This document shows positions 1-64,000 of a DNA stretch of 64,000 nt, one piece after another; position 1 is the stretch's first letter, and each line of letters starts with the position of its first letter. The notes under the pieces were generated by a model. That model worked only from the letters and a program-made list of their open reading frames with translations. It made no database searches and was not told the origin of the DNA. The position numbers and the translations under genes are program-made. Origin of the DNA: Carallia brachiata (taxonomy: Eukaryota; Streptophyta; Magnoliopsida; Malpighiales; Rhizophoraceae); NCBI GenBank assembly GCA_021464245.1, contig JADCRB010000019.1, forward strand, positions 3,748,595 to 3,812,594, written 5' to 3'.

Positions 1-1666
1 TTGCATAAGACAGTCAAGGAAAAACTGGGAGACAAACGGTTGAACCAGACATTGACAAATGTTGTGATCCCAACATTTGACATAAAGCAACTCCAGCCTA
101 CAATCTTCTCCAGCTATGAGGTAAAAAATTACCAATGCTAGTAGCAACTTTGTCTAAACCACTAGTTATATCTGTGCTTCCTTTTCTAAATATTGGATAT
201 GAGAACTAGTTATATATTAGTGTCCACATCTGACACGTCTTGACTGTCCACACTCTTGATCAGGTGAAGAATGACTCGAGCTTGGATGCCCCATTTTCTG
301 ATATAGCATTGGAACTTCAGCTGCCCTAACTTATCTCCCATCCCATTATTTTCAAACCAAAACTTCAACAGGAAAAGTGAGATCATTCAATCTTGTTGAT
401 GGCGGTTTGGCTGCAAAGAATCCGGTATTTCTATTATATATTAATTGCTTATCAACCTCATTCCATGTTGTGCGGAAAGTAATACACAAGTTTTATGTGA
501 TTCATTAACATTAAAAAATTTTCAGGCATTTATTGCTATAAATGATGTGATGAAAGAAATGAAACGTGGGAACAACCAATTCAGGGGCATCCAGCCAACT
601 GAGTACACGTGATTTCTTGTTCTATCCTTAGGAACTGGTGAAGCTAAGAATGAGGGAAAATACTCTGCAAAAGAAGCCGCTGGGTGGGGCATATTGGGAT
701 GGTTAAGCAGTGACAATGGCAATCCTTTGATAGATAGCTACATGCAAGCTAGTACTGACATGGTTGATATTCATATGACCAGCCTTTATCCGGCCCTCGG
801 CTGCGAGGACGGCTACATCCGAATTCAGGTATTATATGATGTCTCGCACTGTGATATATAGATGGTAATTAACATCATCACATAAAAAAAACTGAAGGAA
901 AGAAAATAAGAAACAAGTGTCTATCTCTGCAAATATTGGAAACGAACAATAACTAATGAATTAAGTTGGGTACGCCACAATGGGCTCAATTTTGTACTCT
1001 TTATTAATTAGTGAATTTTTCTTGCTTTTCTAAAAAAAACACCATCCTCTTCATCAAAATTAGATATCCAAAAACAATAGGAATTTCTCTGCATCTATCT
1101 AACTATAAATGTAATCTATTACGAAAAACAGGATGACACACTTACTGGAACATTGACAGCGATGGATGTAGCCACCAAAGAAAACTTGCAGAATCTCATT
1201 ACAGTGGGTCAAAAGTTGTTGAAGAAACCACTATCAAAGGTGAATCTGAGTACTGGATGCTTTGAGCCTGTTGGTAAGGGTACAAATGAAGACACACTAA
1301 TAAGGTAACACATCTATGTATGATTAGTGTCACTACTTAAGGCATTTGTGAACATATTAGTTTGTTTTCTTTCGGTCTTGGAAAGAGGGGTCAGAACCCT
1401 ACGGGGGAGGGGAAAGTGAGGAGGGATAGAGTTCAAACCTCTACCACTACAAAAAACAACACGTCTTTTGGTCAATTGGTTTACACCTAGTTCTCTTCGC
1501 ATATTTGCATTGGATTACATAATGTAATACATAATGCCAATTTTTACTTTTGAGATTTTGACCATGTATTGGTTTATTTGAAATGTTTACATTTGAATTT
1601 TGCAGGTTGGCTAAAGCACTCTCAGATGAAAGGAAGTGTGGTGCATCTCGAGTTGCATCCAACTGA
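1..1666 (+). pseudogene. Patatin-like acyl hydrolase pseudogene, 5' part outside window
   Basis: This is the 3' portion of a patatin-like gene; base 1 aligns to base 12159 of the intact copy downstream. Exons by comparison: 1-120, 264-424, 526-828, 1132-1304, 1606-1666, with conserved GT/AG junctions. Two lesions disable it. One base is missing near 305, after SDI, which shifts the frame and gives TAA at 327-329. A TGA lies at 610-612 where the intact copy has Arg (TEYTR). Further changes include Asn to Lys beside the catalytic DGG motif. The last three exons remain open and very similar to the intact gene, so inactivation looks recent. The 6th intron holds a SINE-like insertion (about 1370-1490) shared with the intact copy. 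A truncated protein or regulatory transcript cannot be excluded. Confidence 0.85.
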
Positions 1667-2419
1667 ATAATGATACATGCCATCATTCAGCTGCTACATA
1701 AGATATGTAAGTAAGTGTATATGAATAATGATCATGCTCGTATTTCATTTCGTAGCTATATTTGTACGCGCAATATGTAATCTTTGAATGATGATGTACC
1801 CGTGGAACATCTCAATAAACAGGTCAAGTCCAAAACTTCAATTTTGGGCTCGGACTCATATTCTATTAAAACGTACAATCATGTGATAGTCATCTACAAG
1901 TATATCATCAAATCAAAGTTCTGACGAGAGCTTTAGTCCTTTTCCGCAGTTGGACTGCCATCCATTAAGAACATTGCTTCACTTATATGAAAAACAAGTC
2001 TAAAATTGAAATTTCAATTTGAATTACATTATCACTGTTTTTTTTTTTTTTTTTTCCTCCGGATTGCTAGGCACCAGAAATTGAAAAACTAAGATAGCAA
2101 GCGAAGCCACTGCACCCCTGCCTAAAGCCCGACAAACCCAAATTTGCAAAGAGTCGAACTATGAAGACAGAAGAAATAGGTATAGACTAATGCTAACATT
2201 GAGTTTTACCTCTATTAAATAATTATTTATTTATTTTTTTTACAAAATTAAGTTCTAAATATATTTAGTGTTATCTTAAATATACTTATTACTTTAAGTC
2301 TTGCTAAAAAAAATTTTTCTGCTACCTATTTCTATTATACGGCTATTTTCTATAACAACCTGCAGGTTTTTCTCAAATGCAAATTAAAATATTTTTGACC
2401 AAATGAAAAAGCGGGCCAT

Positions 2420-3185
2420 TTGAGCTAAACAATCCAACTACTTCCAAAGCAAAGGAGATAAATTACAAGCCCGCAAAGGAGATAAATTACAAGCCCACAA
2501 TAGATGCATGATAGTTTTAGCTTGGCGGTTGCAAAGAGGGCAGAGATTAGACCGGGAAGCCCCGTACGCTAGCGTTCATAATTAGTCAGAATTCTCTATG
2601 CGCTATATGCCAAAGGAAACAATGCAATTTTTTAGGACAACTCAGTTTCCAAAGTTTCATGAAACACGACTACCAGCAGTTGCACTCTACAGGTGTTAGA
2701 ATGGAATGATACGCAATTTTACACGAAAAACTGCCATCGGAGGAAGCAGCTCATGCTAGGACATTCAAGGAAATCATCCTGATGAGAGCGTAACACAATA
2801 GGTGCAAGACAGCGAATAATCTCCGGAGGTAAGAGTGGATGGAGTTTTTGCTAGATCCAACTAACATCAGAGTCTCAAAAATCAGCAACTTTCAGCTGAT
2901 TTTCTTCTAGTAGGAGGTGATGGGTTACAAACTGTTCAAGGGAGTCATTGCCACATCAAGAATCAACCCAAATGTTTACCGGCCTACCATGACCCAGCCG
3001 CCATTTAATCCCACGGTTCAAAACATATTGCACTCGCGCCATACTACGCCAACTGTGAGAAGCAACCCATTTATATTGGACTAAAGCGTTCCCTCTCGAC
3101 AATACTTCCCCTTTGATAACTGAACCCATAAACTGTCATGCTCTGTTACGACATGCCAATTAAGCTCGGCCAAAAGCACTTGGTT
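2420..3185 (-). pseudogene. LINE (L1-type) ORF2 C-terminal remnant with zf-RVT domain
   Basis: Read on the minus strand, broken frames match the region after the reverse transcriptase of plant LINEs. Around 3185-2950 lie peptides such as DSLWVQLSKGKY and RGIKWRLGHGRPVNIWVDS. Near 2690-2440 the zinc-binding zf-RVT segment is visible (LWKLSCPKKL, then NLCPLCNRQAKTIMHLLWAC, with the Cys-x2-Cys and His/Cys ligands). Frames change several times and stops are frequent, so it is an old non-coding fossil. A 20-base direct duplication (about 2455-2495, agcccgcaaaggagataaattaca type) lies at its distal end. No polyadenylated tail or target-site duplication could be identified. The RT and endonuclease domains are absent. 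Confidence 0.7.
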
Positions 3186-3769
3186 TGCTATATGAGATGG
3201 AAAAAAAAGTAGAGTTCCAAAAAATTTTTTATGCAATTTTTTTGCCTGAATTATATCAGGTTTTCTATTTTTTACAATAAAAATGTTATTTTTTGTAATA
3301 AAAAATTATAAAAATTATTTTTATAAATAGAATTAAATTATAAAAAATGCTTACTTTAATAAAATTAACTATTAAAAAATAAAAATTCATTTTAATGTAT
3401 AATTGTAAATATAATAGAACATCTCAATATACAAGATATCCATATTTACAGTATTTATGAAGGGTAAACGTGCTAATTTTCATTATTATTCTTGTAGCAA
3501 TGTTATTTCATGACTTAAATAAACTTTCAAATATATTCTAATGACATACTATATAAAATTGTAAATAAAATTTAGATGACTACTAAATTATTTTTAAATA
3601 AGTTATTCACAAGTTTTATCGAGCCGAACCTATCTTTACTTAAACTTAATTTATTTATTAAATCAGCTTTATTATAAAGTTTTGAATGAACTTTTACCGA
3701 GTCAAGTTACTGAAATTTTTAATAAATGTATTAATCCGTTAACACCCCTATATATGTTCTTCTATATCC

Positions 3770-4300
3770 TTTTGCTTTTTGAAAAGATATTTTGCTCTAT
3801 ATTTTGCACAACTTCCTCGTTGTGATGCTTTCATTATGCTTTTTTTTTTCTCCCCATGTTGAAGCTCAAGTCAAAGTGCCAATGTGTCCCCGAAAATTCT
3901 AATTTAACTCATATTTTTTATAAATATAACTTATTCATAATTTTTATATATAAGTGAAATCTATTTAAAATAAAAAAATAAAAAAAAACATATTTATATA
4001 ATGTAAAATCATAAGTGTGCTTTACTCATTAAAAAAAAAAGAAGTAAATAAGCAAGCATCCATTGTTCCTCATTTTGTCAAGGGGTGAAGCACTCGGGGG
4101 TGACATGTGATTTATAAGATACATATGCGGACGTGACACTAACAACAAATAACGGTAAAATTTTAGAGAGATCAACTTTGATTAATTAGTTAAAATTTCA
4201 AATTATAGATTTCGGATTTGAATCTAGGAAATACAAATAAAATTAATAATAATATTATTGTTACTATTTTGATATTAATAATAATATTATTTATAACTTA
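3770..4300. repeat. Dispersed duplicated segment, copy 1 of 2
   Basis: A stretch including gaaaagatattttgctctat, the gatgctttcat block, and a long run around 4080-4210 is repeated in the same orientation at about 22225-22560. Similarity is high over several hundred bases, with small indels and a trinucleotide-type AAT tract near the end of each copy. No reading frame is shared. It is either a dispersed non-autonomous element or the remains of a segmental duplication bracketing the patatin cluster. The surrounding 3200-5280 interval is otherwise AT-rich with no supported gene. Confidence 0.6.
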
Positions 4301-5394
4301 ATGGTTTACAAACTAAAATTTTTGACCCAGAACTTTTTAACAAGTGACGAGACCTTAGTTCTTAATTTTCAAGTAGCTATTGTCCCAGGAACTCCATCCA
4401 AAGCTCTTGGGAGTGGAGATTTTGAAAGAAAATTAAGAATTATTGACCCCACCATGTACCATGTAATTTGGTAAAATTTTTTTAGTAAAAGTTTAATTGG
4501 AAAAGAGATTTTACTGTAAATTTTATGAATAATCTAAATGCAACATACATCTAATCAGATTATAATAGTCTAATTTATGTCTACAGGCACGGGCTGAACT
4601 AGACTATTTTTTTTTTTAAATACAATAATTATTACCCGAATACGTTTCTTGGTGCACCCAAAATACAATCCATATTTGAGGGAATTTGAGGAACTGAAAT
4701 TTGGACATCCGATACCCTCCCCAAGAACTTTGCTTTTATGGGCTACCACACCAGGTTTCAAGTTTCGGTTCTTTAAGGTATTAGGATGTCTCCATCCCTT
4801 TCAAAAATTTTAATATTATATGTTAACATAACGTTTAAAAAATTCTAAATTAGAGTAGTTAACATGATTGATTAAATAACAAATATTTATTACCCCAAGA
4901 TGGTGTATAATTTTTAAAAAAATTTTGAAATTAATTTTATGTGTCCAATATATATATGACATAGTAATGATAAAAAAAATATCAAATACATATGTTTATC
5001 CAACACAACTATAAAATGTGCATTATATGTGGATCAAAAGTGTATAATATGTCTGTCTAAATTTTTTTATTTTAATTTTTTATTATACATTTTTAAAGTA
5101 TCTGATATATGTTTGATAAGTGTCAAATATATGTCGTATTTAACACATATATCAAATATAAATACACATCATTTCAAAAATATCCGTATATTATATCTTG
5201 ATAGCGATGGAACTGAAATGGATTCCTTGGTAAATTTAGGAGCCGTTTGTAGACGCTATTAATTTTTTGTTGCTGTTTCTTATTTTTTATTTTTTTGTTT
5301 TTGTTGTTTGTTTAATTTTTGTGTTTATTGTTGTCATTTTTTTTACAAGAATAAAAAAGTAGATAGAGAAAGGATAGCGAGAGATATGGTAAAA

Positions 5395-6335
5395 AAAAGT
5401 ATGAATACAGAGAGAAAAAGAGACGAGAGAGAGAGAGAGAGTAGAGAAAGAATGATTAGAGAGAGAAAAAGGAGAGAGAAATAGGGTAGAGAGAACATGA
5501 GTAGAGAGAATGGAAGAGAGAGAAAAGAGAGAGGGTAGAGAAAGAATGAGTAAAGAAAATGGTAGAGAGAGAAAAATAAGAGAGAGAGAGAGGGTAGAGA
5601 GAGAATGAGTAGAGATACTGGTAAAGCGAGAAAAAAGAGAGAGAATGTGGCTAGAGGGAGCATGAGTAGAGAGAATGGTTAAGCGTGAAAAAAGGAGACA
5701 AAGTGTGGGTAGAGAGAGAAAAAGAAGAGAGAGAGATAATAGAGAGAGAATGAGTAGAGAGAATGATAGAGCGAGAAAAAAGAGATAGTGTGAGTAGAGA
5801 GAGAATGGTAGAGAGAGAAAAAGGGAGAGACAGGGTAGAGAGAGAATCAGAAAAGAGAATGGTAGAGTAAGAAAAAGGAGAGAGAGTGAGGGTAGACAGT
5901 GAACGGTAGAGAGAGACAAAATGAGAGAGAGAGGGTATAGAGAGAATGAGCCGAAAGAATGGTAGAGTGAGAAAAAATAGAGTATGGGTAGAGAGAAAAT
6001 TGTGGAGATGAAAAAGAAGAGAGAGAGGGTAGAGAGAGAATGAGTAGACAGAATGATTGAGGGAGAAAAAGGAAAGAGCGAGTGGGTAGAGAGAGAATGA
6101 GTAGAGAGAGAAGAATGAGAGAAAGAGAGTGAGACTAGAGAAAGAATGAGTAGAGAGAATAGTAGAGATAGAACAAGGAGAGAGAGAGGGTAGAGAGAGA
6201 AAGCATAGAGAGAGAAATAGTAGAGACAGAAAAAATAGAGAGGGATAGAGAGAGGATGAATAGAGAGAGATATAGTGAAGAAGGTTGATAGAGAGAGAAA
6301 AAGTAATGAGAGAAAGTATAGAAAGGAAAGTGAAA
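5395..6335. repeat. Purine-rich GAGAGA-type tandem minisatellite
   Basis: About 0.94 kb in which the plus strand is almost only A and G with scattered T. It is built from degenerate units of roughly 45-60 bases combining gtagagagagaatgag, tagagagaatggtagag and gagaaaaaggagagag. The strand asymmetry is extreme: the minus strand is Ser/Leu/Phe/Tyr-rich in all translations. This explains a 370-codon open frame at 5287-6399 (minus) and a 106-codon one at 5343-5663, which I regard as low-complexity artefacts. Polypurine tracts of this kind can adopt triplex DNA and are also GAGA-factor/BPC-type binding substrates in plants; neither role is shown here. Confidence 0.9.
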
Positions 6336-6989
6336 AATAAAATAGAAAAATATCTTTTATTATTTTTTTATTCTGTTTTTTTCTTTGAAAAATTTTCATA
6401 TTTCAAAAAAAAATGAAAACAAAAACGATAACAAACATGTTTTAATTTTTTTTATATAAAAAATAAACAGAAAATAAAAAAAAATCATACTGAACCTTAC
6501 TTGACTCCAATGACTTTTAAATTAATTCCTCGACTTTGCGTGCCAACTTTTCAGGCAATTTGCGTGGAATTTGATGTGACTTGCTTGCTAATCATCCTGA
6601 AATTTGACTGTGTCATTCTCTATATCTTGAATCCATACTTCAATTAACACTTACATATAAATTAAATTAAACAAAAAAAAGTTTAATTTGATTTATTTTT
6701 TTAATAAATATAATTTATTCAGAATCTTATATAATATAATAAGTAAAATTTATTTAAAATAAAAAATAAAAAAATAAATTTATATACTATAAAATTATTA
6801 ATAAATTATACTAAAAAAATAAAATTAATAAACATTATATTCAAATCATTGAAATTTAATTACACAAAATAGACAAAAAATTGAAGTTGTAGTTATAAGA
6901 AACATATGGCCTGCGGTAAAGACTATAGAGTTATACTAGTCCGTTTTCTTCTATATTTACAGGAGTCTTTTAAACATGTATAAGCTTCT

Positions 6990-7345
6990 TTTTTTTTTTT
7001 TAACATAAAAAAAATTTATTGCAAGTATATCAGTTATCAGATTTCTGAGTTGAGACTAGCTTTGGACTATCAGAATACCTCATTCAACTGTCTGTAAAGG
7101 GACAAACTTAATACTTGAACACTATTAAGTTTGAATGTGACTCCCTCAAACCGATAATGATGTTAACGAGTTGTGAACCAGTACAGTGCCGCAAGAGATG
7201 AAGGTAGGGAGGCTGGTGTTGCCTCAAATGTTGACATCAAGACTCGAATCTAAATTAGACGTGAAGAAAGTACGTCGAATTGTTATTAGACTACCACATC
7301 GAGTAATAGCTTGAACATGTATAAGCTTAAACAACCAAATATTTT
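6990..7345 (-). repeat. SINE-like dispersed repeat, copy A
   Basis: One of at least six related copies in the window. On the minus strand it starts with a tRNA-like segment (gtggtagtctaataac, then agattcgagtct resembling box B) near 7330-7230. It ends in a conserved core (ctgataactgatatacttgc) followed by an A-rich tail at about 7000-6985. Copies occur in both orientations, which supports transposition rather than local duplication. The family name is unknown to me, and assignment as a tRNA-derived SINE is an inference from box-B-like and A-tail features. Confidence 0.5.
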
Positions 7346-7534
7346 ATCTATCTTGGATTAGCTTTATTTGTTGGGTTTCACATTTATTGCACTAGCCTAG
7401 TGTTACACATTGTTGGACCTTTGAGCATTTTTTTTTTTAACGATTGCTCGTAAGCTTAGTGTACATTAATTATTAGGCCTTTGAGCAATTGCTCATAAGT
7501 CATCATCCTTTTTTATATTTTAGTAACTTTTTCT

Positions 7535-8350
7535 TTTTTCCGAATTTTAACATTATTCATAACATCCATATAATCACAAGGATATCCGTTGAATAAAAAC
7601 AGGCTGACAAACCGTAACCAAACACGCTCATAGGGTTTAAAAAGAACTACAGTAATCTCCTAAATGTCACAGGTATTCAGCTCGCAAGCTAAAAAATTAA
7701 AGCTGACCCCGCTAGACAAAGCAAAAAAAACCCAAATTAAGCATTACACCATCGTGAAGAGGCCATCTAAATGACAAACGTTCCCACTTGTTTCCCAACT
7801 CAGAACCACTCGTGCTACAACTATCTGCAAGGACCACCATAACCACTAGGAGTAAGACTAAACAGCCTTGCCAATTCCACTGGGAGTAAGACTAAAGAGC
7901 CTTGCCAATCACTACAAGGATAATTGCAACAAGAACTCAGCCCTACTGTGCATACCAGGAAGAACGCTAATTAGCAGTACCATCAAGTCACCACAAGAAA
8001 CCCACTCCCAATCATGCACTACAACATAGGACCCAGGAGCAATAATTCCCCAAACCATCCCACCAGCACCCATCATCCCAAGAAGCCAAACCCAGTGCAT
8101 ATCCACCTTTCCTATACTCAACTATCGACCACATAGTCTGCTACTAGCATCCATCTTCCCTTTCAAGCTCACCTACCACCCATTCCCATCAATCAGACTC
8201 ATACAAAGGCACACCAAAATCACCATGCTTTAGAGAAAAACAAAAAGACTCCACTGTAAATCCCGGCAGCCCGGCTAGTACAACATCATTTAAGCCAACA
8301 AGGCAAATGGACCACGCAATTGTGATCGTATAGAATATAGCTCATATCCT
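7535..8350 (-). repeat. Probable LINE 3' region, with a short tandem duplication
   Basis: The minus-strand end at about 7600-7540 (ggatatccttgtgattatat ... atgaataatgtt, then A-rich) is very similar to the fragment at 9368-9435. This suggests both are 3' tails of the same LINE family. Inside, at about 7848-7915, a ~35-base unit (taggagtaagactaaacagc then cttgccaatt) is repeated twice in tandem. Local GC is higher than in the flanks and no conserved open frame is visible. The small open frame at 7912-8121 (minus) has no recognisable features. Assignment rests on the tail similarity only. Confidence 0.35.
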
Positions 8351-8439
8351 AGCCGACCACTCCTCACAACTCTTCATTTATCTCTTTTTCTAGCCCATTA
8401 ATTAATGACAAGAAAATAATACCCCAGCACTCTGAGCTA

Positions 8440-9345
8440 TGTCCGAAAAAAGTGATCGTACCCCTTGTTGCACTTCCTTTTCAATTACCATGTCTACCAT
8501 TCTAGCAATAGTGGCGTCCTCATTCCCTACTGTCATCAAACCCATCAATTTCCCCACTTCCGAAATAGCTTTTGCTTCTTTTCTTGCAATCAGATTGCAA
8601 CATCGAATGTGCGAACCCGATATTTCAATACCCCCTAACGTTATCTCCCTTTGTTTCTCCATTATTGTAGCTATAGACTTCCTCCCTTTTCCCTTCTTTC
8701 TTACTTTGGTTTTCAGTTGTATCCTTTTTACTATTTTTTCGTCTTAAAATTTTCCCTATTTTCTGTAACCATAATCTCAGATATTGAAGTTGAATCTTGA
8801 GACTCTTTTTCTCATCTGAATTCAATACACCAAACTTCACAAGTTCCATACATATAACACCACTGGAGGCAGAATTAGTAAGTGATATCCGAAAAATCTC
8901 CCAATAATCAAGCAGAATAACAAGGAACCACAACTCGAGAACTTCATCATCAAACTTAATGCCATACCTGATAATTCATCAATAAGTCTTTAAAATTCAT
9001 TTAAGTGATCAGCAACTAAACTTAATTTTTCGTGTCTCAATTGCATCATTTTCTTCAACAAGAACTTCTTGTAATCAGACTTTGAAGTATACAATGTCCC
9101 AAGATTGGTCCACAAAGCTCGTGATGTTTCTCACTATAAATGTGATTATAAAAAATATTGTTCATGCTCAAATTCTTATTTCTCATCTGTCTTCAACTCA
9201 GGTTTAGTAGAGCAAACACGGACAAATACAACTTCTTCATCAATAAGAAAATTTTCATTTTACTCCTCTAAATATCATAAGTGGTATCATTCAGAAAAAT
9301 TATTCTATTCACAGTGGCATCCATTAATCAAACAAGCCAAATACA
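8440..9345 (-). pseudogene. Fossil Ty1/copia gag (UBN2-type) fragment
   Basis: On the minus strand the order of motifs matches a copia gag. Near 9300 is an N-terminal DTTYDIWRSKMKIFL segment. Near 9100-9010 are LWTNLGTLYTSKSDYKKFLL and MMQLRHEKLSLVADHLNEF. Near 8960-8800 are DDEVLELWFLVILLDYWE and NSASSGVICMELVKFGVLNS. A basic stretch follows, then a corrupted CCHC-like knuckle at about 8600. At least two frameshifts and an in-frame stop separate these pieces, and no pol follows. Gag normally packages element RNA; this copy cannot. The open frames at 8439-8747 and 9105-9440 on the plus strand are antisense shadows. Confidence 0.65.
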
Positions 9346-9367
9346 TTACTCAAAGTTTTGATACTAA

Positions 9368-9435
9368 TTTTTTTTTGAACGGCAATGATAATATTATTCA
9401 TAGCATCCTCATAAAACCAGGATACTCTTGCAAAA
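9368..9435 (-). repeat. Short 5'-truncated LINE tail
   Basis: The minus strand reads atcctggttttatgaggatg ... ctatgaataatattatcatt followed by a run of A (9378-9369). It closely resembles the tail at 7540-7600. It abuts the start of the copia gag fossil, consistent with a heavily truncated insertion beside it. Confidence 0.4.
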
Positions 9436-10304
9436 TTTAAACCGACTGCATCCTCATATTACTCGTTGAGAGAAACGTGAGAGTTCAAAATTGAGAGAAA
9501 TCTGAACAGAATTTAAATAAACGACTGATTCACAAACTTGAAAATGCATCTTAATTTAAAATCTTAGAGCATTGCGTTTGTTGGTCTTTTTTTATTTGTC
9601 TATTACTTTCTTCTTGTTCTCACTGACAATGCGAGATTTTTTAATTATTTAGCCCACACTTAAAATTCCAATATTTCCCACGAGTACACTATCAATAAAC
9701 CTAGCACACTCCTCTTCAATAAGACAATTACTAATTCCGTCGGTCCCATCCACCAACGGTTCCCAAAGGTAAAGTCCACTTTACCACGCCTTCTTCCACA
9801 TCCGAGCTGTCATGCACACTTACATATTTTCATCTCTCAAAAACTATTGTAATACGATGACAATGACATGGCAACAAGCCCCACATTCTCGCGGACACGC
9901 CTGATGCGTCAAGCATCATATGGGTTTACGGCCTAGGCCAAAAATTTGTCTTTGAACGACGAAATTTCATTGACTATTTGACAACAAAAGGAAAGAAAGT
10001 AGGCCACTAAAAAATTGTCCAAAATTTTGTCCTACTGCGAAGAAGCGTCGAATTTTTGCAATTATCATTAAGCCTTTTTCAACAAAAAAAAAAGGAATAT
10101 ATTTTATTATTTTTTTATTATAAAAAATATCACAATAGTGGGTAGATACCGAAAATCGAAAAAATTGCAAAAATTTCAAACAAAAAAAACTTCTAGTTGT
10201 ATTGGGACTCCAAAAGAAAGGCCACAAAAAACAGCCATGCTTTTGGTTCGACTACCTGGCCTATGTCGAGAGTAAACCTCTCTTACCTACGTGACCTAAT
10301 AATT

Positions 10305-10625
10305 GTTTTTTTATCATACAAAAAAATTCATCACAAGTACATCAGTCATCAGATCTGATAGTTTGGATCGAAGTAACCCTTATTTATCTGCTCTATTCAA
10401 TCCAATCTATAAAAAAGATTTACCACACAAATACTGTTAGATCTAAACCCTCCCGCAAGCTGATAAAATAATGTTAACGAGTCTATAATTAAGGCCGTGT
10501 GCTTATGGTCAGTCCAGATAATTTCCAAAGTCAAAGCCTCCAAGTGCTATTTATAGAACTCGAAACCAAGTCAGACGTATGAAAAACACGTCGAGTTACC
10601 ATAACGTGAATACGGTGGTACATGA
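10305..10625 (-). repeat. SINE-like dispersed repeat, copy B
   Basis: Same family as 6990-7345: the plus strand begins with T/A-rich sequence, then cacaagtacatcagtcatca. It ends with a block ctcgaaaccaagtcagacgt followed by cacgtcgagttaccataacg, equivalent to the tRNA-like head of copy A read backwards. It lies about 600 bases upstream of the intact patatin-like gene. Diverged, no coding capacity. Confidence 0.45.
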
Positions 10626-11073
10626 CCTAATAATAGAGCTAAAGAATACGGTAATTTGCATTTAAACCATTTAGCATGTTTGAAGAAATTCCTTTTATAG
10701 ATAGTCAACGAATAATCTCAGTTAATTTTCATGGAAATTATTTAACACGTTTATGCGTCCATTTGCCTTTGGTCAATAATTGAAATATTCTGTTTAAAAA
10801 TTAGATGTAAGCATTTAGCGTTGGTTCTTACTAATTATAATCATTTTTTGAGTGAGTAACATTTATTTGTGATTTAACACAATCCTAAAATTTTTTTATT
10901 TTTTTATTGGAAATAAATCTCACTTATTGTGTGATATAATATTACAATTAAATTATATTTATTAAAAAATATAAATTAAATTAAATTATTTATTTATTTT
11001 TTTGATTGACTACAAACAAGGGATGGACGACTTCTTAGCCTATTCCACGTAAGTGTGTTCATCTAATTTTGTG

Positions 11074-11081
11074 TATAAATA
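11074..11081 (+). promoter_or_regulatory. TATA box of the intact patatin-like gene
   Basis: TATAAATA lies 140 bases before the ATG at 11221, giving a likely 5' leader of about 110 bases. An ACGT core (ccacgtaag) sits about 30 bases upstream. Position and sequence fit a plant core promoter; the start site itself is not shown. Confidence 0.65.
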
Positions 11082-11220
11082 GCCTCTAAGGCGCTTGGGA
11101 GATTACCAAACTTAAAACTCTCACATTCGAGTGTTCCAGCGGCGCACTTGATAGACTTTCAAACAACTTCTCTACGCCCTCTCTTGAAAAATTTCAGCTT
11201 GCTTTCTCAACTTTTTCTAC

Positions 11221-13842
11221 ATGGCCCAAAATGCAAAAACACCTCTGCATCCTCCAACTTATGGAAAGCTAATCACCGTTCTTAGTATTGATGGCGGTGG
11301 AATTAGAGGGATCATACCAGCAACCCTCCTCAGCATTTTAGAGTCCGAGCTTCAGGTAGAAATAGGGGGCCTTTTTTAAAGGCCCACTGCTTGCATGTTC
11401 TCGAAACTTTGATAGTATCCTTGGTGACTAGAAGAAAGCAAATGTCATGAATCTGGGAAGCTGGAATTACATCATTAAATACATTCATGCATGCATTCGT
11501 GCAAAAGGGGAATACTTAATTAATTGTAACATTTCTCTTGTCATCCTAGCTGCGTAGTTCAGCGGTACAGCTACATTATGATTTTAATCTGTACATCCAA
11601 TGATTATAAAAAGTACAGTAAAATTACTCTTGCTAGTTATATGGATGGGACTAAAGCTTAAATCCCAAAGGAAAATACCAAGAGAATCATTGTTTAAGCT
11701 GGCGGCGGCACAAGTTGATGCCATTTGCACCCCAAGAAATGAAACACAAAAAAAGTCTCATCTCCTTATTCTCTACATCTCAAAATGCTAATTAACCAGT
11801 TGTTTTGGCTCTTCCACATGTACAGAAACTGGACGGTAAAGACGCAAGGATTGCAGACTATTTTGATGTGATTGCAGGGACTAGCACTGGCGGCCTCATG
11901 ACCTTGATGCTAACAACCCCAAATGATAAAAATCGCCCCTTGTTTGCTGCTAATGAAATCACTGATTTCTATCTCGAAAACTGCCCCAAAATCTTTCCCC
12001 AACAAAGGTATTTTCATGAATCCTCAAGGATGCCCCAAATTGAATATTATTAACTTTAAAATTCCCATCACGATGCTAATGGAATCTCTTTCACCATAGT
12101 TTTCTCGTGGCAACAGTCGAAAATTTCTTAGCAGGACCTAAATATGATGGCAAGCACTTGCATAAGACTGTCAGGGAAAAACTGGGAGACAAACGGTTGC
12201 ACGAGACATTGACAAATGTTGTGATCCCAACATTTGACATAAAGCAACTCCAGCCTACAATCTTCTCCAGCTATGAGGTACAAAAGTATCCAGTACTGGT
12301 AGCAAAGTTGCGTAAACTCGTTATGTTTGTGCTCCTTTTCTATTTATTGCATGGGAGAACTTATTATATATTGGCGTCCACATTTGACTCGTCTTGACTG
12401 TCCACACTCCTGATCAGGTGAAGAATGACCCGAGCTTGGATGCCCCATTATCTGATATATGCATTGGAACTTCAGCTGCCCCAACTTATCTTCCATCCCA
12501 TTATTTTGAAACCAAAAGTTCAACAGGAAAAGTGAGAGAATTCAATCTTGTTGATGGCGGTCTGGCTGCAAACAATCCGGTATATCTATTATCTATTAAT
12601 TGGTTATCAACCTCATTCCATGTTGTGCGGAAAGTTATCCACAGTTTTTATGTGATTCATTAACATTCAAAAATTTTTAGGCATTTATTGCTATAAATGA
12701 AGTGATGAAAGAAATCAAACGCGGGAACAAGCAATTCGGAGGCATCCAGACAACTGAGTACACACGATTTCTTGTTCTATCCTTAGGAACTGGGGAAGCT
12801 AAGAATGAGGGAAAATACTCTGCCAAAGAAGCTGCCCAGTGGGGCATATTGGAATGGTTAAGCAGCAACAACGGCAGTCCTTTGATTGATAGCTACATGC
12901 AAGCTAGTGCTGACATGGTTGATATTCATATGACCAGCCTTTATCAGGCCCTCGGCTGCGACGAGAGCTACATCCGAATTCAGGTATTATATCACAGTGT
13001 GAAAAATGTAGACGCTAACATCATCACATAAGAAAAAAGAGAAGGAACGACTACAAGAAAACAAGTCTCTAGGTCTGCAAATATTAGAGACGAACGATAA
13101 CTAATAAATCAAGTTGGGTATACATGCCACGATGGGCTCAATTTTGGACTCTTTATTCATTAATGAATTTTTCTGGCTTTTAGAAAAAAAAAAAAAAGGA
13201 ACAAAAAAATAAAAAAACACCAACCTCGTCGTCAAAGTTAGATAGTCAAAAGCAATAGTAATTTCTCTGCCGCTATCTAACTAAAAATGGAATCTACGAC
13301 GAAAAACAGGATGATACACTTACCGGAACAATGACAGCGATGGATATTGCCACCGAAGAAAACTTGCAGAATCTTATTACAGTGGCTCAGAAGCTACTCA
13401 AGAAACCACTATCAAAGGTGAATTTGAGCACGGGCTGCTTTGAGCCTGTTGGTAAGGGTACAAATGAAGAGGCACTAATAAGGTAATACATTTACATATG
13501 ATTAATGTCACTCCCTAAGGAATTTGTTGGCATATGAGCAATTTTTTTTTCTATCTTGGAAGAGGGGTCAAAGCCCCACAGAGTAGGAGGCTAGTGAGGA
13601 AAGATGGAGTTCGAATCCCGCGACTGCAAGAAATAACACGTTTCTTTGCACTCGATTTACACCGACTCCTCTTAGCATATTTGCATTGGATTACACAATG
13701 TTATGCATAACTCCCATTTTGACTTTCGAGTTTTTTACCATGTATTGGTTTATTTGAGAGGGTTCCATTTGAATTCTGTAGGTTGGCTAAAGCACTCTCA
13801 GATGAAAAGAAGTGTCGTCTATCTCAAGTTGCATCCAACTGA
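11221..13842 (+). CDS. Patatin-like phospholipase/lipid acyl hydrolase (PLP-type), intact, 7 exons
   Basis: Exons: 11221-11355, 11826-12007, 12100-12277, 12418-12579, 12681-12983, 13310-13482, 13782-13842; all introns GT-AG; 397 residues, about usual for plant patatin-like proteins (~400). It starts [10 protein letters not shown] and has the oxyanion loop DGGGIRG (residues 24-30), the nucleophile elbow GTSTGG (Ser65) and the catalytic DGG (Asp211), the complete Ser-Asp dyad of the patatin family. [15 protein letters not shown] follows in the C-terminal half. No signal peptide or membrane segment is seen, so a cytosolic, membrane-associating enzyme releasing fatty acids from phospho- and galactolipids is expected. 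Close relatives respond to wounding and pathogens; nothing here shows regulation. It is the only intact member of a three-copy cluster. The exact subgroup (PLP1/2/3-like) cannot be set by eye. Confidence 0.92.
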
Positions 13843-14349
13843 ATAATGATAAATGCCATCATTCAGCTGCTACATAGGATGTTCAAATAAATGTACATGG
13901 ATAATGATAATGCTAATATTTCATTTCATAGCCATGTACTCCCAATATGTAATCTTTGAATAATGATGTACCGGTGGAACACCTCAATAAACAGATCGAG
14001 TCCAGGACTTGCAATTTATTAAAGTTCTAACAAGGGCTTCAATCCTTTTCTGTAATTTGACTAGCATCCAATAATAACATTGCTTGACCTGTATGCCCAA
14101 AAAAAAAAAAAACATTGCTTCACCTATACGAAAAACAGATCCGAAATTGAAAGTTTTAATTTGAATTACTTTATCAATTCTACTGTAAGAGTTAGACCCA
14201 GTTTCCAATTTCACATTGTTTTAGTTCGGTGAAATTGAATCAGAGAAATCACTGCTGGTCATTGTGACATGCATTTTCGAGTTATAAAGAAAAATTAGGT
14301 TGCAAGCAGAAATTGTTTTGTTATGTTTTCCATTGTTTACATTTTTTAG

Positions 14350-16030
14350 ACATTTTTTGCAATGAATGAAGCAATAAAAGAGATCCATAGGGGCAGCGAG
14401 GATTTGAATAGCATCAAGCCAGCCGAGTACGATTTATGGTTCAATCCTTAGGAGCTGGTCAATCGAAAAGCGAATTGAAAAGTATGCTGCACAAGAAGCA
14501 GCTAACTGGGGACATTAAGCAGTGACAGGTCCAATTCATGGATTGACATTTCATGCAAGCTGGTGCTGACATGGATTATATTCACATGACTAGCCGTGGT
14601 TCTGGCATCGGTGGGATTATACAAGGTATGCCAAGTTGCAATTCACACAAAAAACCAAAAAAACAAAAAACAAAAAAAAAAGGAAGAGGAAGAAGATTTT
14701 TAGGTATTTAGATGACTAAATAATCTTTTTCAAGCCCTTCACTCGAGATATAGGTACATTCGTATTCGGGTACTAAAAGTCTATCAAATCTAGATTAGAC
14801 ATTTATTTGTTATAAAATTACCTAAGATGCAAATAATAATGTTTGATTGAGATTTACATCTAAACAAGATATTTGTGTCGGAAATCTCTAAATAAAAAAG
14901 TTATATGGTGGAAATGTAATTAAGCAAGTAACCCAAGAAAACCAAAGCAATCAAAGCAGTTTAAAGGAAACATTCTCAAACATAATCCCTCACTCACTTT
15001 TTCCCAAAACTCGCCTTTCTTTAAATCTAACAATCTAAAACATACAAACAAACAATATCAAGAGTACTTCCCAAATTAAACACAACATATAAGCTTAAAG
15101 TTAAGTCCTAGAAATGGATCTTATGTCAAATTATAATTAGCTACTTCTCTGACGTTGGACTAAAAGCCTAACTAAAACTCTCCCGTGCAAGTCTGTTGGA
15201 CTAAAACTGTGAATAAAACACATGCTCACCTTACGATAGTTTTTGAACTTTAGAGCTCTTAATCATAAGGAGTGTGATGCTATGTAAAGTAAGCATGCAG
15301 CCCAAAAATTTAATGGTGAGTTTAGGAATAGATTACATTCGAACACCATGAAGAAACCGAACGAACAGGAAGAGGAACTGGTCAGACTACAGTAAAAAAA
15401 AAATAGCGACAATATTTTATGGTTTTCGGAGATTTAATTTGAGCCACTATATCTCGGAATGTATGGTACATTCAGAATAATAGTGCAATCAACATGCTTT
15501 TAGTCCCCACCAAGTTTATAATAGGATTATTATCTAAACACTTTTCTCGCGTTGTAAATCCTTTCACCTGTTGGATGAAGGCCAATGCCAAGAGATTGCT
15601 CCCTATCTAGGGATTATTGGTTGTTTTCCCATTTGCATACAAAACCTCAATGTACGCGGAAAATGGCCGCAATTGTGTCAGACGTTGTAAAAGCTTGATT
15701 GTCGTTGTAGCCATAGATTATTATGTCAGTGCCAATTGTGGAATAGCTCATGATGTTGAGTTTATTTCTTGTTAAGCACATTCATAGTTTTGCCTTAACA
15801 ATATTCACCCCCCACTAGTTAAAAAAATTATAATACTATGAGATCGTCGTCAGCCAAAACTGCTAGGCGTACGGTTCACTTAATAGAATGTTGACAGCTA
15901 TGAATGCTGCCCCCGAAGAAAACTACCAAAATTTTGTAACTGTGGATCGGAAGTTGGTGAGGAAAAGAAACCATAGTCAAAGCTGAATCTAAGCAGTGGC
16001 TCCCTTGAGCTCGTAGTCAGGGTATCAATA
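14350..16030 (+). pseudogene. Ancient patatin-like relic (exons 5 and 6 only)
   Basis: Two exon-like islands survive. At 14350-14624 the sequence follows exon 5 of the intact gene (AMNEAIKEIHRG, SIKPAEYD, LGAGQSKSEL, a corrupted DYIHMTS), with a small deletion in the WGILEWL region and changed frames. At about 15880-16020 it follows exon 6 (MLTAMNAAPEENYQNFVTV), again broken. A 1.2 kb non-homologous stretch separates them in place of the ~0.33 kb intron. Divergence is much greater than between the other two copies, so this duplication and loss are older. It starts only ~500 bases past the stop of the intact gene. Confidence 0.75.
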
Positions 16031-16109
16031 ATACGAATAAAAACAATGATATGTTTTAATTAAAGATATGGTTTGTGGTTTTCTTTCACGTCAAACTGAA
16101 GATTGTAGT

Positions 16110-16400
16110 TTGATAGTGATCTAACGTGTTGTTACTACTATTAATTTAAATTTGAATTCTCTCAGTAACACTTTCTTCCGAATAAAAAAAGAATTTACAT
16201 GTGAGCACAATATTGTATTTTAAATTCGTTAAAACTGTGGTCGGAATTAGAGAAACTCGTTTAACCCCATCAATACTCCGGTCGTAAGTCTTCCTTATAG
16301 GGAAAGTTGAATGAGGATATCAATAGGTGACACTCAATTTCAGCTTGTGAGTGCAATGACCAATATACTTGCGATAAACTTCTTTTTTATGATAAAAAAA
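16110..16400 (+). repeat. SINE-like dispersed repeat, copy C (opposite orientation)
   Basis: Head-first on the plus strand: a gatctaacgtgttgttacta region, then tcaatttcagcttgtgagtg and ccaatatacttgcgataaac followed by an A-rich tail (about 16390-16410). Its reverse complement aligns with copies at 6990-7345 and 10305-10625. Finding the family in both orientations is the main support for a mobile origin. Confidence 0.45.
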
Positions 16401-16409
16401 ATAAGAATG

Positions 16410-19400
16410 GTTTTTTTTGTTTTTTTGACTTGGTATAGATGAATATGTAATTTTGGCTATTTTTGGGAGTTGTTTGCTTTTTTGGGTGTTCTTGTCTCTT
16501 GTCTCTGTAAGGATGTTCTGAATAAAAGTATTTTACAGTCCAAAAACAAATTCTAACAAACAATTATATTCAGATAAAATCTCTGCCTTTGACTATTTAA
16601 TTAACGAACAGAACATCATAATAACCCCTCATTAATTTTGAGTCGATTTTAAGTATAAAATGGTTAACTATTGAGTTATGTTTGAAGTTTTAAATAAGCT
16701 TTATCTGTATGTTTGTTGTTGGTAATTTTACTGTCCTCCAGGTTGCAAATAAGTTAATACTTTTGTTAATAGTTCAATAATTCAATTCGATAAGAGTTTA
16801 ATTGAGCTCGTTTATTTGGCATGATGACAATATGTATATACAGCCCTAATTCCTAAGCTCGATTAATAAATGAGTCGAGTCTAAATAAGAACAGACTCAA
16901 TTTGTTTGGGTCAAAATCCTCATTTCATCAACTACTATTATCCTCTCTACAATTTTTTTTTTCCTTTTCAGTTTTCACCTTTTACTAATTATGTCATTTA
17001 AATTATGATTTTCTCTCTCCCTCTTGCTAATTATGTCATTTAAATTGAGTTATTTCCTTCTTCCATTTGCATTCACTGGCGGCCCCGATTTCTATTTTCA
17101 TTTTTCACATAGTCCATAGAGCTTTACTTTATGAGTACAATATAAGTGAATTTCTAATTTAACTTATATTTTTTAATAAATATAATTTATTTATAATTTT
17201 ATACTAAATAATAAGTAGAATCTATTTAAAATTAAAAAATAAATAATATAATATTAGATCATCAATAAATTTTATTCACTAAAAAAAAAAGTAAAACTAG
17301 CGAACTCCATAAATGAATCTCTTGAATCAACTCTAGCATTTTCTTTACTTTCCTTTTCTGCGTCACGGCCCCCTTACCTTATTCCTTCTCTATTGTTCTT
17401 ATTCTCTTCCTCAGCTCTATTCTCCTCTCCTTGCTGGATCCAGACTTTAGAGGGACTCCAGAAAGCAAAGAAAGCGATGAACATCCATTTTTGTATTTTT
17501 GTTGATTTCTTTTGTTTTTCATTTTTTTTTATGACATGAGAGGAAAAAACGTTCTTTTATTTTTGCAAATTGTAGTGGAAATGATTCATCTATCTTTGAA
17601 AAGATTTTTTTATATTTCACAAAAAAAAAGTAAGAAAAAAAATTAAATCTTTCTTTGAAATGTTGTTTTTGTTGGGTCTCAAGAATGGTTGTGTTGTTGG
17701 GTCTCAAGTTTTGTGAGTTTGAGGTTCTTGATTTATGTTACGAAAAGCTTGATTTTTTTTCCGCTTTGTTTCTTTTTTTTTTTTTTTTGGTTCAAAAACT
17801 CCGATCTTAAGGTTTCTTTCTTTTTTGAACAGCTTAAAGGTTTCTTTCTTGATCTTAGATTTCCAAACGGGAATTTCAATTTCCACGGCTCAGTTGACCT
17901 CAGATCTGGAGATTTATGTCTCGAGCTTGTGGCATTGGTAGATTTTGTTCCTACTTTTCTGGTCGGGTCTCTTTACACATGCAACTTTTTAATAAAACTT
18001 GCTAAATCTTATAGTAGGTTTGATGTCACTCTTTTTGATCCCTATGAATGGAACTCTCTAGTAGTAGTCACCGGATCGAAGTGGCTCTAATAATCTTTAG
18101 GCTTCTTGTGGCTCAAACTAGTTGTGATTGTAGCTTCCGGATCGAACCAGTTCTAATATTACTGTTAAAATTACAGCACAATTAATTTAGATACATTGGA
18201 GTTAGAGTTCAATTATTTCTAATTGTGATTTTAAAAACTGTACAAGACCGATTGGCCGGACCGATTGAATAAAGAACTCCCCCAAGATCCGATCCAGTTA
18301 AAGCCATGAAATTGGAGGAAGAGTTAAGGGGTCAAAACTCAGTGAACTAGACTGGTTGGACCATGAACCGATAAATAGGTCCGGTTTCTTTAATTTGGTT
18401 AGCAATCACTTTGATGACACGGCACTCCCAGATTCGCGATGTCATCAAACAGTATTGCAAATTCAAATTCAATGTAGAGCTGTTACATTATTAGAGAAAA
18501 AAGGTTAAAAAAAATATAATTATTTAAATTTAATGTAGAACTGTCTTTAATTGCATTGTTACTAATTTTTTTTCTCATACTTAATTATTATACTAATAAT
18601 GTAGAATTAAACATCCTTTAGGCAACGTCGAACGCATTACCCGATTGCCAATGGCAAGCCTCTCAGCCACTACACCAACTCGCCTACTATTACCCCTTTT
18701 TGTTTTTCTTTTTTTTTTTTCAACTAAAGTGTGGCGTCTTTGGTCATACTTTCAATTTCTTAGCTGGAGTACGAAAAGCATTTAAATCTTGTTTCTTTAA
18801 TTATTATATTAGCAAATATATTGGTGACTCTATTTTGTTATATTTTTTTAAAAAAATTGAACATTTAAAATATTGTCATTTACTCTAAGAAAACAAAAAT
18901 CATATACTACATCATAATTTGTATTTAAATTTTTAAAAGTTTAGATTTTTTTTTGTAATGGTATATTTTAGATAATCAATACATTAATTATTCTAAATTA
19001 AAAATATATGAATTATAATATATTTTTTTCTATAATAAGACCATCCCCCTTGAAAAATACCCAAACTATTGAAGGATTGAAAATAAGATCTCATCAGAGA
19101 AACCACATTACTTACTTTAACTTTAAAGTATATAAATTATGTGTAAAATATTTGTGCTAAAAAATTAATATGTAAAATAGTCGCATTACAATATCTTTTG
19201 TGTTTAGCTATGAGAAAAAAAATAAAATATATTAAGTTATTTTTTAAAAAATTTAGATTATTTGTTTATTCCTTAAACAAAAATTAGTACTTAAAACTAA
19301 AAAATTAATATCCAATCACTATTTATAAGAATTATTTTAAAATTATTTTTATAAATATATATATTTATTATTGGAAAATGATTACTAGGCGTGGACCGGC

Positions 19401-20210
19401 TGGACACGGTGTTGACGCGTTAGCTGTTGTACAAATGTCTATATGTTTGTTACACATCAAAATTAACTGTAAGTTTAATAAATTTTTGAATTTTTGATTC
19501 TGCCAAGTTATAATGTGTAAGAGTAATAAGGTTGACGTACAACAGGAATAAGAAATATGTGTCAAAATATAAACAAGTCAACTCCATGTCAATACATTTT
19601 TTTATGTCTGTGTATTAGAATTTTTTATTATTTAACACCGGTTTTATCGGTTTACGTACCGGTAAAACCTTGATCTACCAATTTTTTAAATTTGATGACC
19701 GTTCCAGTACATGGCAACATTATTTCTGATACTATTTATAAATTTGGAACTCAATTTGTTCTGATACCATTGTTAAAGCTTAATTATTCTCACTAGTTAT
19801 TCCAACCACACAATAAATTAAAATTGTTAACTTCTTATATACTAGTCACTGACAATTTTTATTCCTACTCAAACACGGAAACATGACAAATAAATTTAGA
19901 TTCTAGTAGAATACTAACTTATAATATGTAACAAATTTAAATTAGCCTTAATACTCCAGACTTTCAGATAAAATTGTCTTAGCCTAGAACCCAATTAGAT
20001 CAGATATGTCCTACATAATTAACTACTCTTTGAAGTTATAATAAGACTAATCAAATAATTAGTTCTTGATTGCCTACCTTACATGTTACGTTTTACACCA
20101 TTGGTATTGTAACAAGGCACATCAAGTATCGAGGTCCATTCCATTGTATTTGAAATTGATTAATGAGGAGACATCTTAATTCTATAAGGACCCAAAACCA
20201 CCATAAACAA
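16410..20210. other. AT-rich intergenic DNA, no supported gene
   Basis: No open frame here has recognisable composition or motifs. The 133-codon frame at 17689-18090 is Phe-rich over T-runs. A possible tRNA-like sequence lies on the minus strand at about 18620-18690 (gttggtgtagtggctgagag, then gcgttcgacg); it lacks a convincing cloverleaf and is more likely a SINE head. Segments at 18240-18430 (gattggccggaccgattgaa and ggttggaccatgaaccgata) look like diverged MITE sequence. Confidence 0.6.
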
Positions 20211-20214
20211 AGGG

Positions 20215-20655
20215 GATAACACCAATTTTATTTCTAAACTTTTATGAGTTTTTTTAATTGAAGTTTAAATTTTTTAATTTTTTCAATTGAGTCCACATTT
20301 TAAATCTTTTACAATTGAATTCTTTTCACCAACAAACGTCAATCAAATTGTTTAAAACGTATTTTGACTAAATGAAAGTGAATTAAAAAAATTCTAAATA
20401 CCATATTTTAATTATTTTTTAAAAATCTTATAACAAATAAATATGGAAGTGATGGTATTTACACTTTTTTATTCAAATTTATTTGGTCAAACTACAGTTT
20501 AAATAGTTTAACTAACGCCCATTGATGTAAACGACTCAATTATAAAGGAACTGAAAAATGTACGACTCAATTAAAAAAATTGAAAGATGATTTAAGACTC
20601 AATTGAAAAAATTTATAAAAATTTAGAGATAAAAGCAGTATTATTCCATACAAAA
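20215..20655. mobile_element. MULE-type MITE with long terminal inverted repeats
   Basis: The left end (tttctaaacttttatgagtt, then ttttttcaattgagtccaca) is repeated in inverted, diverged form at the right end. The reverse complement of 20560-20650 reads ctctaaatttttataaattt and ttttttcaattgagtcttaa. The arms are roughly 150-180 bases and the element is about 440 bases. The repeated caattgagtc motif inside long inverted ends is typical of plant Mutator-like MITEs. No transposase is encoded, so movement would need an enzyme supplied elsewhere. Target-site duplication not resolved. Confidence 0.65.
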
Positions 20656-22224
20656 AGTATGCCACTTTCTTTTTCCTTTCACATCTCTTTACCAATATTT
20701 TTTAATCACTGCAGTATATGTTAATATACTTACCCAATAAATCTCTTTTTTTGGTTCATTAAGAGGGCTATTAGATCATTAATTATACAATAAGTAGCTA
20801 TTTTTTCTTATATATTTCACTTTTAAGAAAGATTTAAATCTTTATATAGAATAAAAATTTGAGTTATAATCGTATTTCTTAAGAAACCAATTAATTTCTT
20901 TCTTGTAAACAAACTTGTATTCATATAATATATATATTTCTTTAATTAATGTGTTTTAACTGTTTTTCATTTATTTAAGAAAAAGAGTAAAAAATGAACC
21001 TAAAAAATTGATAAAATAAAATAACAAAATTGCAAAAAAAAAAAAAAAGAAGAAGAGGAAGTAGATAAGATGTACATATTTTTTGAACAACAGATAATAT
21101 TGTTTTTTTTATCTTATTTTATCACCTTTTCATATTTCTGCTTGGTTTGAAAACTTAATCAATTTTGATGTAGCAAATGATAACTTAATACTCCTTAGGC
21201 TTTTATATATTACAAACGTTCCCTAAGATTCATCAACCTTCATATAGAAAGTTTTAGTTTTAATTGATGCATAAAAGTCTAAAGGTATTTTTCACCGTAC
21301 CAACATATAAACATGGGAAGTCCTCCAATTAAGTTATGAAAGAGTGAGAAAGACGATTGATAAACAATAACTAACGAAAACAAAGAGCTTACAATTACCA
21401 TGCCGTTGTCAAATATGTATCAACATTAATGACATCTCAAGAGCACGAGTAATTGTTGCATAAATTCTTCCACCAGATAACTCGTCTATTTTGCATCAAG
21501 TCAACAAGAGTATTTATTGCTTAATGTTAAATATTCTGTCGAATGAGTACGATTGGCGGTGACATGTTTTCATTTTTAACATTGAAAAAGAGGCATCGAC
21601 AATCACATTCACGTGGAGAAAATTGTCCATGTGGTCAAATTTTTCTATGTGTCCACGAGTTCAATATTTTTTAATTTTTTTTACGACAACTAATTCGTCT
21701 ATTTGTAAATTTTGTCAATATTGATGTGACATCTCATTACTTTGACTCTTGAAGTATGAAATTCACTCAAGAAATTCAAATCTAAACTTGGGCGTTTAAT
21801 GTAACGCAATCTCAAATTTCTTCTCACTAAGTTAATGACAGGTGATTCGTATCTTTTTACTGTGTTAGTCAACACAGCAATTGATATAGTGTCCATCCCA
21901 TTATTTGGGGAGGAGGACCATCGGTTGAAGCATGGTCGGTGTAGAGATTGACAAAAACACCCACTATAACACTTCTACTCAATTTTAAGAATCATCCAGT
22001 CATTTGTTACCTTCTTGAATACAAAGAGTAATGTTCTATAATGAAACTGAAAGCGTTATTGCTACTTTCCTTATTCCTATTATAGAGACCAAAAATGGAA
22101 CCATCGAGAAGTTGAACTTAGGCTGGAAGAGAATGAGAACGAGAATAATCTTAATCTTTGTTGTGTGATCTTAAAATTTACACGCCTTAATGCTCGACTT
22201 ACATGTGCTCTTCCTTTTTCTTTT

Positions 22225-22560
22225 GCTTTCTGAAAAGATTTTTTGCTCTATATTTTGCATAATTTCCTCGAGGTGATGCTTTCATCAGACTTTTTGCTTT
22301 CATTAGACTTTTTTTTTTCTTCTTTTTTTTCATGTTGAAGATCAACTCAAAGTGCCAACGTTCCTTGTTTTGTCTAGGGGTGAAGCACTCGTGGGTGACG
22401 CGTAATTTATATAAGATAAATGCGAGGACGTTACTCTAACAACAAACACGGGTAAAGTTTTAGAGAGATTAATTTTGATTAACTAGTTAAAGTTTTAAAT
22501 TATAGATTACAAACAATAATAATAATAATAATAATAATATTATTTATTATTATTATTTTG
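22225..22560. repeat. Dispersed duplicated segment, copy 2 of 2
   Basis: Same orientation as 3770-4300, sharing gctctatattttgcataatt, gtgaagcactcg and gttttagagagatta-type blocks. It ends in an AAT/TTA trinucleotide microsatellite at about 22510-22558. It lies just left of the gypsy element. Confidence 0.6.
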
Positions 22561-22807
22561 TGTGACCCATTTTCAATCAAATCACTAATCATTGTATAGA
22601 TGGATACACAAAAGTAGGTCAAACTAATTGTAATTCATGATTCAATTATTTGTAATATCTCACACAAATCCAAACTAACTACAATTTTTAGATATAAAAG
22701 ATATAAAAAAGATACTTGCCTATTTTAGTTGTATAAGCAGCGGTTTACAAGCATTGTACAAAACCGCTACCTTTGTATGCGTTGCTTTTGATCGTTGCTT
22801 ATATGAG

Positions 22808-23434
22808 TGTAAAGCGTAAATTTCGAGGTTAAAACAATTAAACTCGAAAATACAAAAATAAATTACAAATAAAAATTGTAAAAGAAAAGAAAATTTACGT
22901 GGGGTCGATCTCCGTAGATCCTCCGATTAGTGTTCCTTTTTTTTGACTCCGTCAAGGGCTGCACGAGCTTGATCTGGACAGAAATAATTTCCACCGCTTT
23001 TTCTTGAACTGGATAGACTGAAACTGTGTCTGATTTGGATGTTTTGACTACGTTTAGGAACCGTAGAGACTCGATCTGAGCTGATCTGACTTAATTTCAC
23101 CGAGGGTCGAATGGACTTGTTCTCGGATGAGTTGCCTGGATTTTGCTGAGGGCCGTATGAGACTTAATCCCAGCCGGATTTGTAATATTTCGATTTTTTT
23201 TTTTTCTTGCGCGCTTCGCTGCTGGCTTCTCTTTTTTCTTCTTCTTCTTCTCCTCTGCTTCTTCAATTAATTGGGGAGGCCATTTATAGGCCTCCCCCAA
23301 GCCTGCCTGCCACCAACCAAATGGTTGGTGGCATTAATTAATTAGGTTGGCAGCTGCCAACCTTCAAGGTTGGCGGCTGCCAACCATATAATTATTATTT
23401 TTTTTTAATTTTTATTTTTTTTTATTAGTTTACA
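22808..23434 (-). repeat. 3' LTR of the gypsy element
   Basis: 627 bases, nearly identical to 32133-32768. On the minus strand it opens TGTAAACTAATAA and closes CGCTTTACA. A TATAAA box sits at 23288-23283. A palindromic ggttggcagctgccaacc-type block is present twice here (about 23340-23390) but only once in the partner LTR, a length difference useful for dating. Confidence 0.93.
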
Positions 23435-23449
23435 GATGCCCCCACTTCA
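23435..23449 (-). other. Polypurine tract of the gypsy element
   Basis: On the coding (minus) strand, tgaagtgggggcatc directly precedes the 3' LTR. This purine-rich stretch is where plus-strand DNA synthesis would be primed. Confidence 0.6.
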
Positions 23450-24369
23450 AGGGTCGGTAAGAAAGATTTTTTACAGAGATAATTCGAACCGAGTCTTGAA
23501 GTCCAGTTTGAAATTTGGAAAGTCCTGATGAACATTGAATCTTGGAGTCTTCTATCTTTGACCATGTCCGCTGTTGTTGGATCGCAATAGAAAACCGATA
23601 TGATCTTAAGGAAGTTAGCAGCCCAGCCAATATAAAAATTGAAGTCTTGGCTCCAGGTGCGTTCGAGCTTCCATGGCTGGCAAAGGCTGGCAAAGGTTCT
23701 TTGAAGTTCCAAAGCTCTGGTGAGGATGATCCAGTAGGCAAAGAACTTGAACCTCCCCAAGAGGAAGGCCCAGGACCTTGGAACTTCAAGACCTCACACA
23801 AGAGACTGACTGTAGTGATGATTCCTAAGTCTGCTTCGACGTAAGGAGAGTAGTTGGAACTTCCCCGTACATCGCCGCATCCAAAGGAAGATTAGGATAA
23901 TTGCAGCGTCTCATCCCTCTGTAGTAGATGTGAACTAAGGAGAGTAGTTGGAACTCCATGACACCGATGGCGTTAGGGATCCCCTCGAGGAAGACTACTC
24001 CTTCTTTTCTTAGCTCGTGCGCCTCCAACTTCTTGATCGAAGAACTTCCTGAGACAAGTGCAGAGACTAGCCATTTTCTTTTGAGAAAGAAAAGCTGAGG
24101 GGTGAGTATTATAACTCGGGAATGCAAGATATATATACATGCGATAAAGTTTTTTTTGTTTTTTTTTTTTTGTTTTTTTTGTTTTTTTTTGTTTTTTTGA
24201 AAAGTCAAAAAGAAGGTACGCAGATTCGAGTAGGGCCATCCACGTCCCTTTCCTGCATAAGAGACAACAGAGGCAGCGGCTGACGCGTGACACGAAAGTC
24301 GTTACCGTGTGTTGCAGAAGTCGTTGCCGTGTGCTGCCAAAGTCGTTGCACCTTATCTTGTCGGCCGTC
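23440..24369 (-). other. Unassigned internal segment of gypsy element (possible second transduced piece)
   Basis: On the minus strand there is a TATA-like tgtatatatat at about 24138-24128. About 55 bases later an A-rich leader ends in ATG at 24074 (MASLCTCLRKFFDQEVGGAR). That frame closes after about 34 codons, while neighbouring frames stay open for 111-127 codons (23825-24208, 23425-23760, 23430-23801). A direct repeat of gttccaactactctcctta occurs at about 23847-23865 and 23936-23954. I recognise no domain. It may be another captured genomic fragment with its own leader, or simply 3' untranslated element sequence. Confidence 0.35.
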
Positions 24370-24980
24370 CTAGCGGGGCCCGAGGCGCAACTCCAAGTCA
24401 AGCTCGACCTCGTCTGGTGGGCCGATGATGTTGACGTCGCTTTCTGGCTGGTTGATGCTGCCGGAATATTCTGGAAAGAGAGGCAAAATTTCGCCGGAAT
24501 GACTCCTGTGTGCTAGAAAAATTCCTCCTAGACTTAAGTATCTAGGAGGGATGAACCCTTGGCTGACTCCGTGAAACCACCAGGACCAGTATGTATGCTC
24601 CCATAGGCTACGGCTTTGATGAACGTACCGTGGAGAGACCATTGCAGTGGTAGAACTTGGGCCGGCTTCATTTGAGGGTGAAGCTGTACTGGTGAGATCT
24701 ACTATAGGAACAACAGCTGTGCTTTGGAAATACCATCTCTCAGCGCCACTGTTTCCCTATGTCTCCGATTCTGGAACCAAAAATATACATTTTTTCCTTC
24801 GACTGCCCCTAGCGGGCGAAGTCGTGAGACAAGTTGGAGAATCTGTGTAGAGTTAGGGACAATACCTCCATCGTTGTAGAAGACTTCCTCCAAAATTTGC
24901 AGTTGTGCCATGGTCGGTTGCCACCTTGTGCGAGGTGACCTTTCTTCTCCCTTGTCTTGAGGTTCTGCAACTGGTTCCAT
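24370..24980 (-). pseudogene. WUSCHEL-related homeobox (WOX) sequence captured by the gypsy element
   Basis: From ATG at 24980 (MEPVAEPQDKGEERSPR) the frame gives a plant WOX homeodomain at 24929-24753. It starts TRWQPTMAQLQILEEVF, has the expanded WOX loop, and ends in recognition helix GKNVYFWFQNRRHRE. Just after RHRE the frame must shift by one base; the next frame runs N-S-G-A-E-R-W-Y-F-Q and continues to a TAG at 24372-24370. It contains a WUS-box-like ILPLFPEY (LPLFP at 24486-24472) and a terminal EAR repressor motif LDLELRLG (24402-24382). Homeodomain, WUS-box and EAR in this order is the architecture of WUS-clade stem-cell regulators. No intron is evident. It lies in the same sense as gag-pol, between pol and the 3' LTR, so it would be carried in the element RNA. 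The frameshift makes it formally broken, and the parent gene is unknown. Confidence 0.78.
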
Positions 24981-25066
24981 CTTTCTTGCACAGAGGAGCA
25001 AAGGTCTTGGTATGTGGTGAAGATCGGTTGAGACTGATGCTGAGTTTCAGATCAAACCCTCCGTCG

Positions 25067-25074
25067 TTTTATAT
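25067..25074 (-). promoter_or_regulatory. TATA-like box upstream of the captured homeobox frame
   Basis: ATATAAAA on the minus strand, about 90 bases before the ATG at 24980, followed by a leader of non-element appearance. It suggests that promoter-proximal sequence may have been captured with the coding region. Alternatively it is chance in AT-rich DNA. Confidence 0.35.
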
Positions 25075-25320
25075 TTTTGGGCCGTTCACAGTTTATACTC
25101 ATGCGGGCCAGGAGTTGGATTGGATTTTGAACTTGGGTTCTGGACTATATTTGGGACTTGGAATTTTTGGGTTTTGGGCTTTGGATTGGTTTTGGGTCGA
25201 GTGTTTGAGTTTTGGAATTGGATTTTTGGATTTGGGTTGAGTGTTTGGGTTTTGACTCTGAATTGGGCTCAAGTGTTTGGGTTTGGACTTTCGCTTGGTC
25301 TTTCAGATCGGGACTTCGCA

Positions 25321-25452
<132 letters not shown>

Positions 25453-25456
25453 ATAT

Positions 25457-26600
25457 TTACACATAATACTGTTTCAGAAATTTACCATTGATTGGGCCGA
25501 TTCGGACGCCTTCTTGGTCTGACAGCATGTAAGCGTTGTGAGTGTAGGCCTCCTGCACTAAGTATGGCCCGTCCCATTTGGAAGTAAGCTTGTCACCAGG
25601 CCGATGCTTCATGTTGATGGGCCGTCGCACTGCAAGAACAAGGTCTCCAACTTGAAAAGATCGAGGGCGGACCCTGCGGTTGAACGTGTTGGTGAGCCGG
25701 GCTTGGTAGCACTCAAGTTGCTGTTGTGCTTCGAGCCTCCTTTCATCGAGAGCTTCTAACTCATCCAGACGTAGGCGAGCATTCTCCTCCTGTGTGAGTC
25801 CTTCCAGAACAGCCATGCGCAGGATGGAATCTGTGTTTCCAACGGCAGTATTGCTTCGACACCGTAGACAAGTGAGTATGGCGTCGCCTGTGTTGGAGTC
25901 CGGTAAGTTGTACGATACGCCCATAATGCCTCCGGAATTCTGTCATGCCAATCTCTTTTGGATTTAGAGACTACCTTCCGCAACAGGTTGCATAAGGTCT
26001 TGTTGAATGCTTCGGCCAAGCCATTTGCTGGGGCATTGTACATGGATGACTTGTACTGCTTGAACTTGAACTTCTCGCAGAGCTTGTCGATTAAGCTGTT
26101 GTAGAACTGCTTACCATTATCAGTGATGATGAATCGAGGGACTCCATAGCGATAGATCAGCTGAGTCCGGATGAAATTGGCAACATGCTCCTTCTTTACC
26201 TCTCTAAGTGGAATGGCTTCAGCCCATTTTGAGAAGTAGTCGGTTGCTGCGAGGATGTACAGGTGACCCAGGGATGACTTTGGCAAGGGCCCCACTAAGT
26301 CGAGACCCCAAGCTTCAAAGGGCCAGGATGAGACAGTTGGATGCAGTGGCTCCGGTGGTTGATGTATGTAATTCGCATGAAATTGACAAGCTTGACAGTT
26401 TTAGCAAACTCAATTGAATCACGTACCATGGTTGGCCAGTAGTATCCCATCCTTCTGAGTTGGAAGTGCAACTTAGGCCCGATTGATGTCCGCCACAAAC
26501 ACCAGAATGTGCTTCAGTGAGAGCCTGTTTTGCCTCTTCATTGGCTAGGCAGCGAAGTAGAACTCCATCAAAAGACCTTCGATACAGAGCATCCTTGAGA
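25457..26600 (-). pseudogene. Gypsy integrase (zinc-binding, core and C-terminal regions)
   Basis: On the minus strand the HHCC zinc-binding part (VCGGHQSG, LRRMGYYWPTM, then CQACQFHA) is at about 26545-26380. The core follows, with AATDYFSKWAEA, ITDNGKQF and NGLAEAFNKTL supplying the D, D and E catalytic residues (26250-25995). The C-terminal part has NRRVRPRSFQVGDLVL, KWDGPYLVQEAY and NGKFLKQYY. The protein would insert the element cDNA. At least two frameshifts break it, near 26400 (before CQACQ) and near 25800-25870, so no single intact integrase is encoded as read. Confidence 0.85.
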
Positions 26601-26677
26601 TATATGAAGCGGGGAGCTCGTCGTTGAATTTCTGTCTTATGACGACGATCTTCGGGCAGCTTCCCGTGCTGTAGTAG

Positions 26678-28620
26678 TCAATGATTGGTTGGCGCCAATC
26701 TCGTCCTCCGCGAGACGTATAGATACAGCGTTGGCTGCTGTAGTTTCTTCATCATCCTTTGTGGCACTATCCATTTCTGGCATACGGCAACAACTGTAGC
26801 CTGGATTTCTGACTTTGCAAGAGAAGTGGCCAGGTTAGCCAACGCGTCTGCCTGAGTGTTTTCTCGTCGAGGCACATGCTCCAAGGTGATGCTTTCAAAT
26901 TCATCCATTAGCTGTCGAGCACGTTGATGGTAAGGCGCAAGGTCCTCTTTCTTCACGTCATACAATCCTGTAAGTTGGTTGATGACGAGCTGGGAATCTC
27001 CATGGACTTCTATAGTTGGAATCTTCATATCGACAGCCATTTGAAGACCAATGATCAAAGCCTGGTATTCAGCAACATTATTTGAACATAACTCACCGAG
27101 AATGATAGCATATGGTAGTATTTGTCGTTGAGGAGTGACAAACACTATGCCGGCACCAGCACCATCACGCCTTGCTGCACCATCAAAGAACATCGTCCAT
27201 GGTGGTAGTGTCTCAATGTAAAAGACCTCTTCATCTGGAAGATCATCTGTGAACTCCCAATCTGACGGAACAGGGTGATCTGCAAGGAAGTCTGCTAGAG
27301 CTTGTCCTTTGACTGCTTTTTGAGGCACGTAGACAATGTCGTAGCTTTGTAGGATTACTGCCCACTTGGCAAGTCGTCCTGACAAGATTGGTCTGGATAA
27401 GATATATTTGACAGGATCAGCTCTGGCAATGAGACGTACCGTGTGAGCTTGCATGTAGTGCCTCAGCTTGTCAATGGCAAAGAACAGTGCTAGACATGTC
27501 TTTTCAATGGGCGAATAACTCAGCTCCGGACCGTTTAGTGTTCTGCTCAAGTAGTACAGGGCAACTTCCTTTCCCTGCTCATTTTCCTGTGCAAGCAAGG
27601 CTCCCAAAGATCTTTCCTGCGCTGCAATGTAGAGAATCAACGACTTTCCTTGAATTGGAGCACCTAGGACCGGTGGATTGGAAAGTACTTCTTTATGCTC
27701 AAAGGCTTTGCTGCAAGCTTCGTCCCACTCGAAGTTGACATCCTTCTTCATCAACCGATGGAAAGGTTGACATCTCCCAGCTAAATTGGAGATGAAACGG
27801 CGAATGTAGGCCAGCTTTCCTTGTAGACTTCGCAGCTCGTGCAGGTTTTTAGGTTCAGGCATCTTTTGAATTGCCTCAACCTTTGACTGATCAACTTCGA
27901 TTCCACGATGGCGCACCACGAACCCAAGAAACTTTCCTGATGTGACACCGAATGCGCACTTGAGAGGGTTCATTTTGAGCTGATGCCTCCGAAGTCTTTC
28001 GAACACTGTCTTGAGATCCTCGAGGTGGTCTTTGCGCTTCTTAGTCTTTACAACTAAGTCATCAACATAACATTCTACAATCTTGTGCAGCATGTCATCA
28101 AAAATTTTTTGCATAGCACGTTGATAAGTGGCGCCAGCATTTTTCAATCCAAACGGCATAACTTTGTAGCAGTATATACCTTTTGGGGTGCGGAATGCTG
28201 TCAACTCCTCGTCTTCTGGTGCCATTCTGATTTGGTTATAGCCTGAAGAACCATCCATGAAGACAATGCTTCGTGACCCGTTGTTGCATCGACTGTGATC
28301 TCCGTTATGGGCAATGGAAAGTCATCTTTCGGGCAGGCCTTGTTAAGATCTCGAAAATCAAACATACCCTCAACTGTCCATTCTTCTTTCTTACCGGGAC
28401 AATGTTGGCAATCCACGTTGGGTAGGTGACCTCTCGGATGAAGCCAGCATTGATCAGCTTGTTCACCTCCTCCTCGATTTGTGGAATGAGTTCCGGGCGG
28501 AACCGTCGTTGTGGCTGCTTGACAGAACGACACCCTTCTTTACTGCTAGACGATGCACCGCAATTTTGGGTCAAGTCCAGGCATTTCTTTGTAACTCCAT
28601 GCGAACACGTCCCTGTATTG
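26678..28620 (-). pseudogene. Gypsy reverse transcriptase with two RNase H domains
   Basis: The largest open frame (28258-26678, 526 codons) begins inside RT at MDGSSGYNQIRM. It carries MPFGLKNAGATYQRAM, the catalytic YVDD (YVDDLVVKT), then the first RNase H (GALLAQENEQGKEVALYYLS). A second archaeal-type RNase H follows (MFFDGAARRDGAGAGIVF, GDSQLVINQL, HVPRRENTQADALANLA). The RT N-terminus lies upstream in other frames at 28574-28305 (RPELIPQIEEEVNKLI, VPVRKKNGQLRVC) and 28533-28201 (DFRDLNKACPKDDFPLP). This region therefore has at least two frameshifts. The dual RNase H places the element in the Tat lineage. All catalytic residues I can place are intact. Confidence 0.9.
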
Positions 28621-28961
28621 ACTTAATACCTGAACATATTCTTGCTCTTCTTCTGCAGTAAGTAAAGCACTTACAAATGTAGGTCGAGGATCTTCCGGAG
28701 AGCCAAGATTGACCTCCTTGAGTTCATCAACAGTTGCTTGGCCACCATCTTCAAGTTCCGGGGGAGCCTCCTTCACTTCACCATCTGATGAGTCGGACTC
28801 AGCCTCCTCGCTAATTGTGACATGAAATGAGCCTCTGACTTCACCTTCTTTGTTTGACTGGATAAGCCTGTCTTGTTTGGTGGTGGTGGTGATGGCACGT
28901 GCATCAGCTGCTCGGCTTCGGCTCTTTAGCGTGATCCGCACAGGTGACTTCTCCTGATAGC

Positions 28962-29935
28962 CTAAGCCAGGTCGGGACTGTGATGTTTGAGAAGCGGCGC
29001 CATGTGTGGACGGCAGCGTACCCATTGTGCTCGGGTTTGAAAGTCATAGCCCGCCTTTGCCAAAAGCTTGTATGCATTAGGATCAAATCCTTCATGTGTT
29101 CTTCTTTCTGGAAGTGAGCCGCCTTCGACTGCCCCCGTGTGTGGTTTGACGAAGCCTTTTAATGGTTTTGAAGACAAAACCGGCTCAATCTTTGGTATCG
29201 GCAGAGTGTAAGTCTCCTTCAGGTTGTGCAGCTCCTTTGTTTTGGGTTGGCTATGACCTTGCTCCTGTTTAAGATCAATACAATAAGAGAAAGGGGGTTG
29301 ACCTTCTGAGCGTCGTGACTTCGGCACATAGCGTAGGACTGGAGTGGAGCTTGAAGATGCAACATCCTTCGGACGAAGTTCAGCAGGCTGTGGCAGCTTT
29401 TCATTTGTTGGAGCCTGGGGTTGGGCATTGGCAGGTTCTTCGACAGCTTTTCCCTTTTTGTGGATGCCCCCAGTCCAAGTAGCTTTTGACGGAATGATCT
29501 CCGGATTGTCTGTGTCAGTGTAGAAGACTGCATCCGCCAAATGTGATTCAGCATCATCGAACGGCTTTAAGTCAGCATTGACCTTTTGAACGCCACCATT
29601 GTAGTACTTGAAGCACTGATGCAGGCTTGAGAGCACAACTCCATTTCCATGAATCCACGGTCGTCCTAGCAACATCTTATATGTGGTACGTGCATCAATC
29701 ACGTGAAATAGAGTGCTAGAAGTGAGATTACCGATAGTTAGCTCCAAGCGAATCATCCCAATTGCTTTCTGTCCTCCTTGATTAAAGCCATGAATCATCA
29801 AGCGGCTGTCTGATAATTCATCAATGCCGATGCCGAGCTCCTTTATGGTGGATTTTGGGATAATATTGACTGCTGAGCCATCGTCGATCAGAATACGTCG
29901 ACCTTCTGTTCTTTCACATAGCCTGATACATACAG
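28962..29935 (-). pseudogene. Gypsy aspartic protease and linker to RT
   Basis: The active-site motif ILIDDGSAVNIIP is at about 29900-29860 on the minus strand. It is followed by the 279-codon frame 29801-28962 with IHGFNQGGQKAIG, FHVIDARTTYKMLLGRPWIH and a long Pro/Ser/Lys-rich linker. The LLGRPWIH segment is characteristic of plant gypsy proteases, which process the Gag-Pol polyprotein. The linker frame closes at 28962 and resumes in another frame (29025-28546), so the polyprotein is interrupted here too. Confidence 0.8.
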
Positions 29936-30149
29936 CGGCCGATTGTGGGGTTTGGACCCCAGCAGGAGATCCTCATCTGAAAATGAGATAGCAGAGTAAC
30001 ATCCGACGTGATTTTGGTCCGCCTGTTGCTCCGCTGAGTTAGATCATTTGATGGCTGTGATTCAGCTGAGGTCTGGAGAGTATTGCTGACTTGATTTTGC
30101 CACACTTCTGTTGATTGCAAAGCTATAAACAGCTGAGGGTTAGCGAGAA

Positions 30150-31934
30150 GGGTTTGGAGAGCTTCATATACCTTCTCCGTTGTCGACTTTTTGTTGTCGA
30201 GCGGCTCCTCCTTACGGTGTGTCACTCTTCTGATGGTTTTGAAGTGATGGTGGTCTGGTTTGCCGAGGTTATGCCTTCCTGGTCCAGAATGATTTTATTC
30301 TGGCTTTTGAGCTTCATGATTAGCTCCTTCAGGACGAAACACTTCTCGGTTGGATGACTTACTATCCGGTGATATTTGCAGAATCTGGATCGCTGACTCG
30401 ATCCTTTTCATTCGGCCGCTTGCACTCTGGGAGTTCGATCAGCTTCGCCTCCAAGAGTTGTTCAAGAATGTCGGGGACGTCTGAGTCGGGGAATGGATAC
30501 TGCTTCTGCTCCAACTCTCGCAATGTCACCTTCCGCCTTTCCTGTTGTTTTGGCTGAGTTATTTGGGTCGGAGGATTTACCTTAGCTTTGGCGCCCACTT
30601 TTACTGGTGCGGCTTCAACAGTCATCACTTCTTTCCTTTTCCGGAGCTGTTGGGTTTCTTAATCTCCCTTCTGCCCCCTTGCTGGTCCAACTGGATGGGA
30701 ACCGTGCCTCCGGAAGTCTGGATGCTTATCTCCATATCATGTGCGCGGGTCGCCATTCTTCGAAAGTTCGGGGTTTGACACCCTGCAGGATGTATAACAG
30801 CTCCCAATGCATTCCCTGGATGCACATCTCACGGCAGAAGTCTCCGTCAGGCGATCTTTGCAGTCCAAGCTGAGGGCACGCCATCTGTTGATGTATTCGA
30901 CAACGGGCTCTCCTTTCTTTGTTTGGTGCTGGTAAGCTCCATCATACTTACCGTCCTTCGAGTGCTGAAAAATCTGTTGAGGAACTCTCGTTGTAGCTGT
31001 TCCCAACTGTCGATCGATTCTGGTTCAAGATTTATGAACCAGGTGAAAGCGGTCTCCCTGAGTGAACGAACAAACTGCTTCACCAAGAGATCTCCATAAG
31101 TCCCTGCGTTGTTGCAGGTTTCAACGAAGTGGGCGATGTGCTGTTTGGGATCGCCTCGTCCGTCGAATTGTTGAAATTTGGGCGGCTGGTGTAGCCCAAG
31201 GGCATGTTGAGACTTTCGATCCGTCTGGTGTACGGTTTGACGTACATCTGTGATCCTTGGAAGGATGTAGCTTGTTGCAGTCGGATCGTATTGGCTATCA
31301 TTTCCTGCAATTGTTGAACAGATAGCGAAGCTACAGAATTTGAGGGTGGCAGCTGTGTAGAACTACCTGGTCGCTTTTCTGCAGGGAAGACGTCGGCTGG
31401 TGTGGCTTCTGGAGTGAAACCGGGTGGATATGGTTGCTCCTCGCGGATTTCGGGATCAACTTGGATCGGGGCTTTTCCTTGAGAGCTGCGATCTGTTGAT
31501 CTTTTTCCTCACGACTCTGATCAGCTGTAAAATTTTGTTCTCCAATTCTGAAATCCTATTTTATCTGTGCTGGTTGTGTTGGTCATCATGACGGCAACAG
31601 ATGAGGCTCCGGGAAAGACTGGGGGAGAAAACTCTTCTGATTCTTCTGTGTGATCTCTCAGAATGAGTTGGATTGTTGAGCAGGTTTCGTCGTTGCCCCC
31701 GACTTCGATCGGGGTGGGTGATCGACTCCTCCATGCGGCAAGAGAGTCAGGGGAGAGATCCTGTTGTGCGAGCTGTGGACTCTCCATTTCGACATTTTGT
31801 CGGGTTTGGACGGCAAGAAATTGTGTCCGTCCCCGGGTTTCTGGACCTGCGTACCCAGGTAGGGTAGTTGATGCAGGCAATGGAGCCGTTGCCTTCTTTT
31901 TTGTGGCAGCAGTTGTACTCCTTTTCGGTGCCAT
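30150..31934 (-). pseudogene. Gypsy gag, frameshifted
   Basis: The presumed start is ATG at 31934 (MAPKRSTTAATKKKA), 198 bases downstream of the 5' LTR. The first frame closes at 31521. The conserved capsid (retrotrans_gag) part is spread over other frames: PYTRRIESLNMPLGY (about 31240), FDGRGDPKQHIAHF and NNAGTYGDLL (31170-31090), VKQFVRSLRETAFTWFINLE, EFLNRFFSTRRTVSM (31086-30930) and [18 protein letters not shown] (30910-30850). Gag forms the particle that packages element RNA. At least four frame changes are needed to read it through, so this copy cannot make an intact Gag. Confidence 0.8.
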
Positions 31935-32108
31935 TTGATGTGCTGAACACCTGTAAAATTTTTTTTTTTTTTTACTTTTACTTTTTACTTTTTTTTACTT
32001 TTTACTTTTACTTTTTTTTTACTTTTTTTTTTTTTTTTTACTTTTTACTCTCGGCTCCCCTTTTACCTCTTTTTTTTTTTTTAGGAACAAGAGATGGGAG
32101 GTGAAGAT

Positions 32109-32126
32109 GTCCCACCGAGCGTGCCA
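32109..32126 (-). other. Putative primer-binding site
   Basis: TGGCACGCTCGGTGGGAC on the minus strand begins six bases inside the 5' LTR edge, with the TGG expected opposite a tRNA CCA end. The priming tRNA was not identified. Confidence 0.55.
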
Positions 32127-32132
32127 AAAATT

Positions 32133-32768
32133 TGTAAAGCGTAAATTTCGAGTCTAAAACAATTAAACTCGAAAATACAAAAATAAATTACAAATAAAAA
32201 TTGTAAAGTAAAAGAAAATTTACGTGGGGTCGATCTCCGTAGATCCTCCGATTAGTGTTAGTGCTTTTTTGACTCCGTCAAGGGCTGCACGAGCTTGATC
32301 TGGACAGAAATAATTTCCACCGCTTTTTCTTGAACTGGATAGACTGAAACTTGTCTGATTTGGATGTTTTGACTACGTTTAGGAACCGTAGAGACTCGAT
32401 CTGAGCTGATCTGACTTAATTTCACCGAGGGTCGAATGGACTTGTTCTCGGATGAGTTGCCTGGATTTTGCTGAGGGCCGTATGAGACTTAATCCCAGCC
32501 GGATTTGTAATATTTCGATTTTTTTTTTTTTACTATCTCTCTTTTTTTTTCTTTTTTTTTCTTTTTTCTTTTTTTTTTTTTTTTTTCGCCGCTGCTGCGC
32601 TTCTTTTCTTTTTCTTCTTCTTTTCTCTTTGCTGGCTTGTTTTTTCAATTGGGGGGAGGCCAATTTATAGGCCTCCCCCTGCCTGCCACCAACCATTTGG
32701 TTGGTGGCAGTTAATGAGGTTGGCAGCTGCCAACCATTTTTTTTTTTTTTTTTAATTATTTGTTTACA
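32133..32768 (-). repeat. 5' LTR of the gypsy element
   Basis: 636 bases, matching 22808-23434 with a few indels and substitutions, mostly within T-rich tracts. The TATAAA at 32669-32664 on the minus strand would start element transcription. An adjacent ctccccc palindrome and a T/C-rich tract follow. Confidence 0.93.
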
Positions 32769-33359
32769 ATCTTATTTTTTTTAATTCTCTAACTTTTAAA
32801 TTATCAGCTCTAAAAGACAAAAAAAAAAAAAAAAAGAAAGAAAGAAAGAATGTACATTCAAAAAGACATTATATGCAATCAGTTATCAACAATTGAATAT
32901 AAACCCGTTACAAATTGTTTGTGTCTATTACATGCTATATCATGCTCGTTGCGCATTAAATATTTTTGAACAAAAATTAAAAATAAAAAATATATAATTT
33001 TTTTATTGCTCTTCTGTATAGAGACCGGCAAAAATTTAAAATATCGGTCCCCGTACCTTTTTTGTTGGAATTAACATCGCCGTACCGTATTATGGAAGGA
33101 CTCAAAAAACAAGGCTATCGTAGTGTAATCAGATGGTGAGAAATTAAATAAATAATAGATAAAAAAATAAATAAAAAATAATATAGTAATAATAATATTA
33201 TAATTAATAAAAAGTAATTATTAAAAAAATTATAGAAAAAAAAATAAATAGTAATTTATGAAAGAAAAAATAAAAGATAGTTGTTTAAATTGATAAAATA
33301 AATAAATAAAAAATAAATAATTTTTTTATTTTCTTTTCTTTTTCAATAAAAATTTGTGG

Positions 33360-34580
33360 CAGGGACAAGTTATATATCAAATTAATAATTTTTTATTTTG
33401 TCAAATGTAGGTTAATAATTTAAAAAAGGTTCAATAAGAGTTACTTCCATTAGCAAAAGTTTACGCGTGAGTCAGTTAATTTATTTCCGTCAAATATTCC
33501 GTTATTTAATAAGATATAAGTTAAAATAGTAATATGAGTCATCTAAATTTATTTATGTAGAAAAAAAAAGTTTACTCTCTTCGTGATTAGATTTTGTCTC
33601 TTTCTCTCTCTACGTAAGACAAACATCATTCCTTCTTCTCTGTTTTTGCTTTTCTTTTTTTCTCATATCAAACTCATTCACCTTGGATCCACCATCCAAC
33701 CTCCACCAATTAAATCTCTAACAACGCCACCCAAAACTCCACCACTTCAGCCACCACTTTCTTCCACCAGCCACCACCAACACTGTGGCCATGTATTTGG
33801 TTATGAGTTACGTCTCCTCCATCACCTTGAAGGGCATAGATGGCGTCGGGTTAGAATGTTGGGCTTGGCCTTTCGTCAAACAGGACTCGTGCACCATGAC
33901 GAGCTCGTCCATACACGAGATAAATCTTATGGATTACAGATTTTACTCTTTAATTATATATCTTTATTGGCTGAGAGAATTTTATGAATTTTCAATACAA
34001 AAATCGAGGGCAAGGTTAGAGATTTTTCTTTAATTGGTCAAGGTAAAAGACTAATTGCTATTTATTTTTGGTTTGAAATAGTTCTGCTGATATATATATA
34101 TATATATATATATATTTTGGGCAACAAGTGCCGCATTAGCTGCGGCTTGGTGGAAGAGAGTAGTAATTGAACTGAGCTAGTTTGGGTGGCGGTGGTGGGG
34201 TTTGGGGTGGTGGGTTCAAAGTATAAATGACTTTTGATGAGGGAGAGAGAAAGAGAAGGGAAGGTGAAGAAAACGAAAATTTGAGCTTAACTGAAGAGTG
34301 AGAAAAGAATAAGGATGAGACATAAGGGTTTTGGACATATTAGACAAAAAAAATGTCCCAATGAGGGGGCAGAAAGTTTTTTTCCACGTAATAGATTTTT
34401 ACTGACTTATAGTGTCATCTCAGTCTATATATTATTAGATAATGAAATATTTGACGAAAATAAAGTAATTGGTCTGCGCATGAATTTTTATTAACGAAAG
34501 TGATTTACATTAAATTTTTTTTAAATTACTGACCTATATTTGATACAATTAAAAGATATGATATAGAACTTATCATCTAT
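33360..34580. mobile_element. Fold-back/MULE-like element with ~0.4-0.5 kb inverted arms
   Basis: The reverse complement of about 34100-34580 aligns, with divergence, to 33363-33785. Shared ordered blocks include gacaagttatatatcaaatt versus gataagttctatatcatatc, tgtcaaatgtaggttaataa versus tatcaaatataggtcagtaa, and ttccgtcaaatatt versus tttcgtcaaatatt. Clusters of cacc/cca repeats (33680-33780 versus 34185-34215) follow. The ~300-base centre (33785-34095) is noticeably richer in G+C at 33785-33930 and ends in a (TA)n microsatellite. No transposase is present. The ORFs at 33583-33987 and 33785-34033 fall across an arm and the centre and match nothing I know. Confidence 0.65.
34089..34116. repeat. 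(TA)n microsatellite
   Basis: About 14 uninterrupted TA units at the centre of the fold-back element. Confidence 0.95.
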
Positions 34581-34599
34581 AATAAGCCCATTAGTTAAT

Positions 34600-36060
34600 T
34601 TTAGTAAATTGTAATTTGACAAAATGACAAAACTGAAAATCGAGCCTCCGCAAGCTCATACCTCTAACTCTAACGGTTGACTCGGCAAAATTACCACGCT
34701 ATAGACTTTGCAGATCAAAGTTTGAATCCTAAATTAAACTGCAATGAGGCAATTTTTTGTTGATTGCCACATCCAACTTTATTAGAGTAAGATTACATTT
34801 AAATAATAATAAATAATAATACAGTTTTATTTAATAATATTTGACAATTTATTAATCTTGTGGAAGAATAAAAATTTTCTTAAGATTAAAACGAGGGAAG
34901 GATAGTGAATGAAGGTATTGCGATCAAACATTGGGATAATCTCAATCAACTATAAGGATACTGGATATCATCGCCATTTATTCAATTATCAACAGAATTA
35001 ATGGCGAATTCTCAACTCACACCTCTCCATCTGTCCTGAAAAATATAAGTTTCCTTACATTGGTATATTCCTTACAATCTTTGGGTTGTGAAGAAAAAAT
35101 AAGAGAGAAATAAAACAATGAATAGATGAGAGAAACATGGATGAAAAGGTATAGATGAATGAAAAATGGAAGAGAAGAAATACGTTTATCATCTTTGTGT
35201 TTGGAAGAAGATAATAAAGAGAAGAAAACAAAATTTTTTATTTGGAAAGCAGTAGAAAACAAAATTAAAAGAAATATTTAAGCTATAATATCACTAAGGG
35301 ACACTTTAGTATTCAATAATTTAGATTTTTTTTTAAAAGTTTTTAGTAATTTTGTTAGTCAAGGGACACCATAATAGTATTTATTATCAATTTCTCCTTA
35401 CACTAAAATTGATCGGTATCGATAAAAAAAATTTAAGATGAATAAACTATTATTCTATTAATTAAGCGAGAGACATAATAATTTCTCTTTCAAAATGAGA
35501 GGCATGAGTTTAATGATTTTGAAGGAAAATTTTTGAAATTATATATATATATACTTTCTTCTCCCTGCCTAAAAAATATAATCGAAAAGAGACTCTCTCC
35601 ATATCACTTTCTTCGCTCAATTTCTTTTCCTCTCTCACAAACCATACTTATTATACTTTTTTTTTTGTAAATATACTACATACATGATCTTGTATTATAT
35701 GTATCTAATTTATTATTATTTATTTCAATTGAACATCAACCTAAAATTTTATTTTCGTTCAGGTTTGACTACATTTGACATTGAGTGAATTCAATTTTAA
35801 AAAATTTCATCACTTACAAACAAACTAAAAACAACACAATTGAGTTATAAAGATTTCACAGTTTTTACGTGACTGTCTTTTCAGGGGCATCCTAAATTTT
35901 AAAATTTAAAATTTTCATTTTTCAAAAATATTGAGTTTTAATTTTAAAGAAGTAGTATAAAGTTTATAAAAATTAAGAAAATTATTTCAGACCTTCTAAT
36001 GATAAAAAAAAAAAAAAACATCAAATCTTACCTCCATCAATTAAGAACCAGAGCATTGTT
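34600..36060. other. AT-rich intergenic DNA, no supported gene
   Basis: A tRNA-like SINE head may lie at about 34660-34740 (gttgactcggcaaaattacc, then caaagtttgaatcct). The open frame at 35017-35262 (minus) is low-complexity. Nothing else stands out. Confidence 0.5.
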
Positions 36061-36101
36061 ATATTTTTAAAAGAAAATATGTTAAAAAAAAATACACAAA
36101 C

Positions 36102-36228
36102 ACAATTAGTTAAATTTAATATGTAACCGATTGGATTACAAATATAATTAAATATAAGAAAAAAATTTCTTCTTATATTTAATTATACTTATAATTTAAT
36201 TAATTACACATTAAATCTAATTAATTGT
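36102..36228. repeat. Palindromic MITE-like hairpin in the CER2-like promoter
   Basis: The arms acaattagttaaatttaata...taattaaatataagaa and ttcttatatttaattata...aattaattgt are near-complementary and meet at about 36164 with almost no loop. It lies ~280 bases upstream of the CER2-like ATG and ~125 upstream of its TATA-like box. Confidence 0.65.
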
Positions 36229-36354
36229 ATTAAAACAACATTAAGAGCACTTCTTCCTCAAAAAAATGTAACTTTTTTCTAAGAACCAGAGCTCATATGG
36301 GGATAGGACCACCTGTTTTGAATGGGCAAAACAAAGGGGCCTACTTGCTCCACC

Positions 36355-36361
36355 TATTTAA
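36355..36361 (+). promoter_or_regulatory. TATA-like box of CER2-like gene
   Basis: TATTTAA about 150 bases before the ATG at 36508, followed by a C/T-rich leader (gtctctccttg...). Reasonable core-promoter placement; start site not shown. Confidence 0.5.
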
Positions 36362-36507
36362 GAAGAGTGAGTGTAACTCTGTCGTCCCAAAAATTCTACC
36401 GTCTCTCCTTGTTGTTCAGAGAAGACAAGCGACGGAGGGGGGGGGGGCACTCTCTGCAATTTCAGCTCACAAAACAGTAGAGCTCCTCTTACAGTCTCGG
36501 CCTTAAA

Positions 36508-36959
36508 ATGGCATCGACTACTCTCATAAGCCCAGTTTCAGGTGTAAGCCTATCATCGGTGGTGCCAAGCCGAGTGACTGGACCAGACAGAGACGTCCAT
36601 GAACTCACCAACATGGACTTGGCCTTGAAGCTCCATTACATCAGAGGCGTGTACCTTTTCAAGAGGGAAGCAGTTCAGGACCTTACAATTTACGACTTGA
36701 AAGAACCCATGTTCCCGTTGCTGACCCTCTACTTCACAGCGTCTGGTCGGATTCGGAGATCCGCCGAAACAGGCAGGCCTTTCATCAAGTGCAACGATGG
36801 GGGCGTGCGGATTGCTGAAGCCTACTGTGACAAGACGATCGAGGAGTGGTTGGTGTTGAAGAGTGAGAATTGTTCGCTTGATGACCATCTCGTTTGTGAT
36901 CAAGTCCTTGGTCCTGATCTAGGATTCTCCCCTCTAGTCTTTGTCCAGGTAATGGCTAT

Positions 36960-36992
<33 letters not shown>

Positions 36993-39900
36993 TATGGGAA
37001 CTGATAGAACGGAAGGGTGAAGCTCCAAACCTAATCTCAGTTGGTTGGAGGACACTTCCTTCCACGAGTACAGCTAATGCTGCTCCTCTCTCAATCAGTA
37101 CACTTCCCTAAGATCGCATTTATTTTAAGGGTGCAATATATGTTCAGAAATTTTTGTCAGATATTTTTGCCTAATTAATTAACATGTTGAAGTGTGATGA
37201 ACCACACCGATAAAATGTAAAAAAAAAAATATTTTTTATTACTTTATTTTATTGTTACACAAAATATTAATGTATTATGAAAAAATTAAAAATTTGTTAT
37301 ACTTAACCTCATAATGAAATAAAAATTTAGATAAAAATCTTTAAATGCTTACTTTTTTTTTTTCTTATTTTATTAACTATAATACGTGCATATGTCATAG
37401 TAGCTTCTGCCTAGAAACTGAAAAGCTAGCGCCTAGATGTACCTGGGGATCTCTCTGCTGATAATTCTTGTTTTAGGATACATACATGGCAATGTTTGTG
37501 TGTAAAACCAGAGGGCTGCTTTCTTTGATCTGTTCCAGAAAGTGGAGTCCATAATTTTCGTAAGGCACAGGAGTGCTTTACCCAATTTTTGTTACGAGTC
37601 CTGTTACCCAGACGAGAAAAATTAAATATAAAATAGATATATAACAATTGATTGTTTTACACAATAAGTTAATTAATATTTATAAAAAAAATTAATAAAA
37701 AATACATTTATTTTTTATTATAAATATTAATCAATTGATTACTCAAAATAATTGATCAATTGTTATAATTGCTATACGTCTATTTCACATTTGCATTTTT
37801 TCGGCGTGTAACTAAATTTTCCTTTTTGTTATTGCCCATAATGACTTATGCCAATTTGGGTATCGTTTTGGCGGCATATCTGAATGAATTAGAATTAATT
37901 AGTTGTTGCCAAAAGGAAAATTTCTGAATGCATTAGTAAAAGGGGAAATCAGCGGCAGTAAAACCACTTTTGTTATTTCCTTTGGCAAAATGATAAGAGT
38001 GGAGAGCAACCTCTCATTTTCTTCCTTCTTTCCAGCCCAAAAGTATGAGAGAGAGAGAGGAAATTAGGGTCTTACTATTTACTAGATGAGTCTATTGGGT
38101 CTTGAATTGAACTACAAGGTAACGGGGGGAGGGACTCTGTTCAGTGCTTCATCTCAGTTTCTTTTTTATTTATCTATTTTTAAGAAAGTTCATAGCCCAT
38201 AGTAGACCTAAAAAAAAAAAAGGAGAACTAGTAAGAAGTGAGATTCAAGTCCTCACGACAACCAATCCGGCAATGCCAGTTGGTTGGTGTTCCATCTCCT
38301 TATTGGTCTGCAAACATTTACACTTCGGAATGCAAGTGGACTGTGGACCATTCACAAAAACGCCACAGCAAAGATAGCAATTAAAGAGGGTGACATCCAC
38401 CAAATTAAACCAAGTGACCAACTCCAATTCCGGGCTATAATAGTTTCCACTTGTATCAAGACATTGCATGTGTACAGCGGTGGAATACCTTCCCATCCCA
38501 ATCCAGGCAGTTATGATGCAGTTCTTTAACTAGCCATATTGCCATTTATAGCGATCAAGGGCTTTGGACCAAAAGCAGTTGAGAAGGTGCTGAATTGATG
38601 CAATTAGTAGATTGAAAAGTGGATGGAACATGTGACTGTGACTGTGACTGTGACAGTTAGCTAAACTGAAAACTATGAGGATTGTTATATTGACTTTCTA
38701 CTTCGTACAGACTAAGATCATTTAATTTAGTGACAAGCACTGCTAACAGAACGACCATGCTTGTTCAAATTTCAATGGAGTCGATTTGCATGGGTCTATG
38801 TGCACTTGATATGCCAATTCAGTCCGTTGGAAAGAAGAAAATTTGTCAAGTTGCTGTTCGTAATTAATTCCTGGGAAATATTGCAAGGGAAAATTGGTCA
38901 ATTGGTGGAATTCTTTTGGTAGGATCAAATAATAAGCATTCGAAAAAAAAAAAAAAAAAAGGAATGTGTACGTTATTATTTTAGTATTATATAATACAAT
39001 AAGGTAGTGAAGTTCTTAATTTTTTTAATATAACTAGGTTATTATCTAGAAATTTATTTTGTTATATTGTATCGGTTCTCTATCTTTCTTTGAATTTTTT
39101 TTCCCATTTTTCCTTTGGAGGGTGGAAAATTTATCTGCTATTCCGGTATTAAATGATTTGCATTGAATAACTTCCGTCTTGTTGGAATTTTTTTTTTCTT
39201 TTTTGGTCTAATGGAAATTTTTGGTTGTCATCAGTTCACCTGGTTCAAGTGTGAAGGCATGTCGGTGGGACTCAGCTGGGCTCATGTGCTTGGAGACCCA
39301 TTCTCAGCTTCAAACTTCGTTAACATGTGGGCCCTTATGATGCAGGGTCACGTGCCGCAGGGGTCTCTCCACGTGCCGTATCCTGGGAGTCCGATTACCC
39401 ACATCCTACTCCGCGAAGGAAACCGTTTGCCCTGAAACACGTTGACCCGGTTGGGGACTACTGGCTAACGTCCAATAACTGTAAATGCGAACTCACTCCT
39501 TCCTTTTCACTCCCAAACATCTGGAAAACATATTTTCAAGATCAACTGGTCTTGGCCGGCCTGCCAAGAACTCACGTTTCAACGTTCTCGCCGCGGTGAT
39601 ATGGAAATCTTTGTCTAAGATCAGGAAGATTCTGGGCCAAGAATTGTCACAATTTGCACAAGCAATTACCGCGATAGGAGTAGTACTGAAGTTCCAAGAA
39701 ACAAGAGTGTTCAGCGTTGTCAAGGCAGATTTCTCCGTGGAAAAAAGCGGCATACTTGAATTGGCGGAACTAATTGCCGAGAAGCAGGAAGAGGAGAACA
39801 GCTTAATTGACAAAACTGTGGAGAGTCATGGAGCTAAAACGGACTGCTTGTTTATATGGGACACATTTGACATTTGCAAACTTGGAGGAGGCAAATATTT

Positions 39901-40105
39901 ATGGTGTGGAATTGAAGGGTCCAAGCCTGCTTTTGCAAATTATACGATCAAAGGTGTCGGTGATGAGGGAGCGGTTCTTGTGCTTCCAGGACCGGAGAGG
40001 GGGACGGAGAAAGGTGGTGTTGGGAGGACAGTGACCGTGATTTTGCCGGAGAATCAGCTTCCAGAGCTAAGGAGTGTACTTAAAGAGGACTGGGATGTTG
40101 TTTGA
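36508..40105 (+). CDS. CER2/CER26-like BAHD-family protein (wax elongation), two exons, disrupted as read
   Basis: Exon 1 is 36508-36948 (147 codons, starts MASTTLISPVSG, contains MDLALKLHYIRGVYLF, SGRIRRSAETGRPFIKCND and SPLVFVQ). A 2.3 kb GT-AG intron follows, then exon 2 at 39235-40105 (FTWFKCEGMSVGLSWAH, HVLGD as the HxxxD motif at residues 164-168, RFNVLAAVIWKSL, ending KEDWDVV). The BAHD DFGWG motif is missing, as in CER2-type proteins. Those act with KCS condensing enzymes at the ER to extend very-long-chain acyl chains for cuticular wax, not as free acyltransferases. Exon 2 needs two frame changes: between about 39375 and 39425 (before ALKHVDPVGDYW) and at about 39485, where one A appears missing (NNCK then M-R-T-H-S-F). 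It is a recent pseudogene or carries consensus errors. The large intron holds a MITE and T-runs. Confidence 0.8.
37628..37795. repeat. MITE-like inverted repeat in CER2-like intron
   Basis: The left arm (aaatagatatataacaattgat...ttaattaatatttata) is matched by the reverse complement of the right arm (aaatagacgtatagcaatta...gattaatatttataa). A related copy appears at 61070-61240. No coding capacity. Confidence 0.6.
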
Positions 40106-40109
40106 ATCA

Positions 40110-41735
40110 GTTGATATGATATTATTCTATCTGGGTCAGCGGTTTGCAGAAGTGTCCCTTGGTCTTTGATTATAGAGGGCGGAACTACTTACTCAATTTG
40201 TACATTCTGCAAGCGAATAAACTATAAGATGATTAAACTAAAGTGATTCAACGTTTTTAATCTTCGGATAGTGATAGGATTACAATGTGATTAGTAAGAA
40301 TCCATTCAACTGTTAGATCATTAGCAGCCAGTTAATTAATACAATTTATGTGGGCAGGGAACTGCATTGGGGCTTACCATAAACAGAAAGACTGAGTTGA
40401 CCAACTAAACCCCAAAACCATCTTATCAGACCAATTCTGGGGTGGAGATGTGGGCTGATTTCAAATGCGAAGAGACGAGTTTTGCTGGGATTGGGTTTCG
40501 AGTTGAGTTGATGAAATGGCCTGACCCAAGAGGAATGCAAGCTGAATTCCTGCAAATACAGAGATTAGGAGTACTGGGTGAGATCCGGACATCAGCACTT
40601 TGATACATAAATTAGTACAAGATCTGAGGAAAATAAGTAATGTAATTAATAGATCACAAATGAGTGTACTTTAGTACTGTTACTCTAATCAGCATTATAG
40701 TAATGATATATGCGGATGTCATTGTATCATAGGCTATTCTCGAGCCATGCTTCAAGAAGGAAGCATTTTTGTAGTTGGCTAGCATTTGGGCCCAATATGA
40801 GTGGTGATCGAATTTCTCCTAACGCTATTATTGTACTATTATAGTTCGTGAAGAAGGAGAAATTAGAGTCTTCAATTATGAATTTGTAACCGGTGAGATA
40901 CGTGTTTCTATGCATCTAGCATTCGTCTTGTTTTTGGTTCGAGTCGTGAAGCTCAAAGACCATTTCTATAAGTTTGTATTTGAGCTCGAATCGGGCTAAT
41001 ACATACATTGGCCACAAAAGTACAAAATGAGGCCCCGACAGATACATCTGGATCTCATGCTTATCTATGTTAGGAAGTTAGATCAAGACAAAGATATGGT
41101 ATGCGAAGATTAATTAATCAGATTTAAATTGATTAGTCACATGAAGCCTAGAAGAAGAAACTACAAAATTAGGAATTGAATTAGGGCATATGAACGTTCT
41201 GTGCACAAGGTACAAAGTATTTATTTCACTTAACAAGAAACTTATCTTCGTGTACACATTACACACCAACAAACAGAAAGTGAAGTTGTAAGATTCAGGA
41301 CAATAGACTAATGCAGAACATAGAAAGTACACATCAGGTCACAACTCACAATTAAGATTTTGAAGACGGATAGTAACTTGACTGGTCTCGAATCTCTGTC
41401 TAGAGGTTTGAGAACACATCTCCAAGCCAGTAGCCTACTACCCATCCTCAAAATTTTGTTACTTCGATTGATCATTTACATCGCACCGCCGGTGATTAAT
41501 AATGCCAACAGAAAATCCGGCGACTTTTGCTTTCAGACAAGGGCACCGTGTGAATTTCATTCACCTGATATGGTGCATGCCTGTGTAAAGCAATAAAAGA
41601 TTTGTCTCGCTTGTTTTATTCCATATTGATTCGAATCAATCGTTTAACCCAAATGTTCTGTCACTTGACTTGTCTAATTAGATCGCACAATTGTTGATAA
41701 TTAAAAAAAAATGACGCCATTTAAACGAAAGATCA
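40110..41735. other. Intergenic, no supported gene
   Basis: Ordinary mixed-composition DNA downstream of the CER2-like gene. The short open frames here show no family features. Possible AATAAA-type polyadenylation signals (gcgaataaactata near 40214) lie ~110 bases after the stop codon. Confidence 0.5.
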
Positions 41736-41737
41736 AT

Positions 41738-42030
41738 TTTTTTTAATAAAAAAAATATATTACAGATATATCGGTTATCAGATTTGTGAATTAATACTAA
41801 ATAACTTTTGTTCAACCACCCAAAAAAGTCAGACCCACCATTTGAGCAACCAAGTGTGACTGTTCCACTAAAGATCACAACAATTACTGAGTCGTGTATC
41901 TAATATTGCGCATGATTTTTTACACCTGAATGTCACCCAGCTTGTGTTAGAGAGAAACACGAGTGCGAGAAATCGAACTTAAGTCGTTAATATAAAAATA
42001 TATTTACTTACTATTAAATTACCACCTCAA
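41738..42030 (-). repeat. SINE-like dispersed repeat, copy D
   Basis: The plus strand begins ttttttttaataaaaaaaat, then acagatatatcggttatcag, and ends cgagaaatcgaacttaagtc and tactattaaattaccacctc. This is the same layout as the copies at 6990 and 10305. Confidence 0.45.
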
Positions 42031-42257
42031 TTGATTAATGAGAAATGAGCATAGCTCATTGATATATGGATTCGGTTCCATAGGTGAACTTCATGAGACC
42101 GACTTTCGATTGAATTAATTAAAAGAGAAAGAGAGAGAGAGAGAGAAGCTACGTGTGCAAGAGCAATGTGTAATGCGTGTGCTTAAAATGCCCAACATCT
42201 GCACATTAGTTTATGTTGTAGTATAATGATAAAACAATTATTCGTTATCATATCATA

Positions 42258-42600
42258 AATTTTTTTTGACGGAAAAAAGTCACTTTGTAAGTATATGAAT
42301 TCTCAAATCCTTAAGTCTAGATTAAAGGTTACTTATCAGTGTCTTTATTCAATCTTCTTATAGGGAGAATTCACTACTTAAGTATTGATGAACCCGACGT
42401 GACTCCCCCACCTCTTACTACAGTGTATTGAATCGGATTCTTATAGCCGGTCATCATTAGATTCTTCAAACCTAGTATTTCGGGTAAGGACATCTAGTAC
42501 ATTGGCTACGAAGAATTGCATAACACGAAAATTTGAATTTGAGTCGATTACGTGAAAAATACGTTAAAATACCATTCAGACTATCATCTTCTGTCGTGTT
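42258..42600 (-). repeat. SINE-like dispersed repeat, copy E
   Basis: Adjacent to copy D and in the same orientation: a T-run, then ctttgtaagtatatgaattc, and a distal block gaatttgagtcgattacgtg then aaaaatacgttaaaatacca equivalent to the tRNA-like head. A GA microsatellite (42128-42148) lies between the two copies. Confidence 0.45.
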
Positions 42601-43429
42601 GTATTACAAATTATGAATAAAATTTTTCCGTGAAGATATTAAGGAGGGCTAATCGTATGCCCAAGACATTTATTCTTCTAATGGGCGCAACCTAACACGG
42701 ACAATCACAAAAGTTTGTCGTTATCCATCAACAGATCATCTTCTCGGAGGTGAATAACTTGAGGAATTGGTAGGCGTTAAATGTTGTATAAATTTGAGTA
42801 AGTTTGGGCATATAAGTAGAAAATGATTATTAAGTAAAATTTATCATATTAATTGTCAACTCGTCACTTAACAATGATATAATATTTTTGATTCAATCAT
42901 ATATATATTTTTTAAAAGAGGTGACTTTAATTAGAAGATGTTTTTTTTTTTTGTTAGTAACTCAGAGATTTGGACTGTTCAATGATTGCGGACCCAATGA
43001 CAAATGTATCTCAGTAATTTTTTGATTGTTAAAAATAAAACTTCATTACGCAGTAGCAATACAATAAGGAAACATGGTCACGATCTATATCCCAAAAAAA
43101 AAAAAGCAATAAATTTTCCGATTATTCATTGCGTTGCCATCAAAATTTTTCATTAAAAATAATAAAAGACAATAACCAGTTCAGATCTTGTACATTTGAT
43201 TTTAATATTAAGTGTCAAATTTTAATTAATTTTAACCTGCTATGAAAAATATTGTTTTTGGTACATCAGATGAAATAAAAGTAAAATTGACTAAAAAAAA
43301 ATTAAAGTCAAGGGAAGACAACCTTATTTCTATGGCCTTCAAGAAGTAACAGTAGACTTAAAAAAAAAAAAGAAGTTGATTCAAAAGTACCTCTTTACTG
43401 ATTACCTGAACATTTAATTTGATTAAAAA

Positions 43430-44042
43430 AAATATATGAGTTTCTTTTTTAAAAAATGTGAGATATCCAAATCTGCCAAAAGTGTGCACATAATCTTTTA
43501 ATACTCTCAAGTAGTGTGACAAGTGGATGTGACGAAACTGCACTTGCGGTGATCAGCCACAAGACTTGCAAAGAATCAGTTTCTACAGCGACTTACCAAT
43601 GATCCAAGTATCACGCAAACTCAAGATCTTGTCTAATGGCAAGTAGCTTTGCAACCATATTACCACAGATCCCTGTAGAAACCATGAAGCCATTAAGCCA
43701 TATTCTGCCCCTATTTCGCGGCAAACCCCCGAAGCCTGTTGGACCAAGATTGGCTATAGCACTCCCATTGGTATTTAATTTAACCCAACCATGAGGAGGA
43801 GGCTCCCATCCAACTAGACGAACAGAAACAGAGGGTCTATCGTCTGAAAATGCAAAACTATTCATGCAATCGATAAATATGTCAAGTATTCGCCGAAACT
43901 TCAAAGGAAAACTCATCTTAATTATGCGAAAGACCTCCTCATTAGTGTGAGTCCATATCGACCAGCATGCACATAAAAACATCACACCTTGTCTATCTAA
44001 ATGTTCCGAACTAACCTGCTCTGGAAAATATGGTTCCCTCAA
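43430..44042 (-). pseudogene. LINE-derived RNase H domain fragment
   Basis: The minus-strand frame of 143 codons (44042-43611) contains a WSIWTHTNEEVFR segment and then VGWEPPPHGWVKLNTNGSA (the first RNase H strand, with the D of LNTDG replaced by N). GPTGFGGLPRNRGRIWLNGF and AKLLAIRQDLEFA follow. After a stop, VETDSLQVLWLI, SSHPLVTLLESI and IWISHIF continue in another frame. This is the C-terminal RNase H found in plant L1-type ORF2 proteins and in domesticated RVT_3 genes. The lost catalytic Asp and the broken frame mark it as a relic. Confidence 0.75.
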
Positions 44043-44767
44043 AATAATATTTTTTCCTTGTTTACGGTAAGAGGAACCAACAAGAATTGCAAAGGACGCT
44101 TTTCCTCAAAAAAAAAAAAAAAAAAAACCGCCACGCAAAGAAAGAAATAGAGACGGAAAATCGAGAAAGGGCAAGAAAAAAGAGAGTGGGTTGTCAACGC
44201 CTCAACGCCAAGTCTCTGGCCAAACGCATGAAGACACGGAAAGAGCATTCTTCGAAAAAAAAAAATGCAACACTACTGACTAGTTTTAATTAAATAATAT
44301 TAAAATAATAACTTATTTTTTTATTATTTTAAATTCAATCATTTAATAATTTATTAAATCAATTCACCTATTTAATATTATGTCATTCTTATATTTAATT
44401 TTATTATATATTAATAAATCTCGAACTCACGTTCACACTTAATATCGTAGCTATTCGGAGTATAAGAATAGTATTCGGAAACGTGATAAGTAGGAGTACA
44501 TTTAATTTGTCCAAAAATTTATGGTCAAGCTCGTGCTTTCTTCCGTCCTCTCCGTTGGGTTGGGTCCCACCTTAACATCGCTCTTTGTCCCCACCTTCGC
44601 TCTTCGCTAGTTTTCTACTTCTCTTGTCTTCGTGTCTTCGTCCTCTTCCTCCGCTCACCTACCCTGCCCCGTTCCCATCTTCTAGGGCGCTGTCTTCGCC
44701 AGAAAGAGAGACACTTAGGCAAAGCCGATTGGCTGACTCGGAGCAGCTCAAGTAAGTGAGCGGTACG

Positions 44768-51142
<6,375 letters not shown>

Positions 51143-51459
51143 CAGTTCCAATTTCATGGTCGGTCTAAGGTTGATCAGATTCTAGTAGCCTTGCCCATAT
51201 AAGCATTAAATTTATTCATCACTTGTTGAAAGTTTTTGTTGACCATTACATTCCAGCCTCTCAGGGGTCCAGCGGAGGATTGTCTTCAGAAATTCAAATT
51301 ATGTTGTCTGTCTACCATTTGTTTCTCTGCAAGTTTTGCTCCCTCAAATATTATGGTGCTGTTACTTGCTGCTGATCAACTTGGCAAACACAGATTAGCA
51401 CTGTTAACACGGTAACTAGTTACAAAGTTTCAAGAAGACGCATTAGAAGGTGACTGTAG

Positions 51460-51700
51460 TTGTTATCAGCTGTATGTAAGTGTTGTAAATGATGTTATTG
51501 CAAAATAAAGCTGGGGTTTGCAATAACATCATTTACAAAGAAAATTACAGAAACTAATCAGCTTTGTTGTATTAAATGATGTTATTGTAAAATGAAGCTG
51601 GGGTTTGCAATAACATCTTAAATAAAGAAAATTTCAATAGCTGATCAGCTTTGTTGAAGTACATGATGTTATAATAAAGCTGGGATTTGATTTTTGTGGT
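51460..51700. repeat. Tandem hairpin repeat just downstream of the reductase
   Basis: A ~110-base unit occurs about 2.5 times. The first unit holds a perfect 22-base inverted repeat: arms 51483-51504 and 51517-51538 (core gatgttattgcaaa / tttgcaataacatc), with a 12-base loop ataaagctgggg. The second unit (about 51575-51640) keeps the hairpin with a G-T pair; the third is partial. It starts ~340 bases after the stop codon, so it may lie in the 3' UTR or just beyond. Confidence 0.8.
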
Positions 51701-52029
51701 TGATCGATCAGCTGTGTGATAATTTCGTGAACAATGTTCAGCAAAATTTCACTTTTATCTTAGTTCTTTACATCAGTAAAATCGAGCTCAACGATTATAA
51801 ATCGCAAAACAAGAGATTTGTTTTATAAAGGAGGATCGTCAGCCCGTTGTTTTTTCTTCTACAATCCAGAAGAAAAAATGTTAAAGAGATTTAATTCTAG
51901 CAAGTCATCTTTTATTTACTAATTAGCAAACAAATATGCTTATGGGAAGCTCCCCTAACTTTGGGATTTGTCACGCAAGATATTAAATTATAATATGTAA
52001 AATTCAAGATTAAAAAAAAAAATCACTCG

Positions 52030-52330
52030 AAGTAGTAGTTTAGCAATAAAATAGTGTGTTTTTATACTACGAGTCTTGAGTTTAAGCTCTTGTACACGCA
52101 TTACGGGAATTGTTTCACGTATAAGCAGTAATGTATGGCATTGGGAGTAAGTTCGTTCGCCTGGATTCTAGTAGTGGAATGATGTTCGGCTCTGTTAGTA
52201 TTCGGGAAATGGGTCAATCCCTTTAGAATTGTTGAACGAGATTTAATAAACGAAGGTTACTCTGTCATGGGCTCAAGGATCCGATGATCGACATATTTAA
52301 TACGAATTTTTTTTTTGGTAAAAAAAAGAT
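52030..52330 (+). repeat. SINE-like dispersed repeat, copy F
   Basis: Head-first on the plus strand: gaagtagtagtttagcaata then ctacgagtcttgagtttaag (tRNA-like). It ends with ggatccgatgatcgacatat and an A-rich tail near 52320-52330. It matches the reverse complement of the leftward copies. Confidence 0.45.
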
Positions 52331-52339
52331 TAACAAGGA

Positions 52340-53790
52340 GGGAAAAAAATTCTCAATTATGTTCAAAAGATTTATTGGGAAAACGAAACAAAGGAAAAGC
52401 CGCATGGTCAGAGGATATCTTCCCTATTTACATATCCTCCTCGGCTTAGTACAAGAGTAGGAGAAGAGTGGATGTATATATTCGCAGCTTTCTTCTTACA
52501 ATTTTTATAGAGAGGTTGTTTCTACATCTCAAACTCATAATCTCGAGATCACTAAAAGAGTAACTTAACTATTATGTCAAGGCTAGCCTCCTCCTTTTAG
52601 AAAGGTTACATTTTTTTTAGCCGTTTTTTCACAGTTACATTCATTTTGGCACTGCTACAAGAAGCGGCTCAATTTGAAGGGACAAAAATTGATTAAAATG
52701 CACTGGCGAAAAAGACCAAAACTGGAATTTCCAATACAAAAGGCTGTGTTCTTTCCCTTTTTTTTATTTTTCTTTAATCAAAATTTTGGATGTTGCAGGA
52801 TGATGACAGTGATGTAGAATATGAATAGAGGTATTTCCTGACGTTGCAGAGAAGCTTCAGCTGACGCTGCAGCAGGTGTCAAGGTGGCTTTTTTTTTTTT
52901 TTAGCCTGGATTACTAACTTGCCATTGGTTATTTCCACGTCGGGTCTTTGAGTGAAACTTTTAGCATCAATTCTATGATACTTCTCAATTGTTTGCTTAC
53001 TAGGATGGTCAAATGGCATATACGCTTGTGTGTGGGTGTGTCATGTAGGTTTGCTTTGGATTTTCTGCTCCTCATATATTTTTATTTCTTGAAGATCTTT
53101 CAAAAAGTATCTTTTCAAACTAAATAAATAGGTAGTTGTCTTCGACTCAATTGTGGGATTTTCTTAGACTGAGTAAGTGACTTTCGGGTTATATGATCAT
53201 CTCAATTGATGATAACAGCTGTTTTGGCTAGGTGCTGATCCCTTCTGGTTTGTCAAGAGAATACAGTCACGCAAATAGCACAACTGTTGACGCTTCCTTG
53301 ACCATGTATATATAACTAATGATGGTCGGTCTTGAAGACCTACTTCAGAAACTTCACAACCTGCTACATGGTGAGAGAAGGGATGAACATTTTACAGTAC
53401 CAATATTGTTCAATAGCAGCTTCTGTCTGCAGTGAATTCTGCAGAAGGATTAGATACAAATGGACTAGCAGATGGGTACTAATTCCACCTTGAAGGAAAA
53501 GTAAACAATGGAACTCAATGCTGCTGTGCCGAAATTTGATGAAGTTGGGCGAAGATATTAAGGGGCGAGTTCAAGAGGGAGAGAACTGCTGCACAGCTCT
53601 CTCAGGTTGTTTCCATCTTGTCAAATCCTTTTTCCAATCGCTTGCAATTCTTGTCTGCTTTTGGTCTTGTGAATATGAGATGAACTCGGGATTAGATGAA
53701 TAGTCAAGGTAGAGAAATGAACCAAGTGAACTAGTTAAAGAAGGTAAAGAAGTAAGTAGTTCACTGGGTTAAAGAAGGTAGAGAAACATT
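52340..53790. other. Intergenic, no supported gene
   Basis: Parts of 52790-53620 have gene-like base composition and short open stretches (for example 53518-53703 plus), but I can assign no family, exon structure or motif. Possibly an eroded pseudogene. Confidence 0.4.
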
Positions 53791-53793
53791 ACT

Positions 53794-53904
53794 GTTAAAG
53801 AAACAGAAACATAGAAAAAGAGTCTTAACCGTAAAAAGTAGACTTATATCTATTTATATTAAAAGCACTAAGAAACATAAAAAAGACACGTATACCCTTT
53901 AACA
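53794..53904 (-). repeat. Probable very short 3' LTR of the copia element
   Basis: On the minus strand it begins TGTTAAAG directly after the polypurine tract and ends CTTTAACA, a perfect 8-base terminal inverted repeat, 111 bases overall. It contains tataaatagatataag as a TATA-like signal. With no partner LTR in the window the right boundary is inferred only from the inverted ends. Confidence 0.55.
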
Positions 53905-56900
53905 CTCCTCTTCAAGCTGGAACATATATATCATATGTTCTCAGCTTGTTACAAATGTAACTAACCCGTGAACTACCCAGAGGTTTGGTAAATAAATTCG
54001 CTAATTGATCTTCTGACTTTACATGCTTTGTCTCAACAATCTTCTGCAAAAGTTTCTCTCGAACAAAATGACAATCAACTTCAATGTGCTTCGTTCTCTC
54101 ATGAAAGACTGAATTGGAAGCAATATGAATAGCAGCTTGGTTGTCACATATCAAATCCATAGGTTGTGAATGGTCAATTCCAAGTTCATGCAACAGACTC
54201 TTCATCCAGATTAACTCACAAGTAGCATGGGTCATAGCTCTGTATTCAGATTCTGCACTAGATCTGGCAACAACAGCTTGTTTCTTACTCTTCCAAGAAA
54301 CCAAATTACCTCCCATAAATATACATTATCCTGTAGTCGACCTTCTATCAGATGGCGATCCTGCCCAATCAGCATCACAATAACCTTTAATTTGAGTATG
54401 ACCATAACTTTGGTACAATAAACCTTGACCTGGAGCTCCCTTAAGATATCTCAAAATACGTATCACAACTTCCCAATGACTTGTTCTGGGAGCATCTAGA
54501 AGCTGACTTACCACACTCACTGCAAAGGAAATATCAGGCCTTGTGACAACAAGATAGTTTAGCTTGCCAACCAATCTTCTGTACCTTCTTGCATCCTCAA
54601 ACAATTGCCCTTCATCACGACAAAGCTTGATATTCAGGTCCATAGGACTGTCAATGGGTTTAGAGCCCAACATACCAATCTCACTCAATAAGTCCATAAC
54701 ACATTTTCTTTGAGACAGGGAATGTCATGGTGTGATTTAGCCACTTCTATCCCTAGAAAATATCTCAACAGTCCCAAATCTTTAGTTTGGAATTTAGTCT
54801 GTAAATAGGCTTTTAGTTGCTGAATTCCCTTAGAGTCATCACCTGTAATCACAATATCATCCACATAGACAATCAATAGTATTTTACCTGCAATAGAATG
54901 CCTGTAAAAAACTGTATGTTCAACTCCACATCTTTAAAGACCAAATTCCATCACGACGTTGCTAAATCTACCAAACCATGCACGAGGAGATTGTTTCAAA
55001 TCATAAAGGGATTTTTTCAATCGACAAATTAACTCAGACTCTCCCTGAGCAACAAACCCAGGAGGTTACTCTATATAAACTTCCTCATCAAGATCACCAT
55101 GTAAGAAAGCATTTTTTATGTCTAATTGATGCAAAGGCCAATTATGGATAGCAGCCAATGAAAGAAAAATTCTTACAAAGGCAAACTTAGCCACATGAGA
55201 GAATGTTTCTAAATAGTCGAGACCAGGTATTTGAGTGTATCCTTTAGCCACCAAACGAGCCTTCAACCGTTCAACTGAGCCATTTGGATAAACTTTCACA
55301 GTATACACCCAACGACAGCCAACAACAGATTTATTAGGAAGAAGAAGAACAAGTTCCCATGTATCATTTTGTTGTAATGCAACCATCTCTTCTTCCATTG
55401 CTCTCCTCCACCCAGAATGGCATAAAGCCTCAGGGACAGACTTGGGTATATCAATAGAAGATAAAGTAGTAACAAAAGCATGATATGAAGGAGAAAGGTG
55501 AGCAAATGAGACATAATTAGAGATAGGATGAGAGTGCATTATCTAGTACCTTTTCTAAGGGCAATAGGTAGATCCGAATCAGCATCAGAGGAGAGTGTAG
55601 GAGCTGGATTTTTAGACAAATGGTCGACTGGCAGAGCACTAGAGTCAACAGGCAGTTGTACCTTGCGACGGGTATACACTTGTAAATTAAGACTAGACAA
55701 ACGATCTGACAAATTATTTAGGGGTAGAGTTGCAGTCAGAGGTATATCCATAGAAATAGGAGAATGAAGGGTCAGAGATTGAACAATGTCACTAGTAAAC
55801 GATGGGTCTGAATAATAAGGTGTAGATTCAAAGAAAGTCACATCTGTACATATAAAGAATTTGTGTAACACAGGATTATAACAACGATAACCCTTTTGTG
55901 TTCGAGAATAGCCTAAAAATATGCACTTAACAGCACGAGGACTCAACTTGTCAACTCCTGGACGAAGTTGGTGAATAAAACACACACATCCACATATACG
56001 TGGTGGCAATGGATACAAAAATTCATGAGGAAATAAAACTCTATGAGGTGATTGGTTATCAAGCACAGATGATGGCTGAAGATTAACTAAAAAATAAGCT
56101 GTGAGAACAGCATCACTCTAAAATGATTTGGGAACATTCATGTGTATCAAGAGGGTTCGAGCTACTTCTATAAGATGCCTATTCTTTCTTTCGGCCATCC
56201 CATTCTGTTGTGGTGTATGAACACAAGATGATTGGTGAATAATACCAAAAGTAGTCATGAAATCTTTAAAGGGGTTGGAAAAATATTCAGTAGCATTGTC
56301 ACTTCGAAGTATGCGAACCTGTAAATCAAATTGGGTTTTAACCTCAGCACAAAAGGCATGAAAGATAGAGAATAATTCAGACCGATCTTTCATTAAATAA
56401 AGTCATGTAACTCTTGAATAATCGTCTATAAAAGTAACAAATTATCGAAAACCCAAACTTAGAGTTGACTCGACTATGACCCAAACATCTGAATGAACTA
56501 ACATAAAAGGACATGATGCCCGTTTATTAACCCGATAAGGAAAAGAAATGCATTGATGCTTGCCTAACTGACATGACTCACAATCTAATGACTTAACATG
56601 ACATAAACTGGGAATTAAAATCTTCAAGGACTCCAAAAAGGGATGACCAAGACGACAATGAATTTGGAGAGGTGAAGCAACAACTGTGCAGACGATTGTT
56701 GATGGAGAAGGATCAAAATAGTAAACGCCATTCGACTCATGTCCTCCACCAATTGTCTTTTTTGTCTTCAAATCCTGGATAACAACAAAATCAGGGTAGA
56801 AAGAGACAGAACAATTTAAATTTTTGATGAGTTTACTAACAGACATAAGGTTAAATGGAAAAGAAAGAATATAAAAGTAGATGACAAAGAAAGAGAAGAA

Positions 56901-56998
56901 TTGAGTTTTACAGTTCCTACACCACTGACACTAATCGTGGAACCATCAGCCAATGTAATTTTGGGCAATGTACTGGAGTATTGTAAGTGAGAAAAAAT
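53794..56998 (-). mobile_element. Decayed, 5'-truncated Ty1/copia retrotransposon
   Basis: Read leftward it gives pol in broken frames. GAG-pre-integrase is at 56846-56540 (CRLGHPFLESLKILIP, DCESCQLGKHQCISFP). Integrase follows (SDNATEYFSNP, HTPQQNGMAERKNRHL at 56393-56118). RT is at 55539-54685 ([61 protein letters not shown]). RNase H ends it (CDADWAGSPSDRR, SSAESEYRAMT, DNQAAIHIAS, 54697-53912). Stops or shifts occur at about 56400, 56100, 55540, 55070, 54900, 54720 and 54320. Gag and the 5' LTR are missing; homology stops at a MITE-like repeat at 56999. The polypurine tract is gcttgaagaggag (about 53918-53905, minus). It is an immobile fossil lying between two genes. Confidence 0.9.
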
Positions 56999-57142
56999 GT
57001 TGAGAGTAAACATTTTTTAATATAGGAGCATTTTTTCCATCTTTTCCATGTTTCTTATTGTTTTTAATATAAATTTCCTTGTTGCAATTTTTTGTTAAAA
57101 TAAAAATTGGTGCTCCTATTCTAAAAAATGTTTACTCTCAAC
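56999..57142. mobile_element. Small MITE at the copia breakpoint
   Basis: 32-base terminal inverted repeats at 56999-57030 and 57111-57142 (gttgagagtaaacatttttt...ataggagca) differ at two positions. They enclose ~80 AT-rich bases, 144 bases in total. It marks the end of recognisable copia sequence and lies 208 bases beyond the stop codon of the NET2-like gene. Confidence 0.75.
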
Positions 57143-57349
57143 CCTTTCAACAGCACACAAGGAAAATTCAAATGAGAGGAATGAGATAAATGCAAGATTA
57201 AAAAGAATGCTTCAAATGGAACATTACACAATCTTTCCCCAGACGGTCAGCAACAAATAATTCAATGAATACAAAGCTTTCCTTAAATTGTATCTGACAT
57301 GTCTAAAATTAAAAGGCCCAAAAGTGAAAATGATCGCTCCTTTCTTCAA

Positions 57350-60300
57350 CTATTGTGGCAGTTTTTCAGGTGTCGCCATACTGCTATATTGTTTCTGCAA
57401 TGCAGGACTTGCACGAGAGAAGATTGATGGCTTTTGTTGTGTCTTATGCCTCTTTAACTTCACGCCAAACAAGAAGGACCTCAGAGGAATTCTAGCCTTG
57501 TTTGATGCATTTCTGTTCTTAGATTCTGAAATCCCAAGCTCATCATCCATTTTTGCCAATATGTCCTCAACTTCAATCTTGAGTCTTCTCACCCGATCCA
57601 TGCCCACTTGCAACTCATCAGCAATCTTGTTGCTTTCCTGTTTCATGTTAAGAACCTCACCCTGAAACTTAGCAGCTTGGTTTTCGCCGAGCTCAGGCTC
57701 TTCTGCACTGGAACTTGCATGGGAGACTCGTGATAACTCTTCTTGGATGTGGCACAGAGATGCATACCTACCTTGCAGTTCGTCCTTCAGTACCGCGTTG
57801 TTCTCCAACCACAGTGACAAGTCTGTGTGTATTTCTCTTAAGTGTTTGTATATCGGCCGAGCCTCTGATATAGGAGATGGTATTTTACCACTTCTGTCTG
57901 ATTGCCTCTTGTGATCCTTCAGTTTTGATAGCTCTACCTTCAGGTCATGGATTGAAGTTTGGAACTTTCGTATCTGATGAAATGATGTGCTAAACCTCAA
58001 CCAGAACTCCAGGTTTTCCTCCAGCATCTCATCGATGTCGGATCGGAATTTCTCTTCTATAGCTGAAAGAGCATGCGGTGCATCAATAATATGTTTCAAC
58101 TTCTCATTTCTAACCTCTTTAGAAGGGTACTTTTTAATGCCTCTGTGTGAAGCCAGTTCATTAATTCTTCCTCCGGACTCGGTGTGGTTTGTATAACAAA
58201 CATCCTGCCGAGGTGAACTCATAGTTGACAAAGTAGAATCCAGGAAGCAAGCTTGTTTCATGCTTTTGTACTTATATTTTGACGAGTTAATGCCATGATT
58301 TTCATCTTGAATTTGTTGTCCAGGGATCATTTTCTGGAGGAACTGAATTTCCTCATCCCTCTGAGCAAGAGCATGCTTCAATTCTCTTATCTGCAATGTC
58401 AATTCAAAGAACCCATCTCTGTTTTTCTTTTCCACTTCATTCATCTTCTTTCTCACATCCTTATAATTCTGAAGGACCAAGGTGTACTCCTCCGCCAAGA
58501 GCTTTTCTCTGTCATCCAAGTCACAAAGGAATAGCTGTCTCCAGTTTGGTTGATCTGCTTCCTCGTCTGTCCCTGCATCCTCTAGCTCAGTGTCAAGATT
58601 AACGTCTGTCTCAGACCAACATTTCCTGTCATGTCTCTTAGCTCGTTTCAGTGTCAGATGTTCTTCGGCTGTAGCAGAATGACTTAGTGTTACATCAGCC
58701 TTGTTCTTGTCCATTTCAATTTCCATGGCTTTTGACACAAATGCATTACTACCAGTGGCTGACTTTTCTTCGTGTTTCTCAACGTCTCCATCTGCTTTGG
58801 CATATGGAGATGCACACTCTTCCTGCTTCTCAAACTCTTCATTCAGCTTCACAGTTTTTAATTTCTCCGATAAATGGTCAACATTGCAACTTGCCTCAGT
58901 CAAACGTGTTTGAATATCCTTGTTTTGGCCTTTGACACTTTCGTTTAGATTCCCAACTCTTTGCAACTCGTCTTCCAACTCTTTTACCTTGTTTTGTACC
59001 CTCCAAATTTTCCATTAGACTTTCTTTGTCCTCTTCTAATGTCTTAATGTGAGCCTGAAGACCATCTGTTTCTGATGTCAATCTGTTTACCAGAGCGCTT
59101 TGAGAAGAGATTGTAGCTTCCAAGGTAGCAACCTTTTCAACAAGCTCATCAATTCTGTCTGCCAATTGAATAACAGTGAGGCTGGACTTTGAACTTGCAT
59201 TAAGCTTGTTCTTAATCTTTTCCCGCAACAATTCCATATCATGATGATTTTCTATTTCAGCCTCCTGTTCATCCATTGGTTTCTGCAGGTCTGTTTGCTC
59301 TGGAAGAAGTTCGCTTTTGAGGGCAATTAGTTTCTGGTGGACTTCCTTAATCCTTTTATCGTCTACTTTAGACTCTTCATCTGATTCCTCTTGTTTCTCT
59401 TTTAACTTAACCAAGGTCTCTTGACATGATTTTAGAGCTGTGGCCGCCATTAAAGTTCTAGCTTCATTATCATCAATGACACTTTGTATGCGAAATTCAT
59501 CTTCTAAGCCGCTGATTTTCGCTTGCATCCCAGTAATCTGGTTTTCAATTTGCTGACACTTTTCTTGGCATCGCTGGCACACACTTTGTACAAACTCTTT
59601 TTCAGTTTGTAGTGCCAAAATTTCCTTCTGAAGCCTACTGATTTCCTCCAGAGCTTCTTCTTGGCTCAGGCCTGAACTTGAAGGCACAACAGCTTTAGCA
59701 GAGTTAGCAATTCTAGGTAGCTGCCCCTTTTTTGATGATGACATGAAATGGCTCCTAAATTCTTTCGTTGGCACATTAGGGACTTTTGGAATGTCTGCTT
59801 TCAGCACATTGGGATCATCCGGAGAAGTTGATGTTGTTGGATCATGTTCATAGTCATCATCATCATCATCCATGGCATACTGAACTTGTTCGGGGAAGAC
59901 GGTGGCAATGGTACGGTTGGCACTTTGCAGGTCCATTGACAGGTGATTAAATCTCTCTGCCAATGCTCGATAAGACCGTAAGCTTCTTGCACATGGCTTA
60001 TAAGTTCCGGCCTCTGCTTGTAGTACATCTCAACTCTTTGAGCGAAGGAGTCCCCATCATTTTCGATGATTTTGAGCATCTCCCTAACCTTCTCCTCCAT
60101 ATCTTTAATTTAAAAGACCAAATACCAGTTTAGTTTCTCGTAGAAAATGAATAAAAGTGAGAGACATAAAGAAGGAAAGGCGATCGCAAATCTGTTCAGA
60201 CAGCAATTTTATCACAACGTTTTTGTGAAAAGGCAGATCCATTTTGAACCAGAATCCTGTTATCTTTTTCAGTTTTCTTTAAGATACCCTTCTTAGGAGT

Positions 60301-60589
60301 TGTGATTCTGAAGAATTTTTGAATCCATTTAATACGTATTCTACATGTAACTTATGCATCATATTATGAAGTAGACCCCAAGGATGCCAGTAATGTGCAT
60401 GCAATTGGAAATTAAAGGACAGAAGCGGTTGGCAGCAATACTCACAATGAAGGACTTTTTCCTATCAAAAAAATTGAAAAAAATATCGAAAATACCTTGG
60501 AGGTTTTCTTCAAGCCATTTTGACTGCTTTGTCCTGATGTGGCTAGCCCACCACCAGGAATATGCATTGTTTGCAGCCCTCTGCAACAT
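57350..60589 (-). CDS. NET2-type (kinase-interacting family) actin-binding protein, two exons
   Basis: Exon 1 is 60589-60496 (MLQRAANNAYSWWWASHIRT, start of the NAB domain). The intron is GT-AG. Exon 2 runs from 60102 to the TAG at 57352-57350, total about 949 residues. The NAB actin-binding domain continues DMEEKVREMLKIIENDGDSF and YYKQRPELISHVQEAY. A long coiled coil follows (Glu/Lys/Leu-rich, LAERFNHLSMDLQSANRTIA, LADRIDELVEKVATLEATIS) and a basic C-terminus (LRSFLFGVKLKRHK). Plant NET2 proteins link F-actin to the plasma membrane, mainly in pollen tubes, and bind pollen receptor kinases. Length and layout fit that subfamily. Two single-base frame changes are needed, near 59979 (after QEAY) and near 58990 (after EGTKQ). 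Both sit beside short homopolymers. Confidence 0.9.
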
Positions 60590-61069
60590 CCTCTTTCTTC
60601 TATCAAAATGCAAAACCCATCATGAGAAATCCACTGTTGATCATGATCGTGATGATATCAAGGAGAAAGAAAAACAAAAGGTTTCAGAAAGAGAGACAAA
60701 GGCTGTTTTTTATTTTTTTTTTGGGCCTCCTACAAAATATCTTCAATCAGGGAAGCGTGGAAGGGGGGGCATTTGGGTCCCGATATGGTGCCTTTGACAG
60801 CCTAAATAAAACAGGGACCCTTCTGTTTGTGTTCCCATGTTGGAGGATCCTCCGTTTGCCAGGTTGGTCTCCTAGAATATTGGAGTATTTTCCCTTTGGT
60901 TATTCATTTACAGCAAAGGCCATGGTTCTTCTTTTAGTTTTGCATTCTGGTTGAGGGAACAACCTTAGATGCTTTTGGCTATTTATGCTCATCGGCTGTT
61001 TAATTTGGTGAGAACGTCAGTCCAACCGTTAATTAATAGAAGAGTCACAATTTGTACAGATAGGAAAAA

Positions 61070-61240
61070 AGTGTATGTGTGCTATACATATTGAAATCGA
61101 CCGATTGTTTTGTGTAAAAAAAAAATTGATGAAAAAACGTTTATTTTTATTTCATTTTTGTTGCAACAATCAATCGGTAATTGTACAAATCAATTTATTG
61201 ATTGCTATGCGTATTTTTTCTTTATACACCTAGATTTTCC
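61070..61240. repeat. MITE-like inverted repeat upstream of NET2-like gene
   Basis: Ends gtgtatgtgtgctatacata and tgctatgcgtattttttctt are inverted, with inner blocks ccgattgttttgtg / acaatcaatcggt and A/T runs in the middle. Related to the element at 37628-37795. Confidence 0.55.
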
Positions 61241-61244
61241 GTTA

Positions 61245-64000
61245 ATAGAATACGAAGCATTGGATAAATAACTTATGGCGCTGGCCGCTTGTAACCGCTG
61301 CAATTCCCTGTTTGGCTGCCGTGTCCTGTTTGTTAATAGTTTTGGTTTCAGTCCATGATTCTATTCGACATTTCTAGTCACCCTTAATTGGCTCCTAAAT
61401 GACTCAAACTGGAAAGCTCCGAACCCACCCTGAACAGGGCTTCATTGCCATTGGCTTCAAGCTTATTAGAAACAATACATTTCACTTAATTTCGCAGAAT
61501 CATATGCACCAAAGAAAATTTCCGTAGACCACAGTCTGATCTTATGTGTCCGTTTGACTGCTTGTGAATATGGGTACGTGCACACGTAAAACCCGAAAAC
61601 GTGAGAGAGACGAAGAAGAAGAAGAAGAATGTATCATCTGCTTAGTCCTTGCCAATTATTTGCGTGTTGTTTACAGCTTGAAAACGAAGCATACAGCTGC
61701 TTCTTTTATGTACACCCTTATTAACAACAAAGAATTATAAGCACAAGCACTCATGTTCCTTTTGTTCCTTTACTTCCTACTACTCAGCATCTCCATCTTG
61801 TTCCTTTTGTTCTTTTACTTTTTAATACCCAGCATCTCCATCTCTGTAATTATGGACAAAGACGATGGGAACGGGCAGAGGAAAGCCTCCAACTCAGCAA
61901 ATACAGAGGCAGCCTAAAAGCCTACAACTTCCTGCAGTATGACCACCATTATGGCTGGGCACTTTTACTGTTTCAGCTCCGCATGGAAGACTCTCAGAAC
62001 GTAGGCCAGCTGTCATTTTTTCAAATATTGTTAATCTTTTTTTCTTTTTCTTGTTTTTTTTATCTTTTGTTTTACGGTTGTAAGTTTCATATTTTTATAC
62101 TATTGTTCTGTGTTAAATCAACAAGCTGGTCACCACCAGAAGATGAAGCAGCGGCAGAAGAAACAGAATTCAGAAAGCAATACTGAATGTCAGCTGCCCC
62201 GGAGGCAAGAGAGCCACTGCTCCATGCATTATTTATGCTCTACACATTGAAGTGGATGAGAAGAACATGTCAGCACATATGGTATAATACAGCATAAACT
62301 GAAAAGAAAAAAATACCCATTCCTTTTTAACTTCTGCCAACCATTATAAGTGTGTTTTTGCACGATTAAAAAATAAAACACGGTGAAGGAAGGTCGACAA
62401 ATATGAGATCCTACAATATATCCAATCGGAAAAAACAAACTGTGGGGCTTGCTTCAAGCAAGTCAACAGATGAATGCAGACATATATTCCAAAATGGGAG
62501 GAATGGAAAGCAAAACGCCACCTAAACTGTGGGAGAGCAAACATACATATTTCAAGTATTTTTGTCTCTGAATTTGTTCCAGTTGAAACGGTAATTGATA
62601 TTTTTAAAACAAAATTAATAATTTTTAAAATGTGAAAATAATAAATATTTCAAAAAGATCAATTTTCGTTTAAAAAATATCAATCACTGTTTCGATCATG
62701 ACAAAAACAATCGAGACATAACATTTTTTTGTTGTGGTCGTTGTGGAGTGTTTAACCGCACAACTAAACCATTCAAAGAAGGTAAAGAAATTGGAAACAT
62801 CTCAATGTAAATATAGGCCAAGATGATACACGAGGTGCAATACATTCACAGAAAACCATGAAACAGAATCCCACGATGATATGCAGTGGTGAAGAAAATT
62901 CTTCATGCAAGCCCACACATTTCCTCCTTACATTGTTGGGAGCAAGAGGAAGTGGAGAAAGAATGACATTGAACTCCTAACCACATAACATTATACGTGT
63001 GAAATTAGTATTTTGTAGGACCAGTTCGTTCGTTGGTTTTCCTTAGAAGTTTCCACCGTAACATAACATGTGGGAAAAATTATATTAGCCTAAAAGCTTG
63101 GAGACTTGGTTTCGACCAACCCAGATGGGCTGTTGAACGTTTCCCACGGCCACTTGAAGAAACGGTGTCATTTTGCCCTTGCCTCTTCACAAAATTAATT
63201 GAGATTTTTTAAATCGCACAAATGGAATCCTAGAATTACCTAATCTGTGCTTGCCGGTTTGAAATTCGGAATTCAGAATTACATCGCCTACCTGTTAGTC
63301 TCTTCTCATCTCTCGCGGTGAGCCGCGATTGTGTTTCGATGACTATTATTTATTTATTCTATTTGTCTGCAACTAATTGTTCAACCCATTGTTATTCTTG
63401 TATATTTAAAAAACTCATTATCGGGTCAAATAAAACTAAGAGTTTGATCAAAAGTAAAATTTGTGTGGGTTTTTTGACTTTTTAAAATATTTTTTTAATT
63501 TTAAATTATCGACTTATATTTTACGTTGTTGTTTTGTTTAATTTCACACATGCGCGCGTATATATATATAAAATAAACTTCTTTCATGACTCGTTTGGAG
63601 AAGTTAAAAAAAGTTAAAGAGATTAAAAAAAATTACTACTGTATCATTTTTTTATTAAATTTATTTTTTATAATTTTTTTATCTAAATAAATTATTTTTT
63701 TATAATTTTTTTCTTACAAATTGTTATTTATTTTTTTAATTATTTTTTTTTCACAACTTTTTCATCTATTTAAACAACTTATTTTTCTCACAATTTTTTC
63801 TCTCTCAAAATATTATTCTTTTTTCTTTTCATATTTTTTTTCCCATAATGTTCTTTATTTATTCAGATAATTTTATTTTTTCGTAATTTTTTTCTTTTTT
63901 TTTTTATCCTCTGTCGAAACACAATTCTAATCTTTTTTCCTTTTTGCTTCTTACAGACATTTGGTTAGTGGAATATGGAGTTTTATTCAGAAAATTGTTT
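61245..64000. other. Intergenic, no supported gene
   Basis: Contains a GAA microsatellite near 61610-61630 and a ~50-base tandem duplication at about 61750-61840 (cagcatctccatcttgttcc / cagcatctccatctctgtaa). There is a (TA)n tract at 63560-63572 and a very AT-rich final 400 bases. Open frames at 61983-62186 and 62229-62544 show no family features. Confidence 0.5.

Follow-up and report, generated by a model that had tools for sequence, protein, structure and literature searches.

A WUSCHEL-like accessory gene carried by a high-copy family of Tat-type LTR retrotransposons in Carallia brachiata

A WUSCHEL (WUS)-like gene is a regular part of a high-copy family of Tat-type Ty3/gypsy retrotransposons in the genome of Carallia brachiata. 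Very probably it is a retained accessory gene derived from WUS, as judged from its identity as WUS, its constant place in the element, the large number of copies, the reading frames left intact in many of them, dN/dS ratios below the neutral level for most pairs, and survival in recently jumped elements that have lost gag and pol. WUS is a homeodomain protein of the nucleus, and it represses its targets with the help of TOPLESS-type co-repressors, which bind through its WUS box and EAR motif. The gene was noticed in a stretch of 64,000 nucleotides (hereafter the window; contig JADCRB010000019.1, positions 3,748,595 to 3,812,594), where a first-pass annotation had described the capture of a WUS-clade sequence inside a retrotransposon. 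The WUS-like cargo was upheld, and it turned out to be a standing component of the family as a whole, beyond this single copy. The genome searched comprises 337.5 Mb in 164 contigs, with the window on contig 78.

The element of the window lies on the minus strand, and its WUS-like gene is in the sense orientation relative to gag-pol (Table 1). In Pfam searches, gag, a weak protease, reverse transcriptase (RT), RNase H, RVT_3 and integrase follow each other in the order fitting a minus-strand element. The claimed position of the gene in a Tat-type gypsy element, in sense after pol and ahead of the 3′ LTR, was upheld. The Tat signature is present: RVT_3 occupies residues 379-498 of the ORF at 26678-28321, after RT_RNaseH and with rve downstream. 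According to the text of a survey of gypsy elements, Ogre/Retand elements of the Tat lineage are ordered in this way, with their extra RNase H placed after the first one and before integrase (PMC6317226).

Table 1. Features of the window element and of the second recurring ORF region (window coordinates unless a copy is named)
Feature	Position	Strand	Evidence or remark
5′ LTR, 636 bp, TGTAAA...TTTACA	32133-32768	-	self-BLAST and alignment; termini by eye
Primer-binding-site-like stretch TGGCACGCTCGGTGGGACA	32108-32126	-	adjoins 5′ LTR
gag region, several frames	30847-31994	-	Pfam Retrotrans_gag 4e-8 at 30847-31362
Protease region, weak	28962-29972	-	Pfam gag-asp_proteas 0.0049, short of the cut-off
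RT, RNase H and additional RNase H	26678-28321	-	Pfam RVT_1 2e-30, RT_RNaseH 4e-23, RVT_3 8e-25
Integrase core	25756-26400	-	Pfam rve 4e-11
Integrase C-terminal part, SH3-like	25457-25942	-	Pfam SH3_Tf2-1 4e-4, short of the cut-off
Poly-A-like tract (T on + strand), gap between pol and leader	25321-25448	-	Tandem Repeats Finder
TATA-like box TATAAA of leader	25073-25068	-	93 bases before ATG
WUS-like gene, first half, ORF of 114 aa, ATG at 24980	24702-25046	-	
WUSCHEL-type homeodomain, residues 39-98 of first-half ORF	24753-24932	-	Pfam Homeodomain 7.1e-10
WUS-like gene, second half, different frame, 128 aa	24370-24756	-	
WUS box EILPLFPEY	24466-24492	-	second-half frame
EAR-like LDLELRLG near stop codon	24379-24402	-	second-half frame
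A-rich tract 3′ of WUS-like gene	24149-24198	-	Tandem Repeats Finder
Second recurring sense ORF region	23430-24301	-	from WUS-like gene to 3′ LTR
Second recurring sense ORF region, copy L044	L044:2214-2888 and L044:2677-3297	+	from WUS-like gene to 3′ LTR
Polypurine-tract-like AGTGGGGGCATC	23435-23446	-	adjoins 3′ LTR
3′ LTR, 627 bp, LTR-like with TGTAAA...TTTACA	22808-23434	-	self-BLAST and alignment

The gag-pol part of the window element is scattered over many frames, and the ORF 31521-31994 within the gag region gave no match in a Pfam search. A target-site duplication is absent (flanks ATGAG and ATCTT), and one part of the two LTRs has 390 identical sites among 397, but U3 is strongly different, with many indels. 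The window element is best taken for a copy that is old or has recombined; the missing duplication and the unequal LTR divergence suggest that it is likely the product of recombination between elements, and LTR-based dating was rejected on the same two grounds. The primer-binding-site-like stretch also stands directly after the LTR of another copy, L049+L044, and the polypurine-tract-like stretch reads AGTGGGGGCATT in L044 and L021. A Retand-type antisense Transposase_28 (TRP28) ORF was not found between pol and the 3′ LTR of the window copy, where four of the five plus-strand ORFs have no Pfam match at E <= 1 and one has a chance match at 0.17; the nine window ORFs tested gave no match to Transposase_28 or the plant mobile domain (PMD).

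Several other features were observed in passing. Repeats of 22 bp (CAACGACTTC-like) lie just 3′ of the WUS-like gene (window 24295-24349), and a longer array occurs at L021:2187-2329, in a copy that bears gag and is devoid of pol. Elsewhere in the window, 1-1844 and 12158-14017 are duplicated at 84-88% identity with exons that look by eye like those of a patatin-like phospholipase, the exons at 44756-49627 (+) resemble by eye NADPH-cytochrome P450 reductase, and the frames at 53912-56930 (-), from translations read by eye, resemble a Ty1/copia element.

The WUS-like gene of the window is broken. A single frame break separates the homeodomain from the C-terminal half, as the first-pass annotation had it, and 24 of 40 copies fetched from the genome are unbroken. 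The WOX homeodomain claimed for this locus was confirmed by a positive profile search, which places it at 24753-24932 (Pfam Homeodomain, 7.1e-10), and by a search of the PDB, in which WUSCHEL was matched at 1.3e-16, ungapped over 63 residues, and STENOFOLIA at 2.6e-14 with one gap. On these scores, the homeodomain match is judged well above chance level. The motifs follow in the order of WUS proteins, homeodomain, LPLFP and EAR-like LDLELRLG, the latter two in another frame. The Pfam EAR model reaches only E 0.005 on this copy, below the cut-off; what makes the two short motifs more credible is the order in which they stand and their presence in unbroken copies. The TATA-like box predicted some 90 bases upstream is found at 93 bases before the ATG. 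Protein searches with the broken, derived copy of the window yielded 17 and 13 candidates, none of which scored as a match, and a search of viral contigs yielded four pattern matches, none confirmed. AlphaFold on a single window ORF gave a mean pLDDT of 52, and the model was set aside.

When the genome was queried with the 114-aa ORF, 2037 first-look candidates were obtained, and the best 150 were scored. All of these 150 have an E-value of 7.1e-51 or lower and an identity of 75-100%. In 146 the match contains no stop, and a stop-to-stop open frame of at least 200 aa exists at 107. Forty of the best 150 places, hand-picked across the score range, were fetched with their flanks. Downstream of the gene, all 40 have a same-strand match to the window LTR, and 33 have a same-strand integrase within 1.5 kb upstream. 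An intact frame was defined as a single frame of 195-215 aa from the last Met before the homeodomain to the stop. Such a frame, with 203-209 codons, is found in 24 of the 40, which bears out the earlier suspicion that other copies may be intact; this fraction is biased upward, as the 40 came from the best-scoring 150. The remaining 16 are cut, extended, frame-shifted or outside the length criterion. All 24 intact copies have the homeodomain and LDLEL[RHA]LG, and 22 have a clean [TI]LPLFP box, which is degenerate in the other two (ETLSLFP in L041 and EILPLFQ in L043). ETLPLFP occurs in L042, L044 and L047, and EILPLFP in the window copy, the window subfamily, L024 and L048. No intron interrupts the 24 intact frames, and A-rich tracts lie near the gene and also elsewhere in the element. 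The absence of introns may speak for capture through RNA, and the TATA box of the conserved leader, which a captured mRNA would not bring, may speak against it.

The copies fall into two types. The window type, with NVYFWFQNRRHRET and EILPLFP, includes 17 intact copies that share 98.9% or more of their DNA sequence, and from this similarity the subfamily appears to be a recent burst and very young. The older and more varied type (L041, L042, L043, L044, L047 and L048) differs from the window copy by 11-13% in DNA and has NVFYWFQNRRSRKK, with ETLPLFP in three of its six copies. Its protein matches WUSCHEL in the PDB with 72.1 bits (E 2.8e-19), above the score of the window type, and Pfam Homeodomain at 2.2e-12, with Pfam EAR again below the cut-off. 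The presence of ETLPLFP in half of these copies and the higher WUSCHEL score suggest that the ancestral element protein was probably more WUS-like than the window copy.

A protein search with the older-type query found 429 relatives at E <= 0.01, the best at 6.3e-18. Among the best 120 of the 429, 54 bear a WUSCHEL name and the others are mostly hypothetical or homeobox proteins; 119 carry plant names, and two WUSCHEL proteins of Podostemaceae cover 91% of the query. Identity does not exceed 53% throughout these 120, so the element protein itself is absent from them; records of its own genome may be left out. TLxLFP is found in all of these best 120 relatives, and LxLxL within the last 40 residues in 115. 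The homeodomain spans a window of 63 residues in all 120 listed relatives and all nine element proteins compared, versus 62 in STENOFOLIA. One extra residue in loop 1 is described as marking WUS among WOX homeodomains (text of PMC5471313), and it is present in the nine element homeodomains. Among the homeodomains of the best 120 relatives the median pairwise identity is 94% (minimum 79%), whereas those of the element reach a median identity of 46-52% to these WUS-like proteins. Of 51 near-invariant positions of the WUS homeodomain, the nine element proteins keep 28-31 and have changed 20-23. By these comparisons the element protein seems to be derived from WUS and to be no ordinary orthologue. 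In a small tree with STENOFOLIA alone as the outgroup, the element clade is monophyletic (support 1.0), with a long branch of 0.78, and is basal to the WUS sequences. Since the element homeodomains are about 50% identical to WUS and the branch is long, the gene would be either very old in the element or fast-evolving.

The leader with CTCCTGGCCCGCATGAGTATAAACTGTGAACGGCCC and TATAAAA is near-identical in both subfamilies, and TATAAAA is kept in 18 of 19 sequences inspected, the exception being L010. Tandem modules of about 44 bp stand directly before the gene at L044:1200-1460, L047:961-1413 and L027:848-1502, all in copies without integrase, and most of these modules carry another GAGTATAAAAGGCGAC box. 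The conserved TATA leader and the box-bearing modules suggest an internal, amplified putative promoter. An 8-bp minisatellite (CAGCTCAA-like) precedes the tandem arrays. A scan of the window LTRs for WUS sites counted 19 TAAT in the 3′ LTR against 7.4 expected (0 of 300 shuffles) and 10 in the 5′ LTR against 5.9 expected (P 0.08); TTAAT[GT][CG] gave P 0.017 and 0.46 in the two LTRs, and TTAATGG, TGAATGAA and CACGTGA occur in neither. Enrichment of TGAA in the tandem array traces to one repeated module. As the enrichment of WUS sites is mixed between the LTRs, self-binding of the LTRs by the WUS-like protein is not claimed.

Seven of the 40 copies have no integrase within 1.5 kb upstream (L021, L022, L027, L029, L042, L044 and L047), and they match the window LTR only partly, at 74-84%. 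In L044 and L042 the leader region immediately follows an LTR end, and no more than weak remnants of gag and of the integrase end are seen; L021 has gag and no pol match, and for L022, L027, L029 and L047 loss of pol is presumed. L049+L044 forms a full-length unit, 5028 bp long, that has LTRs of 993 and 990 bp (LTR distance 0.006), a perfect 5-bp duplication (GAGTC), primer-binding-site- and polypurine-tract-like stretches, no match to the window RT and a WUS-like frame of 209 aa; with LTRs, both priming-type stretches, a duplication and no pol, it has the make-up of a non-autonomous LTR element. A second unit, L050+L021, has the duplication GGCCG and an LTR distance of 0.017, with the start of the WUS-like gene out of frame. 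Among the seven, the WUS-like frame is intact in three (L042, L044 and L047). The group holds both window-type and older-type WUS genes, so the module would have been exchanged between LTR families. The recent jump of an element that lacks gag and pol and keeps an intact gene strongly hints at a benefit from retaining the gene, although the stretch with the gene may also be kept in such elements for cis-acting reasons.

In L044 the WUS-like frame is the sole ORF of a Pfam family among ten tested. Two further sense frames, of 224 and 206 aa from stop to stop, lie downstream of it and have no Pfam match. Of the 40 copies, 33 have a frame in this region starting with M.RR.G.FQLL, and in 17 it stays open over 140 codons or more, likewise with no Pfam match; a second small accessory gene may be travelling along.

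Selection was assessed by dN/dS (Nei-Gojobori, own script) between three window-type copies (L010, L033 and L034) and the six older-type copies. The ratios are 0.37-0.48 for L042, L043, L047 and L048, 0.53-0.57 for L041 and 0.66-0.73 for L044, and those among the older-type copies are 0.27-0.60. In a neutral simulation conditioned on an open frame the median is 0.82, and the 5th and 1st percentiles are 0.57 and 0.51; four of the six older-type copies fall below the last. In pairs with L010, dN/dS is about 0.32-0.67 in the first 88 codons, which include the homeodomain, and about 0.43-0.78 in the C-terminal part with the box and EAR motif; against the intermediate copy L024 the two values are about 0.3 and about 1.0. 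The homeodomain half thus appears better kept than the C-terminal part, and Fisher tests on seven L010 pairs, with rounded site numbers, gave P from 7e-5 to 0.17. Taken together, these ratios point to purifying selection that is moderate and not uniform, as seen through tests that are non-independent because the copies share history.

The gene might also be a passive passenger, hitch-hiking in a family that has recently burst, with frames open through youth alone. The youth of the window type, with its 17 nearly identical intact copies, would fit this, as would the 16 of 40 fetched copies without a frame of 195-215 aa, the high ratios of the L044 pairs and the looser constraint on the C-terminal part. 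However, the frame is kept in both subfamilies, which lie about 11-13% apart in DNA, and a simulated neutral lineage with 73 substitutions in 609 bp stayed stop-free in just 6.5% of trials, indels not counted. As the older-type ratios mostly lie below the neutral 1st percentile and the gene outlasts gag-pol, we consider a mere passenger unlikely. Elements might instead have inserted in or beside a WUS paralogue of the host, or in or beside a nested DNA transposon or Helitron with such a gene on board. This could produce a lone copy of such appearance, and the window element indeed has no target-site duplication. Yet integrase before the gene and an LTR after it, on the same strand, recur in 33 of 40 copies, and two units without gag-pol or without pol are bounded by LTRs and 5-bp duplications. 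These data refute a host paralogue or Helitron as a general explanation, leaving it a very slim chance.

The retained accessory gene could have come from a WOX-clade donor other than WUS, for example of the WOX1/STENOFOLIA or WOX5 type. Helix 3 of the older type reads NRRSRKK, which differs from NHKARERQ of WUS and presumably recalls intermediate-clade WOX proteins, and the basal place of the element clade in the one-outgroup tree would agree with such an origin. The WUS-specific loop-1 residue, ETLPLFP with the C-terminal LxLxL, and the WUS-like character of the best 120 of 429 relatives argue for WUS instead, and another donor seems quite improbable. Extra ORFs are common in Ogre/Tat/Athila elements, being present in most of them according to the text of PMC6317226, and a standard Tat accessory ORF might resemble WOX by convergence. 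This hardly deserves credence and is refuted by matches of E 6e-18 to a WUSCHEL protein and 3e-19 to the WUS structure chain, with collinear motifs at both ends of the protein and with Transposase_28/PMD unmatched in the nine window ORFs.

The element protein is like WUSCHEL in the extra loop residue, ETLPLFP in some older-type copies, the C-terminal LxLxL, a MEP start (also in 50 of the best 120 of 429 relatives) and a spacing from box to EAR motif of 31-37 residues (29-35 from LDLEL; three copies), compared with 27-64 in WUS-like proteins. It is unlike WUSCHEL in its different middle region, its length of 203-209 aa, and in being high-copy and element-borne. Neumann 2019 sorted extra ORFs of gypsy elements into 314 groups, with known domains in 21.4% of the extra-ORF sequences (text of PMC6317226). 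Among host-gene cargoes of plant LTR elements, the text of PMC9289625 names a LONELY GUY-type domain, an RNA demethylase and a B3 domain. The LONELY GUY-type (YgdH) ORF of Citrus and Populus LTR elements, for which that paper cites Steinbauerova 2011, is likewise a host development gene in several copies, but its domain comes from a cytokinin-pathway protein and it is no transcription factor (PMC9289625). The RNA demethylase (2-ODD, ALKBH-like) of a Phalaenopsis gypsy element is likewise a captured gene kept across subfamilies; it is an enzyme with activity shown in vitro, whereas the WUS-like gene is a regulator by homology (PMC9289625). The B3 DNA-binding domain in Aegilops tauschii LTR elements is likewise a plant transcription-factor domain, of another fold and no WUS-type gene, and is only named in a list there (PMC9289625). 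Transposase_28 and PMD ORFs of Retand/Ogre elements are likewise extras of the Tat lineage with a suspected regulatory role (PMC6317226; PMC11963269). The Retand ORFs described by Vicient 2025 also lie between pol and the 3′ LTR, but are antisense and of TRP28 type, while the gene here is in sense and of WUS type (text of PMC11963269).

The main texts of PMC11963269 and PMC7264820 do not mention a homeodomain, WUSCHEL or WOX cargo, nor does that of PMC9289625 mention a homeodomain or WUS cargo or that of PMC6317226 a homeodomain cargo. The literature searched, mostly outside subscription journals, showed no precedent for a WUS or WOX cargo in an LTR element, in agreement with the first-pass statement that no described WUS-clade cargo in a Tat element was known to its author. 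The elements with the LONELY GUY-type domain in the 2011 work of Steinbauerova are reportedly Athila-like. Gene capture as such is of a known kind. What is new, as far as we have seen, is that the captured gene is a regulator derived from WUS which became a lasting accessory gene and persists where gag and pol are lost.

How the gene came to be kept may be pictured as follows. An ancestral Tat-type element would have acquired WUSCHEL from its host, as the gene or as cDNA, in the interval from integrase to the 3′ LTR, and the captured gene would have become a regular accessory gene with a TATA leader, 203-209 codons, a homeodomain, a WUS box and an EAR-like end. The protein would be made from the internal promoter and then enter the nucleus, where a new helix 3 may have altered its DNA specificity and TOPLESS-type co-repressors may be recruited through the WUS box and EAR motif. 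Acting in trans, it would benefit the family as a whole; the likeliest ways would be that it represses genes of the host or competes with the WUS protein of the host. By analogy with WUS, such a repressor role in trans is a serious possibility to which we give slightly less than an even chance. For the element gene, the label of stem-cell regulator would denote homology.

Shoot stem cells found the germ line. This, along with the part that WUS takes in excluding RNA viruses from stem cells (PMC10589665, text citing Wu 2020), makes a stem-cell link attractive, and action in the cells giving rise to the germ line may be entertained as a doubtful further step. A bolder version holds that the gag-pol-less elements amplify a WUS-derived repressor that would imitate or block host WUS and so raise transmission of the family, as a selfish stem-cell factor. 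The shortened elements also hold open frames without a Pfam family, which lowers the odds of this version, and it seems rather improbable.

The retained accessory gene would mean that a descendant of WUSCHEL, a master regulator of plant stem cells, has become with its repression motifs a lasting component of a transposon family, seemingly under selection and, in some elements, surviving the loss of gag and pol. A possible influence of plant transposons on the founder cells of the germ line thereby becomes directly testable. In the Carallia lineage, counts of WOX genes can be inflated by transposon copies.
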